A stretch of 46,206 nucleotides of DNA from positions 1 to 46,206 of the forward strand of contig JAGGYC010000059.1 of assembly GCA_021162745.1 (NCBI GenBank), in the 5' to 3' direction. The notes under the pieces were generated by a model, which saw only the letters and a list, made by a program, of their open reading frames with translations, had not been told where the DNA came from and did no database searches. Origin of the DNA: Desulfuromonas sp. Its GTDB lineage: Bacteria; Desulfobacterota; Desulfuromonadia; Desulfuromonadales; Desulfuromonadaceae. The position numbers were made by a program, and so were the translations under genes. Positions 1 to 46,206 of the stretch are shown here, piece by piece; the first letter of the stretch is position 1; the number at the start of each line of letters is the position of its first letter.

Positions 1-45
1 CCACTTTTTTGATTAAGTAAAAAGTAGATGGGGAAGAGCTCTCAT

Positions 46-117
46 CCTTGCCCCCTTTGGGGGCAAGGTAAGGTATCCCCTTCAAGGGGTAATCAAAACC
101 GGCCCCTCTGGGGTCGG
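46..117. repeat. Three stacked perfect or near-perfect hairpins
   Basis: Three consecutive palindromes are visible. CCTTGCCCCC/GGGGGCAAGG (46-55 and 59-68) has a 3-nt loop. CCCCTT/AAGGGG (77-82 and 84-89) has a 1-nt loop. CCGGCCCC/GGGGTCGG (99-106 and 110-117) has a 3-nt loop and one G-T pair. They lie just before a decayed gene and lack a clear T-run, so a simple terminator is not supported. They resemble the C/G-rich palindromes elsewhere in this window and are probably a dispersed intergenic repeat. Confidence 0.6.
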
Positions 118-127
118 ATGTTTATTG

Positions 128-775
128 GTGTTGATCAGTGTTGCCGACGTTGCCCAAGCGCAAAGTATTGATGACCTGCGGCAATCGGTGGTTAAGATCT
201 ATAGCCAGTATAATCGCTGCAACTATCATGAACCCTGGCAGAAATATGGGCAGCGCCTGATCAGTGGTACCGGAACCGGTAGTGCAACATTTTCTCCGTG
301 ATCTGGACGATGGGCGCTGCGACGGCACTCCTGATCTCGGTATCACCATGCAAAAGATGGAGAATCCCGATCTGCGTCGGCGCTATCGATTGAGCCCTGA
401 GCAGACCGGTGCCCTGATCAGTCGCATCTATCCCGGTTCCTTTGCGCAAGGGCGCTTAGCCATTGGCGACGTGGTGTTGCAGATTGACGGCAAAGCGATT
501 GAAAACGATGGCACCATTGAATTTCGCCCAGCTGAGCGGACTTTTCTCGGTTATGCTGCCCAGAAAAAACAGCTGGGTGAGGTGGTAGCAAGCTTGAGGT
601 TGATGTCTCATTGACACAGGTGATTAATTTCAATCGGTTGATTCCTCATTTACAGTACGATCAGGCCCCTGATTATCTTATTGCCGGAGGGCTGGTTTTT
701 TCACCGTTGACCAGTTGGCCGCAGCAACGCAGCGGGTTCTTGAGCGTTATCAAATCCCCTCAGCATATCCTTTGA
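128..775 (+). pseudogene. Decayed HtrA-like (S1C) serine protease with PDZ domain
   Basis: Three fragments in changing frames read like one trypsin-like/PDZ protease. Frame 128-301 gives a mature N-terminus (QSVVKIYSQYNRCNYHEPW, then ISGTGTG) typical of secreted proteases just before the glycine-rich start of the catalytic domain. The next fragment (about 276-614, another frame) starts at VVQHFLRDL and is a PDZ region (LGITMQKMENP, GALISRIYPGSFAQG, GDVVLQIDGKAIEN). A third fragment returns to the first frame near 593 (LTQVINFNRLIPHL, YLIAGGLVFSPLT) and stops at 773-775. The His-Asp-Ser catalytic region that should lie between the first two is absent, so roughly 150-200 codons are deleted and at least one further frameshift exists. 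No start codon with a ribosome site is seen. Non-functional remnant; the family assignment comes from motif recognition. Confidence 0.72.
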
Positions 776-778
776 ATT

Positions 779-1195
779 CTATAGAGTAAAATCTTTGGCC
801 AGCCGCCAGCCCTGTTCGGTCTTGATCAACTTATGTTTTTCATGGCGCGGCAGGCGGTCGCCCGCTTTAAACTGCCCGTATTGCATCAATTGGCCAAGTA
901 TTTCCATTCCAGCGCCCAATGCTGCCAAGGGCGATTGACTGCTCTGTTCCTTGAGCTCAGCGGTTAATTCATCCAACCCTTTACGAAATACCAGATCGTA
1001 CTGTACTTCGGCAATATAGGTGCTCTCATCCACGCTGACGCCGTTGAGTTTGTGAAAGTTTTCCAGGGCAAAGATCTTTTCTCCGCCCTGGTGCAATACC
1101 GATTTTGCCACCTGAATCTTGATTTCGCTATCGCTCGGTATTGAGGTGCACGCGGTAAGTATTATAAGTAGCAGGACGAATAGAATATTGCGCAT
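779..1195 (-). CDS. Small predicted lipoprotein of unknown function
   Basis: 138 residues. The N-terminus MRNILFVLLLIILTAC is a classic lipoprotein signal with lipobox LTAC (Cys16), so the mature protein should be lipid-anchored in the envelope. The rest is a soluble domain of about 120 residues with an internal stretch QYDLVFRKGLDELTAELKEQ and a C-terminal basic segment ending WRLAKDFTL. I do not recognise a family; the layout resembles small periplasmic lipoproteins with a single alpha+beta domain. It follows the diguanylate cyclase gene on the same strand with an 18-nt gap and may be co-transcribed with it. Confidence 0.75.
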   Translation of the reverse strand: MRNILFVLLLIILTACTSIPSDSEIKIQVAKSVLHQGGEKIFALENFHKLNGVSVDESTYIAEVQYDLVFRKGLDELTAELKEQSSQSPLAALGAGMEILGQLMQYGQFKAGDRLPRHEKHKLIKTEQGWRLAKDFTL

Positions 1196-1213
1196 GGGGA
1201 ACTCCTGGTGAGT

Positions 1214-2476
1214 TTAGAAGATAATTGAGTCGGAATCACCGCTGTCGATACAGACCCGGTTACGCCCCTGTTGCTTGGCGGCGTAGAGCTGATGGTCAGC
1301 CGTGGCGATGGCGGCATCGATCTCACCGGCAGGGCAGACGCAGACACCAATACTCATGGTGATGGTCAATGGACCGCTGGATAAGGGAACCGGAGTCTGT
1401 TCAATGACCTGGCGCAAGATGTCAAATTGCTGGAAGATCTGATTGTTGTTGAGATTGCAACACAAGACACAGAACTCTTCCCCACCGAAGCGTGAGATGA
1501 GTTGTGTGGCGGGGATATGTTCTTTCAATAATGAGGCTACATGCTTTAAGGCGACATCGCCTGCATCGTGACCATAGGTGTCATTGACTTTTTTGAAGAG
1601 ATCAATATCCAGTATGGCAACCCCCATCTGTTGTGAACTTTTGATGAGCTTGGGAGCCTGTTCAAAAAAGAACCGTCGGTTGTGTAATCCTGTTAAAAAA
1701 TCGCGGTAGGAACTCTCTTTGATCTGCTGAATGTGGTCAATGGTATCGAGGTTCTGGTTGATGCGGCAATAGAACTCTTCGGCAAAAAACGGCTTGGAAA
1801 TAAAGTCGTTGGCACCGTATTTGAGAAATTTTGCCGAAATCTGATGATTGTCCTGTGCTGAAAGGCCGATGATAACCACATCGTTCTTGCTGTGTTTGCG
1901 GCGGATGGTTCTGGTCAGTTGAAAACCGTCCATGTCGGGCATATTGTAATCGGTGACAATCAGCTGGATGTCCGGGTTTTGCTTGAGAATCTCCAGTGCC
2001 TGAGTGCCATTTTCAGCGGTCAGTACCGGAAAACGGTGGATTTCCAGCAGTTGGCTGATCAGGTCGCGCACCAGCGGCGAGTCATCGACAACCAGAACCT
2101 TGATCCGTGGATTCTTCTCTAGCCGTTTTGCCTGAGCGACAATATAACTGAGGCTGTCGGGACCCTCCTTGAGTACATAATCAACCACCCCCTTGTTCCA
2201 GATGCTCTGATGTAATGTCACATCGAAATTGGAGGTAAAGACAATGGATGGAATCCCCTTGCTGACCGCGTAGTCAACCACCTCGCCCGATTCGGCATCG
2301 GGGAGATTCAGGTCGAGAAGGGCAACGGATAAGCTATCCGCCCGCTCATCCATGATCTGTTTGGCTTCGGCAAAGGATGTAACCCAGATGGTGGGTTGAG
2401 AAAGCTGGCGCTGGATGTTTTTTTGTACCAGAAGGCCGAACATGCGGCTGTCTTCAACGATTAGAACAGTAGACAT
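1214..2476 (-). CDS. Diguanylate cyclase response regulator, REC-REC-GGDEF
   Basis: 420 residues. Two receiver domains (about 2-115 and 124-240) precede a GGDEF domain (about 255-415) that should make cyclic di-GMP from two GTP. In REC1 the phospho-acceptor is Asp55 (ALLDLNLPD) with a lysine in DYVLKEG; in REC2 it is Asp176 (VTDYNMPDMDG) with FISKPF. The cyclase has the active GGEEF signature at about 331-335 and the substrate-site DIDLFKKVNDTYGHDAGD stretch. No RxxD inhibitory site precedes GGEEF, so product inhibition by that route is unlikely. I chose the ATG at 2476 because MSTVLIVEDSR is the natural start of a receiver domain. A longer reading from 2530 lacks a ribosome site. A cyclic-dinucleotide riboswitch lies further along the window. 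Confidence 0.93.
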   Translation of the reverse strand: MSTVLIVEDSRMFGLLVQKNIQRQLSQPTIWVTSFAEAKQIMDERADSLSVALLDLNLPDAESGEVVDYAVSKGIPSIVFTSNFDVTLHQSIWNKGVVDYVLKEGPDSLSYIVAQAKRLEKNPRIKVLVVDDSPLVRDLISQLLEIHRFPVLTAENGTQALEILKQNPDIQLIVTDYNMPDMDGFQLTRTIRRKHSKNDVVIIGLSAQDNHQISAKFLKYGANDFISKPFFAEEFYCRINQNLDTIDHIQQIKESSYRDFLTGLHNRRFFFEQAPKLIKSSQQMGVAILDIDLFKKVNDTYGHDAGDVALKHVASLLKEHIPATQLISRFGGEEFCVLCCNLNNNQIFQQFDILRQVIEQTPVPLSSGPLTITMSIGVCVCPAGEIDAAIATADHQLYAAKQQGRNRVCIDSGDSDSIIF

Positions 2477-2565
2477 AGTTCTTGTTCCCGATGGCTGGCG
2501 GCGATAGGGCTGGATGGATTTTGCCGACATGTTGTCGGAGGATAACTGGGCCGCTTCGTCGTGGC

Positions 2566-2967
2566 TCAGGTTGATGTCGCTGTCTGTTGAACAAATTCAA
2601 CCGTGACACTTTGCAAATCGTGTAGTGCACTGATGTCGACGGTGATATTAAAGGTGCCGGTCTGGCCGTGATGGAACAGCTGTTGATCGTTGACTTCGGT
2701 TTCTATGGCATGGACCACGGTGTTGTTTTTGTCAATGAGGTAGAGGATAGCGTAACCGCGAACCGAAGAAAAACTCTGGTTTTTTATCCCGCCACAGACA
2801 TCAATAATCTGACCATCCTCTGTTGCACCGGCACTGAGATCAACCACCTGAAACCGGTTGAAATGCGCAGTTGTTGCCGCTGCTGCCGGCAGCGCAATGA
2901 TGGCCGTAAACAGGCTGCCGATGAGCAACATAATGGCAAGAAAAAGTAGGCTTGTTTGTGTTTTCAC
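2566..2967 (-). CDS. Small secreted protein, FxLYD-like beta domain
   Basis: 133 residues with a GTG start preceded by GAGG. An N-terminal hydrophobic segment ending ALPAAAA looks like a cleavable signal peptide (about 30 residues). The mature part reads as one beta-sandwich domain: GGIKNQSFSSVRGYAILYLI, then KNNTVVHAIE and GQTGTFNITVDIS. This pattern (a non-covalent gain or loss of side-chain rich strands, 'new bond' to neighbours) resembles FxLYD-type domains of periplasmic proteins, but the family call is tentative. It lies 89 nt upstream of the diguanylate cyclase gene on the same strand. Confidence 0.7.
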   Translation of the reverse strand: MKTQTSLLFLAIMLLIGSLFTAIIALPAAAATTAHFNRFQVVDLSAGATEDGQIIDVCGGIKNQSFSSVRGYAILYLIDKNNTVVHAIETEVNDQQLFHHGQTGTFNITVDISALHDLQSVTVEFVQQTATST

Positions 2968-3116
2968 TGTTGCCTCAGTCGGTTAGTTGGGGTGCAATAA
3001 ATCGCTCTGCGGTGGGTGCCCCCGGCTGAAAGCAGCAGACGATCTTCATATAAACCGATTCAGTATAGCCTTTAACGAGGTTTAGCTCAAGGGCCTAGTG
3101 GTACGGGTCACGACAC

Positions 3117-3147
3117 AAAAAGGCGCCCCATGGCGGGACGCCTTTTT
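3117..3147 (-). terminator. Rho-independent terminator after hflC
   Basis: AAAAAGGCG and CGCCTTTTT flank a short GC hairpin (GGCGCCCC/GGCGGGACGCC). It lies 26 nt beyond the hflC stop and, with T-runs on both strands, could act in either direction. Confidence 0.8.
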
Positions 3148-3173
3148 AGCCTGCAGGTTGATGTTGAATCCTA

Positions 3174-4100
3174 TTAGCGGCCACTCTTTTCAAGGAACTT
3201 ATAATAATCACCGCCGGTACTCAAAATCAGGCGATTATTTTTTCCAACAGTGACCTGATACGATTCCAGGGTGCGTAGAAACTGATAGAAATCCGGTTCC
3301 TGGTTATAGGCGGCGGCGTAGATGGTCGTTGCTTTGGCGTCGGCATTACCACGCACCTCTTCAGCCTGACGATACGATTCTGAGCTGATTTTCTTCAGCT
3401 CTTTCTGCATCTGGCCGAGGATGTCCGCTTTTTCCCCCTCCCCTTCGGAGCGGTACTGGGCGGCCACCTTGTTTCGTTCAGAGATCATCCGCTCATAGAC
3501 CCGTTTACGTACCTGCTCAACATAGTTGATCCGCTTGATCTGGACATCGATCAATTCAATGCCGTATTCCGGGGTGCTGAGTTGAGCCTGGGCAAGGATG
3601 TCATCAAGAATTTTATCGCGTCCTACCTGTTCACGGTTGAGGTCGATGGATGCATCAACCGCTGTGTCTTGCAGATCAGCAGGGGGCAGGTAGTCATCGC
3701 CTCGTACCAGTTCAGTCAGCAGGTGTCCGGAAACCGAGTCACGTACGACGGAGTCAATAATATCGTCGAGGCGACTCTGCGCCCCGCGCTCGGTGGCGAC
3801 GGTAGTGAAAAAGAGGAGCGGGTCAACGATCCGCCAGCGGGCGGTGGTATCGACCCAAATGTATTTTTTGTCACTGGTGGGAATCTGATTCGGATCGGCA
3901 TCCCAGTTGAGAATCTGCTTGGAAAAACGGTGAACCTCCTGCATGACAGGAATCTTAAAGTGCAATCCGGCATTACGGATTTTACCGACGGGCTTACCAA
4001 ATTCGGTAACCAGAGCCTGTTCCGCTTCGTTGACGACAAAAAAGACACTTTGCCCGGCGAGCAGGGCAAGAATAACCAGTGGGAGTATCAGTCGTTTCAT
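3174..4100 (-). CDS. hflC: Protease modulator HflC
   Basis: 308 residues. HflC is a prohibitin/SPFH-family protein that, with HflK, forms a large membrane assembly around the FtsH protease in the inner membrane. Seen here: an N-terminal membrane anchor (LILPLVILALLAGQSVFFVV), the HflC-typical NEAEQALVTEFGKPVG start of the SPFH domain, SVVRDSVSGHLLTELVRGDD in the middle, IELIDVQIKRINYVEQV, and the coiled, charged segment with RSEGEGEKADI near residue 215. Its ATG overlaps the end of hflK by four bases, so the pair is translationally coupled. A terminator follows. Confidence 0.96.
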   Translation of the reverse strand: MKRLILPLVILALLAGQSVFFVVNEAEQALVTEFGKPVGKIRNAGLHFKIPVMQEVHRFSKQILNWDADPNQIPTSDKKYIWVDTTARWRIVDPLLFFTTVATERGAQSRLDDIIDSVVRDSVSGHLLTELVRGDDYLPPADLQDTAVDASIDLNREQVGRDKILDDILAQAQLSTPEYGIELIDVQIKRINYVEQVRKRVYERMISERNKVAAQYRSEGEGEKADILGQMQKELKKISSESYRQAEEVRGNADAKATTIYAAAYNQEPDFYQFLRTLESYQVTVGKNNRLILSTGGDYYKFLEKSGR

Positions 4101-5128
4101 TTGGCACCTCCCGTCAGCGCGTCTTTACGCAATGGCAATAGCGGCAATACACCGGAATTTTTGTCGTCGATTATGTACAGTTCCTCAACACGTGGCAGCA
4201 CCTTGTCCATGGTTTCCAGATAGAGGCGCTGGCGTGTAACCTTGGGAGCCTTGCGGTACTCCTTGACCAGGGCGTTGAAACGTTCGGCCTCACCCTTGGC
4301 GCGGTTGATCCGCTCCAGGGCATAACCTTCGGCTTCGAGAATACGGCTGCTGGCCACACCGCGGGCCTTGGGCACTTCGCGGTTGTACTGCTCACGGGCC
4401 TGAAAGATCAGGCTTTCTTTCTGCTGTTCCGCTTCGTTAACTTCATTGAAGGCTGCTTTGACCTGCTCCGGCGGATTGACGTCCTGGAATTTGACCGTAA
4501 CGATGCGGATGCCGATATCGTAGCTGTTGAGGATTTTTTGCAGATCGTCTTCAACCTTCATGGCCAGATCTGCACGCTCGGTGGTAAGAACCTGGGCGAC
4601 ATTGGAGTTGCCGATCACCCGGCGAACGACTGCTTCGGACAGATCGCGGATGGTGGCGCGCGGATCAGCAATATTGAACAGAAATTTTTCCGGTTCAATA
4701 ATCTGATACTGAACAATCCATTCGATATCACTGACGTTGAGGTCGCCGGTCAGGGTCAACGATTCTTCGCTGAAGTTGCGGCTACTGTAGGTGGTGCGCA
4801 CTCCGGCCTGTTCGGTACGGAAGCCGAACTCCTCCTTGAGAACACGACCGGTTTTCACCCTATAGACCTCGTCGATGCCAAAGGGCAGTTTCATGTGAAG
4901 CCCCGGCGAGGCAGTACCGATGGAACGGCCCAATCTCAACCGCACGCCGGTTTCTTCGGTGTCGACTTTGTAGAACGCACTTTTGGCACCAGTGAGCACC
5001 AGCAAAAAAATGATCACGGTCAGAATCAGTTTCTTGGGTGGTCCACCGCTGTTCTTAATCTTTTGGGCCGCCATGCGCAATGCTTGCTCCAGCGGGTCTT
5101 GCCGTGGTTCCCATGGACTTTGTGACAT
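4097..5128 (-). CDS. hflK: FtsH protease activity modulator HflK
   Basis: 343 residues. HflK is the partner of HflC in the SPFH complex that encloses FtsH. The N-terminus MSQSPWEPRQDPLEQAL is cytoplasmic and short, followed by a transmembrane helix (LILTVIIFLLVLTGAKSAFY) and the SPFH domain (VDTEETGVRLRLGR, SPGLHMKLPFGID). Further hallmarks are GDLNVSDIEWIVQY, TVKFQDVNPPEQVKAAFNEV and a C-terminal coiled region (ARGVASSRILEAEGYALERI). The start has a strong ribosome site (GGAGGA). The gene lies 41 nt from the TatD-radical SAM gene on the same strand, so it may be part of a longer transcript. Confidence 0.96.
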   Translation of the reverse strand: MSQSPWEPRQDPLEQALRMAAQKIKNSGGPPKKLILTVIIFLLVLTGAKSAFYKVDTEETGVRLRLGRSIGTASPGLHMKLPFGIDEVYRVKTGRVLKEEFGFRTEQAGVRTTYSSRNFSEESLTLTGDLNVSDIEWIVQYQIIEPEKFLFNIADPRATIRDLSEAVVRRVIGNSNVAQVLTTERADLAMKVEDDLQKILNSYDIGIRIVTVKFQDVNPPEQVKAAFNEVNEAEQQKESLIFQAREQYNREVPKARGVASSRILEAEGYALERINRAKGEAERFNALVKEYRKAPKVTRQRLYLETMDKVLPRVEELYIIDDKNSGVLPLLPLRKDALTGGAK

Positions 5129-5169
5129 CCGTGGTCCTCCTTCATGTGAGAATCAGATGTGCGGTGGGG

Positions 5170-6552
5170 TTATCCCACCTCATTGTAAATACGGGCACGA
5201 AATTCGACCCCCAGCTGTTTGGCCACGGCGGCACAGGCATTGATATCAATACCGGGAACGGTTACGGCTGAGGCGGTGACGGCTGGGATATAATCTGGGG
5301 CTTGGCGGATAAACTCCTTAACTGCGTTGTAGCCGGCTTCTTTGAAACTCGACTGGCAGATCTGCTGGTAGTGCTCGGCATCAGCGGCATTGAGGGAGAT
5401 GGAGATCTCATCCACCAAGCCCTGTAGTTCCGGCAGAATGTTGCGACCATGGACCAAGTTGGCCTGACCGTCACTGTTGATGCGCACCTTAATATTCCGT
5501 TCTTTCAGCCAACGGGCAACCTGTATGACCAGATCCAAGCGGAGCAATGGTTCACCGTAACCGCAGAACACCACCTCTTCGTAACCGCTGGGATCACCAA
5601 TGGCGGCGATCACTTCATCAAAACCGGGTTCGTGATCGAGTTTGAGCTGATGTCCTTTGACATTGAAGTCGCGGAACTTGGCACAGAAGGTACAGCGATT
5701 TGTGCAGCGGTTGGTGATGTTGAGATACAGCGAGTTGCGGATGCGGTAGGCGATTTTGCTGGCCTGATCCACCTGGCCGACGCCGAATAACTGGTGGGCG
5801 TTAAGGCTGGTGATGCGGGCGACATCGGTCAGGGTCAGCCCCTTGACCTCGGCGACCATTTCGGCGGTTTTAACCACATACGCCGGTTCGTTGCGCTTGC
5901 CACGCCAGTCTTGTGGCGACAGATAGGGGCAGTCGGTTTCGACGAGAATTCGTTCTGTTGGAATGGTCAGTAACACATCACGCATGGCTTGGTTTTTTGG
6001 ATAGGTGATGGTGCCGGTGAACGACAGGTAGAAACCCAGCTCCATACATTCTTTAGCCATCTGGGCATCGCCGCTGAAGCAGTGCAGCACGCCGCTGACA
6101 CTGGCGGCATCCTCCTGGCGAAGAATCTCCAACACGTCGGCGTGGGCATCGCGGTCGTGGACAACGATGGGCAATTGACACTGTTTGGCCAGTTCGATCT
6201 GTTGGCGAAATGCCTGTTGCTGTTGATCATGGGGGCAGTGGTTGCGGTAGTAGTCAAGACCGATCTCGCCGATGGCTACCACTTTAGGATGGCTGGCCAG
6301 TTGACGCAGTTCCTCAATAACTTCAGCGGTGGCCGTGGCGGCATCGTGGGGGTGAATGCCGACGGTGGCATAGATGCCACCGTAATGTTGGGCCAATTCG
6401 ACGCTGGCGCGGGAACTGGCCAGATCACAACCGACGGTGATGATGCTGTGAACACCGTGCTCTGCGGCGCGTTGGATCACCTGTTCCAGATCGTCCTGAA
6501 AACGGTCGCCATCGAGATGGGCATGACTATCGACCAGAGAGGGGGGCTGCAT
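5170..6552 (-). CDS. TatD family hydrolase fused to a radical SAM domain
   Basis: 460 residues in two parts. The first (1 to about 258) is a TatD-type metal-dependent DNase: DSHAHLDG (His10, His12), EIGLDYYR, VVHDRDAH, LHCFSG and ETDCPYLSP, which supply the metal ligands of the family. The second (about 270-460) is a radical SAM domain with CTNRCTFC (Cys283, 287, 290) for the 4Fe-4S cluster and FCGYGEPLLR as the SAM-binding glycine motif. In many bacteria a 'TatD-linked radical SAM' protein is a separate neighbour; here both are one chain. I chose the ATG at 6552 because it has an AGGAG site 7 nt upstream and begins MQPPSLVDSHAHLDG. Its reaction is unknown. It ends the tmk-holB-ricT-metG cluster. 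Confidence 0.92.
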   Translation of the reverse strand: MQPPSLVDSHAHLDGDRFQDDLEQVIQRAAEHGVHSIITVGCDLASSRASVELAQHYGGIYATVGIHPHDAATATAEVIEELRQLASHPKVVAIGEIGLDYYRNHCPHDQQQQAFRQQIELAKQCQLPIVVHDRDAHADVLEILRQEDAASVSGVLHCFSGDAQMAKECMELGFYLSFTGTITYPKNQAMRDVLLTIPTERILVETDCPYLSPQDWRGKRNEPAYVVKTAEMVAEVKGLTLTDVARITSLNAHQLFGVGQVDQASKIAYRIRNSLYLNITNRCTNRCTFCAKFRDFNVKGHQLKLDHEPGFDEVIAAIGDPSGYEEVVFCGYGEPLLRLDLVIQVARWLKERNIKVRINSDGQANLVHGRNILPELQGLVDEISISLNAADAEHYQQICQSSFKEAGYNAVKEFIRQAPDYIPAVTASAVTVPGIDINACAAVAKQLGVEFRARIYNEVG

Positions 6553-6565
6553 GATCACTCCTGAG

Positions 6566-6592
6566 AAAAAAGGGTGCCTGGGCACCCTTTTT
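6566..6592 (-). terminator. Terminator between metG and tatD/rSAM
   Basis: GGGTGCC-TG-GGCACCC (6572-6587) sits between runs of A and T. On the minus strand it lies 26 nt after the metG stop and immediately before the ribosome site of the TatD-radical SAM gene, so it could also influence translation of that gene if read through. Confidence 0.75.
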
Positions 6593-6617
6593 GGTGGAAA
6601 ATGTTGGAGAGTAGAAA

Positions 6618-8150
6618 CTAGCTCTCTTCAATACGCGGGAACATCGGTGCCGCTTTTTCAATGGTGATGCCGGCGCTCAGACCGCCCCATTGATCCTGGT
6701 CATCCAACTGTAGATTATTTGAATCTTGGGCAAGGATCTCCATGATACGTGCTCCGGTGTCGGGCATAAACGGGGCAACCAGCAAGCCGATGAGACGTAT
6801 CGCTTCAAGCAGGTTGTACATGACGGTGCCGAGACGATCTTTTTGAGCATCATCTTTGGCCAGTGCCCATGGTGCCGAATCGTCGATGTATTTATTGGCG
6901 CTGCTGATCAGTTCCCAGATGCTGAGCAGAGCTTTGTTAAAGGCCAGATCGTTCATCTGTTTATCGATCAGGGCCAGCTTGGCTGGAAACTGGTCGATAA
7001 ACGGTCGGTCGAGTTCATCCGCGGCACAGGGCTGCGGCAGGGTGCCGCCGAAATATTTGTTGACCATCGCCGTCGAACGGCTGACCAGATTGCCGAGATC
7101 GTTGGCCAGGTCGGAGTTGATGCGATGCACCAGCGATGTGTGGGAGAAGTCACCATCGAGGCCGAACGGAACCTCGCGCAGCAGGAAGTAGCGGATCGGA
7201 TCGATACCGTACTTGTCGACCAGCATGTTGGGTTCAACGACATTCGCCATGCTCTTGCTCATCTTCTTGCCTTCAACGGTCCACCAGCCGTGGGCGAACA
7301 CTTTTTCCGGCAGAGGCAGACCGGCGGCCATGAGGAAGGTTGGCCAGTAAACGGCATGGAAACGGAGGATATCTTTACCGATGACATGGACGTTGGCCGG
7401 CCAGAAATTTTTAAAATTACCCTGTTTGTCGTCAGGATAGCCAAGGGCGGTGATGTAGTTGTTGAGGGCATCGAACCACACATAGATCACATGCTTATCG
7501 TTGCCGGGCACCGGGATCCCCCACGAGAAACTGGTGCGGGAGATCGACAGGTCACGCAATCCTTCGCGGATAAAACTCAGTACTTCATTTCGGCGTGAAC
7601 GCGGCTGGATGAACTTAGGATTTTTTTCAATATGATCAAGTAGCTGCTGTTGATATTTACTCATGCGGAAAAAGTAGGACTCTTCTTCCAGTTTGTCCGT
7701 CGGGCGACCGCAATCGGGGCAGCAGCCGTCGATAAGCTTGGTCTCCGTCCAGAATGTTTCGCAGGGGGTGCAGTACCAGTCTTCGTATGAACCGAGGTAG
7801 ATATCGCCCTGTTCCTCGATCTGGGTGAAAATCTTTTGCACGCCCTCTTTGTGTCGTTGCTGGGTGGTGCGAATAAAGTCGGTATTGTTGATATTGAGCT
7901 TTTGCCACAGTGCCTCAAAGCGCTGCATCACCCGGTCCGCCAGTTCCAACGGTGTTTCACCGGCTGCCAATGCGGCCTTTTCAACCTTCTGTCCGTGTTC
8001 ATCTGTTCCGGTTAGGAAGAACACCTCGTAACCGCGTGCTTTTTTATAGCGGGCGAGGACATCGCAGGCCAGGGTTGTATAGGCGTGACCGATATGTGGA
8101 ACGTCGTTGACGTAATAGATCGGCGTAGTGATGTAAAATTTCTTGTCCAT
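6618..8150 (-). CDS. metG: Methionyl-tRNA synthetase
   Basis: 510 residues. It charges tRNA-Met with methionine. The class I signature HIGH is at VPHIGHAYTT, and the KMSKS loop is KKMSKSMAN. The connective peptide carries a four-cysteine zinc site (CTPCETFW and CPDCGRP). The anticodon-binding helical domain follows (DLGNLVSR, WALAKDD). The protein stops after that domain and lacks the C-terminal tRNA-binding (EMAP-like) extension of longer MetG forms, so it is the short type. An AGGAG site precedes the ATG. It lies 11 nt from ricT, in the order found in the Bacillus tmk-holB-yaaT-metS-tatD region. Confidence 0.98.
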   Translation of the reverse strand: MDKKFYITTPIYYVNDVPHIGHAYTTLACDVLARYKKARGYEVFFLTGTDEHGQKVEKAALAAGETPLELADRVMQRFEALWQKLNINNTDFIRTTQQRHKEGVQKIFTQIEEQGDIYLGSYEDWYCTPCETFWTETKLIDGCCPDCGRPTDKLEEESYFFRMSKYQQQLLDHIEKNPKFIQPRSRRNEVLSFIREGLRDLSISRTSFSWGIPVPGNDKHVIYVWFDALNNYITALGYPDDKQGNFKNFWPANVHVIGKDILRFHAVYWPTFLMAAGLPLPEKVFAHGWWTVEGKKMSKSMANVVEPNMLVDKYGIDPIRYFLLREVPFGLDGDFSHTSLVHRINSDLANDLGNLVSRSTAMVNKYFGGTLPQPCAADELDRPFIDQFPAKLALIDKQMNDLAFNKALLSIWELISSANKYIDDSAPWALAKDDAQKDRLGTVMYNLLEAIRLIGLLVAPFMPDTGARIMEILAQDSNNLQLDDQDQWGGLSAGITIEKAAPMFPRIEES

Positions 8151-8161
8151 GGTAGCTCCTG

Positions 8162-9472
8162 CTATGATTTGCGCGGCGGTCGGCGACGACTACGACTGCG
8201 ACGTTTATTGGGTTTGTTCTCGGTTGTATTTTCAGTGCGTGCTTTATCCTCAGCATTTTTAGCTGTTGGTGTCGGTGTTTGTTGGGGCGGTTTTCCATCC
8301 CCTTTTTTTGCAGGCCGTGGTGGACGTTGAGACCGCTTGCCTCCCTCACCGGATGGGGTCGGTTTCTTGTGGCGGGATGGACGCCCTTCGCCTGGTTTGG
8401 CAGTACGTCCTTCACCCGGCTTAGTGGCACGTTCGTCTCCCTGTTTGGTATTTCGGCCATCGCGGCCAGGGCGAGATTCTCCCCCCTTGTTGCGTGGTGG
8501 GCGGTTTCCTCTGCCGTCAGCCTTTTTTGCCGGTTTTCCTGCTTTGCGCGTGTCTGTCGATTGTTCTTCCGTTTTCGAGGCTTTTGCTTTGCCTCTGTCG
8601 TCAGCTTTGGCGTGTATTTTGCCGGGCCCCTTGTCTCTGGAAAGATCGCTCAACGGCACATGCTGGATCACCTTGCCATTGCAACGTAATGTGACTGTCT
8701 GGCTCAATATCTGCGATGAAAGAACCTCTGCCGGTTGACCATCAACCGTGACTTTAGTCCCTTGTTTTGGCAGTTGTTTGCTCATTTTGCAGTAGGTGTT
8801 GTATTCATAACCAAGACAGCACAGCAGGCGTCCGCACTGACCGGAGATTTTTGTTGGGTTGAGCGCCAGCCCCTGCTGCTTGGCCATCCGTACCGAGACG
8901 GGGTGGAAATCGGTCAGGAAGGTGCCACAGCAGAGTTCTCGCCCGCAGATGCCGATACCGCCAATCAGCTTGGCCTCATCACGGACACCAATCTGACGCA
9001 TTTCTATACGGGTATGGAAGCTATGGGCGAGATCCTTGACCAGTTCCCGAAAATCAACCCGGCCATCGGCAGTGAAATAGAAGATGATTTTTGAGCCGTC
9101 AAATAGGTATTCGGCTTTGACCAGTTTCATCGGCATTTTGCGCTGGCGTATACGCTCAAAACAGTGGTCGTAGGCTTCTTTTTCTTTTGAGGCACTGATC
9201 CGCGCCATGGTTTGGTCGGCTTCGGTTGCGAGGCGGAGGATTTTTTTCAGGTCCTGTGGCAGCTCTTTCTTGGCCACAGTACGGGGAGGACGAGCAATGG
9301 CGCCGAGCGCTCGGCCACGGTTCGTTTCGACGACAACGGTGTCCCCCTGTTGCAGATCCAATCCATTGGTGTCGAAATCGTACTGTTTGCCCGCCGAACG
9401 AAACTTGACGGTGGCAATCACTTTTCCGTCAGCCACCGGGGATGGCTCCTGGGGGGTAGTCTCTATAGTCAT
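8162..9472 (-). CDS. ricT: PSP1/RicT-family protein with long basic tail
   Basis: 436 residues. The PSP1 domain (about 15-270) has the cysteine cluster of RicT/YaaT: GICGRELCCGTFL and SGQCGRLLCCLGYEY, which in Bacillus RicT takes part in binding iron-sulfur clusters in the Ric complex that acts with RNase Y. The rest (about 275-436) is a disordered, Lys/Arg/Gly/Pro-rich tail with near-repeats such as ATKPGEGRTAKPGEGRPSRH, ending KPNKRRSRSRRRPPRKS. Such a tail suggests RNA or other polyanion binding (inference). The core family call is firm; whether Ric partners exist here is unknown because no RicA or RicF homologue is in view. It lies between holB and metG. Confidence 0.9.
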   Translation of the reverse strand: MTIETTPQEPSPVADGKVIATVKFRSAGKQYDFDTNGLDLQQGDTVVVETNRGRALGAIARPPRTVAKKELPQDLKKILRLATEADQTMARISASKEKEAYDHCFERIRQRKMPMKLVKAEYLFDGSKIIFYFTADGRVDFRELVKDLAHSFHTRIEMRQIGVRDEAKLIGGIGICGRELCCGTFLTDFHPVSVRMAKQQGLALNPTKISGQCGRLLCCLGYEYNTYCKMSKQLPKQGTKVTVDGQPAEVLSSQILSQTVTLRCNGKVIQHVPLSDLSRDKGPGKIHAKADDRGKAKASKTEEQSTDTRKAGKPAKKADGRGNRPPRNKGGESRPGRDGRNTKQGDERATKPGEGRTAKPGEGRPSRHKKPTPSGEGGKRSQRPPRPAKKGDGKPPQQTPTPTAKNAEDKARTENTTENKPNKRRSRSRRRPPRKS

Positions 9473-9596
9473 GTTGTTTCTTTATATGTTGTTGATAGAC
9501 CCTTAGTTGTCATGGCTGGACAGTGCCGACAAAACAGAGAGCCTGTATCAGTAGAATTTAGTTAGTATCACTAGTAATTTTCCAACTTAACGTATT

Positions 9597-9614
9597 CGTT
9601 GCCGTCAGGCAACG
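9597..9614. other. Short hairpin in the holB-ricT gap
   Basis: CGTTGCC-GTCA-GGCAACG forms a 7-bp stem with a 4-nt loop in the 164-nt space between holB and ricT. It lacks a following T-run on the minus strand, so it is not a standard terminator. It may be an mRNA-stability or processing structure; nothing else stands out in the gap. Confidence 0.4.
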
Positions 9615-9636
9615 TCTTAGTGTGTTGGAGTGTGGA

Positions 9637-10638
9637 TTACAGCTGTGAGCGTGATGCTTGATCGCCGCAAGGGCCTTGGGTCAGCTGAATCAACAAGCGT
9701 TCCATGGCCAGTTGGCGATTGACATTGCGTTGTAGATGATAGCGGCAATCGAGGATTGCTTCCAGTTTGTGCTGGATTGAGAGAGGTGTTTCCTTGGCCG
9801 CGTGTTGGCGGATGCGCTCCTGCATGTCGATGTTGGTCAACAATGAACTGGATCCCTGGCTGACGATGAGAAAAATGTCGCGGTAGCAGCTGAGAAGAAC
9901 ACTGGTTAAGTCGTCCAGCTGCTCCTTGTCCGCCGCCCATTTTTCGGCCAGCTCAAGCATCGGTACAATACTGCCGACGGAGAGGGCACTCAATGATTTA
10001 AAAACCTCTTTGCGCTGTTCAATGTAGAAGTCGCGATCACTGCCCAGGGCTTTTTTCAGACTGCCCTCGGAAAGGGCGGCAAGAACCTGGCACTGGGTAT
10101 CGTCAATCTGTTGTTGGCTGAGTACCTTGGCGATCATGCTCTGCTCAAGACGTGCAAAGGGCAGTTGCTGACAACGGGAGCGGATCGTTTCGAGGACCAT
10201 GTCAGGGTGGGCACTGATGAGGATCAGCATCACTTCGGCGCGCGGCTCTTCCAGGGTCTTGAGTAGCGCATTGCCCGCTGCTGGATTGAGGCGGTCGGCG
10301 TCGTCGATGATGCAAACGCGGCGCGGTGCTTCCAGGGGCGGATGGGCCAGTTCTTTTTGCAACTGGCGAATGGCGTCAATCTTGATTGCCGTGCCGTCTG
10401 TTTCAACGATGTGCAGATCGGGGTGGTTGTTGTGATCGATTCGACGACAGCCGGAACAGGTGCCGCAACCGGTTTGCTTTTCGCAGAAAATTAGTCGAAC
10501 AACAGCGATCGCCATCAGGCGCTTGCCGATCCCCTCTGCGCCGGTGAACAGATAGGCATGGGCCATGCGTTGATTGTTCCAAGCTTGGCGTAGCAGTTTT
10601 TTTTGTTGTTCATGGCCGATAATGTTGGCAAAAGTCAT
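9637..10638 (-). CDS. holB: DNA polymerase III subunit delta prime
   Basis: 333 residues. Delta prime is the stator subunit of the clamp loader that opens the beta clamp. Seen: the AAA+ start MTFANIIGHEQQ, Walker-A-like GAEGIGKR, a four-cysteine zinc module (CEKQTGCGTCSGCR), VCIIDDADRLNPAAGNALLK, LEEPRAEVMLILIS and TIRSRCQQLPF. The ATG at 10638 is preferred because it starts at the conserved MTFANIIG and lies just 7 nt after the tmk stop; an upstream reading from 10722 would overlap tmk heavily. It is the second gene of the tmk-holB-ricT-metG cluster. Confidence 0.95.
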   Translation of the reverse strand: MTFANIIGHEQQKKLLRQAWNNQRMAHAYLFTGAEGIGKRLMAIAVVRLIFCEKQTGCGTCSGCRRIDHNNHPDLHIVETDGTAIKIDAIRQLQKELAHPPLEAPRRVCIIDDADRLNPAAGNALLKTLEEPRAEVMLILISAHPDMVLETIRSRCQQLPFARLEQSMIAKVLSQQQIDDTQCQVLAALSEGSLKKALGSDRDFYIEQRKEVFKSLSALSVGSIVPMLELAEKWAADKEQLDDLTSVLLSCYRDIFLIVSQGSSSLLTNIDMQERIRQHAAKETPLSIQHKLEAILDCRYHLQRNVNRQLAMERLLIQLTQGPCGDQASRSQL

Positions 10639-10645
10639 GGGTTGA

Positions 10646-11287
10646 CTACCTGTGATTGACGAGGGGTGGGATGGCATCAATAATTCGCTTGGCGACGGCA
10701 GAGCTGTCGCCGCTGGCATCAATGGTTGTTATCCGTTGCGGGTATTGATCGGCCAATTGCAGGTAGGCGTGGCGGATGCGCTGGTGGAATTCGAGGGATT
10801 CTTGTTCAAAGCGATCCTCGTTTATGTCGCTGTTGTCGGCATTTCGTTGTCGGGCACGCCCTAGGCCGATCTCAACAGGGAGATCGAGTAATAATGTCAA
10901 ATGGGGGGTGACGCCTTGGCAGGCATAGTGGTTGAGTTGCTCGATCGTGGCGATATCCAGTGCTCGACCATAGCCCTGGTAAGCAACGGTCGCATCACAA
11001 AAGCGATCACAGAGTACAGTTTTGCCGGCACTCAATGCCGGCTTGACCACTTCGGCGATATGTTGAGCGCGTGCCGATGCGTAGAGCAGGAGCTCTGTTT
11101 CGGGAACCATGGCGCTATTCTCGGCATCGAGTAGAATGGCGCGGATTTTGTCGGCGATGGCGCAGCCTCCCGGTTCGCGGGTTTCGACGACCTCCACCCC
11201 CTGTTGACGCAGATGGTTGGCCAGTCGGGAAATCTGTGTGGTTTTACCACAGCCCTCTATCCCCTCAAATGTGATGAAAAACCCCAT
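10646..11287 (-). CDS. tmk: Thymidylate kinase
   Basis: 213 residues. It phosphorylates dTMP to dTDP with ATP, just before DNA synthesis. The P-loop is FEGIEGCGKTTQ at the N-terminus; TREPGGCAIADKIR is the DR[YH]-like substrate loop region; LCDRFCDATVAYQGYGR and LLLDLPVEIGLGRARQR are also typical. It is the first gene of the minus-strand cluster. A ribosome-like AAGGGAT lies rather far upstream of the ATG. Confidence 0.97.
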   Translation of the reverse strand: MGFFITFEGIEGCGKTTQISRLANHLRQQGVEVVETREPGGCAIADKIRAILLDAENSAMVPETELLLYASARAQHIAEVVKPALSAGKTVLCDRFCDATVAYQGYGRALDIATIEQLNHYACQGVTPHLTLLLDLPVEIGLGRARQRNADNSDINEDRFEQESLEFHQRIRHAYLQLADQYPQRITTIDASGDSSAVAKRIIDAIPPLVNHR

Positions 11288-11487
11288 TGTTTTTTATGTT
11301 ATCCCTTATTGGTTTGTGCATCGAGATTAATATGTGTGGTAAACAGCTCACCTATTATAAAGAGTGCTGTTGATGAAGCAAGGGAAAAGCAGTGCCGGTT
11401 GCTGTGTAGAATTGTCGTGTTCGCCATTGCGTTATGGTGGTTGTTTGCGTATAGTTAAAAGTTTATTGACTGGCAGGGAGAAGTGGT

Positions 11488-12222
11488 GTGGACGACGATA
11501 ACTTATTGACCGATTTTCAACAGCGACTGGGCTATCAGTTTATCGATCCGATGTTGCTGAAACACGCCCTGGTTCATCGATCCTACGCGAACGAGCAAAT
11601 TCGTGATCCTGCCGCCTGTAATGAGCGCCAGGAATTTCTTGGCGACGCTGTGCTTGATCTGGTGATAGCGGACTTTCTTTTTCATGCCTATCCTGATCTT
11701 CCAGAAGGTGAGTTGTCACGAATTCGTTCGGAATTGGTGAGTGCGCGTGCGCTGGCAAAACTGGCCCGCCACTTGAGCCTTGGTCCCTGTTTGTATCTGG
11801 GCCGTGGCGAATATCGCAGTGGCGGACAGGATAAAGACAACCTTCTCGCCGATGCGTTGGAAGCCGTTTTCGGGGCGATTTTTATCGATTCCGGCTGGTC
11901 TGCGGCGCGTCGTGTGTTGGTTGCCTTGTTTGAAGGGACAGCGATCCAGGCGGCGACGGGACAGTCTCAAGATTATAAGACCCGTTTTCAGGAGTTAGCT
12001 CAGGCGCGATACGGACAGGCGCCGACCTATGAGCTGGTTGCGGCTGAGGGCCCGGATCATCAGCGTGAATACAGTGTGGTGGTGTCCTGTGATGGACAAC
12101 AGCTCGGCCAAGGTCGGGGCGGGAGCAAAAAAGCTGCTCAACAGCAGGCGGCTTGTGAAGCTTTGCAGTTTTTAGGTGCTGAAGAATGTGGGATAGTAGA
12201 TCCTGATCAGGGAGAAAAATAA
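11488..12222 (+). CDS. rnc: Ribonuclease III
   Basis: 244 residues. The enzyme cleaves double-stranded RNA, including rRNA precursors. The catalytic signature NERQEFLGDAVLDLVIADFL (about residues 46-66) carries the metal-binding Glu and Asp residues; a second acidic cluster DALEAVFGAIFIDSG is present. The C-terminal double-stranded RNA-binding domain spans about 160-235 (YKTRFQELAQARYG, GRGGSKKAAQQQAACEALQ). GTG start with GGGAG seven bases upstream. It is adjacent to era (1-nt gap), the common rnc-era order. The 200-nt space to divergent tmk should hold both promoters. Confidence 0.98.
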   Translation: MDDDNLLTDFQQRLGYQFIDPMLLKHALVHRSYANEQIRDPAACNERQEFLGDAVLDLVIADFLFHAYPDLPEGELSRIRSELVSARALAKLARHLSLGPCLYLGRGEYRSGGQDKDNLLADALEAVFGAIFIDSGWSAARRVLVALFEGTAIQAATGQSQDYKTRFQELAQARYGQAPTYELVAAEGPDHQREYSVVVSCDGQQLGQGRGGSKKAAQQQAACEALQFLGAEECGIVDPDQGEK

Positions 12223-12223
12223 C

Positions 12224-13120
12224 GTGCAAGAACAGCAGTTTAAATCTGGATTTGTTTCCATTGTCGGTCGGCCAAATGTCGGCAAATCGACCTTGTTGAA
12301 TCAGATCCTTGGACAAAAAATTGCCATTACGGCAAACAAACCACAAACCACCCGTAATCGTATTCTCGGTATTCATACCACCGATGATGCCCAAGTGTTG
12401 TTCCTCGATACTCCGGGGATTCACAAAGCGACGGGAAAACTGAACAAATATATGGTCGATCAGGCTCTTTCAGCCTGTCGCGGCGTTGATGTGGTTCTGT
12501 TTCTGGTTGAAGCAACGGATCGTGTTGGTGGCGGCGATGATTATATCCTCGATATCCTGGCCCAGAGTGATATCCCGGTGGTGCTGGTGATCAATAAAGT
12601 GGATCTGGTCGAGAAGGAAAAGTTGTTGCCGCTGATTGCTCAGTATGTGCAACGCTTCGACTTTAAAGAGATCATTCCATTGTCGGCATTCACCGGCACA
12701 GGGGTTGATCGGCTGGTTCCCATGGTGAGCAAGATGCTTCCAGGGGGGCCGTTGTACTATCCGGAAGAGATGGTGACCGATTTGCCGGAGCGCTTCATTG
12801 TTGCTGAGATGATCCGTGAGCAGATTCTGCGCAGAACCCACCAGGAAGTCCCCTACGGAGTTGCCGTTCAGGTGGAGACCTTTGAAGAGCGTCCAGGTAA
12901 AAACCTGATTGCCATCCAGGCGGTTGTTTATGTCGGGCGCGATGCGCACAAGAGAATTCTGGTCGGTAAGGGCGGCAGTATGATCCGCTTGCTGGGGCAG
13001 GAGTCGCGCAAGGAGATCGAGAGTTTTCTCGGTACCCGGGTTTTTCTTGAGCTGTTTATCAAGGTGAAGAAAAACTGGATGGATTCAGATCGGATGTTGC
13101 AAGAATTTGGTTACGAATAA
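12224..13120 (+). CDS. era: GTPase Era
   Basis: 298 residues. Era binds 16S rRNA and GTP during small-subunit assembly. G1 is [13 protein letters not shown]3 is LDTPGIH, G4 is NKVD. The C-terminal KH domain includes HKRILVGKGGSMIRLLGQ. GTG start with GGGAG upstream. It follows rnc by one base. A repeat-rich intergenic region follows rather than a clear terminator. Confidence 0.98.
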   Translation: MQEQQFKSGFVSIVGRPNVGKSTLLNQILGQKIAITANKPQTTRNRILGIHTTDDAQVLFLDTPGIHKATGKLNKYMVDQALSACRGVDVVLFLVEATDRVGGGDDYILDILAQSDIPVVLVINKVDLVEKEKLLPLIAQYVQRFDFKEIIPLSAFTGTGVDRLVPMVSKMLPGGPLYYPEEMVTDLPERFIVAEMIREQILRRTHQEVPYGVAVQVETFEERPGKNLIAIQAVVYVGRDAHKRILVGKGGSMIRLLGQESRKEIESFLGTRVFLELFIKVKKNWMDSDRMLQEFGYE

Positions 13121-13171
13121 ATTTTTGAATAGCGACCCACGCCCGTTGGGCGAATTTTCATAGAGTAATCC

Positions 13172-13240
13172 GTAGGAGCGGCTTCAGCCGCGAATAGTTC
13201 AATGTAAAGCCAAGGGCTTCGCGGCTGAAGCCGATCCTAC
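13172..13240. repeat. REP-like pair in inverted orientation
   Basis: A 23-nt unit beginning GTAGGAGCGGCTTCAGCCGC (13172-13194) recurs in inverted orientation at 13218-13240 with one mismatch, separated by 23 nt. Each unit also contains an inner palindrome (GCGGCTTCAGCCGC). This is the architecture of bacterial REP/BIME elements, which are moved by RAYT (TnpA-REP) transposases. No RAYT gene is in the window. Confidence 0.8.
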
Positions 13241-13272
13241 AAAAAGTATCATCTGTTTGATGAACAGTATGT

Positions 13273-13304
13273 GTAGGTTGGGTAGAGTGACACGAAACCC
13301 AACG
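13273..13304. repeat. GTAGGTTGGGT..ACCCAAC palindromic repeat
   Basis: GTTGGGT (13278-13284) and ACCCAAC (13297-13303) flank an AGAGTGACACGA loop, within a sequence starting GTAGGTTGGG. I recognise this as a type of short intergenic repeat seen in many proteobacteria. Its start GTAGG is shared with the adjacent REP pair and with the palindromes at 22084 and 28863. Confidence 0.6.
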
Positions 13305-13382
13305 GTTGTTGCTATTTTTCAATTCATGTGATTTCAGGTAGTTGAAGTTACTCAGAAGCTATATTTAAAAGTGTGAGGAAGT

Positions 13383-14693
13383 ATGTCAGTTGTCGCCATT
13401 GTTGGCCGACCTAATGTTGGTAAATCGACCCTGTTTAACCGGATTTTCGGTCAGCGTAAAGCGATTGTCGAGGATTTCCCCGGCGTAACACGGGATCGTA
13501 ATTATGCCGATGTTACCCGCTATGCCAAACCTTTTACCCTCATCGATACCGGTGGTTTTGAACCGGTCAGTGATGAGCGGATGCTGGTGCAGATGCGCGA
13601 ACAATCCCAGCTGGCCATCGAAGAAGCTGATGTGATTGTGTTTGTTATGGATGCCCGTGGTGGCCTTACCCCTTCAGATCAAGAGGTGGCTGGTCTGCTG
13701 CGCCGGGTGAAGAAGCCGGTGCTGTATGTTGTCAATAAGGTCGATGGCGATCGCCAGGAGGAAGAGGCCTGCGAGTTCTACGGGTTGGGGATTGAAAGCT
13801 TTTATCCCGTTTCCGCCGAGCACGGCCGCGGAATCGGTGATCTGCTGGATGGGATTCTCGACGAGTTGCCACCGGCCCCCGCTGAAGAAGACGAGAGTAA
13901 TGAGGTGCGATTGGCGGTGATCGGTCGCCCTAATGTCGGTAAATCATCGCTGGTGAATAAACTGTTGGGTTACGATCGGGTGGTCGCCAATCCGACCGCT
14001 GGGACAACCCGCGACAGTGTCGATACCCCATTTATTTATGACGGCCAACGCTATGTGCTGATTGATACGGCAGGGATTCGGCGTAAGGGTAAAGTCAGTC
14101 AAAAACTGGAGAAATATTCCGTTATCCAGGCTCTTAAGGGGATGGATCGCGCTCACGTCGTGATGGTGGTGATCGATGCCGAAGAGGGGATTACCGAGCA
14201 GGATTTGACCATCGCCGGTTATGCCTATGATCGCGGTCGGGCAATTGTTCTGGTGGTGAACAAGTGGGATACCTTGACTAAAGATAATCGCACCATGAAA
14301 AAGTTCAGCGATGAAGTGCGGATGCAGTTCAAGTTCCTCCCTTTTGCACCGATCCTGTTTGTTTCGGCACTGACCGGTCAGCGTGTCGCCAAGGTGATGG
14401 ATACCGTGGCCGATGTCGCGTTTCAGTTTAATCGTAAAATTAGTACCTCAGAGTTGAATCGGGTGCTCAAGGAAGCCGAAGAGGCTCATCCGCCGGCCAT
14501 GTACCAAGGTAAGCGGGTTAAGCTGTTCTATATGACCCAGACGGCCGTGCGTCCACCGACCTTTACCGTTTTTGTTAATAAGGAGAAAGGGATTCATTTC
14601 TCCTATCGGCGCTATCTGGCTAACAAGATTCGTGAGCCCTTTGGATTTTCAGGTTGCCCCATCCGTATTAATTATCGGGATCGTGAGCACTGA
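13383..14693 (+). CDS. der: GTPase Der (EngA), tandem G domains
   Basis: 436 residues. Der is a ribosome-assembly GTPase of the large subunit. Two G domains are visible: the first with [19 protein letters not shown] and NKVD; the second from about residue 178 with [21 protein letters not shown] and NKWD. A KH-like C-terminal domain follows ([29 protein letters not shown]). The gene is preceded by about 260 nt of repeat-containing sequence after era, so it is probably separately transcribed. Confidence 0.98.
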
Positions 14694-14782
14694 TTGCAGA
14701 CAGGCGATACTTTTATGTTATACTTCTACTTCAGATCGTTTTTTATACTCAATCGGGTTGGTCGTGAGTAAGGGAGGCTGGT

Positions 14783-15160
14783 TTGCCAAAAAGAACAATT
14801 TTGGTTGTAGAGGACGAAGAAAGCTTGTTGAAGCTTGAGAGTATCCTGTTGACATCCAAAGGCTATGAGGTGGTCGGTGTTCCCCACGGTATGGCGGCCC
14901 TGGAAGCTCTGAAAAAAGAAAAAATTGATCTGGTTCTTCTCGATATTATGCTTCCAGAGATGGATGGTTTCGAGGTTTGTCGTCAAATTAAGCAAAATCC
15001 CGCCACCCGTAAGCTGCCGGTTATCATGTTGACGGCGAAGAAAAGTCATGAGGATATGGCGCGTGGCGATGAGGTCGGAGCGGACTGGTATGTTACCAAG
15101 CCTTTCAAGTCCGCCAAGGTGATCGAAACCATCGAGCGTTTTCTTCAGGAATCTTCCTGA
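14783..15160 (+). CDS. CheY-like single-domain response regulator
   Basis: 125 residues, all receiver domain: ILVVEDEESLLKLES gives the acidic pocket, LVLLDIMLPEMDGFEV carries the phospho-acceptor Asp, and YVTKPFKSAKV the conserved lysine. There is no output domain, so it must act by protein-protein contact, or as a phosphate sink. TTG start with AGGGAGG about 8 nt upstream. No histidine kinase is adjacent. A terminator follows. Confidence 0.9.
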   Translation: MPKRTILVVEDEESLLKLESILLTSKGYEVVGVPHGMAALEALKKEKIDLVLLDIMLPEMDGFEVCRQIKQNPATRKLPVIMLTAKKSHEDMARGDEVGADWYVTKPFKSAKVIETIERFLQESS

Positions 15161-15189
15161 CTCAAACAGTTTTTATCCTGATTTAAACG

Positions 15190-15232
15190 AAGGCCCAAGG
15201 TGCGCTGTGAACGTGCTTTGGGCCTTTGTTTT
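15190..15232 (+). terminator. Terminator after the response regulator
   Basis: AAGGCCCAA (15190-15198) pairs with TTGGGCCTT (15218-15226), followed by TGTTTT. It lies 29 nt after the stop codon. Confidence 0.75.
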
Positions 15233-15246
15233 GGGCCTACGTGTGC

Positions 15247-15276
15247 TTGACAATTTCCACAGATAAGTGTTATATG
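15247..15276 (+). promoter_or_regulatory. Sigma-70-type promoter of infA
   Basis: TTGACA (15247-15252) and TATATG (15271-15276; or TTATAT one base earlier with 17-nt spacing). It lies between the upstream terminator and infA. Confidence 0.65.
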
Positions 15277-15332
15277 CCAAGCACGCTGAAACGGCGTAAC
15301 TTTTTCTATAAATAAATTATTCGGAGGTTTCC

Positions 15333-15551
15333 TTGAGTAAGGAAGAAGCAATTGAAGTAGAAGGTACAGTCATTGAGCCGTTGCCCAATGCCATGTTCAG
15401 GGTTAAACTGGACAACGATCATGTTGTTCTCGCTCATATTTCCGGTAAAATGCGCAAGTTTTATATCCGTATTCTGCCTGGCGATCGCGTAACGGTCGAA
15501 CTATCCCCCTATGATCTGACTCGCGGTCGTATCACCTATCGTGAGAAGTAA
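15333..15551 (+). CDS. infA: Translation initiation factor IF-1
   Basis: 72 residues, the usual length of IF-1. The protein is one OB-fold: [38 protein letters not shown] and [14 protein letters not shown], which are near-invariant in bacterial IF-1. IF-1 binds the ribosomal A site of the 30S subunit during initiation. TTG start with GGAGG seven nt upstream. It has its own promoter and is followed by two hairpins. Confidence 0.98.
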
Positions 15552-15563
15552 ATAGATTCATTT

Positions 15564-15598
15564 CTGCTGAACAACGTGTTCCTGTGTTCAGCAGTTTG
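15564..15598 (+). terminator. Hairpin terminator after infA
   Basis: CTGCTGAACA (15564-15573) and TGTTCAGCAG (15585-15594) form a perfect 10-bp stem followed by TTTGTT. The T-run is short, so it may be weak; a second terminator follows. Confidence 0.6.
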
Positions 15599-15620
15599 TT
15601 CCCAATTGATTCCATACTGG

Positions 15621-15644
15621 AAAGCCGGCTGAGGCCGGTTTTTT
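15621..15644 (+). terminator. Second terminator upstream of leuS
   Basis: AAAGCCGGC-TGAG-GCCGG followed by TTTTTT. It separates infA from leuS. It lies 40 nt before the leuS start, so it could equally be an attenuator on a leuS leader. Confidence 0.7.
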
Positions 15645-15683
15645 CGTTTGAAGTATCTATAAGTACGCACGGATGGAGGCACA

Positions 15684-18236
15684 ATGGAAGAGCGTTACGA
15701 TCCGATTGCCATCGAACTCGCATGGCAGAAGTCCTGGGCGGATTCCAATAAATTTGCGGTTTCAGAGCAGTCTGAAAAAGAGAAATATTATCTGCTTGAG
15801 ATGTTTCCGTACCCCTCCGGTCGCATCCATATGGGGCATGTACGTAACTACTCCATCGGTGATGTCGTTGCGCGTTTCAAACGTCTACAGGGCTATAATG
15901 TTCTCCACCCCATGGGCTGGGATGCCTTCGGTATGCCGGCGGAAAATGCGGCGATTCAGCACGGCATTCATCCGGCAAAATGGACGGTCGAAAACATTGC
16001 CAACATGCGCCTTCAGCTCAAGCGGATGGGCTTGTCTTACGACTGGGATCGCGAGTTTGCTACCTGCGATGTTGATTACTACAAGTGGGAGCAGCTGATC
16101 TTTTTGAAGATGTTTGAAAAGGGATTGGCCTACAAAAAGAGTTCCACCGTCAACTGGTGCCCCGAATGCCAGACCGTGCTGGCTAACGAGCAGGTTGAGG
16201 ATGACGGTTGCTGGCGTTGTGGAACCTTGGTTGAGGACAAAGAGCTCGATCAGTGGTTCTTCAAGATCACCGACTACGCCGAAGAACTGCTCAATAATAT
16301 CGAAAAGATGGACGGCTGGCCCGATTCCGTTCTGACCATGCAGCGCAACTGGATCGGCCGTAGCACCGGCTGCGAGATCGAGTTCCCTCTTGAACAGTCT
16401 CTGGACAAAATCAAGGTTTTTACCACCCGTCAGGATACCCTGTACGGTGCAACCTTCATGAGTCTGGCGCCGGAGCACCCAAAGGCTCTGGAGCTGACCA
16501 GCGATGATCGCCGTGCCGAGGTTGAAGCATTCATCGCCAAGGTGCGTAGCCAGGACAAGAGAAAACGTACCAGTGAAGATTTTGAAAAAGAGGGTGTCTT
16601 TACCGGCTCCTATTGCATTAATCCCGTAACGGGATGCAAAATGCCGATCTTCCTGGCCAATTTTGTGCTGATGGATTACGGCACCGGTGCTGTTATGGCG
16701 GTTCCAACCCATGATCAGCGCGATTTCGACTTTGCCAAAAAATATGATTTGCCGTTGGTGGTGGTTATTCAGGGCAAGGAACAGCCCTTGGATGCCGCAG
16801 CCATGACCGAAGCATGGACCGGACCCGGTTTGATGGTGAATTCTGATCGCTTTGATGGCTTGAATAACGAAGAGGCCAAAGAGCAGATTGCCGACTATCT
16901 GGCCAAAGAGGGGATCGGCAGCAAAACGGTTAATTACCGCTTGCGTGACTGGGGTGTCTCCCGTCAACGCTACTGGGGAACACCGATCCCGATCATCTAC
17001 TGTGACCAGTGTGGTGCGGTGCCGGTTCCCGAAAAGGATTTGCCGGTGGTATTACCGACGGATGTTGAGTTTACCGGTGAAGGGGGCAGCCCTCTCGAAA
17101 AGCATAAGTCGTTCTATACCGTCAGTTGTCCGCAGTGTGGTCAAGTGGCTCGCCGTGAGACCGACACCTTCGATACCTTCGTTGAAAGCTCCTGGTACTT
17201 TGCCCGCTTTACCTGTCCCGAGTTTGCCTCCGGGCCGGTGGATCCTGCGGCGGCGGATTATTGGCTGCCGGTCGATCAATACATCGGTGGTGTTGAACAT
17301 GCCGTTATGCATCTGCTTTATGCCCGCTTTTTCACCAAGGTGATGCGCGATCTCGGACTGATGACGGTCAATGAACCGTTTAAAAATCTTCTCACCCAGG
17401 GGATGGTCTGCAAGGAGACGCAATCCTGCCCTGAGCACGGTTGGTTGTATCCTGAGCAGGTTGTTGACGGCAAGTGCAGCCGTTGTGACCAGCCGGTGAC
17501 CATTGGCCGGACCGAAAAAATGAGTAAGTCGAAGATGAACGTGGTTGATCCCGATCGTCTTATCGCCACTTATGGTGCCGATACCGCTCGACTGTTCTCT
17601 CTGTTTGCGGCACCGCCGGAAAAAGATCTGGAATGGAACGAGCAGAGCGTTGAGGGCTGTTATCGATTCCTTAACCGTGTCTGGCGTGCCGTGTATGACA
17701 ACCGCGAGCTATTTAAGCAGGAGTGCAGCCCTGAAACAAAAGGGGACGCTCGCAACCTGCGCCGTATTACCCATCGCACTATCAAGAAGGTGACGGAGGA
17801 TATCGACGGACGATTCCATTTCAATACCGCCATTGCAGCGGTTATGGAGTTGGTTAACGCCATCTACGTCTTTGAAGGCAAGTCGAGTTACCCCGGTGCG
17901 GTTAAGGAATCACTGGAAACGGTGGTACGCCTGCTGGCGCCATTTGTTCCCCATGTGACCGAGGAGTTGTGGATGAGTCTTGGCCACGACACCGACCTGG
18001 AAACAGCTGGCTGGCCGGTTTGTGATACTGATGCATTGGTTGAAGATGAGAAATTGATTGTCATCCAGGTCAATGGCAAGGTACGCTCCAAAATCACCGT
18101 CTCTGCTTCTGCGCAGAAAGACGAGGTTGAGAAAGCTGCTTTGGCCGATGAGACCGTGCAGCGCTTCATCGAAGATAAAACGGTCCGCAAGGTGATTGTC
18201 GTACCTGGAAAACTCGTGAATGTGGTGGTGGGATGA
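15684..18236 (+). CDS. leuS: Leucyl-tRNA synthetase
   Basis: 850 residues. It charges tRNA-Leu; two tRNA-Leu(CAG) genes lie in this window. The HIGH motif is in [14 protein letters not shown]; the KMSKS loop is [14 protein letters not shown]. Zinc-like cysteine pairs ([14 protein letters not shown]) and the CP1 editing domain ([27 protein letters not shown]) are present. GGAGG precedes the ATG. The stop overlaps lptE by four bases, giving the leuS-lptE-holA order common in proteobacteria. Confidence 0.98.
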
Positions 18237-18745
18237 AACGATTAATCTCGACAGCGATTGTCTGTCTACTGTTGGTGTGTGGTTGTGGCTATCACTTGCC
18301 TGGGCGTGGCGAAGCACTGCCTGATGATATTCAGCGGGTAATGATCGAGCCATTTAACAATAAAACGGCTGAACCATTTCTCGAAACCCAGTTGACCAAT
18401 GAGATTCACGACCAGTTTTCGCGTCGCCGTACCCTTGAGGTGGTTTCCACTGCCGAACTCGCTGATGCCATCCTCAGTGGTACGATCACCAGCTATCGTT
18501 CCAGTTCGGTGTCTTATGATCTCAACGATGATATCACCGAGTATCGCGCGACGATGGTGGTAGAGGCCGAGCTGATTCGGGCCAACGGTGAAGAGGTGAT
18601 CTGGCAAGGCTCGGTCTCATGGCGAGAGGAGTTTTTCGCCAATGATGATCGTGCTCAGCAAGATTATAACGAGACCCTGGCTCAGGAAGAGTTGAGTCGG
18701 CGTCTGGCTCAAGAGGTTTATAATCGTATTACCGATAACTTTTGA
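18233..18745 (+). CDS. lptE: LPS-assembly lipoprotein LptE-like
   Basis: 170 residues. The signal [21 protein letters not shown] contains a lipobox before Cys19, so it should be an outer-membrane lipoprotein. The mature start [20 protein letters not shown] and [19 protein letters not shown] match LptE/RlpB-like proteins, which plug LptD and assist LPS insertion in the outer membrane. Its ATG overlaps the leuS stop (4 nt), and holA follows by 9 nt; this context, leuS-lptE-holA, is strongly conserved and supports the call. Confidence 0.9.
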
Positions 18746-18754
18746 TGGCGTTGT

Positions 18755-19750
18755 ATGACTCCCGTTGAATTGAATAAAGCGATAGCAGCGAATAAGCTTC
18801 CTCCCTTGATTTATCTCTATGGGGAGGAAGCTTTTCTATTGGAAGAGAGCTTGACAGCGATTATGGATGCCGTGGTTGATGAGGCGTCGCGCGACTTCAA
18901 TCTACTGGTCACTTCTGGTAAAGAGGTTGATGCTGTTGAGCTGATAGACACGGCACGAACGTATCCGGTGTTTTCTGCGCGGCGGTTGATCATCGTTAAA
19001 CAGGCGCAGAATCTCTCTGCCGCAGTAATTGAGGGCCTGCTGTCTTACATTGTGGCCCCTGTTGATGAATGCTGTGTTGTCTTTTGCGCTGATCGGATTG
19101 ATAAGCGGAAAAAGTTTTTTCAGACATTTAAAAAACACGGCGAACTGGTTGAGTTTAAATCACTATACGCCAATAAAATACCTCCATTTGTTCGTGATAG
19201 AGCACGTCACATGGGGAAGCAATTCAGTGAGGATGGTTTACAGCTTTTTTGTCAGCGGGTTGGCACCAACCTTAGCGAGATAAACGGTGAATTGCATAAG
19301 TTGGTCAGTTACTGTGGCCAGCAGTCACTGATTGATGTGGCTGATGTGGCTGCTGTCGTTTGCGATACGCGTATTGACAGCATCTTTGATTTGACCGATG
19401 CTGTTGGTGCTAAACAATTGTCGCAGGCGTTGATCCTGTGTGAACGATTGCAGGTGGAAGGGGAAGCGCCGCTAAAAATTCTGGCGATGTTGACGCGCCA
19501 TTTTCGCCAGCTATGGAAGACCAGCTCGCTACTTGGTCTCAGTGCGACCAAGCAGGAGATCGCCCGAACCGTCGGCATTAATCCTTATTTTGCCGAGCGA
19601 GTGATGCGCCAGTCTCGGCAATTTAAACCCAAGGATTATCCCAGGGTCTTTGAACTGTTTCTGCAGTTGGATGTGGCGTTGAAGTCGAGTGGCTCCCACC
19701 CGCAGGCCCTGTTGCAAAAACTGCTGACTGAGCTGGTTCAGATGGCGTAG
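18755..19750 (+). CDS. holA: DNA polymerase III subunit delta
   Basis: 331 residues. Delta is the clamp-opening 'wrench' of the clamp loader. Seen: LIYLYGEEAFLLEE near the start, YPVFSARRLIIVKQAQNL, CVVFCADRIDKRKKFFQTFK, the family-typical NLSEINGELHKLVSY, SIFDLTDAVGAKQ, and a helical C-terminal domain (LKILAMLTRHFRQLWK). It lies 9 nt after lptE. holB lies on the other strand about 8 kb away. Confidence 0.95.
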   Translation: MTPVELNKAIAANKLPPLIYLYGEEAFLLEESLTAIMDAVVDEASRDFNLLVTSGKEVDAVELIDTARTYPVFSARRLIIVKQAQNLSAAVIEGLLSYIVAPVDECCVVFCADRIDKRKKFFQTFKKHGELVEFKSLYANKIPPFVRDRARHMGKQFSEDGLQLFCQRVGTNLSEINGELHKLVSYCGQQSLIDVADVAAVVCDTRIDSIFDLTDAVGAKQLSQALILCERLQVEGEAPLKILAMLTRHFRQLWKTSSLLGLSATKQEIARTVGINPYFAERVMRQSRQFKPKDYPRVFELFLQLDVALKSSGSHPQALLQKLLTELVQMA

Positions 19751-19759
19751 TTCAGACAC

Positions 19760-19787
19760 AAAAAAAGGAGCCATAGGCTCCTTTTTT
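19760..19787. terminator. Bidirectional terminator between holA and rpsT
   Basis: A7-GGAGCC-ATA-GGCTCC-T6. It lies between two convergent genes and has A- and T-runs on both sides, so it can serve both. Confidence 0.9.
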
Positions 19788-19810
19788 CATTGATATGTCT
19801 CTAGGGTTAT

Positions 19811-20074
19811 TTAGCCTAGAGTATTAACCAGTTTGGTTAAGCGACCAATCTTACGGCTGGCAGTTGCTTTATGGATAACGCCCTTGGTGGACACCTTGTC
19901 GATAAAGGGAACTGCGATGGTCAGTGCTGCTATGGCAGCTTCTTTGTTGCCTTCAGCAACGGCAAGACGAACATTTTTGACCATGTTGCGCATGGTGGTG
20001 CGTACGTGAATGTTGCGGGTTTGACGTACTTTGTTTTGCTTGTTGCGCTTGACTGCTGACTTGTGATTTGCCAT
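19811..20074 (-). CDS. rpsT: 30S ribosomal protein S20
   Basis: 87 residues, the normal size of S20. The start MANHKSAVKRNKQNK is the family's hallmark; RTTMRNMVKNVRLAV and HKATASRKIGRLTKLVN follow. I chose the ATG at 20074 (GGAG nine bases upstream). A longer reading from 20149 would run into the promoter. S20 is an rRNA-binding protein of the small subunit. Confidence 0.98.
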   Translation of the reverse strand: MANHKSAVKRNKQNKVRQTRNIHVRTTMRNMVKNVRLAVAEGNKEAAIAALTIAVPFIDKVSTKGVIHKATASRKIGRLTKLVNTLG

Positions 20075-20128
20075 TTGTAACTCCATCATTGATATGTAAT
20101 GTCGTACTATACGGATTACTGAAGGGTG

Positions 20129-20157
20129 TTTATAACACTGCCAAGGCATGGAGTCAA
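20129..20157 (-). promoter_or_regulatory. Sigma-70-type promoter of rpsT
   Basis: Read on the minus strand: TTGACT (20157-20152), 17-nt spacer, TATAAA (20134-20129). It lies 55 nt before the rpsT start codon, a strong match to the consensus. Confidence 0.8.
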
Positions 20158-20275
20158 GATTGAATTATCTTAACCGTAAAACAATTCGCATGTAAAAACA
20201 GTAGGTTGGTGAGTGTTGTTCGGTGATTAAGGTAAAATAATCCCTTTCCCGTTTTTGCGAGACAATCAAGAGTAG

Positions 20276-21850
20276 ATGATGTCTGATCGAAAAAAAATAA
20301 CGGCTGCTGCCGGTGTCTTGAGTGCCGCGACGATGATGAGCCGCTTTGCCGGCTTAGCACGCGATATGGTGATTGCCTCACTGTTCGGTGCCGGTTTTGG
20401 CAGCGATGCTTTTTTTATGTCTTTTACCATTCCCAACCTGTTGCGACGTTTTTTTGCCGAGGGTTCACTGACCGCCGCGTTTGTCCCTACTTTCAGTAAG
20501 GTTCGCCATGATGAAGGGGAGGAGGCGGCCCGGCGGGTGGTTTCCACCTGTTGGACCTTGCTGCTGACGGTGATGATTGTTGTCACTGCTTGCGGGATTG
20601 CCCTGTCACCATGGCTGGTTGAGGGGATGGCCAACGGCTTTTCCGACGTCGCCGGTAAGCTGGAGCTGACGACTCGGTTGACGCAGATCATGTTCCCCTA
20701 CATCTTTTTTGTCAGCTTGCTGGCGCTGTTAACCGGGGTGCTTAATGTCTATGGCCATTACTTTGTGCCGGCATTTTCCCCGCTGGTGCTCAATCTGGCC
20801 ATGATCACCAGTGCCGTGTTGTTTCATCAACGCTTTGCTGTTGCCATTGAAGCCCTGGCTTGGGGTGTGGTTGTCGGTGGGATGTTGCAACTGGCGATGA
20901 CCCTGCCGGTGGTGTGGCGTTATGGTTTTCATCTCCATTGTAGTTTTAACTGGAAGGATTCGGTCGTCAGGCGGATCGCTATGTTGATGGTGCCGGGGAT
21001 TGTTGGGGTGGCGATTTACCAGATCAACGTCGTCGTTACCCGCCTGCTGTCGTCTTTTTTGGATCAGGGCAGTGTTTCCTATCTTTATTACGGTCAGCGC
21101 CTGTTTGAATTTCCGCAGGGGATCTTTATTGTTTCCCTGGCTCAGGCGGTATTGCCAACCATGAGTCAACAGGCTGCCCGGCAGGATATGGATCAGGTTA
21201 AGCAGTCGTTACGTTATGCCTTGACGTTGATTGTGCTGGTGACGCTGCCGGCGGCGGTGGGTTTAGCTGTTTGCGCTGTGCCGATTTTCAGTCAGCTGTT
21301 TATGCAAGGAGCTTTTGGCTATGGCGATGTACAACAGACGGCACGCGCTTTGGTTGCCTATGCTCCCGGATTGCTGTTTGTCGGTATCAGCCGAGTAATC
21401 GTTCCCACTTTTTATGCCCTTCAGGATACCAAAACACCGGTGCGGGTTTCATTCTGGACGTTACTGGCTAATGTTGGTTTTGGTGTGTTGTTGATGGGGC
21501 CGTTCAAGCATGTGGGGTTGGCCGCAGCGCTGACGTTGTCGTCGGTGCTCAATGCCATGCTGTTGTTGTGGTTGTTGCGCCGCAAGTTGGGATCGCTGGC
21601 ATTGGACGGTGTTGCCGGTGTGGTGGTTAAAGCGATGCTGGCCAGTGCTGCAATGGCGGCAGTGGTGCATTGGTGCCTGAGCTTTGGTGTGTGGCGGCAA
21701 GGGGTGAGTTTTAACAACCTGTCGCTGCTTGTCGGGGCAATTAGTGCCGGAGTGGTCGTTTATCTTGTCAGTTGCTTTGTGCTCAAGGTTGATGAGGTGA
21801 GTGAATTGATGCAGCTGGTGCGGCGCAAGGTTCGTCGGTCGGGTAACTGA
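20276..21850 (+). CDS. murJ: Lipid II flippase MurJ
   Basis: 524 residues, about 14 transmembrane helices, MOP superfamily. MurJ moves lipid II across the inner membrane for peptidoglycan synthesis. Seen: AAAGVLSAATMMSRFAGLAR and DMVIASLFGAGFGSDAFF at the N-terminus, FTIPNLLRRFFAEGSLTAAF, which is the strongly conserved MurJ motif, FVPTFSK, and GISRVIVPTFYALQDTKTPV in the C-terminal half. Two adjacent ATGs are possible (20276, 20279). It has no close plus-strand neighbour upstream; a region of repeats follows. Confidence 0.97.
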   Translation: MMSDRKKITAAAGVLSAATMMSRFAGLARDMVIASLFGAGFGSDAFFMSFTIPNLLRRFFAEGSLTAAFVPTFSKVRHDEGEEAARRVVSTCWTLLLTVMIVVTACGIALSPWLVEGMANGFSDVAGKLELTTRLTQIMFPYIFFVSLLALLTGVLNVYGHYFVPAFSPLVLNLAMITSAVLFHQRFAVAIEALAWGVVVGGMLQLAMTLPVVWRYGFHLHCSFNWKDSVVRRIAMLMVPGIVGVAIYQINVVVTRLLSSFLDQGSVSYLYYGQRLFEFPQGIFIVSLAQAVLPTMSQQAARQDMDQVKQSLRYALTLIVLVTLPAAVGLAVCAVPIFSQLFMQGAFGYGDVQQTARALVAYAPGLLFVGISRVIVPTFYALQDTKTPVRVSFWTLLANVGFGVLLMGPFKHVGLAAALTLSSVLNAMLLLWLLRRKLGSLALDGVAGVVVKAMLASAAMAAVVHWCLSFGVWRQGVSFNNLSLLVGAISAGVVVYLVSCFVLKVDEVSELMQLVRRKVRRSGN

Positions 21851-21873
21851 TTGATTTGAAATCAAAGGTCAAG

Positions 21874-22113
21874 GTCGCGGGTCTCGCCCCGCAGGCGACG
21901 TACTTTTTGCCAAGCCCCAAAAAGTAAGCAAAAATGGCTTTTGAAACCAAAGTAACCAACCGTGGCATACAACGGTTTCAGGGTGCCCACGGCATAGTAG
22001 CCTGAGCTGCGAGGGCGGGCCTGATCCTTTGCGGCCCGCATAACTTGATTGATGATATTTCATCTTGAACAGGTCGCAGTCAGGTAGGATGCGGTAAGCG
22101 TTCGCGAATCGCA
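21874..22113. repeat. Composite of several intergenic palindromes
   Basis: Four palindromes are visible between murJ and trmL. GTCGC (21874-21878)/GCGAC (21895-21899) encloses GCGGG/CCCGC. TACTTTTTG (21901-21909)/CAAAAAGTA (21918-21926) is perfect. GCGGGCC (22015-22021)/GGCCCGC (22033-22039) is perfect. GTAGGATGCGGT (22084-22095) starts a degenerate copy of the palindrome at 28863. No T-run or gene is seen, and the string is not shared by any coding region. It is likely a mosaic of dispersed repeats. Confidence 0.65.
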
Positions 22114-22132
22114 CTGTTTTATCCGAGGTCGG

Positions 22133-22603
22133 TTAATCCAGGGCACCAGCCTGACGCAACGCTTCATACAAAACAATCCCTGCCGAGGTTGACAGGTTCA
22201 GGCTGCGCACGGCATCCGAGCTGAGGGGGATGCGCAGGCAACGCTGAGGGTATTGTTCCAGCAGTGCTTTAGGCAAGCCTTTGGTCTCTTTGCCGAAGGC
22301 GATGAAATCGCCGGCGCGGAAATCTGCCTGGACATAGGATTTTTCTGCGGTTTTTGATGTGTACCACCAGCGTCCGTCAGGGTAGGCCTGTTCCAGTTGT
22401 TCCAGAGTCTCCCAACGATGCAGAGAGACATGGGGCCAATAGTCGAGTCCGGCCCTTTTCAGGTAGCGGTCATCGAGAGAAAACCCCAGCTTTCCCACCA
22501 GATGCAGATGGGTTTGTGTGCCTGCGCATAAGCGGGCAATGTTGCCGGTATTAGGGGGGATTTCCGGTTCAACCAAGACAATATGAAAAGCTGTTTCTAG
22601 CAT
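22133..22603 (-). CDS. trmL: tRNA (cytidine/uridine-2'-O-)-methyltransferase, TrmL type
   Basis: 156 residues from the ATG at 22603. SPOUT-class methyltransferase of the wobble position of tRNA-Leu. Seen: FHIVLVEPEIPPNTGNIARL at the N-terminus, HLVGKLGFSLDDRYLKRAGLDYW, and the SAM-binding knot: FGKETKGLP, LRIPLSSDAVRSLNLSTSAGIVLYEALRQ. I preferred 22603 (MLETAFHIVLVEP), which overlaps the stop of the acyltransferase gene by seven bases, implying coupling. A longer reading begins at 22651. Confidence 0.94.
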   Translation of the reverse strand: MLETAFHIVLVEPEIPPNTGNIARLCAGTQTHLHLVGKLGFSLDDRYLKRAGLDYWPHVSLHRWETLEQLEQAYPDGRWWYTSKTAEKSYVQADFRAGDFIAFGKETKGLPKALLEQYPQRCLRIPLSSDAVRSLNLSTSAGIVLYEALRQAGALD

Positions 22604-23511
22604 GATTTTTGTTCTGTCGATTTTCTCCAGCGGCGGTGAACCCAAAACCACTGATCAGGTTGTTGGCGGATTGCCTCTTCAACAATATCGGTCAACGTCT
22701 GGGTGGCACGCTGAACCGCCTCTTCCGACGTCGGCTCATCAAAGATGATGGGCTGCTGAATTATCACGCGGTAGCTGAAGTCGGGATTGCGATAGACAAA
22801 CACCGGTACGATCGGCGTCCGGTTTTTCAGGGCAATCTGGGGGATGATGGGCGTCGCGTAAGCGGGGCGGTTAAAAAAATTGACGACAATCCCCTGTTTT
22901 TTTGAGATATGCTGATCCAGCAACAGGCAAACCATGTGTTGATCTGCCAGGGAGCGGATAATACGCCGAGCTCCTTTTTTGCTGTCAAGACATTGGCCGC
23001 CGGCGGCTTCGCGTTGCTGCTGGATAAAGCGGTCAACAAAGGGATTGCGGATTTTTTTGGTGACGAAGTCGACGGGGTATCCCATCAGCGGCATGAAAAA
23101 TGTTCCTGCTTCCCAAAAACCGACGTGGCCGGTGAGGAGAAACGCACCGCGATTCTGTTCCTTTAATTGCTGCAGGTGCTCCAGCCCTTCAAAACTGAAA
23201 TGGGCGTCAATATCCTGCTGAGTTTTAAAATGGTTCATTCGCAGCATCTCCATGCTGCTGATGCCGAGATGTTCAAATACCTGGCGAACCTGCTGCTCAA
23301 CCCATTGTTCATTCTGTTCCGGGTAGGCACAGCGCAGATTTTCGCGAGCGGTTTTAACCCGTTGCGGTTGAAAAAAACGACTGAAGCGGCCTAGCTTTTT
23401 CCCGAACTTTAGCGCTGTCAGGCGCGGCAACAGCCGGGCGATGGCGACAAAAAAGAAAAAAGGTGCCGCTTCGAGGATATTTTGAATTTTATGTCTGTTT
23501 TGTTTCTTCAT
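22597..23511 (-). CDS. LpxL/HtrB-like lipid A acyltransferase
   Basis: 304 residues. Family of acyltransferases that add a secondary acyl chain to lipid A from acyl-ACP at the inner membrane. One N-terminal hydrophobic anchor (NILEAAPFFFFVAIARLLP), the HX4E catalytic motif at TGHVGFWEAG, then LLLDQHISKKQGIVVNFF, TPIVPVFVYRN and a C-terminal QWFWVHRRW, a hallmark of the family. I chose the ATG at 23511 rather than a TTG at 23532. Whether it adds laurate, myristate or another chain cannot be read from sequence. Confidence 0.88.
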   Translation of the reverse strand: MKKQNRHKIQNILEAAPFFFFVAIARLLPRLTALKFGKKLGRFSRFFQPQRVKTARENLRCAYPEQNEQWVEQQVRQVFEHLGISSMEMLRMNHFKTQQDIDAHFSFEGLEHLQQLKEQNRGAFLLTGHVGFWEAGTFFMPLMGYPVDFVTKKIRNPFVDRFIQQQREAAGGQCLDSKKGARRIIRSLADQHMVCLLLDQHISKKQGIVVNFFNRPAYATPIIPQIALKNRTPIVPVFVYRNPDFSYRVIIQQPIIFDEPTSEEAVQRATQTLTDIVEEAIRQQPDQWFWVHRRWRKSTEQKSC

Positions 23512-23623
23512 GGTGCTCTCTTTACTGGTCAAAGAATCGCAGGGATATTACCATGGCAAAATTGATTCAGGCAAGCGACAGCTGTTAAATTCTCGGAAGA
23601 CCTAATCACAAATAAATCTATTT

Positions 23624-23711
23624 ACAGGGATATTCAGGATAGACAGGATAACACCTTAAAGTCTAAAGACCTTTGAACCTTGTTTGCCATCCTGAATATT
23701 CTGTTTGTCTC
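23624..23711. repeat. Imperfect inverted repeat before NFACT gene
   Basis: GATATTCAGGAT (23629-23640) and ATCCTGAATATT (23689-23700) pair almost perfectly, across an interior with a smaller inverted repeat (AAAGTC..GACTTT-like). The ATTCAGGAT/ATCCTGAAT string is a common bacterial intergenic repeat as I recall it. No promoter or terminator is clear; the rest of the 217-nt gap is A/T-rich. Confidence 0.55.
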
Positions 23712-23750
23712 TGTTCAACCTTTTGCTTTGTAATTAAGGTGAGTTAAACG

Positions 23751-25391
23751 ATGGATTGTTTTTTTCTTCAGGCTCTGATTCGACAATTGCAACCCTTATT
23801 ACAAGGGGCGATTGTCAATAAAATCTATCAGCCCCAGGCCGATATGCTGATCCTGCGGTTATGGAACGGTCGTGGTGACCAACGACTGCTGATCAGCATT
23901 GCGCCTCCGGCTGCCCACCTGTTGCTAACCGATCTGCCCTATCGTAATCCTATCCGTCCGCCCCGTTTTTGCCAGTTGCTACGGGCGCGTTTGAAACGGC
24001 TGGTGTCGTTGACGGTTTCCGAGTGTGATCGTGTGGTGGTGATGCGATTTACGGGACAGGATGAACGGGACTATCAACTGATCGCCGAATTGTTCGGTCG
24101 CGAGGCCAATGTTCATCTTGTTGACGACCAGGGGATGGTTGTCGATAGTCTGCGCCGTGGTGTGGCGTCGCAGTCTCGTGATCTGAGTGTTGGCAAATCC
24201 TATCAGCCGCTGGCCTGTCGTGGCGATATCCCTTTAACGGCATTATTCGAACAGTCTGTTGAGAGCGTGCCACCGGCTGCTGAGCTGAGCCGTTTTCTGC
24301 AACAGCGGGTATCCCCCATGAGCAAGGCGGTGGCGCAGTCGCTGGCGAATGAGGCTAAAGGTCATGCTGTTGATGAGGTGGTAGGGGCGTTTGTGCACCG
24401 TTGGCAACAGCAGGAACTGCTGCCGTGCAGTGCTGATGGGGTGCTGACTATGACCTGTCAGGGTGATCAAGAACAGTGCAGTGATTTGAATCAGTATGCG
24501 CAACGATTCTATCAGCAACAGTCCAGCGCATCCGGTAATGCCGGCGAGTTGGAAAAGGTGGTCAAAAAAGCGCTGAAGCGTCTCGATAAACGCCTTGGCC
24601 ATATTGATCAGGAGGTACAGGTCTGTGAGCAAGCGGAAGAATTTCGCCAACAGGCGGATCTGCTCCTTGCTCATCGCCATCTGCTCAAGCGGGGAATGAC
24701 AGAGATCGAGGTGGTTGATTATTATCAACAGCCCCCTGCGTTCTGCCGAATTGAACTCGATTCAGCCAAGACGCCGCAACAGAATATCGAGGTTTATTTT
24801 AAACGCTATCGCAAGGCGAAGCGGGGACTGGAACATTGTCAGCGTCGTTGGGTGCAGACCGGGCAGGAGATCGAATGGCTTGAGCAGATCGCCCAGCAGC
24901 TTGATGATGCTTCAGAAGTGGCGGATCTGGAGATTGTTCGCGAAGAACTGATTGAATCCGGTTATTATCGACCACAATCCGCTTTGCAGCGCGATACCCG
25001 TCGTCAGTCGCCGTCGGCATTGGTGAATCGTACCCTGTCACCCGGTGGGTGGACGCTGTTATGGGGGCGCAACAACAAGACCAATGACTATGTCAGCAAA
25101 CAGCTGCTTAAACCGCGTGACCTGTGGTTTCACGCCCATAATATTCCGGGTTGTCATCTGGTGCTGAAATCGGACGGCGCCGATGTGAGTGAAGAGGATC
25201 TGTTGTTTGCTGCAAGTATTGCAGCGGCCCATTCCAGAGGGGGCAAAGGGGATAAGGTCGAGGTGATGTACACCACGGGCAAACATGTCAAACGGCTCAA
25301 AGGTGCGCCTCTTGGTTTGGTTACCGTCGATGAGTATCAGACGTTACGGGTAACGCCGCGCTTTGTCAGTGACTCAGAGAGAGGGCGATGA
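23751..25391 (+). CDS. NFACT family RNA-binding protein (RqcH/FbpA-like)
   Basis: 546 residues. In bacteria RqcH recruits tRNA-Ala to stalled 50S subunits and tags nascent chains with alanine; some family members are also fibronectin-binding. N-terminal NFACT-N domain (about 1-200: AIVNKIYQPQADMLILRLW), a coiled middle (about 250-420, KKALKRLDKRLGHIDQEVQ), and a C-terminal NFACT-R RNA-binding domain (about 430-540) with GWTLLWGRNNKTNDYVS, DLWFHAHNIPGCHLVLK and GDKVEVMYTTGKHVKRLKGA. A long-reading ATG is preceded by AAGGTGAG. The C-terminus is a little shorter than in Firmicutes RqcH. Function as RqcH is likely but not proved. Confidence 0.88.
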   Translation: MDCFFLQALIRQLQPLLQGAIVNKIYQPQADMLILRLWNGRGDQRLLISIAPPAAHLLLTDLPYRNPIRPPRFCQLLRARLKRLVSLTVSECDRVVVMRFTGQDERDYQLIAELFGREANVHLVDDQGMVVDSLRRGVASQSRDLSVGKSYQPLACRGDIPLTALFEQSVESVPPAAELSRFLQQRVSPMSKAVAQSLANEAKGHAVDEVVGAFVHRWQQQELLPCSADGVLTMTCQGDQEQCSDLNQYAQRFYQQQSSASGNAGELEKVVKKALKRLDKRLGHIDQEVQVCEQAEEFRQQADLLLAHRHLLKRGMTEIEVVDYYQQPPAFCRIELDSAKTPQQNIEVYFKRYRKAKRGLEHCQRRWVQTGQEIEWLEQIAQQLDDASEVADLEIVREELIESGYYRPQSALQRDTRRQSPSALVNRTLSPGGWTLLWGRNNKTNDYVSKQLLKPRDLWFHAHNIPGCHLVLKSDGADVSEEDLLFAASIAAAHSRGGKGDKVEVMYTTGKHVKRLKGAPLGLVTVDEYQTLRVTPRFVSDSERGR

Positions 25392-25414
25392 AGGGGGCGA
25401 TGGCGATTTTTTTG

Positions 25415-25443
25415 TTGCATTTGGCCCGAGCGTTTGTTATAAA
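25415..25443 (+). promoter_or_regulatory. Promoter of first tRNA-Leu
   Basis: TTGCAT (25415-25420), 17-nt spacer, TATAAA (25438-25443), 14 nt before the tRNA. It lies just after the NFACT stop. Confidence 0.8.
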
Positions 25444-25457
25444 ACCTCTCGCTTCAA

Positions 25458-25545
25458 GCCGAAGTGGTGGAATCTGGTAGACACGCATGATTCAGGTTCA
25501 TGTGCTCGTAAGGGCGTGGGAGTTCGAGTCTCCCCTTCGGCACCA
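25458..25545 (+). tRNA. tRNA-Leu(CAG), copy 1
   Basis: 88 nt with encoded CCA. Acceptor GCCGAAG/CTTCGGC, anticodon loop TTCAGGT (anticodon CAG), long variable arm typical of class II tRNA (TGCTCGTAAGGGCGT), T-loop TTCGAGT. Reads CUG codons. Identical to copy 2, about 190 nt downstream. Confidence 0.97.
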
Positions 25546-25554
25546 AATAAAAAC

Positions 25555-25586
25555 AACCCGCTACCGCAAGGTGGCGGGTTTTTTTA
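25555..25586 (+). terminator. Terminator of tRNA-Leu copy 1
   Basis: AACCCGCTACC-GCAA-GGTGGCGGGTT followed by a T-run. Confidence 0.92.
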
Positions 25587-25605
25587 TTTTGTAAGAAATT
25601 TATAT

Positions 25606-25634
25606 TTGCATTTCAACGGCCTGTTTGTTATAAA
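25606..25634 (+). promoter_or_regulatory. Promoter of second tRNA-Leu
   Basis: TTGCAT (25606-25611), 17-nt spacer, TATAAA (25629-25634), the same arrangement as copy 1. Confidence 0.8.
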
Positions 25635-25647
25635 TCCACCACTTCAA

Positions 25648-25735
25648 GCCGAAGTGGTGGAATCTGGTAGACACGCATGATTCAGGTTCATGTGCTCGTA
25701 AGGGCGTGGGAGTTCGAGTCTCCCCTTCGGCACCA
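25648..25735 (+). tRNA. tRNA-Leu(CAG), copy 2
   Basis: Identical 88-nt tRNA with the same anticodon loop TTCAGGT and encoded CCA. The promoter, tRNA and terminator together form a second complete unit, so the two were made by tandem duplication. Confidence 0.97.
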
Positions 25736-25744
25736 AATAAAAAT

Positions 25745-25777
25745 AACCCGTTACCGTAAGGTAGCGGGTTTTTTTTA
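25745..25777 (+). terminator. Terminator of tRNA-Leu copy 2
   Basis: AACCCGTTACC-GTAA-GGTAGCGGGTT followed by a T-run. It differs from the copy 1 terminator by C-to-T and G-to-A changes that keep the stem paired. Confidence 0.92.
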
Positions 25778-25953
25778 TTGTTTATCCCACCGGGCTGCTT
25801 GATTTACGTCATACAATTGTTACTGTTATTAATCCACAAACGGCCACAGTGTCTATCATTAAGATTAGACGATTTTTTTAAATTGCAAAAGATGACAAAT
25901 GTGGTTATTGTTTTCTCAATCGTTTTGAAATATTATTTTAAGGAGGAAAGCGG

Positions 25954-27225
25954 ATGAAGAGAATGTTGATTGGCGTTCTGCTGAGTGTATTTATGCTTGG
26001 CGGAATCGCTTGGGCGGAAGAGTCCTGTATCGTTTGTCACAGCGAAACCACTCCGGGGCAGGTTGCCGATTGGCGGGTGAGTGCTCATGCCGAAAATGAT
26101 GTTACCTGTTCCTACTGTCATGGCGAAGAGCACACCAGTGCCGATGACGTGGCTAAGGCGGCATTTCCTGCTGAGCAGGTTTGTTCAGAATGTCATCAGG
26201 AACAGTTTGATTCCTTTGCCACGGGCAAGCATAACTATGGTTGGACCTCGCTCAACGCATTGCCTATCACTCATGTGGAACCCGATGAGTTGATGGAAGG
26301 CGGTCGCGGCTGTGGTGGTTGCCATAATATGGGGATCAAGACCGAGGCGCAGAAAGCGGAGCAGCTGGCTAAAGGCCATCGCTACCAGAATAACTCTTGT
26401 GACGAGTGCCATACCCGCCATACCTTCTCCAAGAAAGAAGCTCAGGATCCTCGCGCCTGCCAGCAGTGCCACATGGGCTATGATCATCCGCAGTGGGAGA
26501 TGTGGAGCAGCGCCAAGCACGGTACGCGCTGGTTTGCCAAAGAAGGTGGTCGACTGCCTGAGGGCGCTCAGGCGCCAACGTGCCAAGAGTGTCACCTGCC
26601 TGACGGCACCCACAGTAATCATACCGCCTGGGGCTTCCTCGGTGTGCGCCTGCCGTTGCCTGAAGATCCACATGAAAAAGCGGATAAAATTACAATTTTG
26701 AAAGCACTCGGTGTGTTGAATCCTGAGACCGGTAAGCCTACACCACGTCTGGCACTGGTTCAATCGGTGGATATGATCCGTTCAACCCAAGAAGCGTTTG
26801 ATCTTGAGCGTGACAAGATGATTAATACCTGTAAAAAATGTCATTCCGAAACCTACGCTCGTACTCAGTTGGAGATGGGGGACAGCATGCTTACGAAGGC
26901 TGACGTATTGTTGGCTAAGGCGATCCGCATTGTGGCCGGATTGTATAAAGACGGCATTATTGAGAAGCCAGCTGACTATGCGTTTGCTTATCCCGATTTC
27001 CTCTATTTCTTACGCACAAACGGAGCGAAAATTGACGGTATGACCCACATTGATCAGGTGTTGTTCAAGATGTATATGAAGCATCGGATGCGGACATATC
27101 AGGGGCAGTTCCATGTTAATCCCGACTATGCTTACTGGTATGGTTGGGCGCAGATGACCAATGATTTGGGTGAGATCGAGGAGCTGGACAAGTTGATGCG
27201 AGCTAGTCACGCCAAAGCTCACTAA
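25954..27225 (+). CDS. Octahaem c-type cytochrome, hydroxylamine-oxidoreductase-like
   Basis: 423 residues with a cleavable signal peptide (MKRMLIGVLLSVFMLGGIAWA), so periplasmic. Eight CXXCH haem sites are seen: CIVCH (25-29), CSYCH (52-56), CSECH (77-81), CGGCH (120-124), CDECH, CQQCH, CQECH and CKKCH. The count of eight, the GGRGCGGCHNMG fourth site and the histidine-rich spacing point to the hydroxylamine oxidoreductase-like octahaem family, which in anaerobes is thought to work reductively on nitrite or hydroxylamine. Whether the active-site crosslinking tyrosine of the oxidising enzyme is present cannot be judged by eye. AAGGAGG precedes the ATG. No quinol dehydrogenase partner is adjacent. 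It is transcribed alone and followed by a terminator. Confidence 0.88.
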   Translation: MKRMLIGVLLSVFMLGGIAWAEESCIVCHSETTPGQVADWRVSAHAENDVTCSYCHGEEHTSADDVAKAAFPAEQVCSECHQEQFDSFATGKHNYGWTSLNALPITHVEPDELMEGGRGCGGCHNMGIKTEAQKAEQLAKGHRYQNNSCDECHTRHTFSKKEAQDPRACQQCHMGYDHPQWEMWSSAKHGTRWFAKEGGRLPEGAQAPTCQECHLPDGTHSNHTAWGFLGVRLPLPEDPHEKADKITILKALGVLNPETGKPTPRLALVQSVDMIRSTQEAFDLERDKMINTCKKCHSETYARTQLEMGDSMLTKADVLLAKAIRIVAGLYKDGIIEKPADYAFAYPDFLYFLRTNGAKIDGMTHIDQVLFKMYMKHRMRTYQGQFHVNPDYAYWYGWAQMTNDLGEIEELDKLMRASHAKAH

Positions 27226-27251
27226 TGCACGAGTTGTAGTTGGTGTTACAG

Positions 27252-27282
27252 AAAAAAGCCCGGGGTTTCTCCGGGCTTTTTT
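27252..27282 (+). terminator. Terminator after the octahaem cytochrome
   Basis: AAAAAAGCCCGG (27252-27263) and CCGGGCTTTTTT (27271-27282) form a perfect stem with a T-run. Confidence 0.93.
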
Positions 27283-27353
27283 CGTTTACATTGTTTGAAG
27301 CCGTTTCTACAATGGTGATTTATTGTTCTAATTAAGAGGGAATGGAGGAGAAT

Positions 27354-27653
27354 ATGGCTGTAGTACAGATCAGCTGCACTCCGCTGGGCGAGGGTACTGG
27401 TGGTATTTCTAAGTTTGTGGCCGGGTGTTTGACGCTGGTTAAGGAATCGGGGCTGAAATATCAGCTGACACCGATGGGGACGATTTTGGAAGGGGAGTTG
27501 GACGATATTTTTGCCCTGGTGCGCAAGATGCACGAATCGCCGTTCAATGCCGGGGCTCAACGGGTCTCCACCCTGATCAAGATTGATGACCGCCGTGACC
27601 GGGAGCATACCATGGAGCGTAAGATGCAGTCGGTGCAGGAGCGGATGGATTAA
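27354..27653 (+). CDS. MTH1187/YkoF-type thiamine-binding family protein
   Basis: 99 residues, small ferredoxin-like fold. Seen: VVQISCTPLGEGTGGISKFV, GLKYQLTPMGTILEGELDDI, and RVSTLIKIDDRRD with a Lys/Arg-rich end. These are typical of the MTH1187 (DUF77) family, whose members bind thiamine-like ligands and form tetramers; a precise role is unknown. I chose the ATG at 27354, preceded by GGAGGAGA. A longer reading from 27342 would use the ribosome site as coding sequence. Confidence 0.85.
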   Translation: MAVVQISCTPLGEGTGGISKFVAGCLTLVKESGLKYQLTPMGTILEGELDDIFALVRKMHESPFNAGAQRVSTLIKIDDRRDREHTMERKMQSVQERMD

Positions 27654-27663
27654 GGTCGCTAAT

Positions 27664-27766
27664 AGAACCGGCAGTACCCATTCCAAGGGGCGCATAAACC
27701 CATCCATGGGGCTTAACTGTCGCCATCCGGGCGACAGATACCCTTTCCATGGGTACTGCCGGTTCT
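27664..27766. repeat. Cloverleaf-like nested palindrome element
   Basis: A 103-nt element with perfect 18-nt terminal arms: AGAACCGGCAGTACCCAT (27664-27681) and its complement (27749-27766). After a 3-nt internal loop AAGGG/CCCTT extends the stem. Inside are two further hairpins: CCCAT-CC-ATGGG (27699-27710) and CTGTCGCC/GGCGACAG (27717-27724, 27730-27737). It therefore folds as a long stem carrying two side hairpins. It lies between a protein gene stop and tRNA-Cys and codes for no plausible protein. The 12-mer CCCATCCATGGG recurs at 45452-45463. Confidence 0.75.
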
Positions 27767-27796
27767 TTGTCTGAATGATTAATGATGAATTTTTTC

Positions 27797-27826
27797 TTGA
27801 CAGTTACGAGAGTGATTTGCTATCAC
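27797..27826 (+). promoter_or_regulatory. Promoter of tRNA-Cys
   Basis: TTGACA (27797-27802), 18-nt spacer, TATCAC (27821-27826). A -35 match is perfect and the -10 is fair. The tRNA starts 46 nt later. Confidence 0.6.
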
Positions 27827-27872
27827 TAGCGGGCCTTGACGGCAGCACTCCTGTGAGTGACTGTAAGTTGAT

Positions 27873-27946
27873 GGCCCCGTCGCCAAGTGGTAAGGCAGAG
27901 GCCTGCAAAGCCTTTATCCCCAGTTCGAATCTGGGCGGGGCCTCCA
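27873..27946 (+). tRNA. tRNA-Cys(GCA)
   Basis: 74 nt with encoded CCA. Acceptor GGCCCCG/CGGGGCC, anticodon stem-loop AGGCCTGCAAAGCCT with anticodon GCA, T-loop TTCGAAT. Confidence 0.96.
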
Positions 27947-27952
27947 TAATAT

Positions 27953-27985
27953 AAAAGCCAGCCTGTTTTCAGGTTGGCTTTTTTT
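27953..27985 (+). terminator. Terminator of tRNA-Cys
   Basis: AAAAGCCAGCCTG and CAGGTTGGCTTTTTTT form a stem with a T-run just after the tRNA. Confidence 0.9.
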
Positions 27986-28042
27986 GTTATATCTGGATTT
28001 CTCACAAAGATGCTTGTGAGAAATTCTGCTTAGGAGTTTGTG

Positions 28043-28861
28043 ATGGAGATCTGGTCTCTGGAGATGTTGCTTGGCTTTGCGCTGATGGGGACCTGTGCTG
28101 GGTTCCTTTCAGGATTGCTGGGGATTGGTGGCGGGGTGGTACTGGTGCCGCTGTTCCTGTGGGGTTTTACTCTGGCCGGGGTTGATCCGCAGGTCATTGT
28201 CCATTGTGCTTTTGCCACCAGTCTGGCCGTCATCATTCCCACCTCCATTAGCAATACCCTGGGCCATCGGGCGCGGGGAAATTTCTCCGGTTTTCATGTG
28301 ATCTATCTGGCCATCGGTTCCTTTTTTGGGGCGCTGATGGGGGCATGGGGGGCATCGCTGCTCAGTGGCCCCAGTCTCAAGCTGGCTTTTGGATTCATGC
28401 AGCTGGCGGTGGCGACTAAGCTGTTGCTGGGGGCGATGCATCCGTCGGATAAACCGCTACGCGAGCAACCGCTCATTCTGCTCTTGATCGGTGGTTTCAG
28501 TGGTGTTTTTTCGGCCTTTTTTGGTGTCGGTGGCGGGGTGGTCGCCGTACCGTTGATGGTGCTGGCCCTCCATTTTCCCATCCATCTGGCCGTGGGTAAT
28601 TCCAGTGCCTTGATCGTCATGTCGTCGCTGACCGGCACCTGCGCCTATATCTTCAATGGCTGGCAGAATGCTCTGCTTCCGGATAGCGCCCTGGGTTTTG
28701 TCTGGTTACCGGTGGTGGCACTGGTGTTACCGTTTTCCCTGCTCGGCTCGCGACTGGGGGTTAAACTTGCCGGTCGCTTCTCCCATGCTAAACTAATCAA
28801 GATGTTTGCTCTGTTGTTGATCGTTGTCGGTCTGCGCATCATCGCGACAGTCTTTTTTTGA
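28043..28861 (+). CDS. TauE/SafE family anion permease
   Basis: 272 residues, about eight transmembrane helices. Two homologous halves are visible: GTCAGFLSGLLGIGGGVVLVP and GGFSGVFSAFFGVGGGVVAVP, each the family's glycine-rich signature. The family exports or imports sulfite, organosulfonates or related anions; the substrate cannot be predicted. I preferred the ATG at 28043 because TAGGAG lies at a good distance, rather than the GTG three bases earlier. The stop is followed almost directly by a perfect palindrome. Confidence 0.88.
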   Translation: MEIWSLEMLLGFALMGTCAGFLSGLLGIGGGVVLVPLFLWGFTLAGVDPQVIVHCAFATSLAVIIPTSISNTLGHRARGNFSGFHVIYLAIGSFFGALMGAWGASLLSGPSLKLAFGFMQLAVATKLLLGAMHPSDKPLREQPLILLLIGGFSGVFSAFFGVGGGVVAVPLMVLALHFPIHLAVGNSSALIVMSSLTGTCAYIFNGWQNALLPDSALGFVWLPVVALVLPFSLLGSRLGVKLAGRFSHAKLIKMFALLLIVVGLRIIATVFF

Positions 28862-28862
28862 T

Positions 28863-28897
28863 GTAGGATGCGGTGAGTACAACGAACCGCATCCTAC
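28863..28897. repeat. GTAGGATGCGGT palindrome after the permease gene
   Basis: GTAGGATGCGGT (28863-28874) and ACCGCATCCTAC (28886-28897) are perfect complements with an 11-nt loop. It begins one base after the permease stop. A degraded copy lies at 22084. It has no T-run, so it may act as a 3'-end stabiliser more than as a terminator. Confidence 0.75.
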
Positions 28898-28972
28898 TTG
28901 TCTGATCTATTGCTGCTCACCCGGTTTTGTCAGATGGTATTTCATCATGAACATACAAGGGAGGAGGATCCC

Positions 28973-29776
28973 ATGCTTCGTCAGCCAGCCGTTGCCGGTC
29001 AATTTTATACAGATAATCCCACTGAGTTACGTCAGCAGGTGGAAGCGATGTTGGCCACTACCATTGAGCCGCAACCTGCTTGTGGCGTAATGATGCCTCA
29101 TGCCGGTTATGTCTACTCCGGTGCCATCGCCGGTGAGGCACTGGCGCGGGTGACGGTGCCGGATACGGTGTTGCTGCTGGGGCCGAATCACCACGGTGTG
29201 GGAGCTCCATGTGCCCTGTTTCCGCAGGGCCAGTGGCAGACACCTCTGGGTACGGTGGATATTGACGATGTGTTGGCGCAACAGCTGTTGGATGAGGTTC
29301 CTTTGCTGGTGGCGGACAGCGCTGCCCATCGCTATGAGCATTCGCTGGAAGTCGAAGTGCCTTTTTTGCAGGTCAAAAACCCACAGGTGAAGATTGTGCC
29401 ACTGATGCTGGGCACTCTGTCGTTGCCGACTCTTCAGTCGTTGGCGGCAGGGATCAGTACAGTGTTGGGGCGGTTGGAGCGAAAGGTGCTGGTCGTGGCC
29501 AGTTCCGACATGACCCACTATGAACCGGCTACAGTGGTGAAAGCGAAGGATCAACTGGCCCTGGATCCCCTGCTCAATTTGGATGGCGTTGCCCTGTATC
29601 AGCAGGTGAAAAAACATCAGATCAGCATGTGTGGTGTTTGTGCCGCGACGCTGATGGTGATGATTACCAAAGCCCTTGGAGCTAAGTACGCCGAGTTGGT
29701 GCGTTACGGTCATTCCGGGGAGGTCAGTGGTGATAATGATGCCGTTGTCGGTTATGCCGGGGTGGTGATCCGCTGA
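28973..29776 (+). CDS. amrB: MEMO1/AmmeMemoRadiSam system protein B
   Basis: 267 residues from the ATG at 28973 with GGGAGGAGG upstream. It starts MLRQPAVAGQFYTDNPTELR, as in MEMO-like proteins. Other motifs: GVMMPHAGYVYSGAIAGEAL, LLLGPNHHGVGAPCALFP, HRYEHSLEVEVPFL, VVASSDMTHYEP and MCGVCAATLMVM. The histidines resemble the metal site of aromatic ring-opening dioxygenases, to which MEMO is related. In bacteria this gene is usually linked to an AMMECR1 protein and a radical SAM protein; neither neighbours it here, so the system may be split. Function uncertain. Confidence 0.88.
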   Translation: MLRQPAVAGQFYTDNPTELRQQVEAMLATTIEPQPACGVMMPHAGYVYSGAIAGEALARVTVPDTVLLLGPNHHGVGAPCALFPQGQWQTPLGTVDIDDVLAQQLLDEVPLLVADSAAHRYEHSLEVEVPFLQVKNPQVKIVPLMLGTLSLPTLQSLAAGISTVLGRLERKVLVVASSDMTHYEPATVVKAKDQLALDPLLNLDGVALYQQVKKHQISMCGVCAATLMVMITKALGAKYAELVRYGHSGEVSGDNDAVVGYAGVVIR

Positions 29777-29824
29777 CCTGTGGAAATAGCCCTTGTTTCC
29801 TGATTATCATTGCAGTATAAAACC

Positions 29825-29849
29825 AAGGTCGCCACAATGGCGACCTTTT
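29825..29849 (+). terminator. Terminator or leader hairpin before gltX
   Basis: AAGGTCGCCA (29825-29834), CAA, TGGCGACCTT (29838-29847), followed by TT. It lies 20 nt before the gltX start, so it could also regulate gltX translation. Confidence 0.65.
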
Positions 29850-29868
29850 CATTTTGGAGTTGAAATTC

Positions 29869-31263
29869 ATGTCTGATCTACGTGTCCGTTTTGCCCCGAG
29901 TCCGACCGGTTATCTTCACATTGGTGGTGCGCGTACCGCGCTGTTTAATTATCTTCTGGCGCGTAAGGAGCAAGGCACATTTATCCTCCGTATTGAAGAT
30001 ACCGATGTTGAGCGCTCAACCCAGGAGTCGGTGGATGCGATTTTACAGGCTATGGATTGGCTGGGCTTGTCCTACGATGAGGGTCCGTTTTACCAGACCG
30101 AGCGCTTCGATCTGTATAAAGAGAAGGTTCAGCAACTGCTGGCTGAAGGCAAGGCTTATAAATGTTACTGCACGGCGGATGAATTGACGACCAAGCGCGA
30201 AGCGGCCATGGCAAATGGCGACAAACCGCAGTACGATGGCAGCTGTCGTGAACTGACGCCGCGTGAGGACGATGCGCCATACGTAATCCGTTTCAAGTCC
30301 AAGCGTGACGGGGTGACCAGCTTCAATGACAAGATCAAGGGGACGATCAGTTTTAATAATCAGGAACTGGATGACATGATCATTCAGCGTACCGATGGCA
30401 CCCCAACCTACAACTTTGTGGTGGTGATCGATGACGCCGAGATGGGTCTGACCCTGGTACTGCGTGGCGACGATCATGTCAACAATACGCCGCGCCAGAT
30501 CCAGATCTATCAGGCGCTGGGCTATGCGGTTCCCGAATTTGCCCACGTACCGATGATTCTCGGTGCAGACAAGAAGCGGCTCTCCAAGCGTCATGGGGCC
30601 ACCTCGGTGATGGCCTATCGTGAAATGGGCTATCTGCCCGAGGCGTTGGTCAATTATCTGGTTCGCTTGGGTTGGTCGTTTGGTGATGAAGAGATCTTCT
30701 CCATGGACGATTTGGTCGAGAAATTTACCCTGGATAATGTCGGTCGGTCCGCCGGGGTGTTTAACCCCGACAAGCTACTGTGGTTGAATGAGCATTACAT
30801 CAAGACCGGTGATCCGCAACAACTGGGCACCCTGTTGGAAGAATATCTACAGCAGTTGGGTTTTCAGGTTCCGGCTGATATCGACTTGGCCGAGGTGGTT
30901 AAAACCTTGCAGGATCGCAGCAAAACCATGGTTGAAATGGCCGAGAAGGCAGCGTTTTATGTCTGCGATGAGCTGGAGTATGATGCCAAGGCGCAGCAGA
31001 AATTTTTAACGGCAGAGCAAAAGCCGGTATTTGAAGCATTGATTGGCAAACTGGAAAGCCGTGAGTTTAATGCTGAGGGTGTTGAGGCTGCTTTTAAGGA
31101 GGTGCTCAAGGAAACCGGGCTGAAGTTTGGCAAGGTTGGGCAACCGACACGGGTTGCACTCTCGGGCGGAACCAGTGCTCCGGGGATTTTTGAAGTGATG
31201 CTGGTGTTGGGGCGTGAACGAACACTGAAACGTTTGAGAGCTGCCATTGAGCGGATCGGTTAA
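29869..31263 (+). CDS. gltX: Glutamyl-tRNA synthetase
   Basis: 464 residues from the ATG at 29869. Class I synthetase: HIGH motif in [18 protein letters not shown]-type loop in [14 protein letters not shown]. Also RFAPSPTG at the N-terminus, IEDTDVERS, and a zinc-site region with CYCTADEL. Whether it also charges tRNA-Gln cannot be told. A GGAG site precedes the ATG; an upstream TTG at 29854 lies in the ribosome site region and is less likely. Confidence 0.97.
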
Positions 31264-31269
31264 GATATC

Positions 31270-31303
31270 AAAAGCGCCTCCACGATAATGGAGGCGCTTT
31301 TTT
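31270..31303. terminator. Terminator between gltX and the ferritin-like gene
   Basis: AAAAGCGCCTCC (31270-31281) and GGAGGCGCTTTT (31290-31301), then TT. The genes converge here and the stem has A and T runs, so it can serve both. Confidence 0.9.
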
Positions 31304-31338
31304 CATAATCACTACTTACTGCTGTTATGGTTATTGGT

Positions 31339-31815
31339 TTAGTTCTCTGTCAGGAAATGTTCTTCGAACAGATCTTCGAGCTTTTGCAGGTTTTTACTTT
31401 CATCGGCAGCCAGCTGTTGGAAAACAGGTGCCATGGGCGCCCCCGAACAACCACTGGTCAGTTTTTCGTAGAATTCCAGTCCCTCTTTTTTGCCATGGAT
31501 GATGTAGGCTAAAGCCTGACGGGCATCAGCATCGGCAGAGAGCTTTTTCTGCTCAAGGAAGTAATCAAGATTCATCATTGGAACCTCCTGTTGCAGGAGC
31601 TCCATGTTGTCGATGTTGCCCTGGATCAAGGCGATTTCAAGCTGATGTTTTTGGTTTACTTCTTCGATGGCGGCATCAATGAGGATGGAACGGGCCGATT
31701 TGTCTTTTACCGTGCGAATCGCCACCAAATAGGCTCGATAGCAGCGTTCTTCCATGGTTATAGCCATCTCAATTGCGGCTTCGAAGGTATAGCAAACCCC
31801 TTGTGTAGATGTCAT
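31339..31815 (-). CDS. Ferritin-like (rubrerythrin-type) domain protein
   Basis: 158 residues from the ATG at 31815 (AAGGAG upstream). It is a four-helix bundle by pattern: YTFEAAIEMAITMEERCYRAY, then EEVNQKHQLEIALIQ, ALAYIIHGKKEGLEFYEKLT and ADESKNLQKLEDLFEEHF. The glutamates and histidines of rubrerythrin diiron sites are partly present (MEER, EEVNQKH, DESK), but spacing is not standard, so metal binding is uncertain. The protein lacks the rubredoxin part of rubrerythrin. Likely roles are peroxide or iron handling, but that is inference. A start further upstream (31872) is less likely. Confidence 0.78.
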   Translation of the reverse strand: MTSTQGVCYTFEAAIEMAITMEERCYRAYLVAIRTVKDKSARSILIDAAIEEVNQKHQLEIALIQGNIDNMELLQQEVPMMNLDYFLEQKKLSADADARQALAYIIHGKKEGLEFYEKLTSGCSGAPMAPVFQQLAADESKNLQKLEDLFEEHFLTEN

Positions 31816-31944
31816 GACAGGTCTCCTTATAAGGGTTTTTGAAATCGTATCGTCAAAACAATTTTTACACATGGAAAGAGTCTGTCAATAGGCTAAGGTG
31901 ATGATTTTTAATGGTGGATAGAGAATTACAAGGAATATGTGACA

Positions 31945-32301
31945 ATGAATCGACATGATGAAGCGCGTCTTGTTTACAACAGTGAACTTGGACGCTTGTG
32001 TCCTGGTTGTGGACAGGCGATTAAGCAATGCCGGTGTCATAAAAACGATGTGGTCGTTGGTGATGGTATTGTGCGGTTGAGTTATGAGACCAAGGGGCGT
32101 AAAGGGAAGGGCGTTACTGTTATTACAGGTATTCCTGTTGTGAATGAAGAGATTAAGGATGTCGCAAAGAAATTAAAAAAGTTATGTGGCAGTGGTGGTG
32201 CCGTTAAGCAACAAGCTGTCGAGATTCAGGGCGATCACCGGCAACGGCTGCTGGTGTGGTTGCAAAAACAAGGTTGGAAGGTCAAACAAGTTGGTGGATG
32301 A
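31945..32301 (+). CDS. Bacterial SUI1/eIF1-like (YciH) protein
   Basis: 118 residues. A short cysteine-rich N-terminus (LCPGCGQAIKQCRC, like a zinc site) is followed by a SUI1 domain: VRLSYETKGRKGKGVTVITGI, KKLKKLCGSGGAVKQQAVEIQ and GDHRQRLLVWLQKQGWKVK. The family is related to eukaryotic eIF1 and is linked to translation initiation fidelity in bacteria such as Escherichia coli YciH. The extra cysteine cluster is also seen in many YciH homologues. AAGGA lies about 10 nt upstream. Its gene converges with the free-standing DAHP-synthase domain gene. Confidence 0.9.
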   Translation: MNRHDEARLVYNSELGRLCPGCGQAIKQCRCHKNDVVVGDGIVRLSYETKGRKGKGVTVITGIPVVNEEIKDVAKKLKKLCGSGGAVKQQAVEIQGDHRQRLLVWLQKQGWKVKQVGG

Positions 32302-32317
32302 AGGTTTTGTTGAACTG

Positions 32318-32355
32318 AAAAAGCCGTTGCCCCTGAGAGGGATCAACGGCTTTTT
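32318..32355. terminator. Bidirectional terminator, SUI1 and aroQ operon
   Basis: AAAAAGCCGTTG (32318-32329) and CAACGGCTTTTT (32344-32355) flank a small CCC/GGG inner loop. It lies between convergent genes. Confidence 0.92.
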
Positions 32356-32371
32356 CTCAGGATCTTGGCGA

Positions 32372-32581
32372 TCAGGTTTCAGCAGGTATTTTAAACACCA
32401 CATGCACTCCCGGTAATTGTTCCAGTGTTGCGGTGTCGAATTGCTGTGTGTCACCGATCACACCGATGATGGTGCGGTTGGAACCCGTTGACTGGTGAAA
32501 ATCAAAATTCTCATCAATCAGGTATTGTTTGACCTGTGCCAGGTCATTTTCAGAGACATTCTTTTTCATAACCACCAGCAT
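32372..32581 (-). CDS. Free-standing DAHP-synthase N-terminal ferredoxin-like domain
   Basis: 69 residues. The sequence LVVMKKNVSENDLAQVKQYL, then SNRTIIGVIGDTQQFD and LEQLPGVHVVFKI, matches the N-terminal ferredoxin-like domain normally fused to type I DAHP synthase (aroF/aroG of the Bacillus/Thermotoga type), which serves in allosteric feedback by aromatic products. The aldolase barrel is absent here and no frameshift continuation is visible: the next gene downstream is on the other strand after a terminator. It begins 2 nt after aroQ ends, with AAAGGGA as its ribosome site, so it is a real small gene. It might act as a trans regulatory subunit for DAHP synthase or chorismate mutase (inference). 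Confidence 0.8.
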   Translation of the reverse strand: MLVVMKKNVSENDLAQVKQYLIDENFDFHQSTGSNRTIIGVIGDTQQFDTATLEQLPGVHVVFKIPAET

Positions 32582-32583
32582 GG

Positions 32584-32856
32584 CTAAATCCCTTTCGTTT
32601 TAATCCGCTCAAGTGTCCGTGATTCGTCGATCACCCGCTCAAATAGCCGCTTGATGGCATTGTTGTCCAATGGACCAGGGTTGGCCTCTCCCATTTTGGT
32701 GAAGATGCGCTTTTCCCGTTCGGGATCGTAGACTGGAATATCCAGCTCTTTTTTTAGATGACCGATTTTTAGAGCCATTTCTGCGCGGCGGTTGAAAATC
32801 TGTAACAGTTCATTGTCCAGGCGGTCGATCTCCTGGCGGATATCATCAATAGTCAA
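32584..32856 (-). CDS. aroQ: Chorismate mutase, AroQ class
   Basis: 90 residues, all helical. It converts chorismate to prephenate for Phe/Tyr synthesis. Seen: IDDIRQEIDRLDNELLQIFNRR and AEMALKIGHLKKELDIPVYD, PEREKRIFTKM and LFERVIDESRTLE, which supply the Arg, Lys and Glu residues of the AroQ active site. TTG start with AGGAGGGG at normal distance. It is the middle gene of nadB-aroQ-DAHPS-domain (gaps 11 and 2 nt). Co-transcription with nadB ties NAD and aromatic synthesis by position only. Confidence 0.93.
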   Translation of the reverse strand: MTIDDIRQEIDRLDNELLQIFNRRAEMALKIGHLKKELDIPVYDPEREKRIFTKMGEANPGPLDNNAIKRLFERVIDESRTLERIKTKGI

Positions 32857-32867
32857 AAGAGCCCCTC

Positions 32868-34466
32868 CTAAAAGGTTTTGCGGATAACAGTATCTTTTTT
32901 ACAGTGAATATCATCAGTTTCCGGATAATCAATGGTGTAGTGCAGGCCGCGGCTCTCTTTACGTTCCAGAGCGCAACGGACGATCAGCTCGGCAACGGTG
33001 GCCAGATTGCGCAGTTCAAGCAGGTCGCTGGTGATATAAAAATCCCAGTAGTAATCGGAAATCTCTTCCTGAATCATTCGAATACGACGCAATGCCCGGG
33101 TCAGGCGCTTGTCTGAGCGGACGATACCGACATAGTTCCACATGCAGAGACGAATTTCATTCCAGTTGTGGGTAACGACCACTTCCTCATCGCTGTCGAT
33201 GGCTGATCCACAATCCCATGGCTCAACCTGTGGAAATTCGTGGGTCTCTTTGCTGATGGTCTCAATTGCCTTGACTGCCGCCCGTTCACCGAATACCGCC
33301 CCTTCGAGCAGGCTGTTGCTGGCCAAGCGGTTGGCACCGTGCAGGCCGGTGCAGGAGACCTCACCGATGGCAAACAAATTTTTGATTGCGGTCTGGCCAT
33401 GGTTGTCGACTTGAACGCCACCGCACAGATAGTGCGCTGCCGGGACAACGGGGATTGGCTCTTTAGCCATGTCGATGCCGTATTTCAATAGCGTTTCGTG
33501 GATGTTCGGGAAGCGGTCGCGGATGTAGTCTTCGCTCTGATGGGTCATGTCGAGGAACACGCAATCGTCGCCGTTTACCTTCATCTCATTATCAATGGCA
33601 CGGGCGACAATATCGCGCGGCGCAAGATCCTTGAGCTTATGGTACTTCTCCATAAAGGCGGTACCGTCGGCTCTTTTGAGAATCGCCCCTTCGCCACGTA
33701 CCGCTTCGGAGATCAAAAAAGACTTGGCATGGGGATGATAAAGTGTGGTGGGGTGGAACTGCATGAACTCCATGTTGGCAATCGAAGCACCGGCACGATA
33801 AGCCATGGCAACGCCATCACCGGAGGCGATGTCGGGGTTGGAGGTGTAAAGGTAAACTTTACCTGCGCCGCCGGAAGCTAAAACGGTGACCTGAGCACCA
33901 AAGGTGATCACTTCGTTGTTTTTGCTGTCGAGGACATAGGCACCGAGACAGAGATCCTCCGGCAGCCGACGCTGGCGTGCTTTGGCTTCGGTGATCAGAT
34001 CGACCGCGCAGTGATATTCGTAGACGGTTATGTTGGGATGTTTTGCCACGGCTGCGGCCAACGCCCTCTCGATCTCACGACCGGTAATGTCAGAAGCGTG
34101 GAGGATGCGGCGATGACTGTGCCCACCTTCACGGGTCAGGTCATACTCACCGTCGTTGTTTTTAGTGAAATCGGCACCGATGTCGATCAGATCCTGAATG
34201 GCCTTAGGGCCGCTTTCGACCACTATGTCGACGATGTCACGGTGGGAAAGCTGGGCACCGGCGACCATGGTGTCTTCGGCATGAGCCTCAAATGAATCGT
34301 CTTCTGAAAAAACAGTGGCAATGCCGCCCTGGGCGTAATTAGTTGATGTTTCGTAGACCTCGCGTTTGGTGATGATTGAAACCGAACCCTCATCTGCCAC
34401 TTTCAGGGCAAACGACAAGCCCGCAATACCACTGCCGATAATCAGGAAATCTGAAGTGATCTTCAT
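32868..34466 (-). CDS. nadB: L-aspartate oxidase
   Basis: 532 residues. FAD flavoprotein that makes iminoaspartate, the first step of NAD synthesis with NadA. FAD-binding IIGSGIAGLSFALKV, then TNYAQGGIATVFSEDDSFEAH, GGHSHRRILHASDITGREIE, PVVPAAHYLCGGV and GLHGANRLASNSLLEGAVFG are hallmarks; the C-terminal helical domain ends around RKESRGLHYTIDYPETDD. Anaerobes use fumarate as electron acceptor; this cannot be read from the sequence. I chose the ATG at 34466 (MKITSDFLIIGSG, AGAGGA upstream); a longer start at 34529 is possible but adds an untypical tail. Confidence 0.96.
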   Translation of the reverse strand: MKITSDFLIIGSGIAGLSFALKVADEGSVSIITKREVYETSTNYAQGGIATVFSEDDSFEAHAEDTMVAGAQLSHRDIVDIVVESGPKAIQDLIDIGADFTKNNDGEYDLTREGGHSHRRILHASDITGREIERALAAAVAKHPNITVYEYHCAVDLITEAKARQRRLPEDLCLGAYVLDSKNNEVITFGAQVTVLASGGAGKVYLYTSNPDIASGDGVAMAYRAGASIANMEFMQFHPTTLYHPHAKSFLISEAVRGEGAILKRADGTAFMEKYHKLKDLAPRDIVARAIDNEMKVNGDDCVFLDMTHQSEDYIRDRFPNIHETLLKYGIDMAKEPIPVVPAAHYLCGGVQVDNHGQTAIKNLFAIGEVSCTGLHGANRLASNSLLEGAVFGERAAVKAIETISKETHEFPQVEPWDCGSAIDSDEEVVVTHNWNEIRLCMWNYVGIVRSDKRLTRALRRIRMIQEEISDYYWDFYITSDLLELRNLATVAELIVRCALERKESRGLHYTIDYPETDDIHCKKDTVIRKTF

Positions 34467-34874
34467 TGCAGTCCTCTGGAGGATAGAACCTGAATCCGTA
34501 AGTACTCGTCGGCGAACAGCACATGTCATTGAATTGCCTAAACATCCAAAAAATCACCGCTGAACCTGTGTGTGGAGCTAAGATTTTTTGAATCGTTTAC
34601 TCAATCCAGGCACTTGCACTCTTCATCCACCGTTTACTTAAGGACGCAGGTAGAATAAAATTACAAAAAAAGTGGATAGTTTCGTGCCATCAATCAGTCG
34701 TCTGCTCTGTTGTAAGTATATTTTGAAAACAGACAACGCAGTATTATCTGCGCTGTGTTGCGATCCTGTCAAGAGCTTTGACGGGTGAACAATGCATTGA
34801 GGATTTTCAGTTTTTCGTTTAGAGTACAGCCTTCGTTGGATATAACCTGATCCAGGTGTATAATGAGGTGAGTC
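34467..34874. other. Divergent intergenic region, nadB and transglycosylase
   Basis: About 400 nt between divergent genes and so expected to hold both promoters. A TATAAT hexamer (34859-34864) with TTGGAT 17 nt before it (34836-34841) lies only 11 nt before the transglycosylase GTG, and the apparent ribosome site GAGGTG would fall upstream of its predicted transcription start. A small palindrome GTCAA-GAGCT-TTGAC is at 34768-34782. No RNA gene, repeat or other ORF of note was seen. Confidence 0.5.
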
Positions 34875-35447
34875 GTGGGGAGACGTTTTGTCATCGCACT
34901 TTCATTCAGTATCTTTTTTTTGTGGACAGCAGGTGTTGAGGCTGCCATCTACAAATATGTAGATGCTCAAGGGCAAATTCATTACAGCAATGTGCCGGTG
35001 CGTTCGCAATACCGTTTTTATCAGGCGGAACCAGGGGATAATAAACACTCCAATCTTTCTGTTCCCGATTTGATTCAGCGTTATGCTGTTGTGAACAAGC
35101 TTGATGTCAATTTGGTGCGAGCCGTCGTCCGGGCAGAGAGTAATTTTGACGTTGATGCGATTTCATCTTGCGGTGCCATCGGCTTGATGCAGTTACACCC
35201 TGAGACGATTCAGGATCTGAAAGTTACAGATCCTTTTGATCCTCTACAGAATATTGCCGGAGGAACCAAATATTTGCGGCGCATGTTAGACCGTTTTGAT
35301 GGTAACCTGGATTTAGCTCTGGCAGCATATAATGCCGGGCCATCGACTGTAGAGCGCTATGGTGGGATTCCGCCTTATGCCGAAACCGAGGCCTATGTGG
35401 AAAAGGTCAAACATTATCGACACCTTTACCGTCAGGATGAATCATAA
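34875..35447 (+). CDS. Lytic transglycosylase (SLT) with DUF4124-like N-terminus
   Basis: 190 residues with a signal peptide (VIALSFSIFFLWTAGVEA), so periplasmic. Residues about 24-50 (IYKYVDAQGQIHYSNVPV) form a small DUF4124-like domain. A soluble lytic transglycosylase fold follows with the catalytic Glu in VRAVVRAESNFD, GAIGLMQLHPET, DPLQNIAGGTKYLRRML and LALAAYNAGPSTVERYGG. The enzyme cleaves peptidoglycan glycan strands. GTG start with GAGGTG four bases upstream. Its stop overlaps the pgsA start by one base. Confidence 0.92.
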   Translation: MGRRFVIALSFSIFFLWTAGVEAAIYKYVDAQGQIHYSNVPVRSQYRFYQAEPGDNKHSNLSVPDLIQRYAVVNKLDVNLVRAVVRAESNFDVDAISSCGAIGLMQLHPETIQDLKVTDPFDPLQNIAGGTKYLRRMLDRFDGNLDLALAAYNAGPSTVERYGGIPPYAETEAYVEKVKHYRHLYRQDES

Positions 35448-36040
35448 TGATATCCGATAAAAATGGAGTAATGAATATACCAAATATCCTCACCATGGCG
35501 CGTATCGCCTGTGTGCCGGTGGTGATGGTGCTTTTGCTCTCCGATTCCCGGCAAATGGGCTTCTGGGCGGCACTGATCTTTTCCATCGCCTCCATAACCG
35601 ATTGGCTCGATGGCTATCTGGCGCGTAAGTGGGAACTGGTTACCGTGATGGGGAAGTTTCTCGACCCGTTGGCCGATAAACTGATTGTCATGGCAGCGCT
35701 GATCATGATGATTCCTCTGGGCCGTGTTCCGGCCTGGGCCGTGTTCCTGATTCTGGCGCGTGAAATGCTGGTAACCGGGTTGCGTTCCATCGCTTCATCA
35801 GAAGGGATTGTGATCGCCGCCAGTGATCTGGGGAAGTATAAGACCATTTTTCAGATGGTCGCCATCATTGCTCTGATGTTGCATTACGACTATTACTGGT
35901 TCTTTGGTCTCAAATGGGAAATATTCCACGTCTCCATGCAGTTCGTCGGCAGCTTTTTCTTCTACGTTTCCTTCGTTCTGGCCATGTGGTCAGGGGGCGA
36001 TTACCTGTATAAGTTTTCCCGGGTACTTGTTAAACAATAA
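35447..36040 (+). CDS. pgsA: Phosphatidylglycerophosphate synthase
   Basis: 197 residues, several transmembrane helices. It makes phosphatidylglycerophosphate from CDP-diacylglycerol and glycerol-3-phosphate. The CDP-alcohol phosphotransferase signature D-x2-DG-x2-AR-x8-G-x3-D-x3-D is seen as DWLDGYLARKWELVTVMGKF followed by LDPLADK. The N-terminus NIPNILTMARIACVPVVM is typical. Its ATG overlaps the preceding stop (TAATG), so the two genes are coupled. An internal ATG at 35471 is another possible start. Confidence 0.93.
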   Translation: MISDKNGVMNIPNILTMARIACVPVVMVLLLSDSRQMGFWAALIFSIASITDWLDGYLARKWELVTVMGKFLDPLADKLIVMAALIMMIPLGRVPAWAVFLILAREMLVTGLRSIASSEGIVIAASDLGKYKTIFQMVAIIALMLHYDYYWFFGLKWEIFHVSMQFVGSFFFYVSFVLAMWSGGDYLYKFSRVLVKQ

Positions 36041-36086
36041 TCAGCAACGGTGTAGCTGAAAAAAAACATCAACAAACAGTTTTTAT

Positions 36087-36115
36087 TTGACTTGTTCATA
36101 GCTTTCTTGTTAAAA
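36087..36115 (+). promoter_or_regulatory. Promoter of tRNA-Gly
   Basis: TTGACT (36087-36092), 17-nt spacer, TTAAAA (36110-36115), 15 nt before the tRNA. Confidence 0.7.
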
Positions 36116-36130
36116 GATTCCTCGCTGCAC

Positions 36131-36205
<75 letters not shown>

Positions 36206-36213
36206 TTATATAG

Positions 36214-36246
36214 AAAAGGCCTGATCTGCTGATCAGGCCTTTTTTC
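36214..36246 (+). terminator. Terminator of tRNA-Gly
   Basis: AAAAGGCCTGATC-TGCT-GATCAGGCCTTTTTT, a perfect stem with a T-run directly after the tRNA. Confidence 0.95.
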
Positions 36247-36475
36247 GTTGTACCTGTACCCATTCAACTCTTTGGTTTATCTCCTCCAGGCGTAATTTCT
36301 TATCTGTACTGTTTTTTCTATTCTCTTGTGATCGTAAACATATCCTGTGACAAAAGTGTGATGTCAGTGTGTCATTTGAGTAAAAGGTTGTACTGCGGTC
36401 AACCCTGTCGATCTTCAATGAATGACGAATTAGTTCGATTGCGTGGCAGAACAACAGCCCTTTTCCGAAGACACA

Positions 36476-36517
36476 ATCGCGCCTGATCTGCTGAACTTAT
36501 TTCTAATCAGGCGCGAT
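36476..36517. repeat. 12-bp inverted repeat resembling the tRNA-Gly terminator
   Basis: ATCGCGCCTGAT (36476-36487) and ATCAGGCGCGAT (36506-36517) are perfect complements with an 18-nt loop. Its CCTGATCTGCTGA start is shared with the tRNA-Gly terminator at 36220. It has no T-run. It lies in the otherwise featureless stretch 36247-36633 before the riboswitch; an operator is possible but nothing names a regulator. Confidence 0.5.
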
Positions 36518-36633
36518 GGAATTTGTAGCACCTTTTAAATAGATATGCTGCTGCAATCGTAATGTTGACAAGTGGGAGTTATCTGTTAGTTTTTTCAATA
36601 TTCTATAGAGCTTTTTTTATGAAAATATTCCCT

Positions 36634-36758
36634 GCATGACAACGCCAAACTCTCTGTGAGGAGAGGACGGAAAGCATGGGGTCTTTGTCTCTCTTTTCGG
36701 GGTAAAGATGGCCTGGCTGCTAACGTGCGAAACGGTTTCGGCTAGCCAGGTTTTTTTT
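36634..36758 (+). promoter_or_regulatory. GEMM-I-like riboswitch (c-di-GMP/cGAMP) with terminator
   Basis: The core pattern of the c-di-GMP-I class can be read in order: CCAAAC (36645-36650); stem P2 CTCTC/GAGAG (36650-36654, 36661-36665) capped by GTGA, a GNRA tetraloop; GGACGGAAAGC (36665-36675) versus consensus GGACGCAAAGC; GGGGTCTTT and AAAGATGGCC as P3 (36678-36686, 36704-36713). A weak P1 GCATG/CGTGC can be drawn (36634-36638, 36724-36728). The 3' aptamer strand CCTGGCT (36712-36718) is also the 5' arm of an intrinsic terminator that pairs with AGCCAGG (36744-36750) and ends in T8, just before GGAGGG of the next gene. Such overlap fits an ON switch. The base that sets c-di-GMP or cGAMP preference could not be assigned safely. 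Confidence 0.75.
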
Positions 36759-36775
36759 AAGGAGGGCATGTGTTT

Positions 36776-38365
36776 ATGAGTCGATCTGTCTTTGTTTCGG
36801 CTGTTTTCTGCAATAATACGAATATGTATCGAAGGGTCAGATGGCTGCTGACTCTGGCAACCTGCCTGATTTTGATGATTCCTCTGGCGGTTTCCGCCGA
36901 AGAATCTTATCAACCCGCCTTATTCACGCCGGACTCTTCCGGGGGGATCCCACTTTCCATCACCCGCTTTATCGACCTGGTTATCAATAGGAATCAGCAG
37001 CTGCAGTCGCAGCAGGCTGATCAGATTATCAAGATGGAGGGCGTCAAGGCCGCGCGGGCGATTTTTGAGCCTGCCCTTGTTGGTAGCTACAGTCACCAGT
37101 TCAATCGTGAACAGAACAGCACGACAGATTTTTTCAGTCGTGGTGGTACGGAAACCTACCAGCAGGAGGCTGACAAGTACGCGCTGGAGGTCGAGGGTTT
37201 GGTTCACACTGGTGCACAGTATAAGGTCGGTGTGGCTTGGAGTGAAACAGAAGACAGTATCAACGAAAGCGTTGAAGAATATCGGCCCCTGGCCTATGTG
37301 AATTTGACTCAGCCGCTGCTTAAAAATGCCGGGATCAAAACCACGACTACGCAGATCCGCATCGCACAAGCGGATACCGATCTGGCTTTGCAGAGTTATC
37401 GCCAGGAACTGCTCAACGTTGTCGGCCGGGCGACCGTGATCTACTGGGACCTCTATCTGGCTCAGAAAAAAGTTGCGATGCGTACCGAATCGGTGCAGGT
37501 GGCCAATCGGATTCTGGAAGATAATCGTGCCCGCTATAGAACGGGCAAGATGGCAGAGATTGAGGTGCTGGAAGCGGAGGCCGGTCTGGCCCTGCGCAAG
37601 GCCCTCGAAGTTGAGGCCCGCAAGACGTATGTTGCGGCCATGAATGATGTGCTTACTCTGTTCGCGGAACATGCCGTTGGCTATGATGCAGATATTATTG
37701 CTATTGATCCGCTTGTTCTGGAAAGCGGTACCTATAGCTACCAGGATTCGATCGGCAGGGCGTTCAAGCTGAGACCGGAATACCTAGCGACCCATACCAA
37801 GCTATCCCAGGAAGATATCCGCCTTGCTTATGCCAAGAATCAACGCTGGCCGGAATTGGATCTGAAGGCCAGTTTGGGCCTGAATGGTCTGGATAACGAC
37901 CAGTCCGATGCCTGGGCCAATCTGGAAAGCAAAGACTATTATTCATGGTCGGTGGGAGTGGAATTTCGGATCCCGCTGTTTGGCGACCAGAAAAGTAGCA
38001 GTGAGATGGCCCAGGTTAAGCAGAGAAAACGCAAGGTTCTGCTTGAAATGAAAGCCATTGAAGTGGCATTGGCCAATGCCGTAGAGACAACCATTTACAG
38101 TATTCAAAGCGCAACCGAACAAGCCCGGTATTCCTCCAGCGTAGCTGAGTTCAACAGTCGTCTGTTGGAAATCGAGCTTGTACGTTTAAAGGCGGGCAAA
38201 AGCAACAGCCGGATGGTGCTTGAAAAAGAAGAGGATTTCCGCAGTGCCAGAGAGGCGGAGTTGGAGGCGTTGGTTAATCAGAAAAAAGCCATCCTTGAGC
38301 TGGAAATGGCCGAGGGCAGTCTGCTTTCCCGTTATCACAAGGATGTTCTGGAGGAGGGGGTATGA
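36776..38365 (+). CDS. TolC-family outer-membrane channel
   Basis: 529 residues. A long leader ending LILMIPLAVSAEE gives an export signal, perhaps from an inner start at 36824. The mature protein has two OEP-type repeats of long amphipathic coils: QQLQSQQADQIIKMEGVKAA, NVVGRATVIYWDLYLAQKKV, EIEVLEAEAGLALRKALEVE, and the second half SVAEFNSRLLEIELVRLKAG. It resembles TolC-like trimers that form a channel through the outer membrane. I chose the ATG at 36776 with GGAGGG nine bases upstream. It is the first gene of a five-gene operon behind the riboswitch; the next ATG overlaps its stop. Confidence 0.88.
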   Translation: MSRSVFVSAVFCNNTNMYRRVRWLLTLATCLILMIPLAVSAEESYQPALFTPDSSGGIPLSITRFIDLVINRNQQLQSQQADQIIKMEGVKAARAIFEPALVGSYSHQFNREQNSTTDFFSRGGTETYQQEADKYALEVEGLVHTGAQYKVGVAWSETEDSINESVEEYRPLAYVNLTQPLLKNAGIKTTTTQIRIAQADTDLALQSYRQELLNVVGRATVIYWDLYLAQKKVAMRTESVQVANRILEDNRARYRTGKMAEIEVLEAEAGLALRKALEVEARKTYVAAMNDVLTLFAEHAVGYDADIIAIDPLVLESGTYSYQDSIGRAFKLRPEYLATHTKLSQEDIRLAYAKNQRWPELDLKASLGLNGLDNDQSDAWANLESKDYYSWSVGVEFRIPLFGDQKSSSEMAQVKQRKRKVLLEMKAIEVALANAVETTIYSIQSATEQARYSSSVAEFNSRLLEIELVRLKAGKSNSRMVLEKEEDFRSAREAELEALVNQKKAILELEMAEGSLLSRYHKDVLEEGV

Positions 38366-39252
38366 TGAACTCACTGGTCGCCTGGAATAATCAGTTCGGA
38401 GTTCTCAGCGGGGGGCTTGTACGCTGTGTCTTGCTTGTCGGCCTGATTATTGGCGGCAGTCTGTCACCTGCTGTGGCAGAGGAGATTGGCGGCATTTCCG
38501 GTATTACAGAACCGGTGCATGATGTCATCCTGAGTTTGTCCACCAGCGGAACCGTTACCAGGATCTTTTTTAACGAAGGCGATTATGTCAAAAAAGGCAA
38601 AGTGATCCTCGGGCTGGATATGCAGCTCGAAACCTTGGAAGTTGAGCGTCGCAAGCTGATCTGGGAAAGCAAAGCGGAACTTAATTCGGCCATTGCCCGT
38701 GTCGCGACCCTGAGCTCTCAGCTCGATGCGAGTCGGGAACTTTACAAGAGTACCGGCTCAATCAGCCAGGAAGAATTGGAGCAGCAGCAGCTTGAATTTG
38801 AACTCGCCGTCGCCGAGAAAGAACGCCTGAAAATCAGCGAGGAGCGCGAGCGGATTGAATACAGGATCGCTGTAGAGCAATTGAACAAACGAAGTCTGTG
38901 CGCGCCATTCTCTGGGATCATTACGGAACTTTTGGCTGACATCGGTGAAACCAGTGAACTGGATGTTCCTCTCGTGCATCTCGTGGATACCAGCCAGTGC
39001 CTGTTTGTCTGCACCGTGGAGGAGCAGGTTGGACGGACATTGCAGAGAGGGCCTGCCGTGAATCTAGAGCTTGAGGCGGGTGAGATTCCCGACAAGATAA
39101 CGGCAGAGATCAGTTATGTCGATCCGGTGGTTGATCCGGCCAGCGGGCTCCAGAGAGTGAAGGCTGTCTTTGAGAACAAGGACGGAAAAATTCATCCAGG
39201 TGTCGCCGGGAAGATGTTTATTTCCAGACGTGCTTCAGACGTCGAACAGTAA
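38362..39252 (+). CDS. Periplasmic HlyD-type adaptor protein
   Basis: 296 residues, with an export signal (LVRCVLLVGLIIGGSLSPAVAEE). Membrane-fusion-protein layout: a lipoyl-like start (EPVHDVILSLSTSGTVTRIF, EGDYVKKGKVILGLD), a coiled hairpin (about 90-170), the second lipoyl half (SLCAPFSGIITELLADIGET), and a beta-barrel domain (DPVVDPASGLQRVKAVFENK). Such proteins couple an inner-membrane machine to a TolC channel. Its ATG overlaps the stop of the TolC gene by four bases. The signal may be a cleaved peptide or an anchor. Confidence 0.88.
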   Translation: MMNSLVAWNNQFGVLSGGLVRCVLLVGLIIGGSLSPAVAEEIGGISGITEPVHDVILSLSTSGTVTRIFFNEGDYVKKGKVILGLDMQLETLEVERRKLIWESKAELNSAIARVATLSSQLDASRELYKSTGSISQEELEQQQLEFELAVAEKERLKISEERERIEYRIAVEQLNKRSLCAPFSGIITELLADIGETSELDVPLVHLVDTSQCLFVCTVEEQVGRTLQRGPAVNLELEAGEIPDKITAEISYVDPVVDPASGLQRVKAVFENKDGKIHPGVAGKMFISRRASDVEQ

Positions 39253-39324
39253 TTTGAAGGGGATTCCTGTCAGTATGGATCTCTGTTGCTGGCTGACCTT
39301 TGACCGCAAGGGTAGGTGCGCATT

Positions 39325-41190
39325 ATGGGCTACACACAAGAACAACAGAATATAACCAGGGAGCAGGTAATCGAGAACCTGGGGAAAATGCGCCAGTACG
39401 AAGGACATCCTAAGACGTTCTGGCCGTCTCTTCTCGAAAATACCGCTCACTTCGTTGAAGCGAAACTTGGTTTGATCCTGATTCAGGACGATGTTGATGC
39501 GCCCTGGAAAACTCTCTGTCACTGGCCGCCTAGAGAACGGGAGTTCCTGAAGGCACCCGAGTTGATCAAAAAGATTGAAGCTGTTGCCGATGCTTCACTT
39601 GTCAAAAAATATGCTTGGGACAACAGCTCGCTGGTAAGTAACAAGGGAGAGCAGGCCAGCCTTTTAGCTATCCGTTTCGAACTTCTGGAAGAAAGCTGGG
39701 AGAGTGTCGCTGTCTTTGTGCTGGATAACAGGTCTGAGCAGGAGCTTGAAGGGCTGGCGATAAATCTCAAGTTGATCGCCGATACACCGGTTATTTATCA
39801 ACTCGGTCGGATGGCGCGGCAGTCCATGGATGATGTCAACCAGTTTTCGGAAGCCCTCGACCTGATGTTGCTGCTCAACGCCGAAGAGCGTTACCTGGCG
39901 GCAGCCATGACCTTTTGTAACGAAATTTCCTCCCGATATCTTTGCAGTCGGGTTAGCCTGGGATGGCTTGAAGATGGTTACGTCAGGCTTCAGGCCATCA
40001 GTCATATGGAACGCTTTGAGAAAAAAATGGAAGTGGTGCAGGCCCTGGAAACCGTCATGGAAGAGGCTTTTGATCAGGATGAAGAAATTCTCTGGCCTCA
40101 GCCGGATGATAGCACTGCCGTTACCCGGGACCATGCAATCTATACCAAGGAACAGAGTGTTTCCTACATGGTTTCCCTGCCGCTTCGTCTTGAAAACTCT
40201 GCTGTTGCTGTGCTCTGTTGTGAACGGGCTGGCGAAACCTTTTCTGATGCTGACCTGAGAGGATTGCGCGTATTGTGCGATCAAGCTGTTCGAAGGTTAG
40301 GTGACCTCAAGGAGCATGATCGCTGGTTTGGTGCTCAGATCGCAGCTGACCTGCGTAAAAGAATCCCGCAATTGAAAAGTGCTGAGCATACTTTTGCCAA
40401 GGGGATTGGCCTGCTGCTGTGCCTGTTGCTGGCCTTCCTGTTGTTTGGTCGACTGCCCTACCGGGTCGAGGCTCCCTTTATTTTGCGTACGGATGATGTC
40501 AAATATCTGCCTGCGGCCCACGATGGCTACATCGACAGTGTCCCGGTTCGTGTCGGTGATCGGGTTGATGAGGGCGCATTGCTTTTGACCCTCGATACGC
40601 GGGAATTGCTACTCGAGGAATCGGCTGCGATTGCCAACCTGAACCGTTATTCACGAGAGGCTGAGAAGGGCAGAGCCGAGAATGCTCTGGCTGAAATGAA
40701 AATTTCCATGGCTTTGGCTGCTCAGGCTCGGGCGCAACTCGACCTGATCCGTTACAAATTGAACCATTCTGAAGTCAAGGCGCCCTTTCAGGGGATCGTT
40801 GTCGAAGGAGATCTTGAGGAGCTACTGGGGGCACCAGTCAACAAAGGGGATGTGTTGTTCAAGGTTGCACATCTGGAAAAGATGTACGCCGAGTTCGAGA
40901 TCAGTGAGCGGGATATCCATGAGCTTTCAGATGGACTTTCCGGCGAGATTGCTTTTGTAAGTCAGCCGCAACTGAAGTTTCGGGTGACGTTGGAGCGGGT
41001 GGATCCGGTTTCCCAGGCCAAGGAGGAGGGTAATATCTTCTTGGCCAGGGGCATGTTCCCTGAGCAAAAGGCAGACTGGTGGCGACCTGGAATGAGCGGC
41101 GTGGCGAAGATTGATGTCGGTAGCCGCAATGTTCTGTGGATTTTGACGCATCGCACCATCGATTTCTTCCGTATGTTGCTGTGGTGGTAA
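39325..41190 (+). CDS. GAF domain fused to HlyD-like membrane-fusion protein
   Basis: 621 residues. The first 350 are cytoplasmic, with a GAF-like sensor domain (about 185-330: AMTFCNEISSRYLCSRVSLG, YMVSLPLRLENSAVAVLCCE, FSDADLRGLRVLCDQA), possibly with a degenerate copy before it (about 35-155). One transmembrane helix (GLLLCLLLAFLLFGRL, about 360-378) follows, then a periplasmic HlyD half (APFILRTDDVKYLPAAHDGY, RVGDRVDEGALLLTLDTREL, KAPFQGIVVEGDLEELLG) and a C-terminal second membrane-proximal tail (LTHRTIDFFRMLLWW). A soluble sensor on an export adaptor is unusual. I chose the ATG at 39325 over a GTG at 39316. Confidence 0.85.
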   Translation: MGYTQEQQNITREQVIENLGKMRQYEGHPKTFWPSLLENTAHFVEAKLGLILIQDDVDAPWKTLCHWPPREREFLKAPELIKKIEAVADASLVKKYAWDNSSLVSNKGEQASLLAIRFELLEESWESVAVFVLDNRSEQELEGLAINLKLIADTPVIYQLGRMARQSMDDVNQFSEALDLMLLLNAEERYLAAAMTFCNEISSRYLCSRVSLGWLEDGYVRLQAISHMERFEKKMEVVQALETVMEEAFDQDEEILWPQPDDSTAVTRDHAIYTKEQSVSYMVSLPLRLENSAVAVLCCERAGETFSDADLRGLRVLCDQAVRRLGDLKEHDRWFGAQIAADLRKRIPQLKSAEHTFAKGIGLLLCLLLAFLLFGRLPYRVEAPFILRTDDVKYLPAAHDGYIDSVPVRVGDRVDEGALLLTLDTRELLLEESAAIANLNRYSREAEKGRAENALAEMKISMALAAQARAQLDLIRYKLNHSEVKAPFQGIVVEGDLEELLGAPVNKGDVLFKVAHLEKMYAEFEISERDIHELSDGLSGEIAFVSQPQLKFRVTLERVDPVSQAKEEGNIFLARGMFPEQKADWWRPGMSGVAKIDVGSRNVLWILTHRTIDFFRMLLWW

Positions 41191-41191
41191 T

Positions 41192-43348
41192 ATGAGTAAA
41201 AACAGTAAAACGTTCAGTGAATCATGGCATCGCATTGCCGATCAAAAGATTGGCCTGCGCGCCAATGTCAAGATCCGAAAACAGTATTTTCGAGGGGAGA
41301 AGTGGTACGTTCTTCATGATCCTTTCAATAACCAGTTTTTCCGTCTGCGGCCGGAAGCTTACGTATTTGTCGTCCGGCTTCGTCAGGATCGTACTGTTGG
41401 TGAGACCTGGGATGAGAGCCTCAAGCGTGATCCCGATGGTGTCCCCGGACAGGAAGAAGTTATCCAGCTGCTGTCCCAGTTACACTTTGCCAACCTGCTC
41501 TATTATGAGCGTCCCTCGGACAGCGCCAATTTATTTGATCGTTACAAACGCCGTAAACAACGTGAATTGAAATCGAAACTGCTCAGTATCATGTTTTTTC
41601 GGATACCGCTGTTCGATCCTGATCGACTGCTGAAGCGTTGCATGCCGATTACCAAGTTGATGATCAGCTATGGGGCCGCGTTGCTCTGGTTTGTCGTCGT
41701 TGGTTTCGCTCTGAAGCTGGTCTTCGACCGCTTCGACGAAGTGGCGTCCCAAGCGCAGGGTCTGCTGTCGCCGGACAATCTTCTCTTCCTCTATCTTGGC
41801 ATGGTACTGGTCAAAACTCTGCATGAATTCGGCCATGCCGTTGTCTGTCGACACTTCGGTGGAGAGGTCCACACCATGGGGATCATGTTCCTGATCTTTA
41901 CCCCGATCCCCTATATGGATGCGACTTCCAGCTGGTCTTTTCGTAGCCGCTGGCACCGGGCTTTTGTCGGTGCCGCCGGTATGATCGTAGAAGTTTTTGC
42001 TGCAGCACTGGCAACCTTTGTCTGGGCGTATACCGGTCCGGGGCTTGTACATGGTTTGGCGTATAACATGATGTTTATTGCCTCGGTTTCGACCATACTT
42101 TTCAATATCAATCCACTGCTGCGCTTTGACGGTTATTACATTCTTTCGGACCTGCTCGATATCCCGAATCTACATACCCAGTCACGTCTTTATCTTCGTC
42201 ATCTTGTGGAATATTATTTGTTCGCTTACAAGGATTCGATCAGCCCGATTCAAACCAGAAGAGAGGCCTTCTGGCTGGCAACATTCGGGATTATGAGCGG
42301 GATTTATCGGATTGTCGTTTTTACCGGAATCATCCTCTTTGTCGCCGACCAGTTCTTGTTGGCCGGACTGTTTATGGCCATGGTCTGTGTTATCTCTTGG
42401 GGCGTCGTTCCACTGTTCAAGTTTATTCAGTATCTGGCAACCAGTCCCCGGCTGGCGAGATCGCGATTGCGCGCAACGGCGATCAGTTTTGGTGCCATTG
42501 TCGCCGTGGTTTTCTTTCTGGCGATCTGCCCCTTCCCGAACCGTTTCAGGGCGCCCGGGGTGCTGGAGGCGTCGCATTATGTCCAGGTGGTTAACCATGC
42601 TTCCGGCTATGTCGATGCCGTTCTGGTGCCCTCTGGCGAAGACGTTGAGTTTGGCAGCCCGTTGCTGAGACTGAGTGATCGGGAACTGGAGCTGGAAATC
42701 GAGGGCGCCAAGGCACAGAAAGAAGAGACCGTGGCATTACAGAAGTTGGCCCGCTATCGCAATACTGCTGATCTTGAACCAATCAGAAAGCGCTTGGAAA
42801 CGATCGAAGAAAAACTTGCCAATCTGCTCTACCGACAACGGGCATTGATCGTGAAAACCCGTGAAGAAGGAACCTGGGTGTCACCGGGCAGCAATGAAAT
42901 GGTCGGAACTTGGATCCCAAGGGGAACCAACGTTGGAACAGTTGTCAACCATGACCAGTTTCGTTTTTCCGCCGTGGTTTCCCAAGATGAGGCATCTAAT
43001 CTGTTCGCGGATCAATTGAGGAACGTTGAAGTGCGTTTATATGGGCAAAGCGGGACACCCCTGAGAGTTACGTCGTATGAAATCATACCCTTCCAGCACG
43101 AAAGACTTCCGTCTGCCGCTCTTGGCTGGCGCGCTGGGGGGGATGTGGCGGTAGCCGTTACTGACGAATCAGGTCTGGAGGCTGCCGAACCGTTCTTTCA
43201 GATTTATGCTGAGATCGATCCTCGTCCAGACGTTGCCTTCTTGCACGGTCGTTCCGGCAAGATTCGCTTTAGTATGAGTCCTGAGCCCCTCCTGTTTCAA
43301 TGGGGGCGTAGTCTGCGACAACTGCTTCAGAAGAGGTACCAGATTTGA
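41192..43348 (+). CDS. PqqD-like/M50 peptidase/HlyD fusion membrane protein
   Basis: 718 residues in three parts. Residues about 20-105 are PqqD-like (RANVKIRKQYFRGEKWYVLH, NNQFFRLRPEAYVFV), a fold that in other systems binds peptide substrates. Residues about 150-450 form a site-2-protease-type (M50) domain with several helices: the zinc motif HEFGH (211-215) and NPLLRFDGYYILSDLLDIPN with the third ligand Asp314. After the last helix a HlyD-like periplasmic part follows (VVNHASGYVDAVLVPSGEDV, FGSPLLRLSDRELELEIEGA, WIPRGTNVGTVVNHDQF). Its start lies one base after the preceding stop. A processing or quality-control role at the membrane is inferred. Confidence 0.88.
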   Translation: MSKNSKTFSESWHRIADQKIGLRANVKIRKQYFRGEKWYVLHDPFNNQFFRLRPEAYVFVVRLRQDRTVGETWDESLKRDPDGVPGQEEVIQLLSQLHFANLLYYERPSDSANLFDRYKRRKQRELKSKLLSIMFFRIPLFDPDRLLKRCMPITKLMISYGAALLWFVVVGFALKLVFDRFDEVASQAQGLLSPDNLLFLYLGMVLVKTLHEFGHAVVCRHFGGEVHTMGIMFLIFTPIPYMDATSSWSFRSRWHRAFVGAAGMIVEVFAAALATFVWAYTGPGLVHGLAYNMMFIASVSTILFNINPLLRFDGYYILSDLLDIPNLHTQSRLYLRHLVEYYLFAYKDSISPIQTRREAFWLATFGIMSGIYRIVVFTGIILFVADQFLLAGLFMAMVCVISWGVVPLFKFIQYLATSPRLARSRLRATAISFGAIVAVVFFLAICPFPNRFRAPGVLEASHYVQVVNHASGYVDAVLVPSGEDVEFGSPLLRLSDRELELEIEGAKAQKEETVALQKLARYRNTADLEPIRKRLETIEEKLANLLYRQRALIVKTREEGTWVSPGSNEMVGTWIPRGTNVGTVVNHDQFRFSAVVSQDEASNLFADQLRNVEVRLYGQSGTPLRVTSYEIIPFQHERLPSAALGWRAGGDVAVAVTDESGLEAAEPFFQIYAEIDPRPDVAFLHGRSGKIRFSMSPEPLLFQWGRSLRQLLQKRYQI

Positions 43349-45336
43349 CGTCACTGTCTCGAAATTACTGGTCTACCCGGATTTTGTTTCCTGAAAAATT
43401 GTATCAGGGACTGGATCGCGTGACCCATTCTTTGCTCGGACTCTCGCGTCGTCGACCGGGGATTTTGCAGAAGATGCATCAGGAAGCAGAGCACATTGCG
43501 GAGCTCTCCCTGACCTTTCAGCATGTTTCTGACCGGCGATTGCGTGACCGCCTTGACGAGTTCAAGGTCCTTTTCCGTAGACAGAAAAATGGGCGCGAAG
43601 AGGTTCTTCCTGAAGCATTTGCCATTATGACGGAAGCAGCCTATCGAACCCTGGGCATGCGGCCTTACCCGGTCCAGATTCTGGGGGCCATGGCGATGTA
43701 TCACGGCTATCTCGCCGAAATGTCAACCGGTGAAGGCAAGACCCTGACCGCCTGTCTGCCGGCTATTCTCGCCGGCTGGTCCGGGCGGCCATGTCACATT
43801 ATAACGGTCAACGATTACCTTGCCGGGCGCGATGCCAATGAAATGAAGCCCCTTTATACCTATTGCGGAGTCAAAACCGGGGTCGTGACCAGTGCGATGG
43901 ATCCAGCCGAGCGCAGCAAGAATTACCGGCAGGACGTTGTCTATACGACGAGTAAAGAGATCCTTGCTGATTTTTTGCGTGATCGTCTGAAAATCGGCAT
44001 TTGTCACCAGCCTTCACGGCGGTTACTGCGGCAGATGCGCCATCCCGGCAACGCAAGATCCGATGCCCTGGTGATGCGCGGTCTTGACACCGTAATTGTG
44101 GATGAAGCTGACAGTGTATTGATCGATGAAGCGGTTACTCCGTTGATTATCTCTCAATCCCAGGAAAACAAGGGGCTGCTGCTGGCTTGCAGTCGAGCTG
44201 ACAGGATTGCCCAGAGCTTTGTTCGCGACGAGGATTACCAGGCTGTGATGAAGTATCGAGAGGTGAATCTGACCGAGGCCGGGCGGGATAAGATCGAGGC
44301 GTTGTCTGCTACCTTGCCGGGCATCTGGCGAGGCACCAGTCGTCGCGAAGAACTGGTGGTTCAGGCTCTGACGGCCCGTGAGTTTTACCAGCGCGACAAG
44401 CAGTATGTCATCCAGGAAGATAAGGTTGTTATCGTCGATGAGTTTACCGGGCGTCTCATGCCGAACAGAACCTGGCGACAGGGTATGCATCAGGCCGTAG
44501 AGGCCTGTGAGCAGCTTGAGATGAGCGACCCGAGCGAGACCTTGGCCCGTCTCAGTTTTCAACGATTTTTTCGATTTTTCAGAAAACTGAGTGGCATGAC
44601 CGGGACCGGTTGTGAGGCTGCAGGCGAATTCTGGCAGATCTATCGCCTGCCTGTGCTGACCATCCCCAATCATCGACCTTGCCAGAGGGTCTTGTCTCCA
44701 GACCGGATTTTTGTCGATGAAGAGCAGAAATGGCGGGCAATTGTTGAAGATATCGACCATTGCCATGCCAGCGGACGCCCGGTTCTTGTCGGCACCAGAA
44801 GCGTTAAAATGAGTGAAAAACTGGCGGAAATGCTTACGGAAAAAGGTCTCTCAGTCAACCTTTTGAATGCTGTGCGGCATCAGGAAGAGGCGCGTATTGT
44901 GGCGGCTGCCGGCGCTCCAGGTGCGCTGACGATCTCCACCAATATGGCGGGTAGGGGCACCGATATCAAGTTGGGACAGGGCGTCGCGGAGTTGGGAGGC
45001 TTGCATGTTATTGCCACGGAAAAAAATGAATCCGGTCGTATTGATCGTCAGCTTTTTGGTCGTTGCGCCCGTCAGGGCGACCCCGGTAGTGCCCTGGCTT
45101 ATGCGTGTGTGAGTGATGAATTGTTTCAGCGCTTTGCTACCGTACCGGTTCGTAAGGTCGTTACTGCAGCGATCTCAAAGGGTTCTCCCGGTGCGCAAAA
45201 ACTCGCCGAAAAGTCTATTGCCCGTGCGCAGCGCAGTGCCGAACGACTCGCTTCTCGACAGCGTAGCGGCATTCTGAAAATGGATACCTGGCTTGCGGAT
45301 GCCCTTTCTTTCACCGGATCGAACGTCGATTTTTGA
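43345..45336 (+). CDS. SecA-like preprotein translocase ATPase, shortened
   Basis: 663 residues, against about 840-900 for housekeeping SecA. Walker A MSTGEGKT (126-133), ITVNDYLAGRDANEM, DEAD-type VIVDEADSVLIDEAVTPLII, FTGRLMPNRTWRQGMHQAVE, MTGTGCEAAGEFWQIYRLPV, NMAGRGTDIKLG, and QLFGRCARQGDPGSA are all intact, so ATP turnover is expected. The preprotein cross-linking region is short (about 100 residues), there is an extra basic stretch (PSRRLLRQMRHPGNARSD) before DEAD, and the helical wing, C-terminal linker and zinc module are missing. TTG start overlapping the preceding stop by four bases, with GAGG upstream. It is thus an accessory SecA coupled to the operon, not the essential one. Confidence 0.9.
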   Translation: MTSLSRNYWSTRILFPEKLYQGLDRVTHSLLGLSRRRPGILQKMHQEAEHIAELSLTFQHVSDRRLRDRLDEFKVLFRRQKNGREEVLPEAFAIMTEAAYRTLGMRPYPVQILGAMAMYHGYLAEMSTGEGKTLTACLPAILAGWSGRPCHIITVNDYLAGRDANEMKPLYTYCGVKTGVVTSAMDPAERSKNYRQDVVYTTSKEILADFLRDRLKIGICHQPSRRLLRQMRHPGNARSDALVMRGLDTVIVDEADSVLIDEAVTPLIISQSQENKGLLLACSRADRIAQSFVRDEDYQAVMKYREVNLTEAGRDKIEALSATLPGIWRGTSRREELVVQALTAREFYQRDKQYVIQEDKVVIVDEFTGRLMPNRTWRQGMHQAVEACEQLEMSDPSETLARLSFQRFFRFFRKLSGMTGTGCEAAGEFWQIYRLPVLTIPNHRPCQRVLSPDRIFVDEEQKWRAIVEDIDHCHASGRPVLVGTRSVKMSEKLAEMLTEKGLSVNLLNAVRHQEEARIVAAAGAPGALTISTNMAGRGTDIKLGQGVAELGGLHVIATEKNESGRIDRQLFGRCARQGDPGSALAYACVSDELFQRFATVPVRKVVTAAISKGSPGAQKLAEKSIARAQRSAERLASRQRSGILKMDTWLADALSFTGSNVDF

Positions 45337-45451
45337 CAGGCGATTAAAAAGTTTTACCCGCTAATTTCCCAACGAAGTACAAGCCGAAAATGAGATTTTA
45401 TCCTGCTCCAAAAATAAAAAACTCAAAGAAAATAGTGCTTGATTTTGCTCG

Positions 45452-45463
45452 CCCATCCATGGG
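45452..45463. repeat. Palindrome CCCATCCATGGG
   Basis: The 12-mer CCCAT-CC-ATGGG is identical to the inner hairpin of the cloverleaf element at 27699-27710. It lies between the SecA-like gene and the IS remnant. The rest of 45337-45490 holds no gene or clear terminator. Confidence 0.45.
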
Positions 45464-45490
45464 TTTAACAGGCTGTTTTTCACCCGCACT

Positions 45491-46040
45491 TCAGCATTGT
45501 CCGGTTAGTTTTTTGCAAGTCGGCGTCTTCGCTTTCCCTGTCTAATTTTGCCAGACGATTTTTTAGTTTCCGGATTCCCCGCAGCTTCATTCGCGATCTG
45601 CATGCGTAGCTCTCTGACTCGATGGATACTGATCTTTTCTCCATGCTGTTCCCGACAATAAATTGCAAGGAGCAGGTAAGTAATAAGCCCGCCAAGGATC
45701 TGGACCATCAATCCATATGGGCTTCTGGCAATCAGGTGGTATACCTTGAGGTGTCGTTTCCCCCAACCAAAGAACGTTTCGATGCTCCATCGCAGTTTGT
45801 AAACCTGGGCGACATCTATCCTGACACAGGGGGGTGCAATCAAAGTCCTGAAGGCGCGCACCTTATGTTTTTGTATCAGTTTTTTGAAGGACCGCATGTC
45901 GTAACTCCTTGGTTATTAGGTGGTTACGATTGCTGTGAGAAATTTATTCGCTAAATGTCAAACGAAAAATGCAGCATCTGTCTGATTTTTTCAGTGTTTT
46001 TTTTAAGAATGCATGCAAGGATCTAACCGGACAATGCTGA
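45491..46040 (-). mobile_element. Internally deleted IS4-type element with intact inverted ends
   Basis: Perfect 18-bp terminal inverted repeats TCAGCATTGTCCGGTTAG (45491-45508 and, inverted, 46023-46040) bound a 550-bp element. The only ORF is a 130-residue fusion of the start and end of an IS4-like transposase. Full IS4-type elements are near 1.3-1.5 kb, so 0.8-1 kb has been lost. It cannot move itself but could be moved by a full-length relative. No flanking direct repeat was seen. Confidence 0.85.
45505..45897 (-). pseudogene. IS4-family transposase, internally deleted remnant
   Basis: 130 residues; ATG with AAGGAG eight bases upstream. Residues 1-25 (MRSFKKLIQKHKVRAFRTLI) look like a transposase N-terminus; from about residue 28 the sequence jumps to the family C-terminus: VYKLRWSIETFFGWGKRHLK, which is the YREK signature Y-x2-R-x3-E-x6-K, then VYHLIARSPYGLMVQILGGL and IYCREQHGEKISIHRVRELR. 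The catalytic Asp residues and about 250 internal codons are lacking. The deletion left the frame open, giving a small fusion that may still bind the ends (inference). Confidence 0.85.
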
Positions 46041-46169
46041 GTATTAGTGGCTTGTGCAGCTAATCATTATGCGCAATCATGGATTATTTTTGTTGCTGCG
46101 CCGCGTCGCCTCATGGCACGATAAATCGAATGACAGACCTGTTTGCTTGGATGATAAAGGACTTGTTTG

Positions 46170-46206
46170 ATGTCAAAACAATTGGACATAATTGAATATT
46201 ATGACC
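46170..46206 (+). CDS. Start of a truncated unidentified gene at window edge
   Basis: ATG at 46170 with AAAGGA 8 nt upstream opens a reading frame MSKQLDIIEYYD that continues past the window end. Twelve codons are too few to name a family. The 129 nt before it hold no gene or terminator that I can identify. Confidence 0.4.
   Translation, partial: MSKQLDIIEYYD

Follow-up and report, generated by a model that had tools for sequence, protein, structure and literature searches.

A c-di-GMP-I (GEMM-I) riboswitch, very likely a transcriptional ON-switch, ahead of a five-gene export operon in Desulfuromonas sp.

Among GEMM-I aptamers, those of the cGAMP type (GEMM-Ib) carry A at position 20. The residues that contact c-di-GMP in Vc2 of Vibrio cholerae, the prototype of RF01051, are G20, A47 and C92 (PMC4744006), and a c-di-GMP-I aptamer with the mutation G20A binds cGAMP (PMC7288161). 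The pilM riboswitch of Geobacter metallireducens, a cGAMP sensor, is an ON-switch by experiment; the 5' arm of its terminator contains the 3' strand of the aptamer, and C75 pairs with G102 (PMC9262584). A further relative, c-di-GMP-I-GGC (RF03167), belongs to the same clan.

The window analysed here, a stretch of 46,206 nucleotides from Desulfuromonas sp., contains an element that can be set beside all three. With Vc2 it has in common a P2 with a GNRA loop, a P3 and the contacts G20/A47/C92; it differs in its first P2 pair (C-G, not G-C), its long P3 hairpin and its platform, a transcriptional terminator. As in pilM, the terminator sequesters the ligand-pairing C (C36720-G36741), but position 20 is G in the window and the operon is a different one. 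It is near RF03167 in sequence, but lies under the gathering score of that family and has A instead of G at position 47. We are confident, short of certainty, that this element belongs to class c-di-GMP-I (GEMM-I) and acts as a transcriptional ON riboswitch ahead of an export operon. The riboswitch itself is ordinary, one more GEMM-I; its value is that it points to an uncharacterised exporter and a likely giant cargo.

Identity and parts of the aptamer

An earlier note had described GEMM-like elements at 36634-36758, namely CCAAAC, a GNRA-capped P2, GGACGGAAAGC and a P3 in the correct order, and every one of them was recovered where it had been placed:

36634-36725, + strand: GEMM-I / c-di-GMP-I riboswitch aptamer (RF01051, 54.5 bits)
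G36644, + strand: equivalent of G20, which touches one c-di-GMP guanine (model alignments)
36645-36650, + strand: CCAAAC, read from the sequence
36645-36670, + strand: P2 stem-loop with CC/GG base, CUCUCU/GGAGAG and GUGA tetraloop; first pair C21-G46
36650-36665, + strand: P2 hairpin CUCUCU-GUGA-GGAGAG with GNRA loop (sequence)
36665-36675, + strand: GGACGGAAAGC (sequence)
A36671, + strand: equivalent of A47, stacked between both guanines (alignment)
36673-36718, + strand: P3 stem, its 3' strand (36712-36718) common to the terminator
C36720, + strand: equivalent of C92, the Watson-Crick partner of the ligand (alignment)

An Rfam scan of the whole window returned a single riboswitch at 36635-36725 on the + strand, with c-di-GMP-I-GGC (RF03167) as the top label (E 4.4e-10 for the window). 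The Rfam clan rule hides the sister family, and RF01051 was queried directly against the genome. The covariance model aligned over its whole length (1-87) and scored 54.5 bits, above the gathering score of 35 (E 7.6e-10, the search space being the 2.9 Mb genome), and the GEMM-like reading of the note thereby passes its family model; by this curated threshold the element is a bona fide GEMM-I. Our own model R1, whose training set included the window, gives 60.4 bits.

P2 is capped by a GNRA loop and fully paired, while P3 is present with mismatches. The three contact residues are all in place (G36644, A36671 and C36720), in the numbering of Vc2 (PMC4744006). Across 29 aptamers, 96% of the cells in P2 and P3 are paired and 14 of the 20 pairs have changed on both sides, a level of covariation reached by none of 500 shuffles. 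Family membership and key residues are thereby demonstrated. The genome has three GEMM-I elements, located in the window, on contig C47 and at the end of contig C25, and that of the window has the lowest score. Since GEMM-I is common in relatives (47 of 58 related genomes), its presence alone is unsurprising.

Terminator and switching mechanism

A terminator sharing CCTGGCT with the 3' strand of the aptamer, and followed by T8 just before the ribosome site, had also been described, and it too was found in position. The features of the leader are:

36565-36570, + strand: candidate -35 box TTGACA, without a clear -10, conserved in position in the leaders of relatives G075 and G076
36710-36758, + strand: intrinsic terminator, stem 36712-36721 with 36740-36750, then T8 (folding)
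36712-36718, + strand: CCUGGCU, common to P3 and terminator (sequence)
36744-36750, + strand: AGCCAGG (sequence)
36751-36758, + strand: T8 (sequence)
36761-36765, + strand: ribosome-binding site GGAGG, 2 nt past T8 (sequence)

The terminator has the stable G+C-rich hairpin and the T run of an intrinsic terminator. Its hairpin folds at -19.6 kcal/mol, a value equalled in 23 of 1000 dinucleotide shuffles before T8 is also required, and C36720 pairs with G36741 in this fold. The loop exceeds the length that a simple consensus scan allows, and such a scan missed the hairpin. A sigma-70 consensus scan gave no match on the plus strand for the TTGACA leader. The likely start codon of the first gene is ATG 36776, which is kept in the leader alignment; GTG 36770 is also in frame.

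Because the strand CCUGGCU is shared, aptamer and terminator are mutually exclusive, and stabilisation of the aptamer by its ligand would make the element an ON-switch. When the aptamer alone was folded, the GEMM fold was not the energy minimum: as long as the terminator is not yet made, the aptamer fold (P2 + P3) lies at -25.9 versus a free minimum of -27.9, or 2.0 kcal/mol worse. Once the terminator is complete, its fold reaches -43.6 versus -34.8 kcal/mol for the best fold keeping the base of P3, or 8.8 better. This energy balance fits the needs of an ON-switch. That the two folds exclude each other is demonstrated, as are their energies; the identity of the ligand, the direction of control and its timing are inferred.

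At low c-di-GMP, the polymerase would transcribe 36710-36758, the terminator would capture the 3' strand of P3 together with C36720, and transcription would end ahead of the ribosome site. With c-di-GMP bound, G36644, A36671 and C36720 would surround the ligand, and P3 and the pocket would retain 36712-36720, so that no terminator would form and the export operon (36770-45336) would be transcribed. The proposal in the earlier note that the ligand prevents termination and switches the operon on is supported by the shared strands and by the layout of pilM, ligand binding and read-through being predictions.

Ligand and alternative readings

The ligand had been given as either c-di-GMP or cGAMP. 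All three contact residues are of the c-di-GMP type and c-di-GMP is therefore the predicted ligand, while cGAMP is disfavoured by G20. That the same ON-switch responds to cGAMP (GEMM-Ib) rather than to c-di-GMP is improbable, even though such sensors are frequent among Geobacter GEMM-I aptamers (PMC6456294) and changes in the lower part of P2 are reported to affect, and can shift, selectivity (PMC9262584): the first P2 pair is C21-G46 in five aptamers, that of the window among them, compared with G21-C46 in 24 of the 29. On contig C39 the genome also encodes a single GGDEF domain whose Hypr position is occupied by serine (HGHLVGS). Against these points, the marker A20 is missing in the window (G36644) and in the other two aptamers of the genome (G in 3 of 3), though it is found elsewhere in the order (L023, L031, L033 and L036), and the usual Asp stands in every other GGDEF domain with a readable motif. 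cGAMP, a candidate because of the kinship with Geobacter and the single Hypr-like GGDEF, was accordingly set aside on G20. Assignment to the variant family c-di-GMP-I-GGC (RF03167), with a possibly altered ligand preference, is more doubtful still. This is the best family under Rfam clan competition, but its 54.0 bits do not reach its gathering score of 59, whereas RF01051 scores slightly higher (54.5) and over its own cut-off; in addition the RF03167 model has G at position 47 (consensus GCGAA), where the window has A36671. The "GGC" of the family name presumably records positions 20/47/92. The label was rejected on the score and on the A at residue 47.

A different alternative concerns the function of a c-di-GMP-I switch at this position, and part of the evidence comes from the leaders of related operons. 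The TolC-gene leaders of G075 and G076 (L068:2075-2190, + strand, and L067:9355-9475, - strand) align with that of the window from TTGACA through the start codon. P2 and the UUGCC end are retained in both, but CAAAC is gone and CGGAAAG is replaced by CGGAUAA; our own model gives these leaders 10.9 (G075) and 21.1 bits (G076), and an Rfam scan of one of the two found no match. The window element might likewise be a decaying GEMM-I homologue that has lost switching, its hairpin acting as a constitutive attenuator, and the loss of CAAAC from these orthologous leaders, the imperfect P3 of the window and its score, the lowest of the three in the genome, speak for such decay. We consider this unlikely, since in the window the ligand contacts are all preserved, as are the GNRA loop and the overlap with the terminator, whereas the degenerate relatives are without the core; the functional c-di-GMP ON-switch is the preferred reading.

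G075 and G076 are well apart (dS 0.75 for the M50 gene, 0.88 for SecA), and conserved blocks of the exporter leader are common to both despite this divergence. In this comparison of two sequences the blocks hint at constraint, and they are as compatible with slow decay as with a functional variant. A pattern search for the diverged leader in 277 genomes of the class matched only G075 and G076, and about 40 relatives in which the start of the OEP gene could be inspected showed no GEMM-like motif at that place, bar these two leaders. Over 97 sources, the exporter-side position is occupied by the switch of the window only. Judged from the leaders compared, selection for an exporter-side switch is not general, because a recognisable aptamer has been lost from both of the nearest relatives whose leader is complete.

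The two-receiver diguanylate cyclase to which the earlier note drew attention is present in the window:

1214-2530, - strand: diguanylate cyclase with two receiver domains and GGDEF, motif FGGEEF (domain search)

Its proximity to the riboswitch weighs little, since the genome carries 48 GGDEF domains, of which this is one. The usual Asp occurs in all but one of the readable GGDEF selectivity motifs, that of the window included; several motifs are unreadable, some being cut by contig ends. The one exception, L247 (G000:C39:2000-5600), reads HGHLVGS ... YGGDEF. Serine marks Hypr cGAMP synthases (PMC6456294), making L247 a possible cGAMP synthase and cGAMP signalling possible in the organism. Each of the three GEMM-I aptamers in this genome nevertheless carries G20.

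The export operon and its likely cargo

The operon downstream of the switch comprises five genes:

36770-38365, + strand: TolC-like outer membrane efflux protein (OEP; PF02321, E 1.3e-28)
38362-39252, + strand: HlyD/RND-type periplasmic adaptor (TIGR01730, 120.9 bits against a cut-off of 94.9)
39316-41190, + strand: GAF domain and HlyD-type adaptor (PF01590, PF16576)
41192-43348, + strand: M50-like membrane metalloprotease fused to a HlyD-like part (HEFGH motif)
43345-45336, + strand: short SecA-like ATPase of 663 aa (PF07517, PF21090)

The M50-HlyD protein scores slightly below the cut-off for PF02163 (26.1 against 27.2 bits) and gives 165 bits with NF041824 (cut-off 300); the SecA-like ATPase falls under the SecA equivalog cut-offs. 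The operon is spread over several phyla (further loci L067, L068 and L142-L190). Its M50 gene has relatives in Desulfuromonadales; accompanied by most of the neighbouring genes, such relatives are also present in Azohydromonas (A. lata), in Malikia (M. spinosa) and in MAGs whose labels include Nitrospirae, Verrucomicrobia, Fibrobacteres and Chlorobiaceae. No other control-relevant RNA family was found in the surroundings of these operons. In the literature searched, mostly without subscription journals, no description of an exporter of such make-up was found.

LEPR-XLL genes (E below 1e-3) are present in 23 genomes of the order, and 22 of these also have the M50 gene, which occurs in 33 of about 134 genomes (Fisher p 4e-16, a value that ignores kinship and compares searches over nearly, not exactly, identical genome sets). 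For 11 of these 23 genomes both genes share a contig, separated by about 2-5 kb; frames bearing the LEPR-XLL motif are also next to the operon in members of Verrucomicrobia and Oceanospirillaceae, among others. Because they co-occur with and adjoin the operon, the giant LEPR-XLL surface proteins, whose open frames reach 12,393 codons in relatives, are its likely cargo.

Three Desulfuromonadales have a canonical GEMM-I ahead of a LEPR-XLL gene. In G075 (a contig of Desulfuromonas sp. MnB_14) and G076 it lies between the SecA-like and LEPR-XLL genes; in G073 it is on another contig. These cargo switches demonstrably show the same overlap of aptamer and terminator, with terminators of -34.2 (G075), -35.7 (G076) and -22.5 kcal/mol (G073). 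A contig from Desulfatiglandales has a GEMM-I at its end, downstream of the SecA gene. In the genome of the window, the GEMM-I of contig C25 (L115:26-127, - strand) is at the contig end and points off it; over 170 bases, the terminator region included, it matches the cargo switch of G073 at 82% identity, and by this resemblance a LEPR-XLL gene probably follows in the unassembled gap. A search of the window's own assembly found no LEPR-XLL gene.

Where the LEPR-XLL cargo has its own GEMM-I switch, c-di-GMP would raise exporter and cargo together, and it probably co-controls the two. We lean slightly towards a broader proposal, in which the operon is a dedicated LEPR-XLL exporter found in several phyla, with the SecA-like ATPase and M50-HlyD protein replacing a type I ABC transporter, and c-di-GMP switches machine and cargo on through separate GEMM-I riboswitches in some Desulfuromonadales. 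The switch predicts that the export machine serves the sessile, surface-bound lifestyle promoted by c-di-GMP.

Elsewhere in the window, two tRNA genes lie 190 bases apart (25458-25542 and 25648-25732), both with 52.1 bits (Rfam) and identical in aligned sequence. Beyond the operon and close to where the contig ends, the region 45490-46040 resembles an insertion-sequence remnant; this candidate has a 130-aa frame on the minus strand (45505-45897), with CAGCATTGTCCGGTTAG near 45491 and its reverse complement near 46025.
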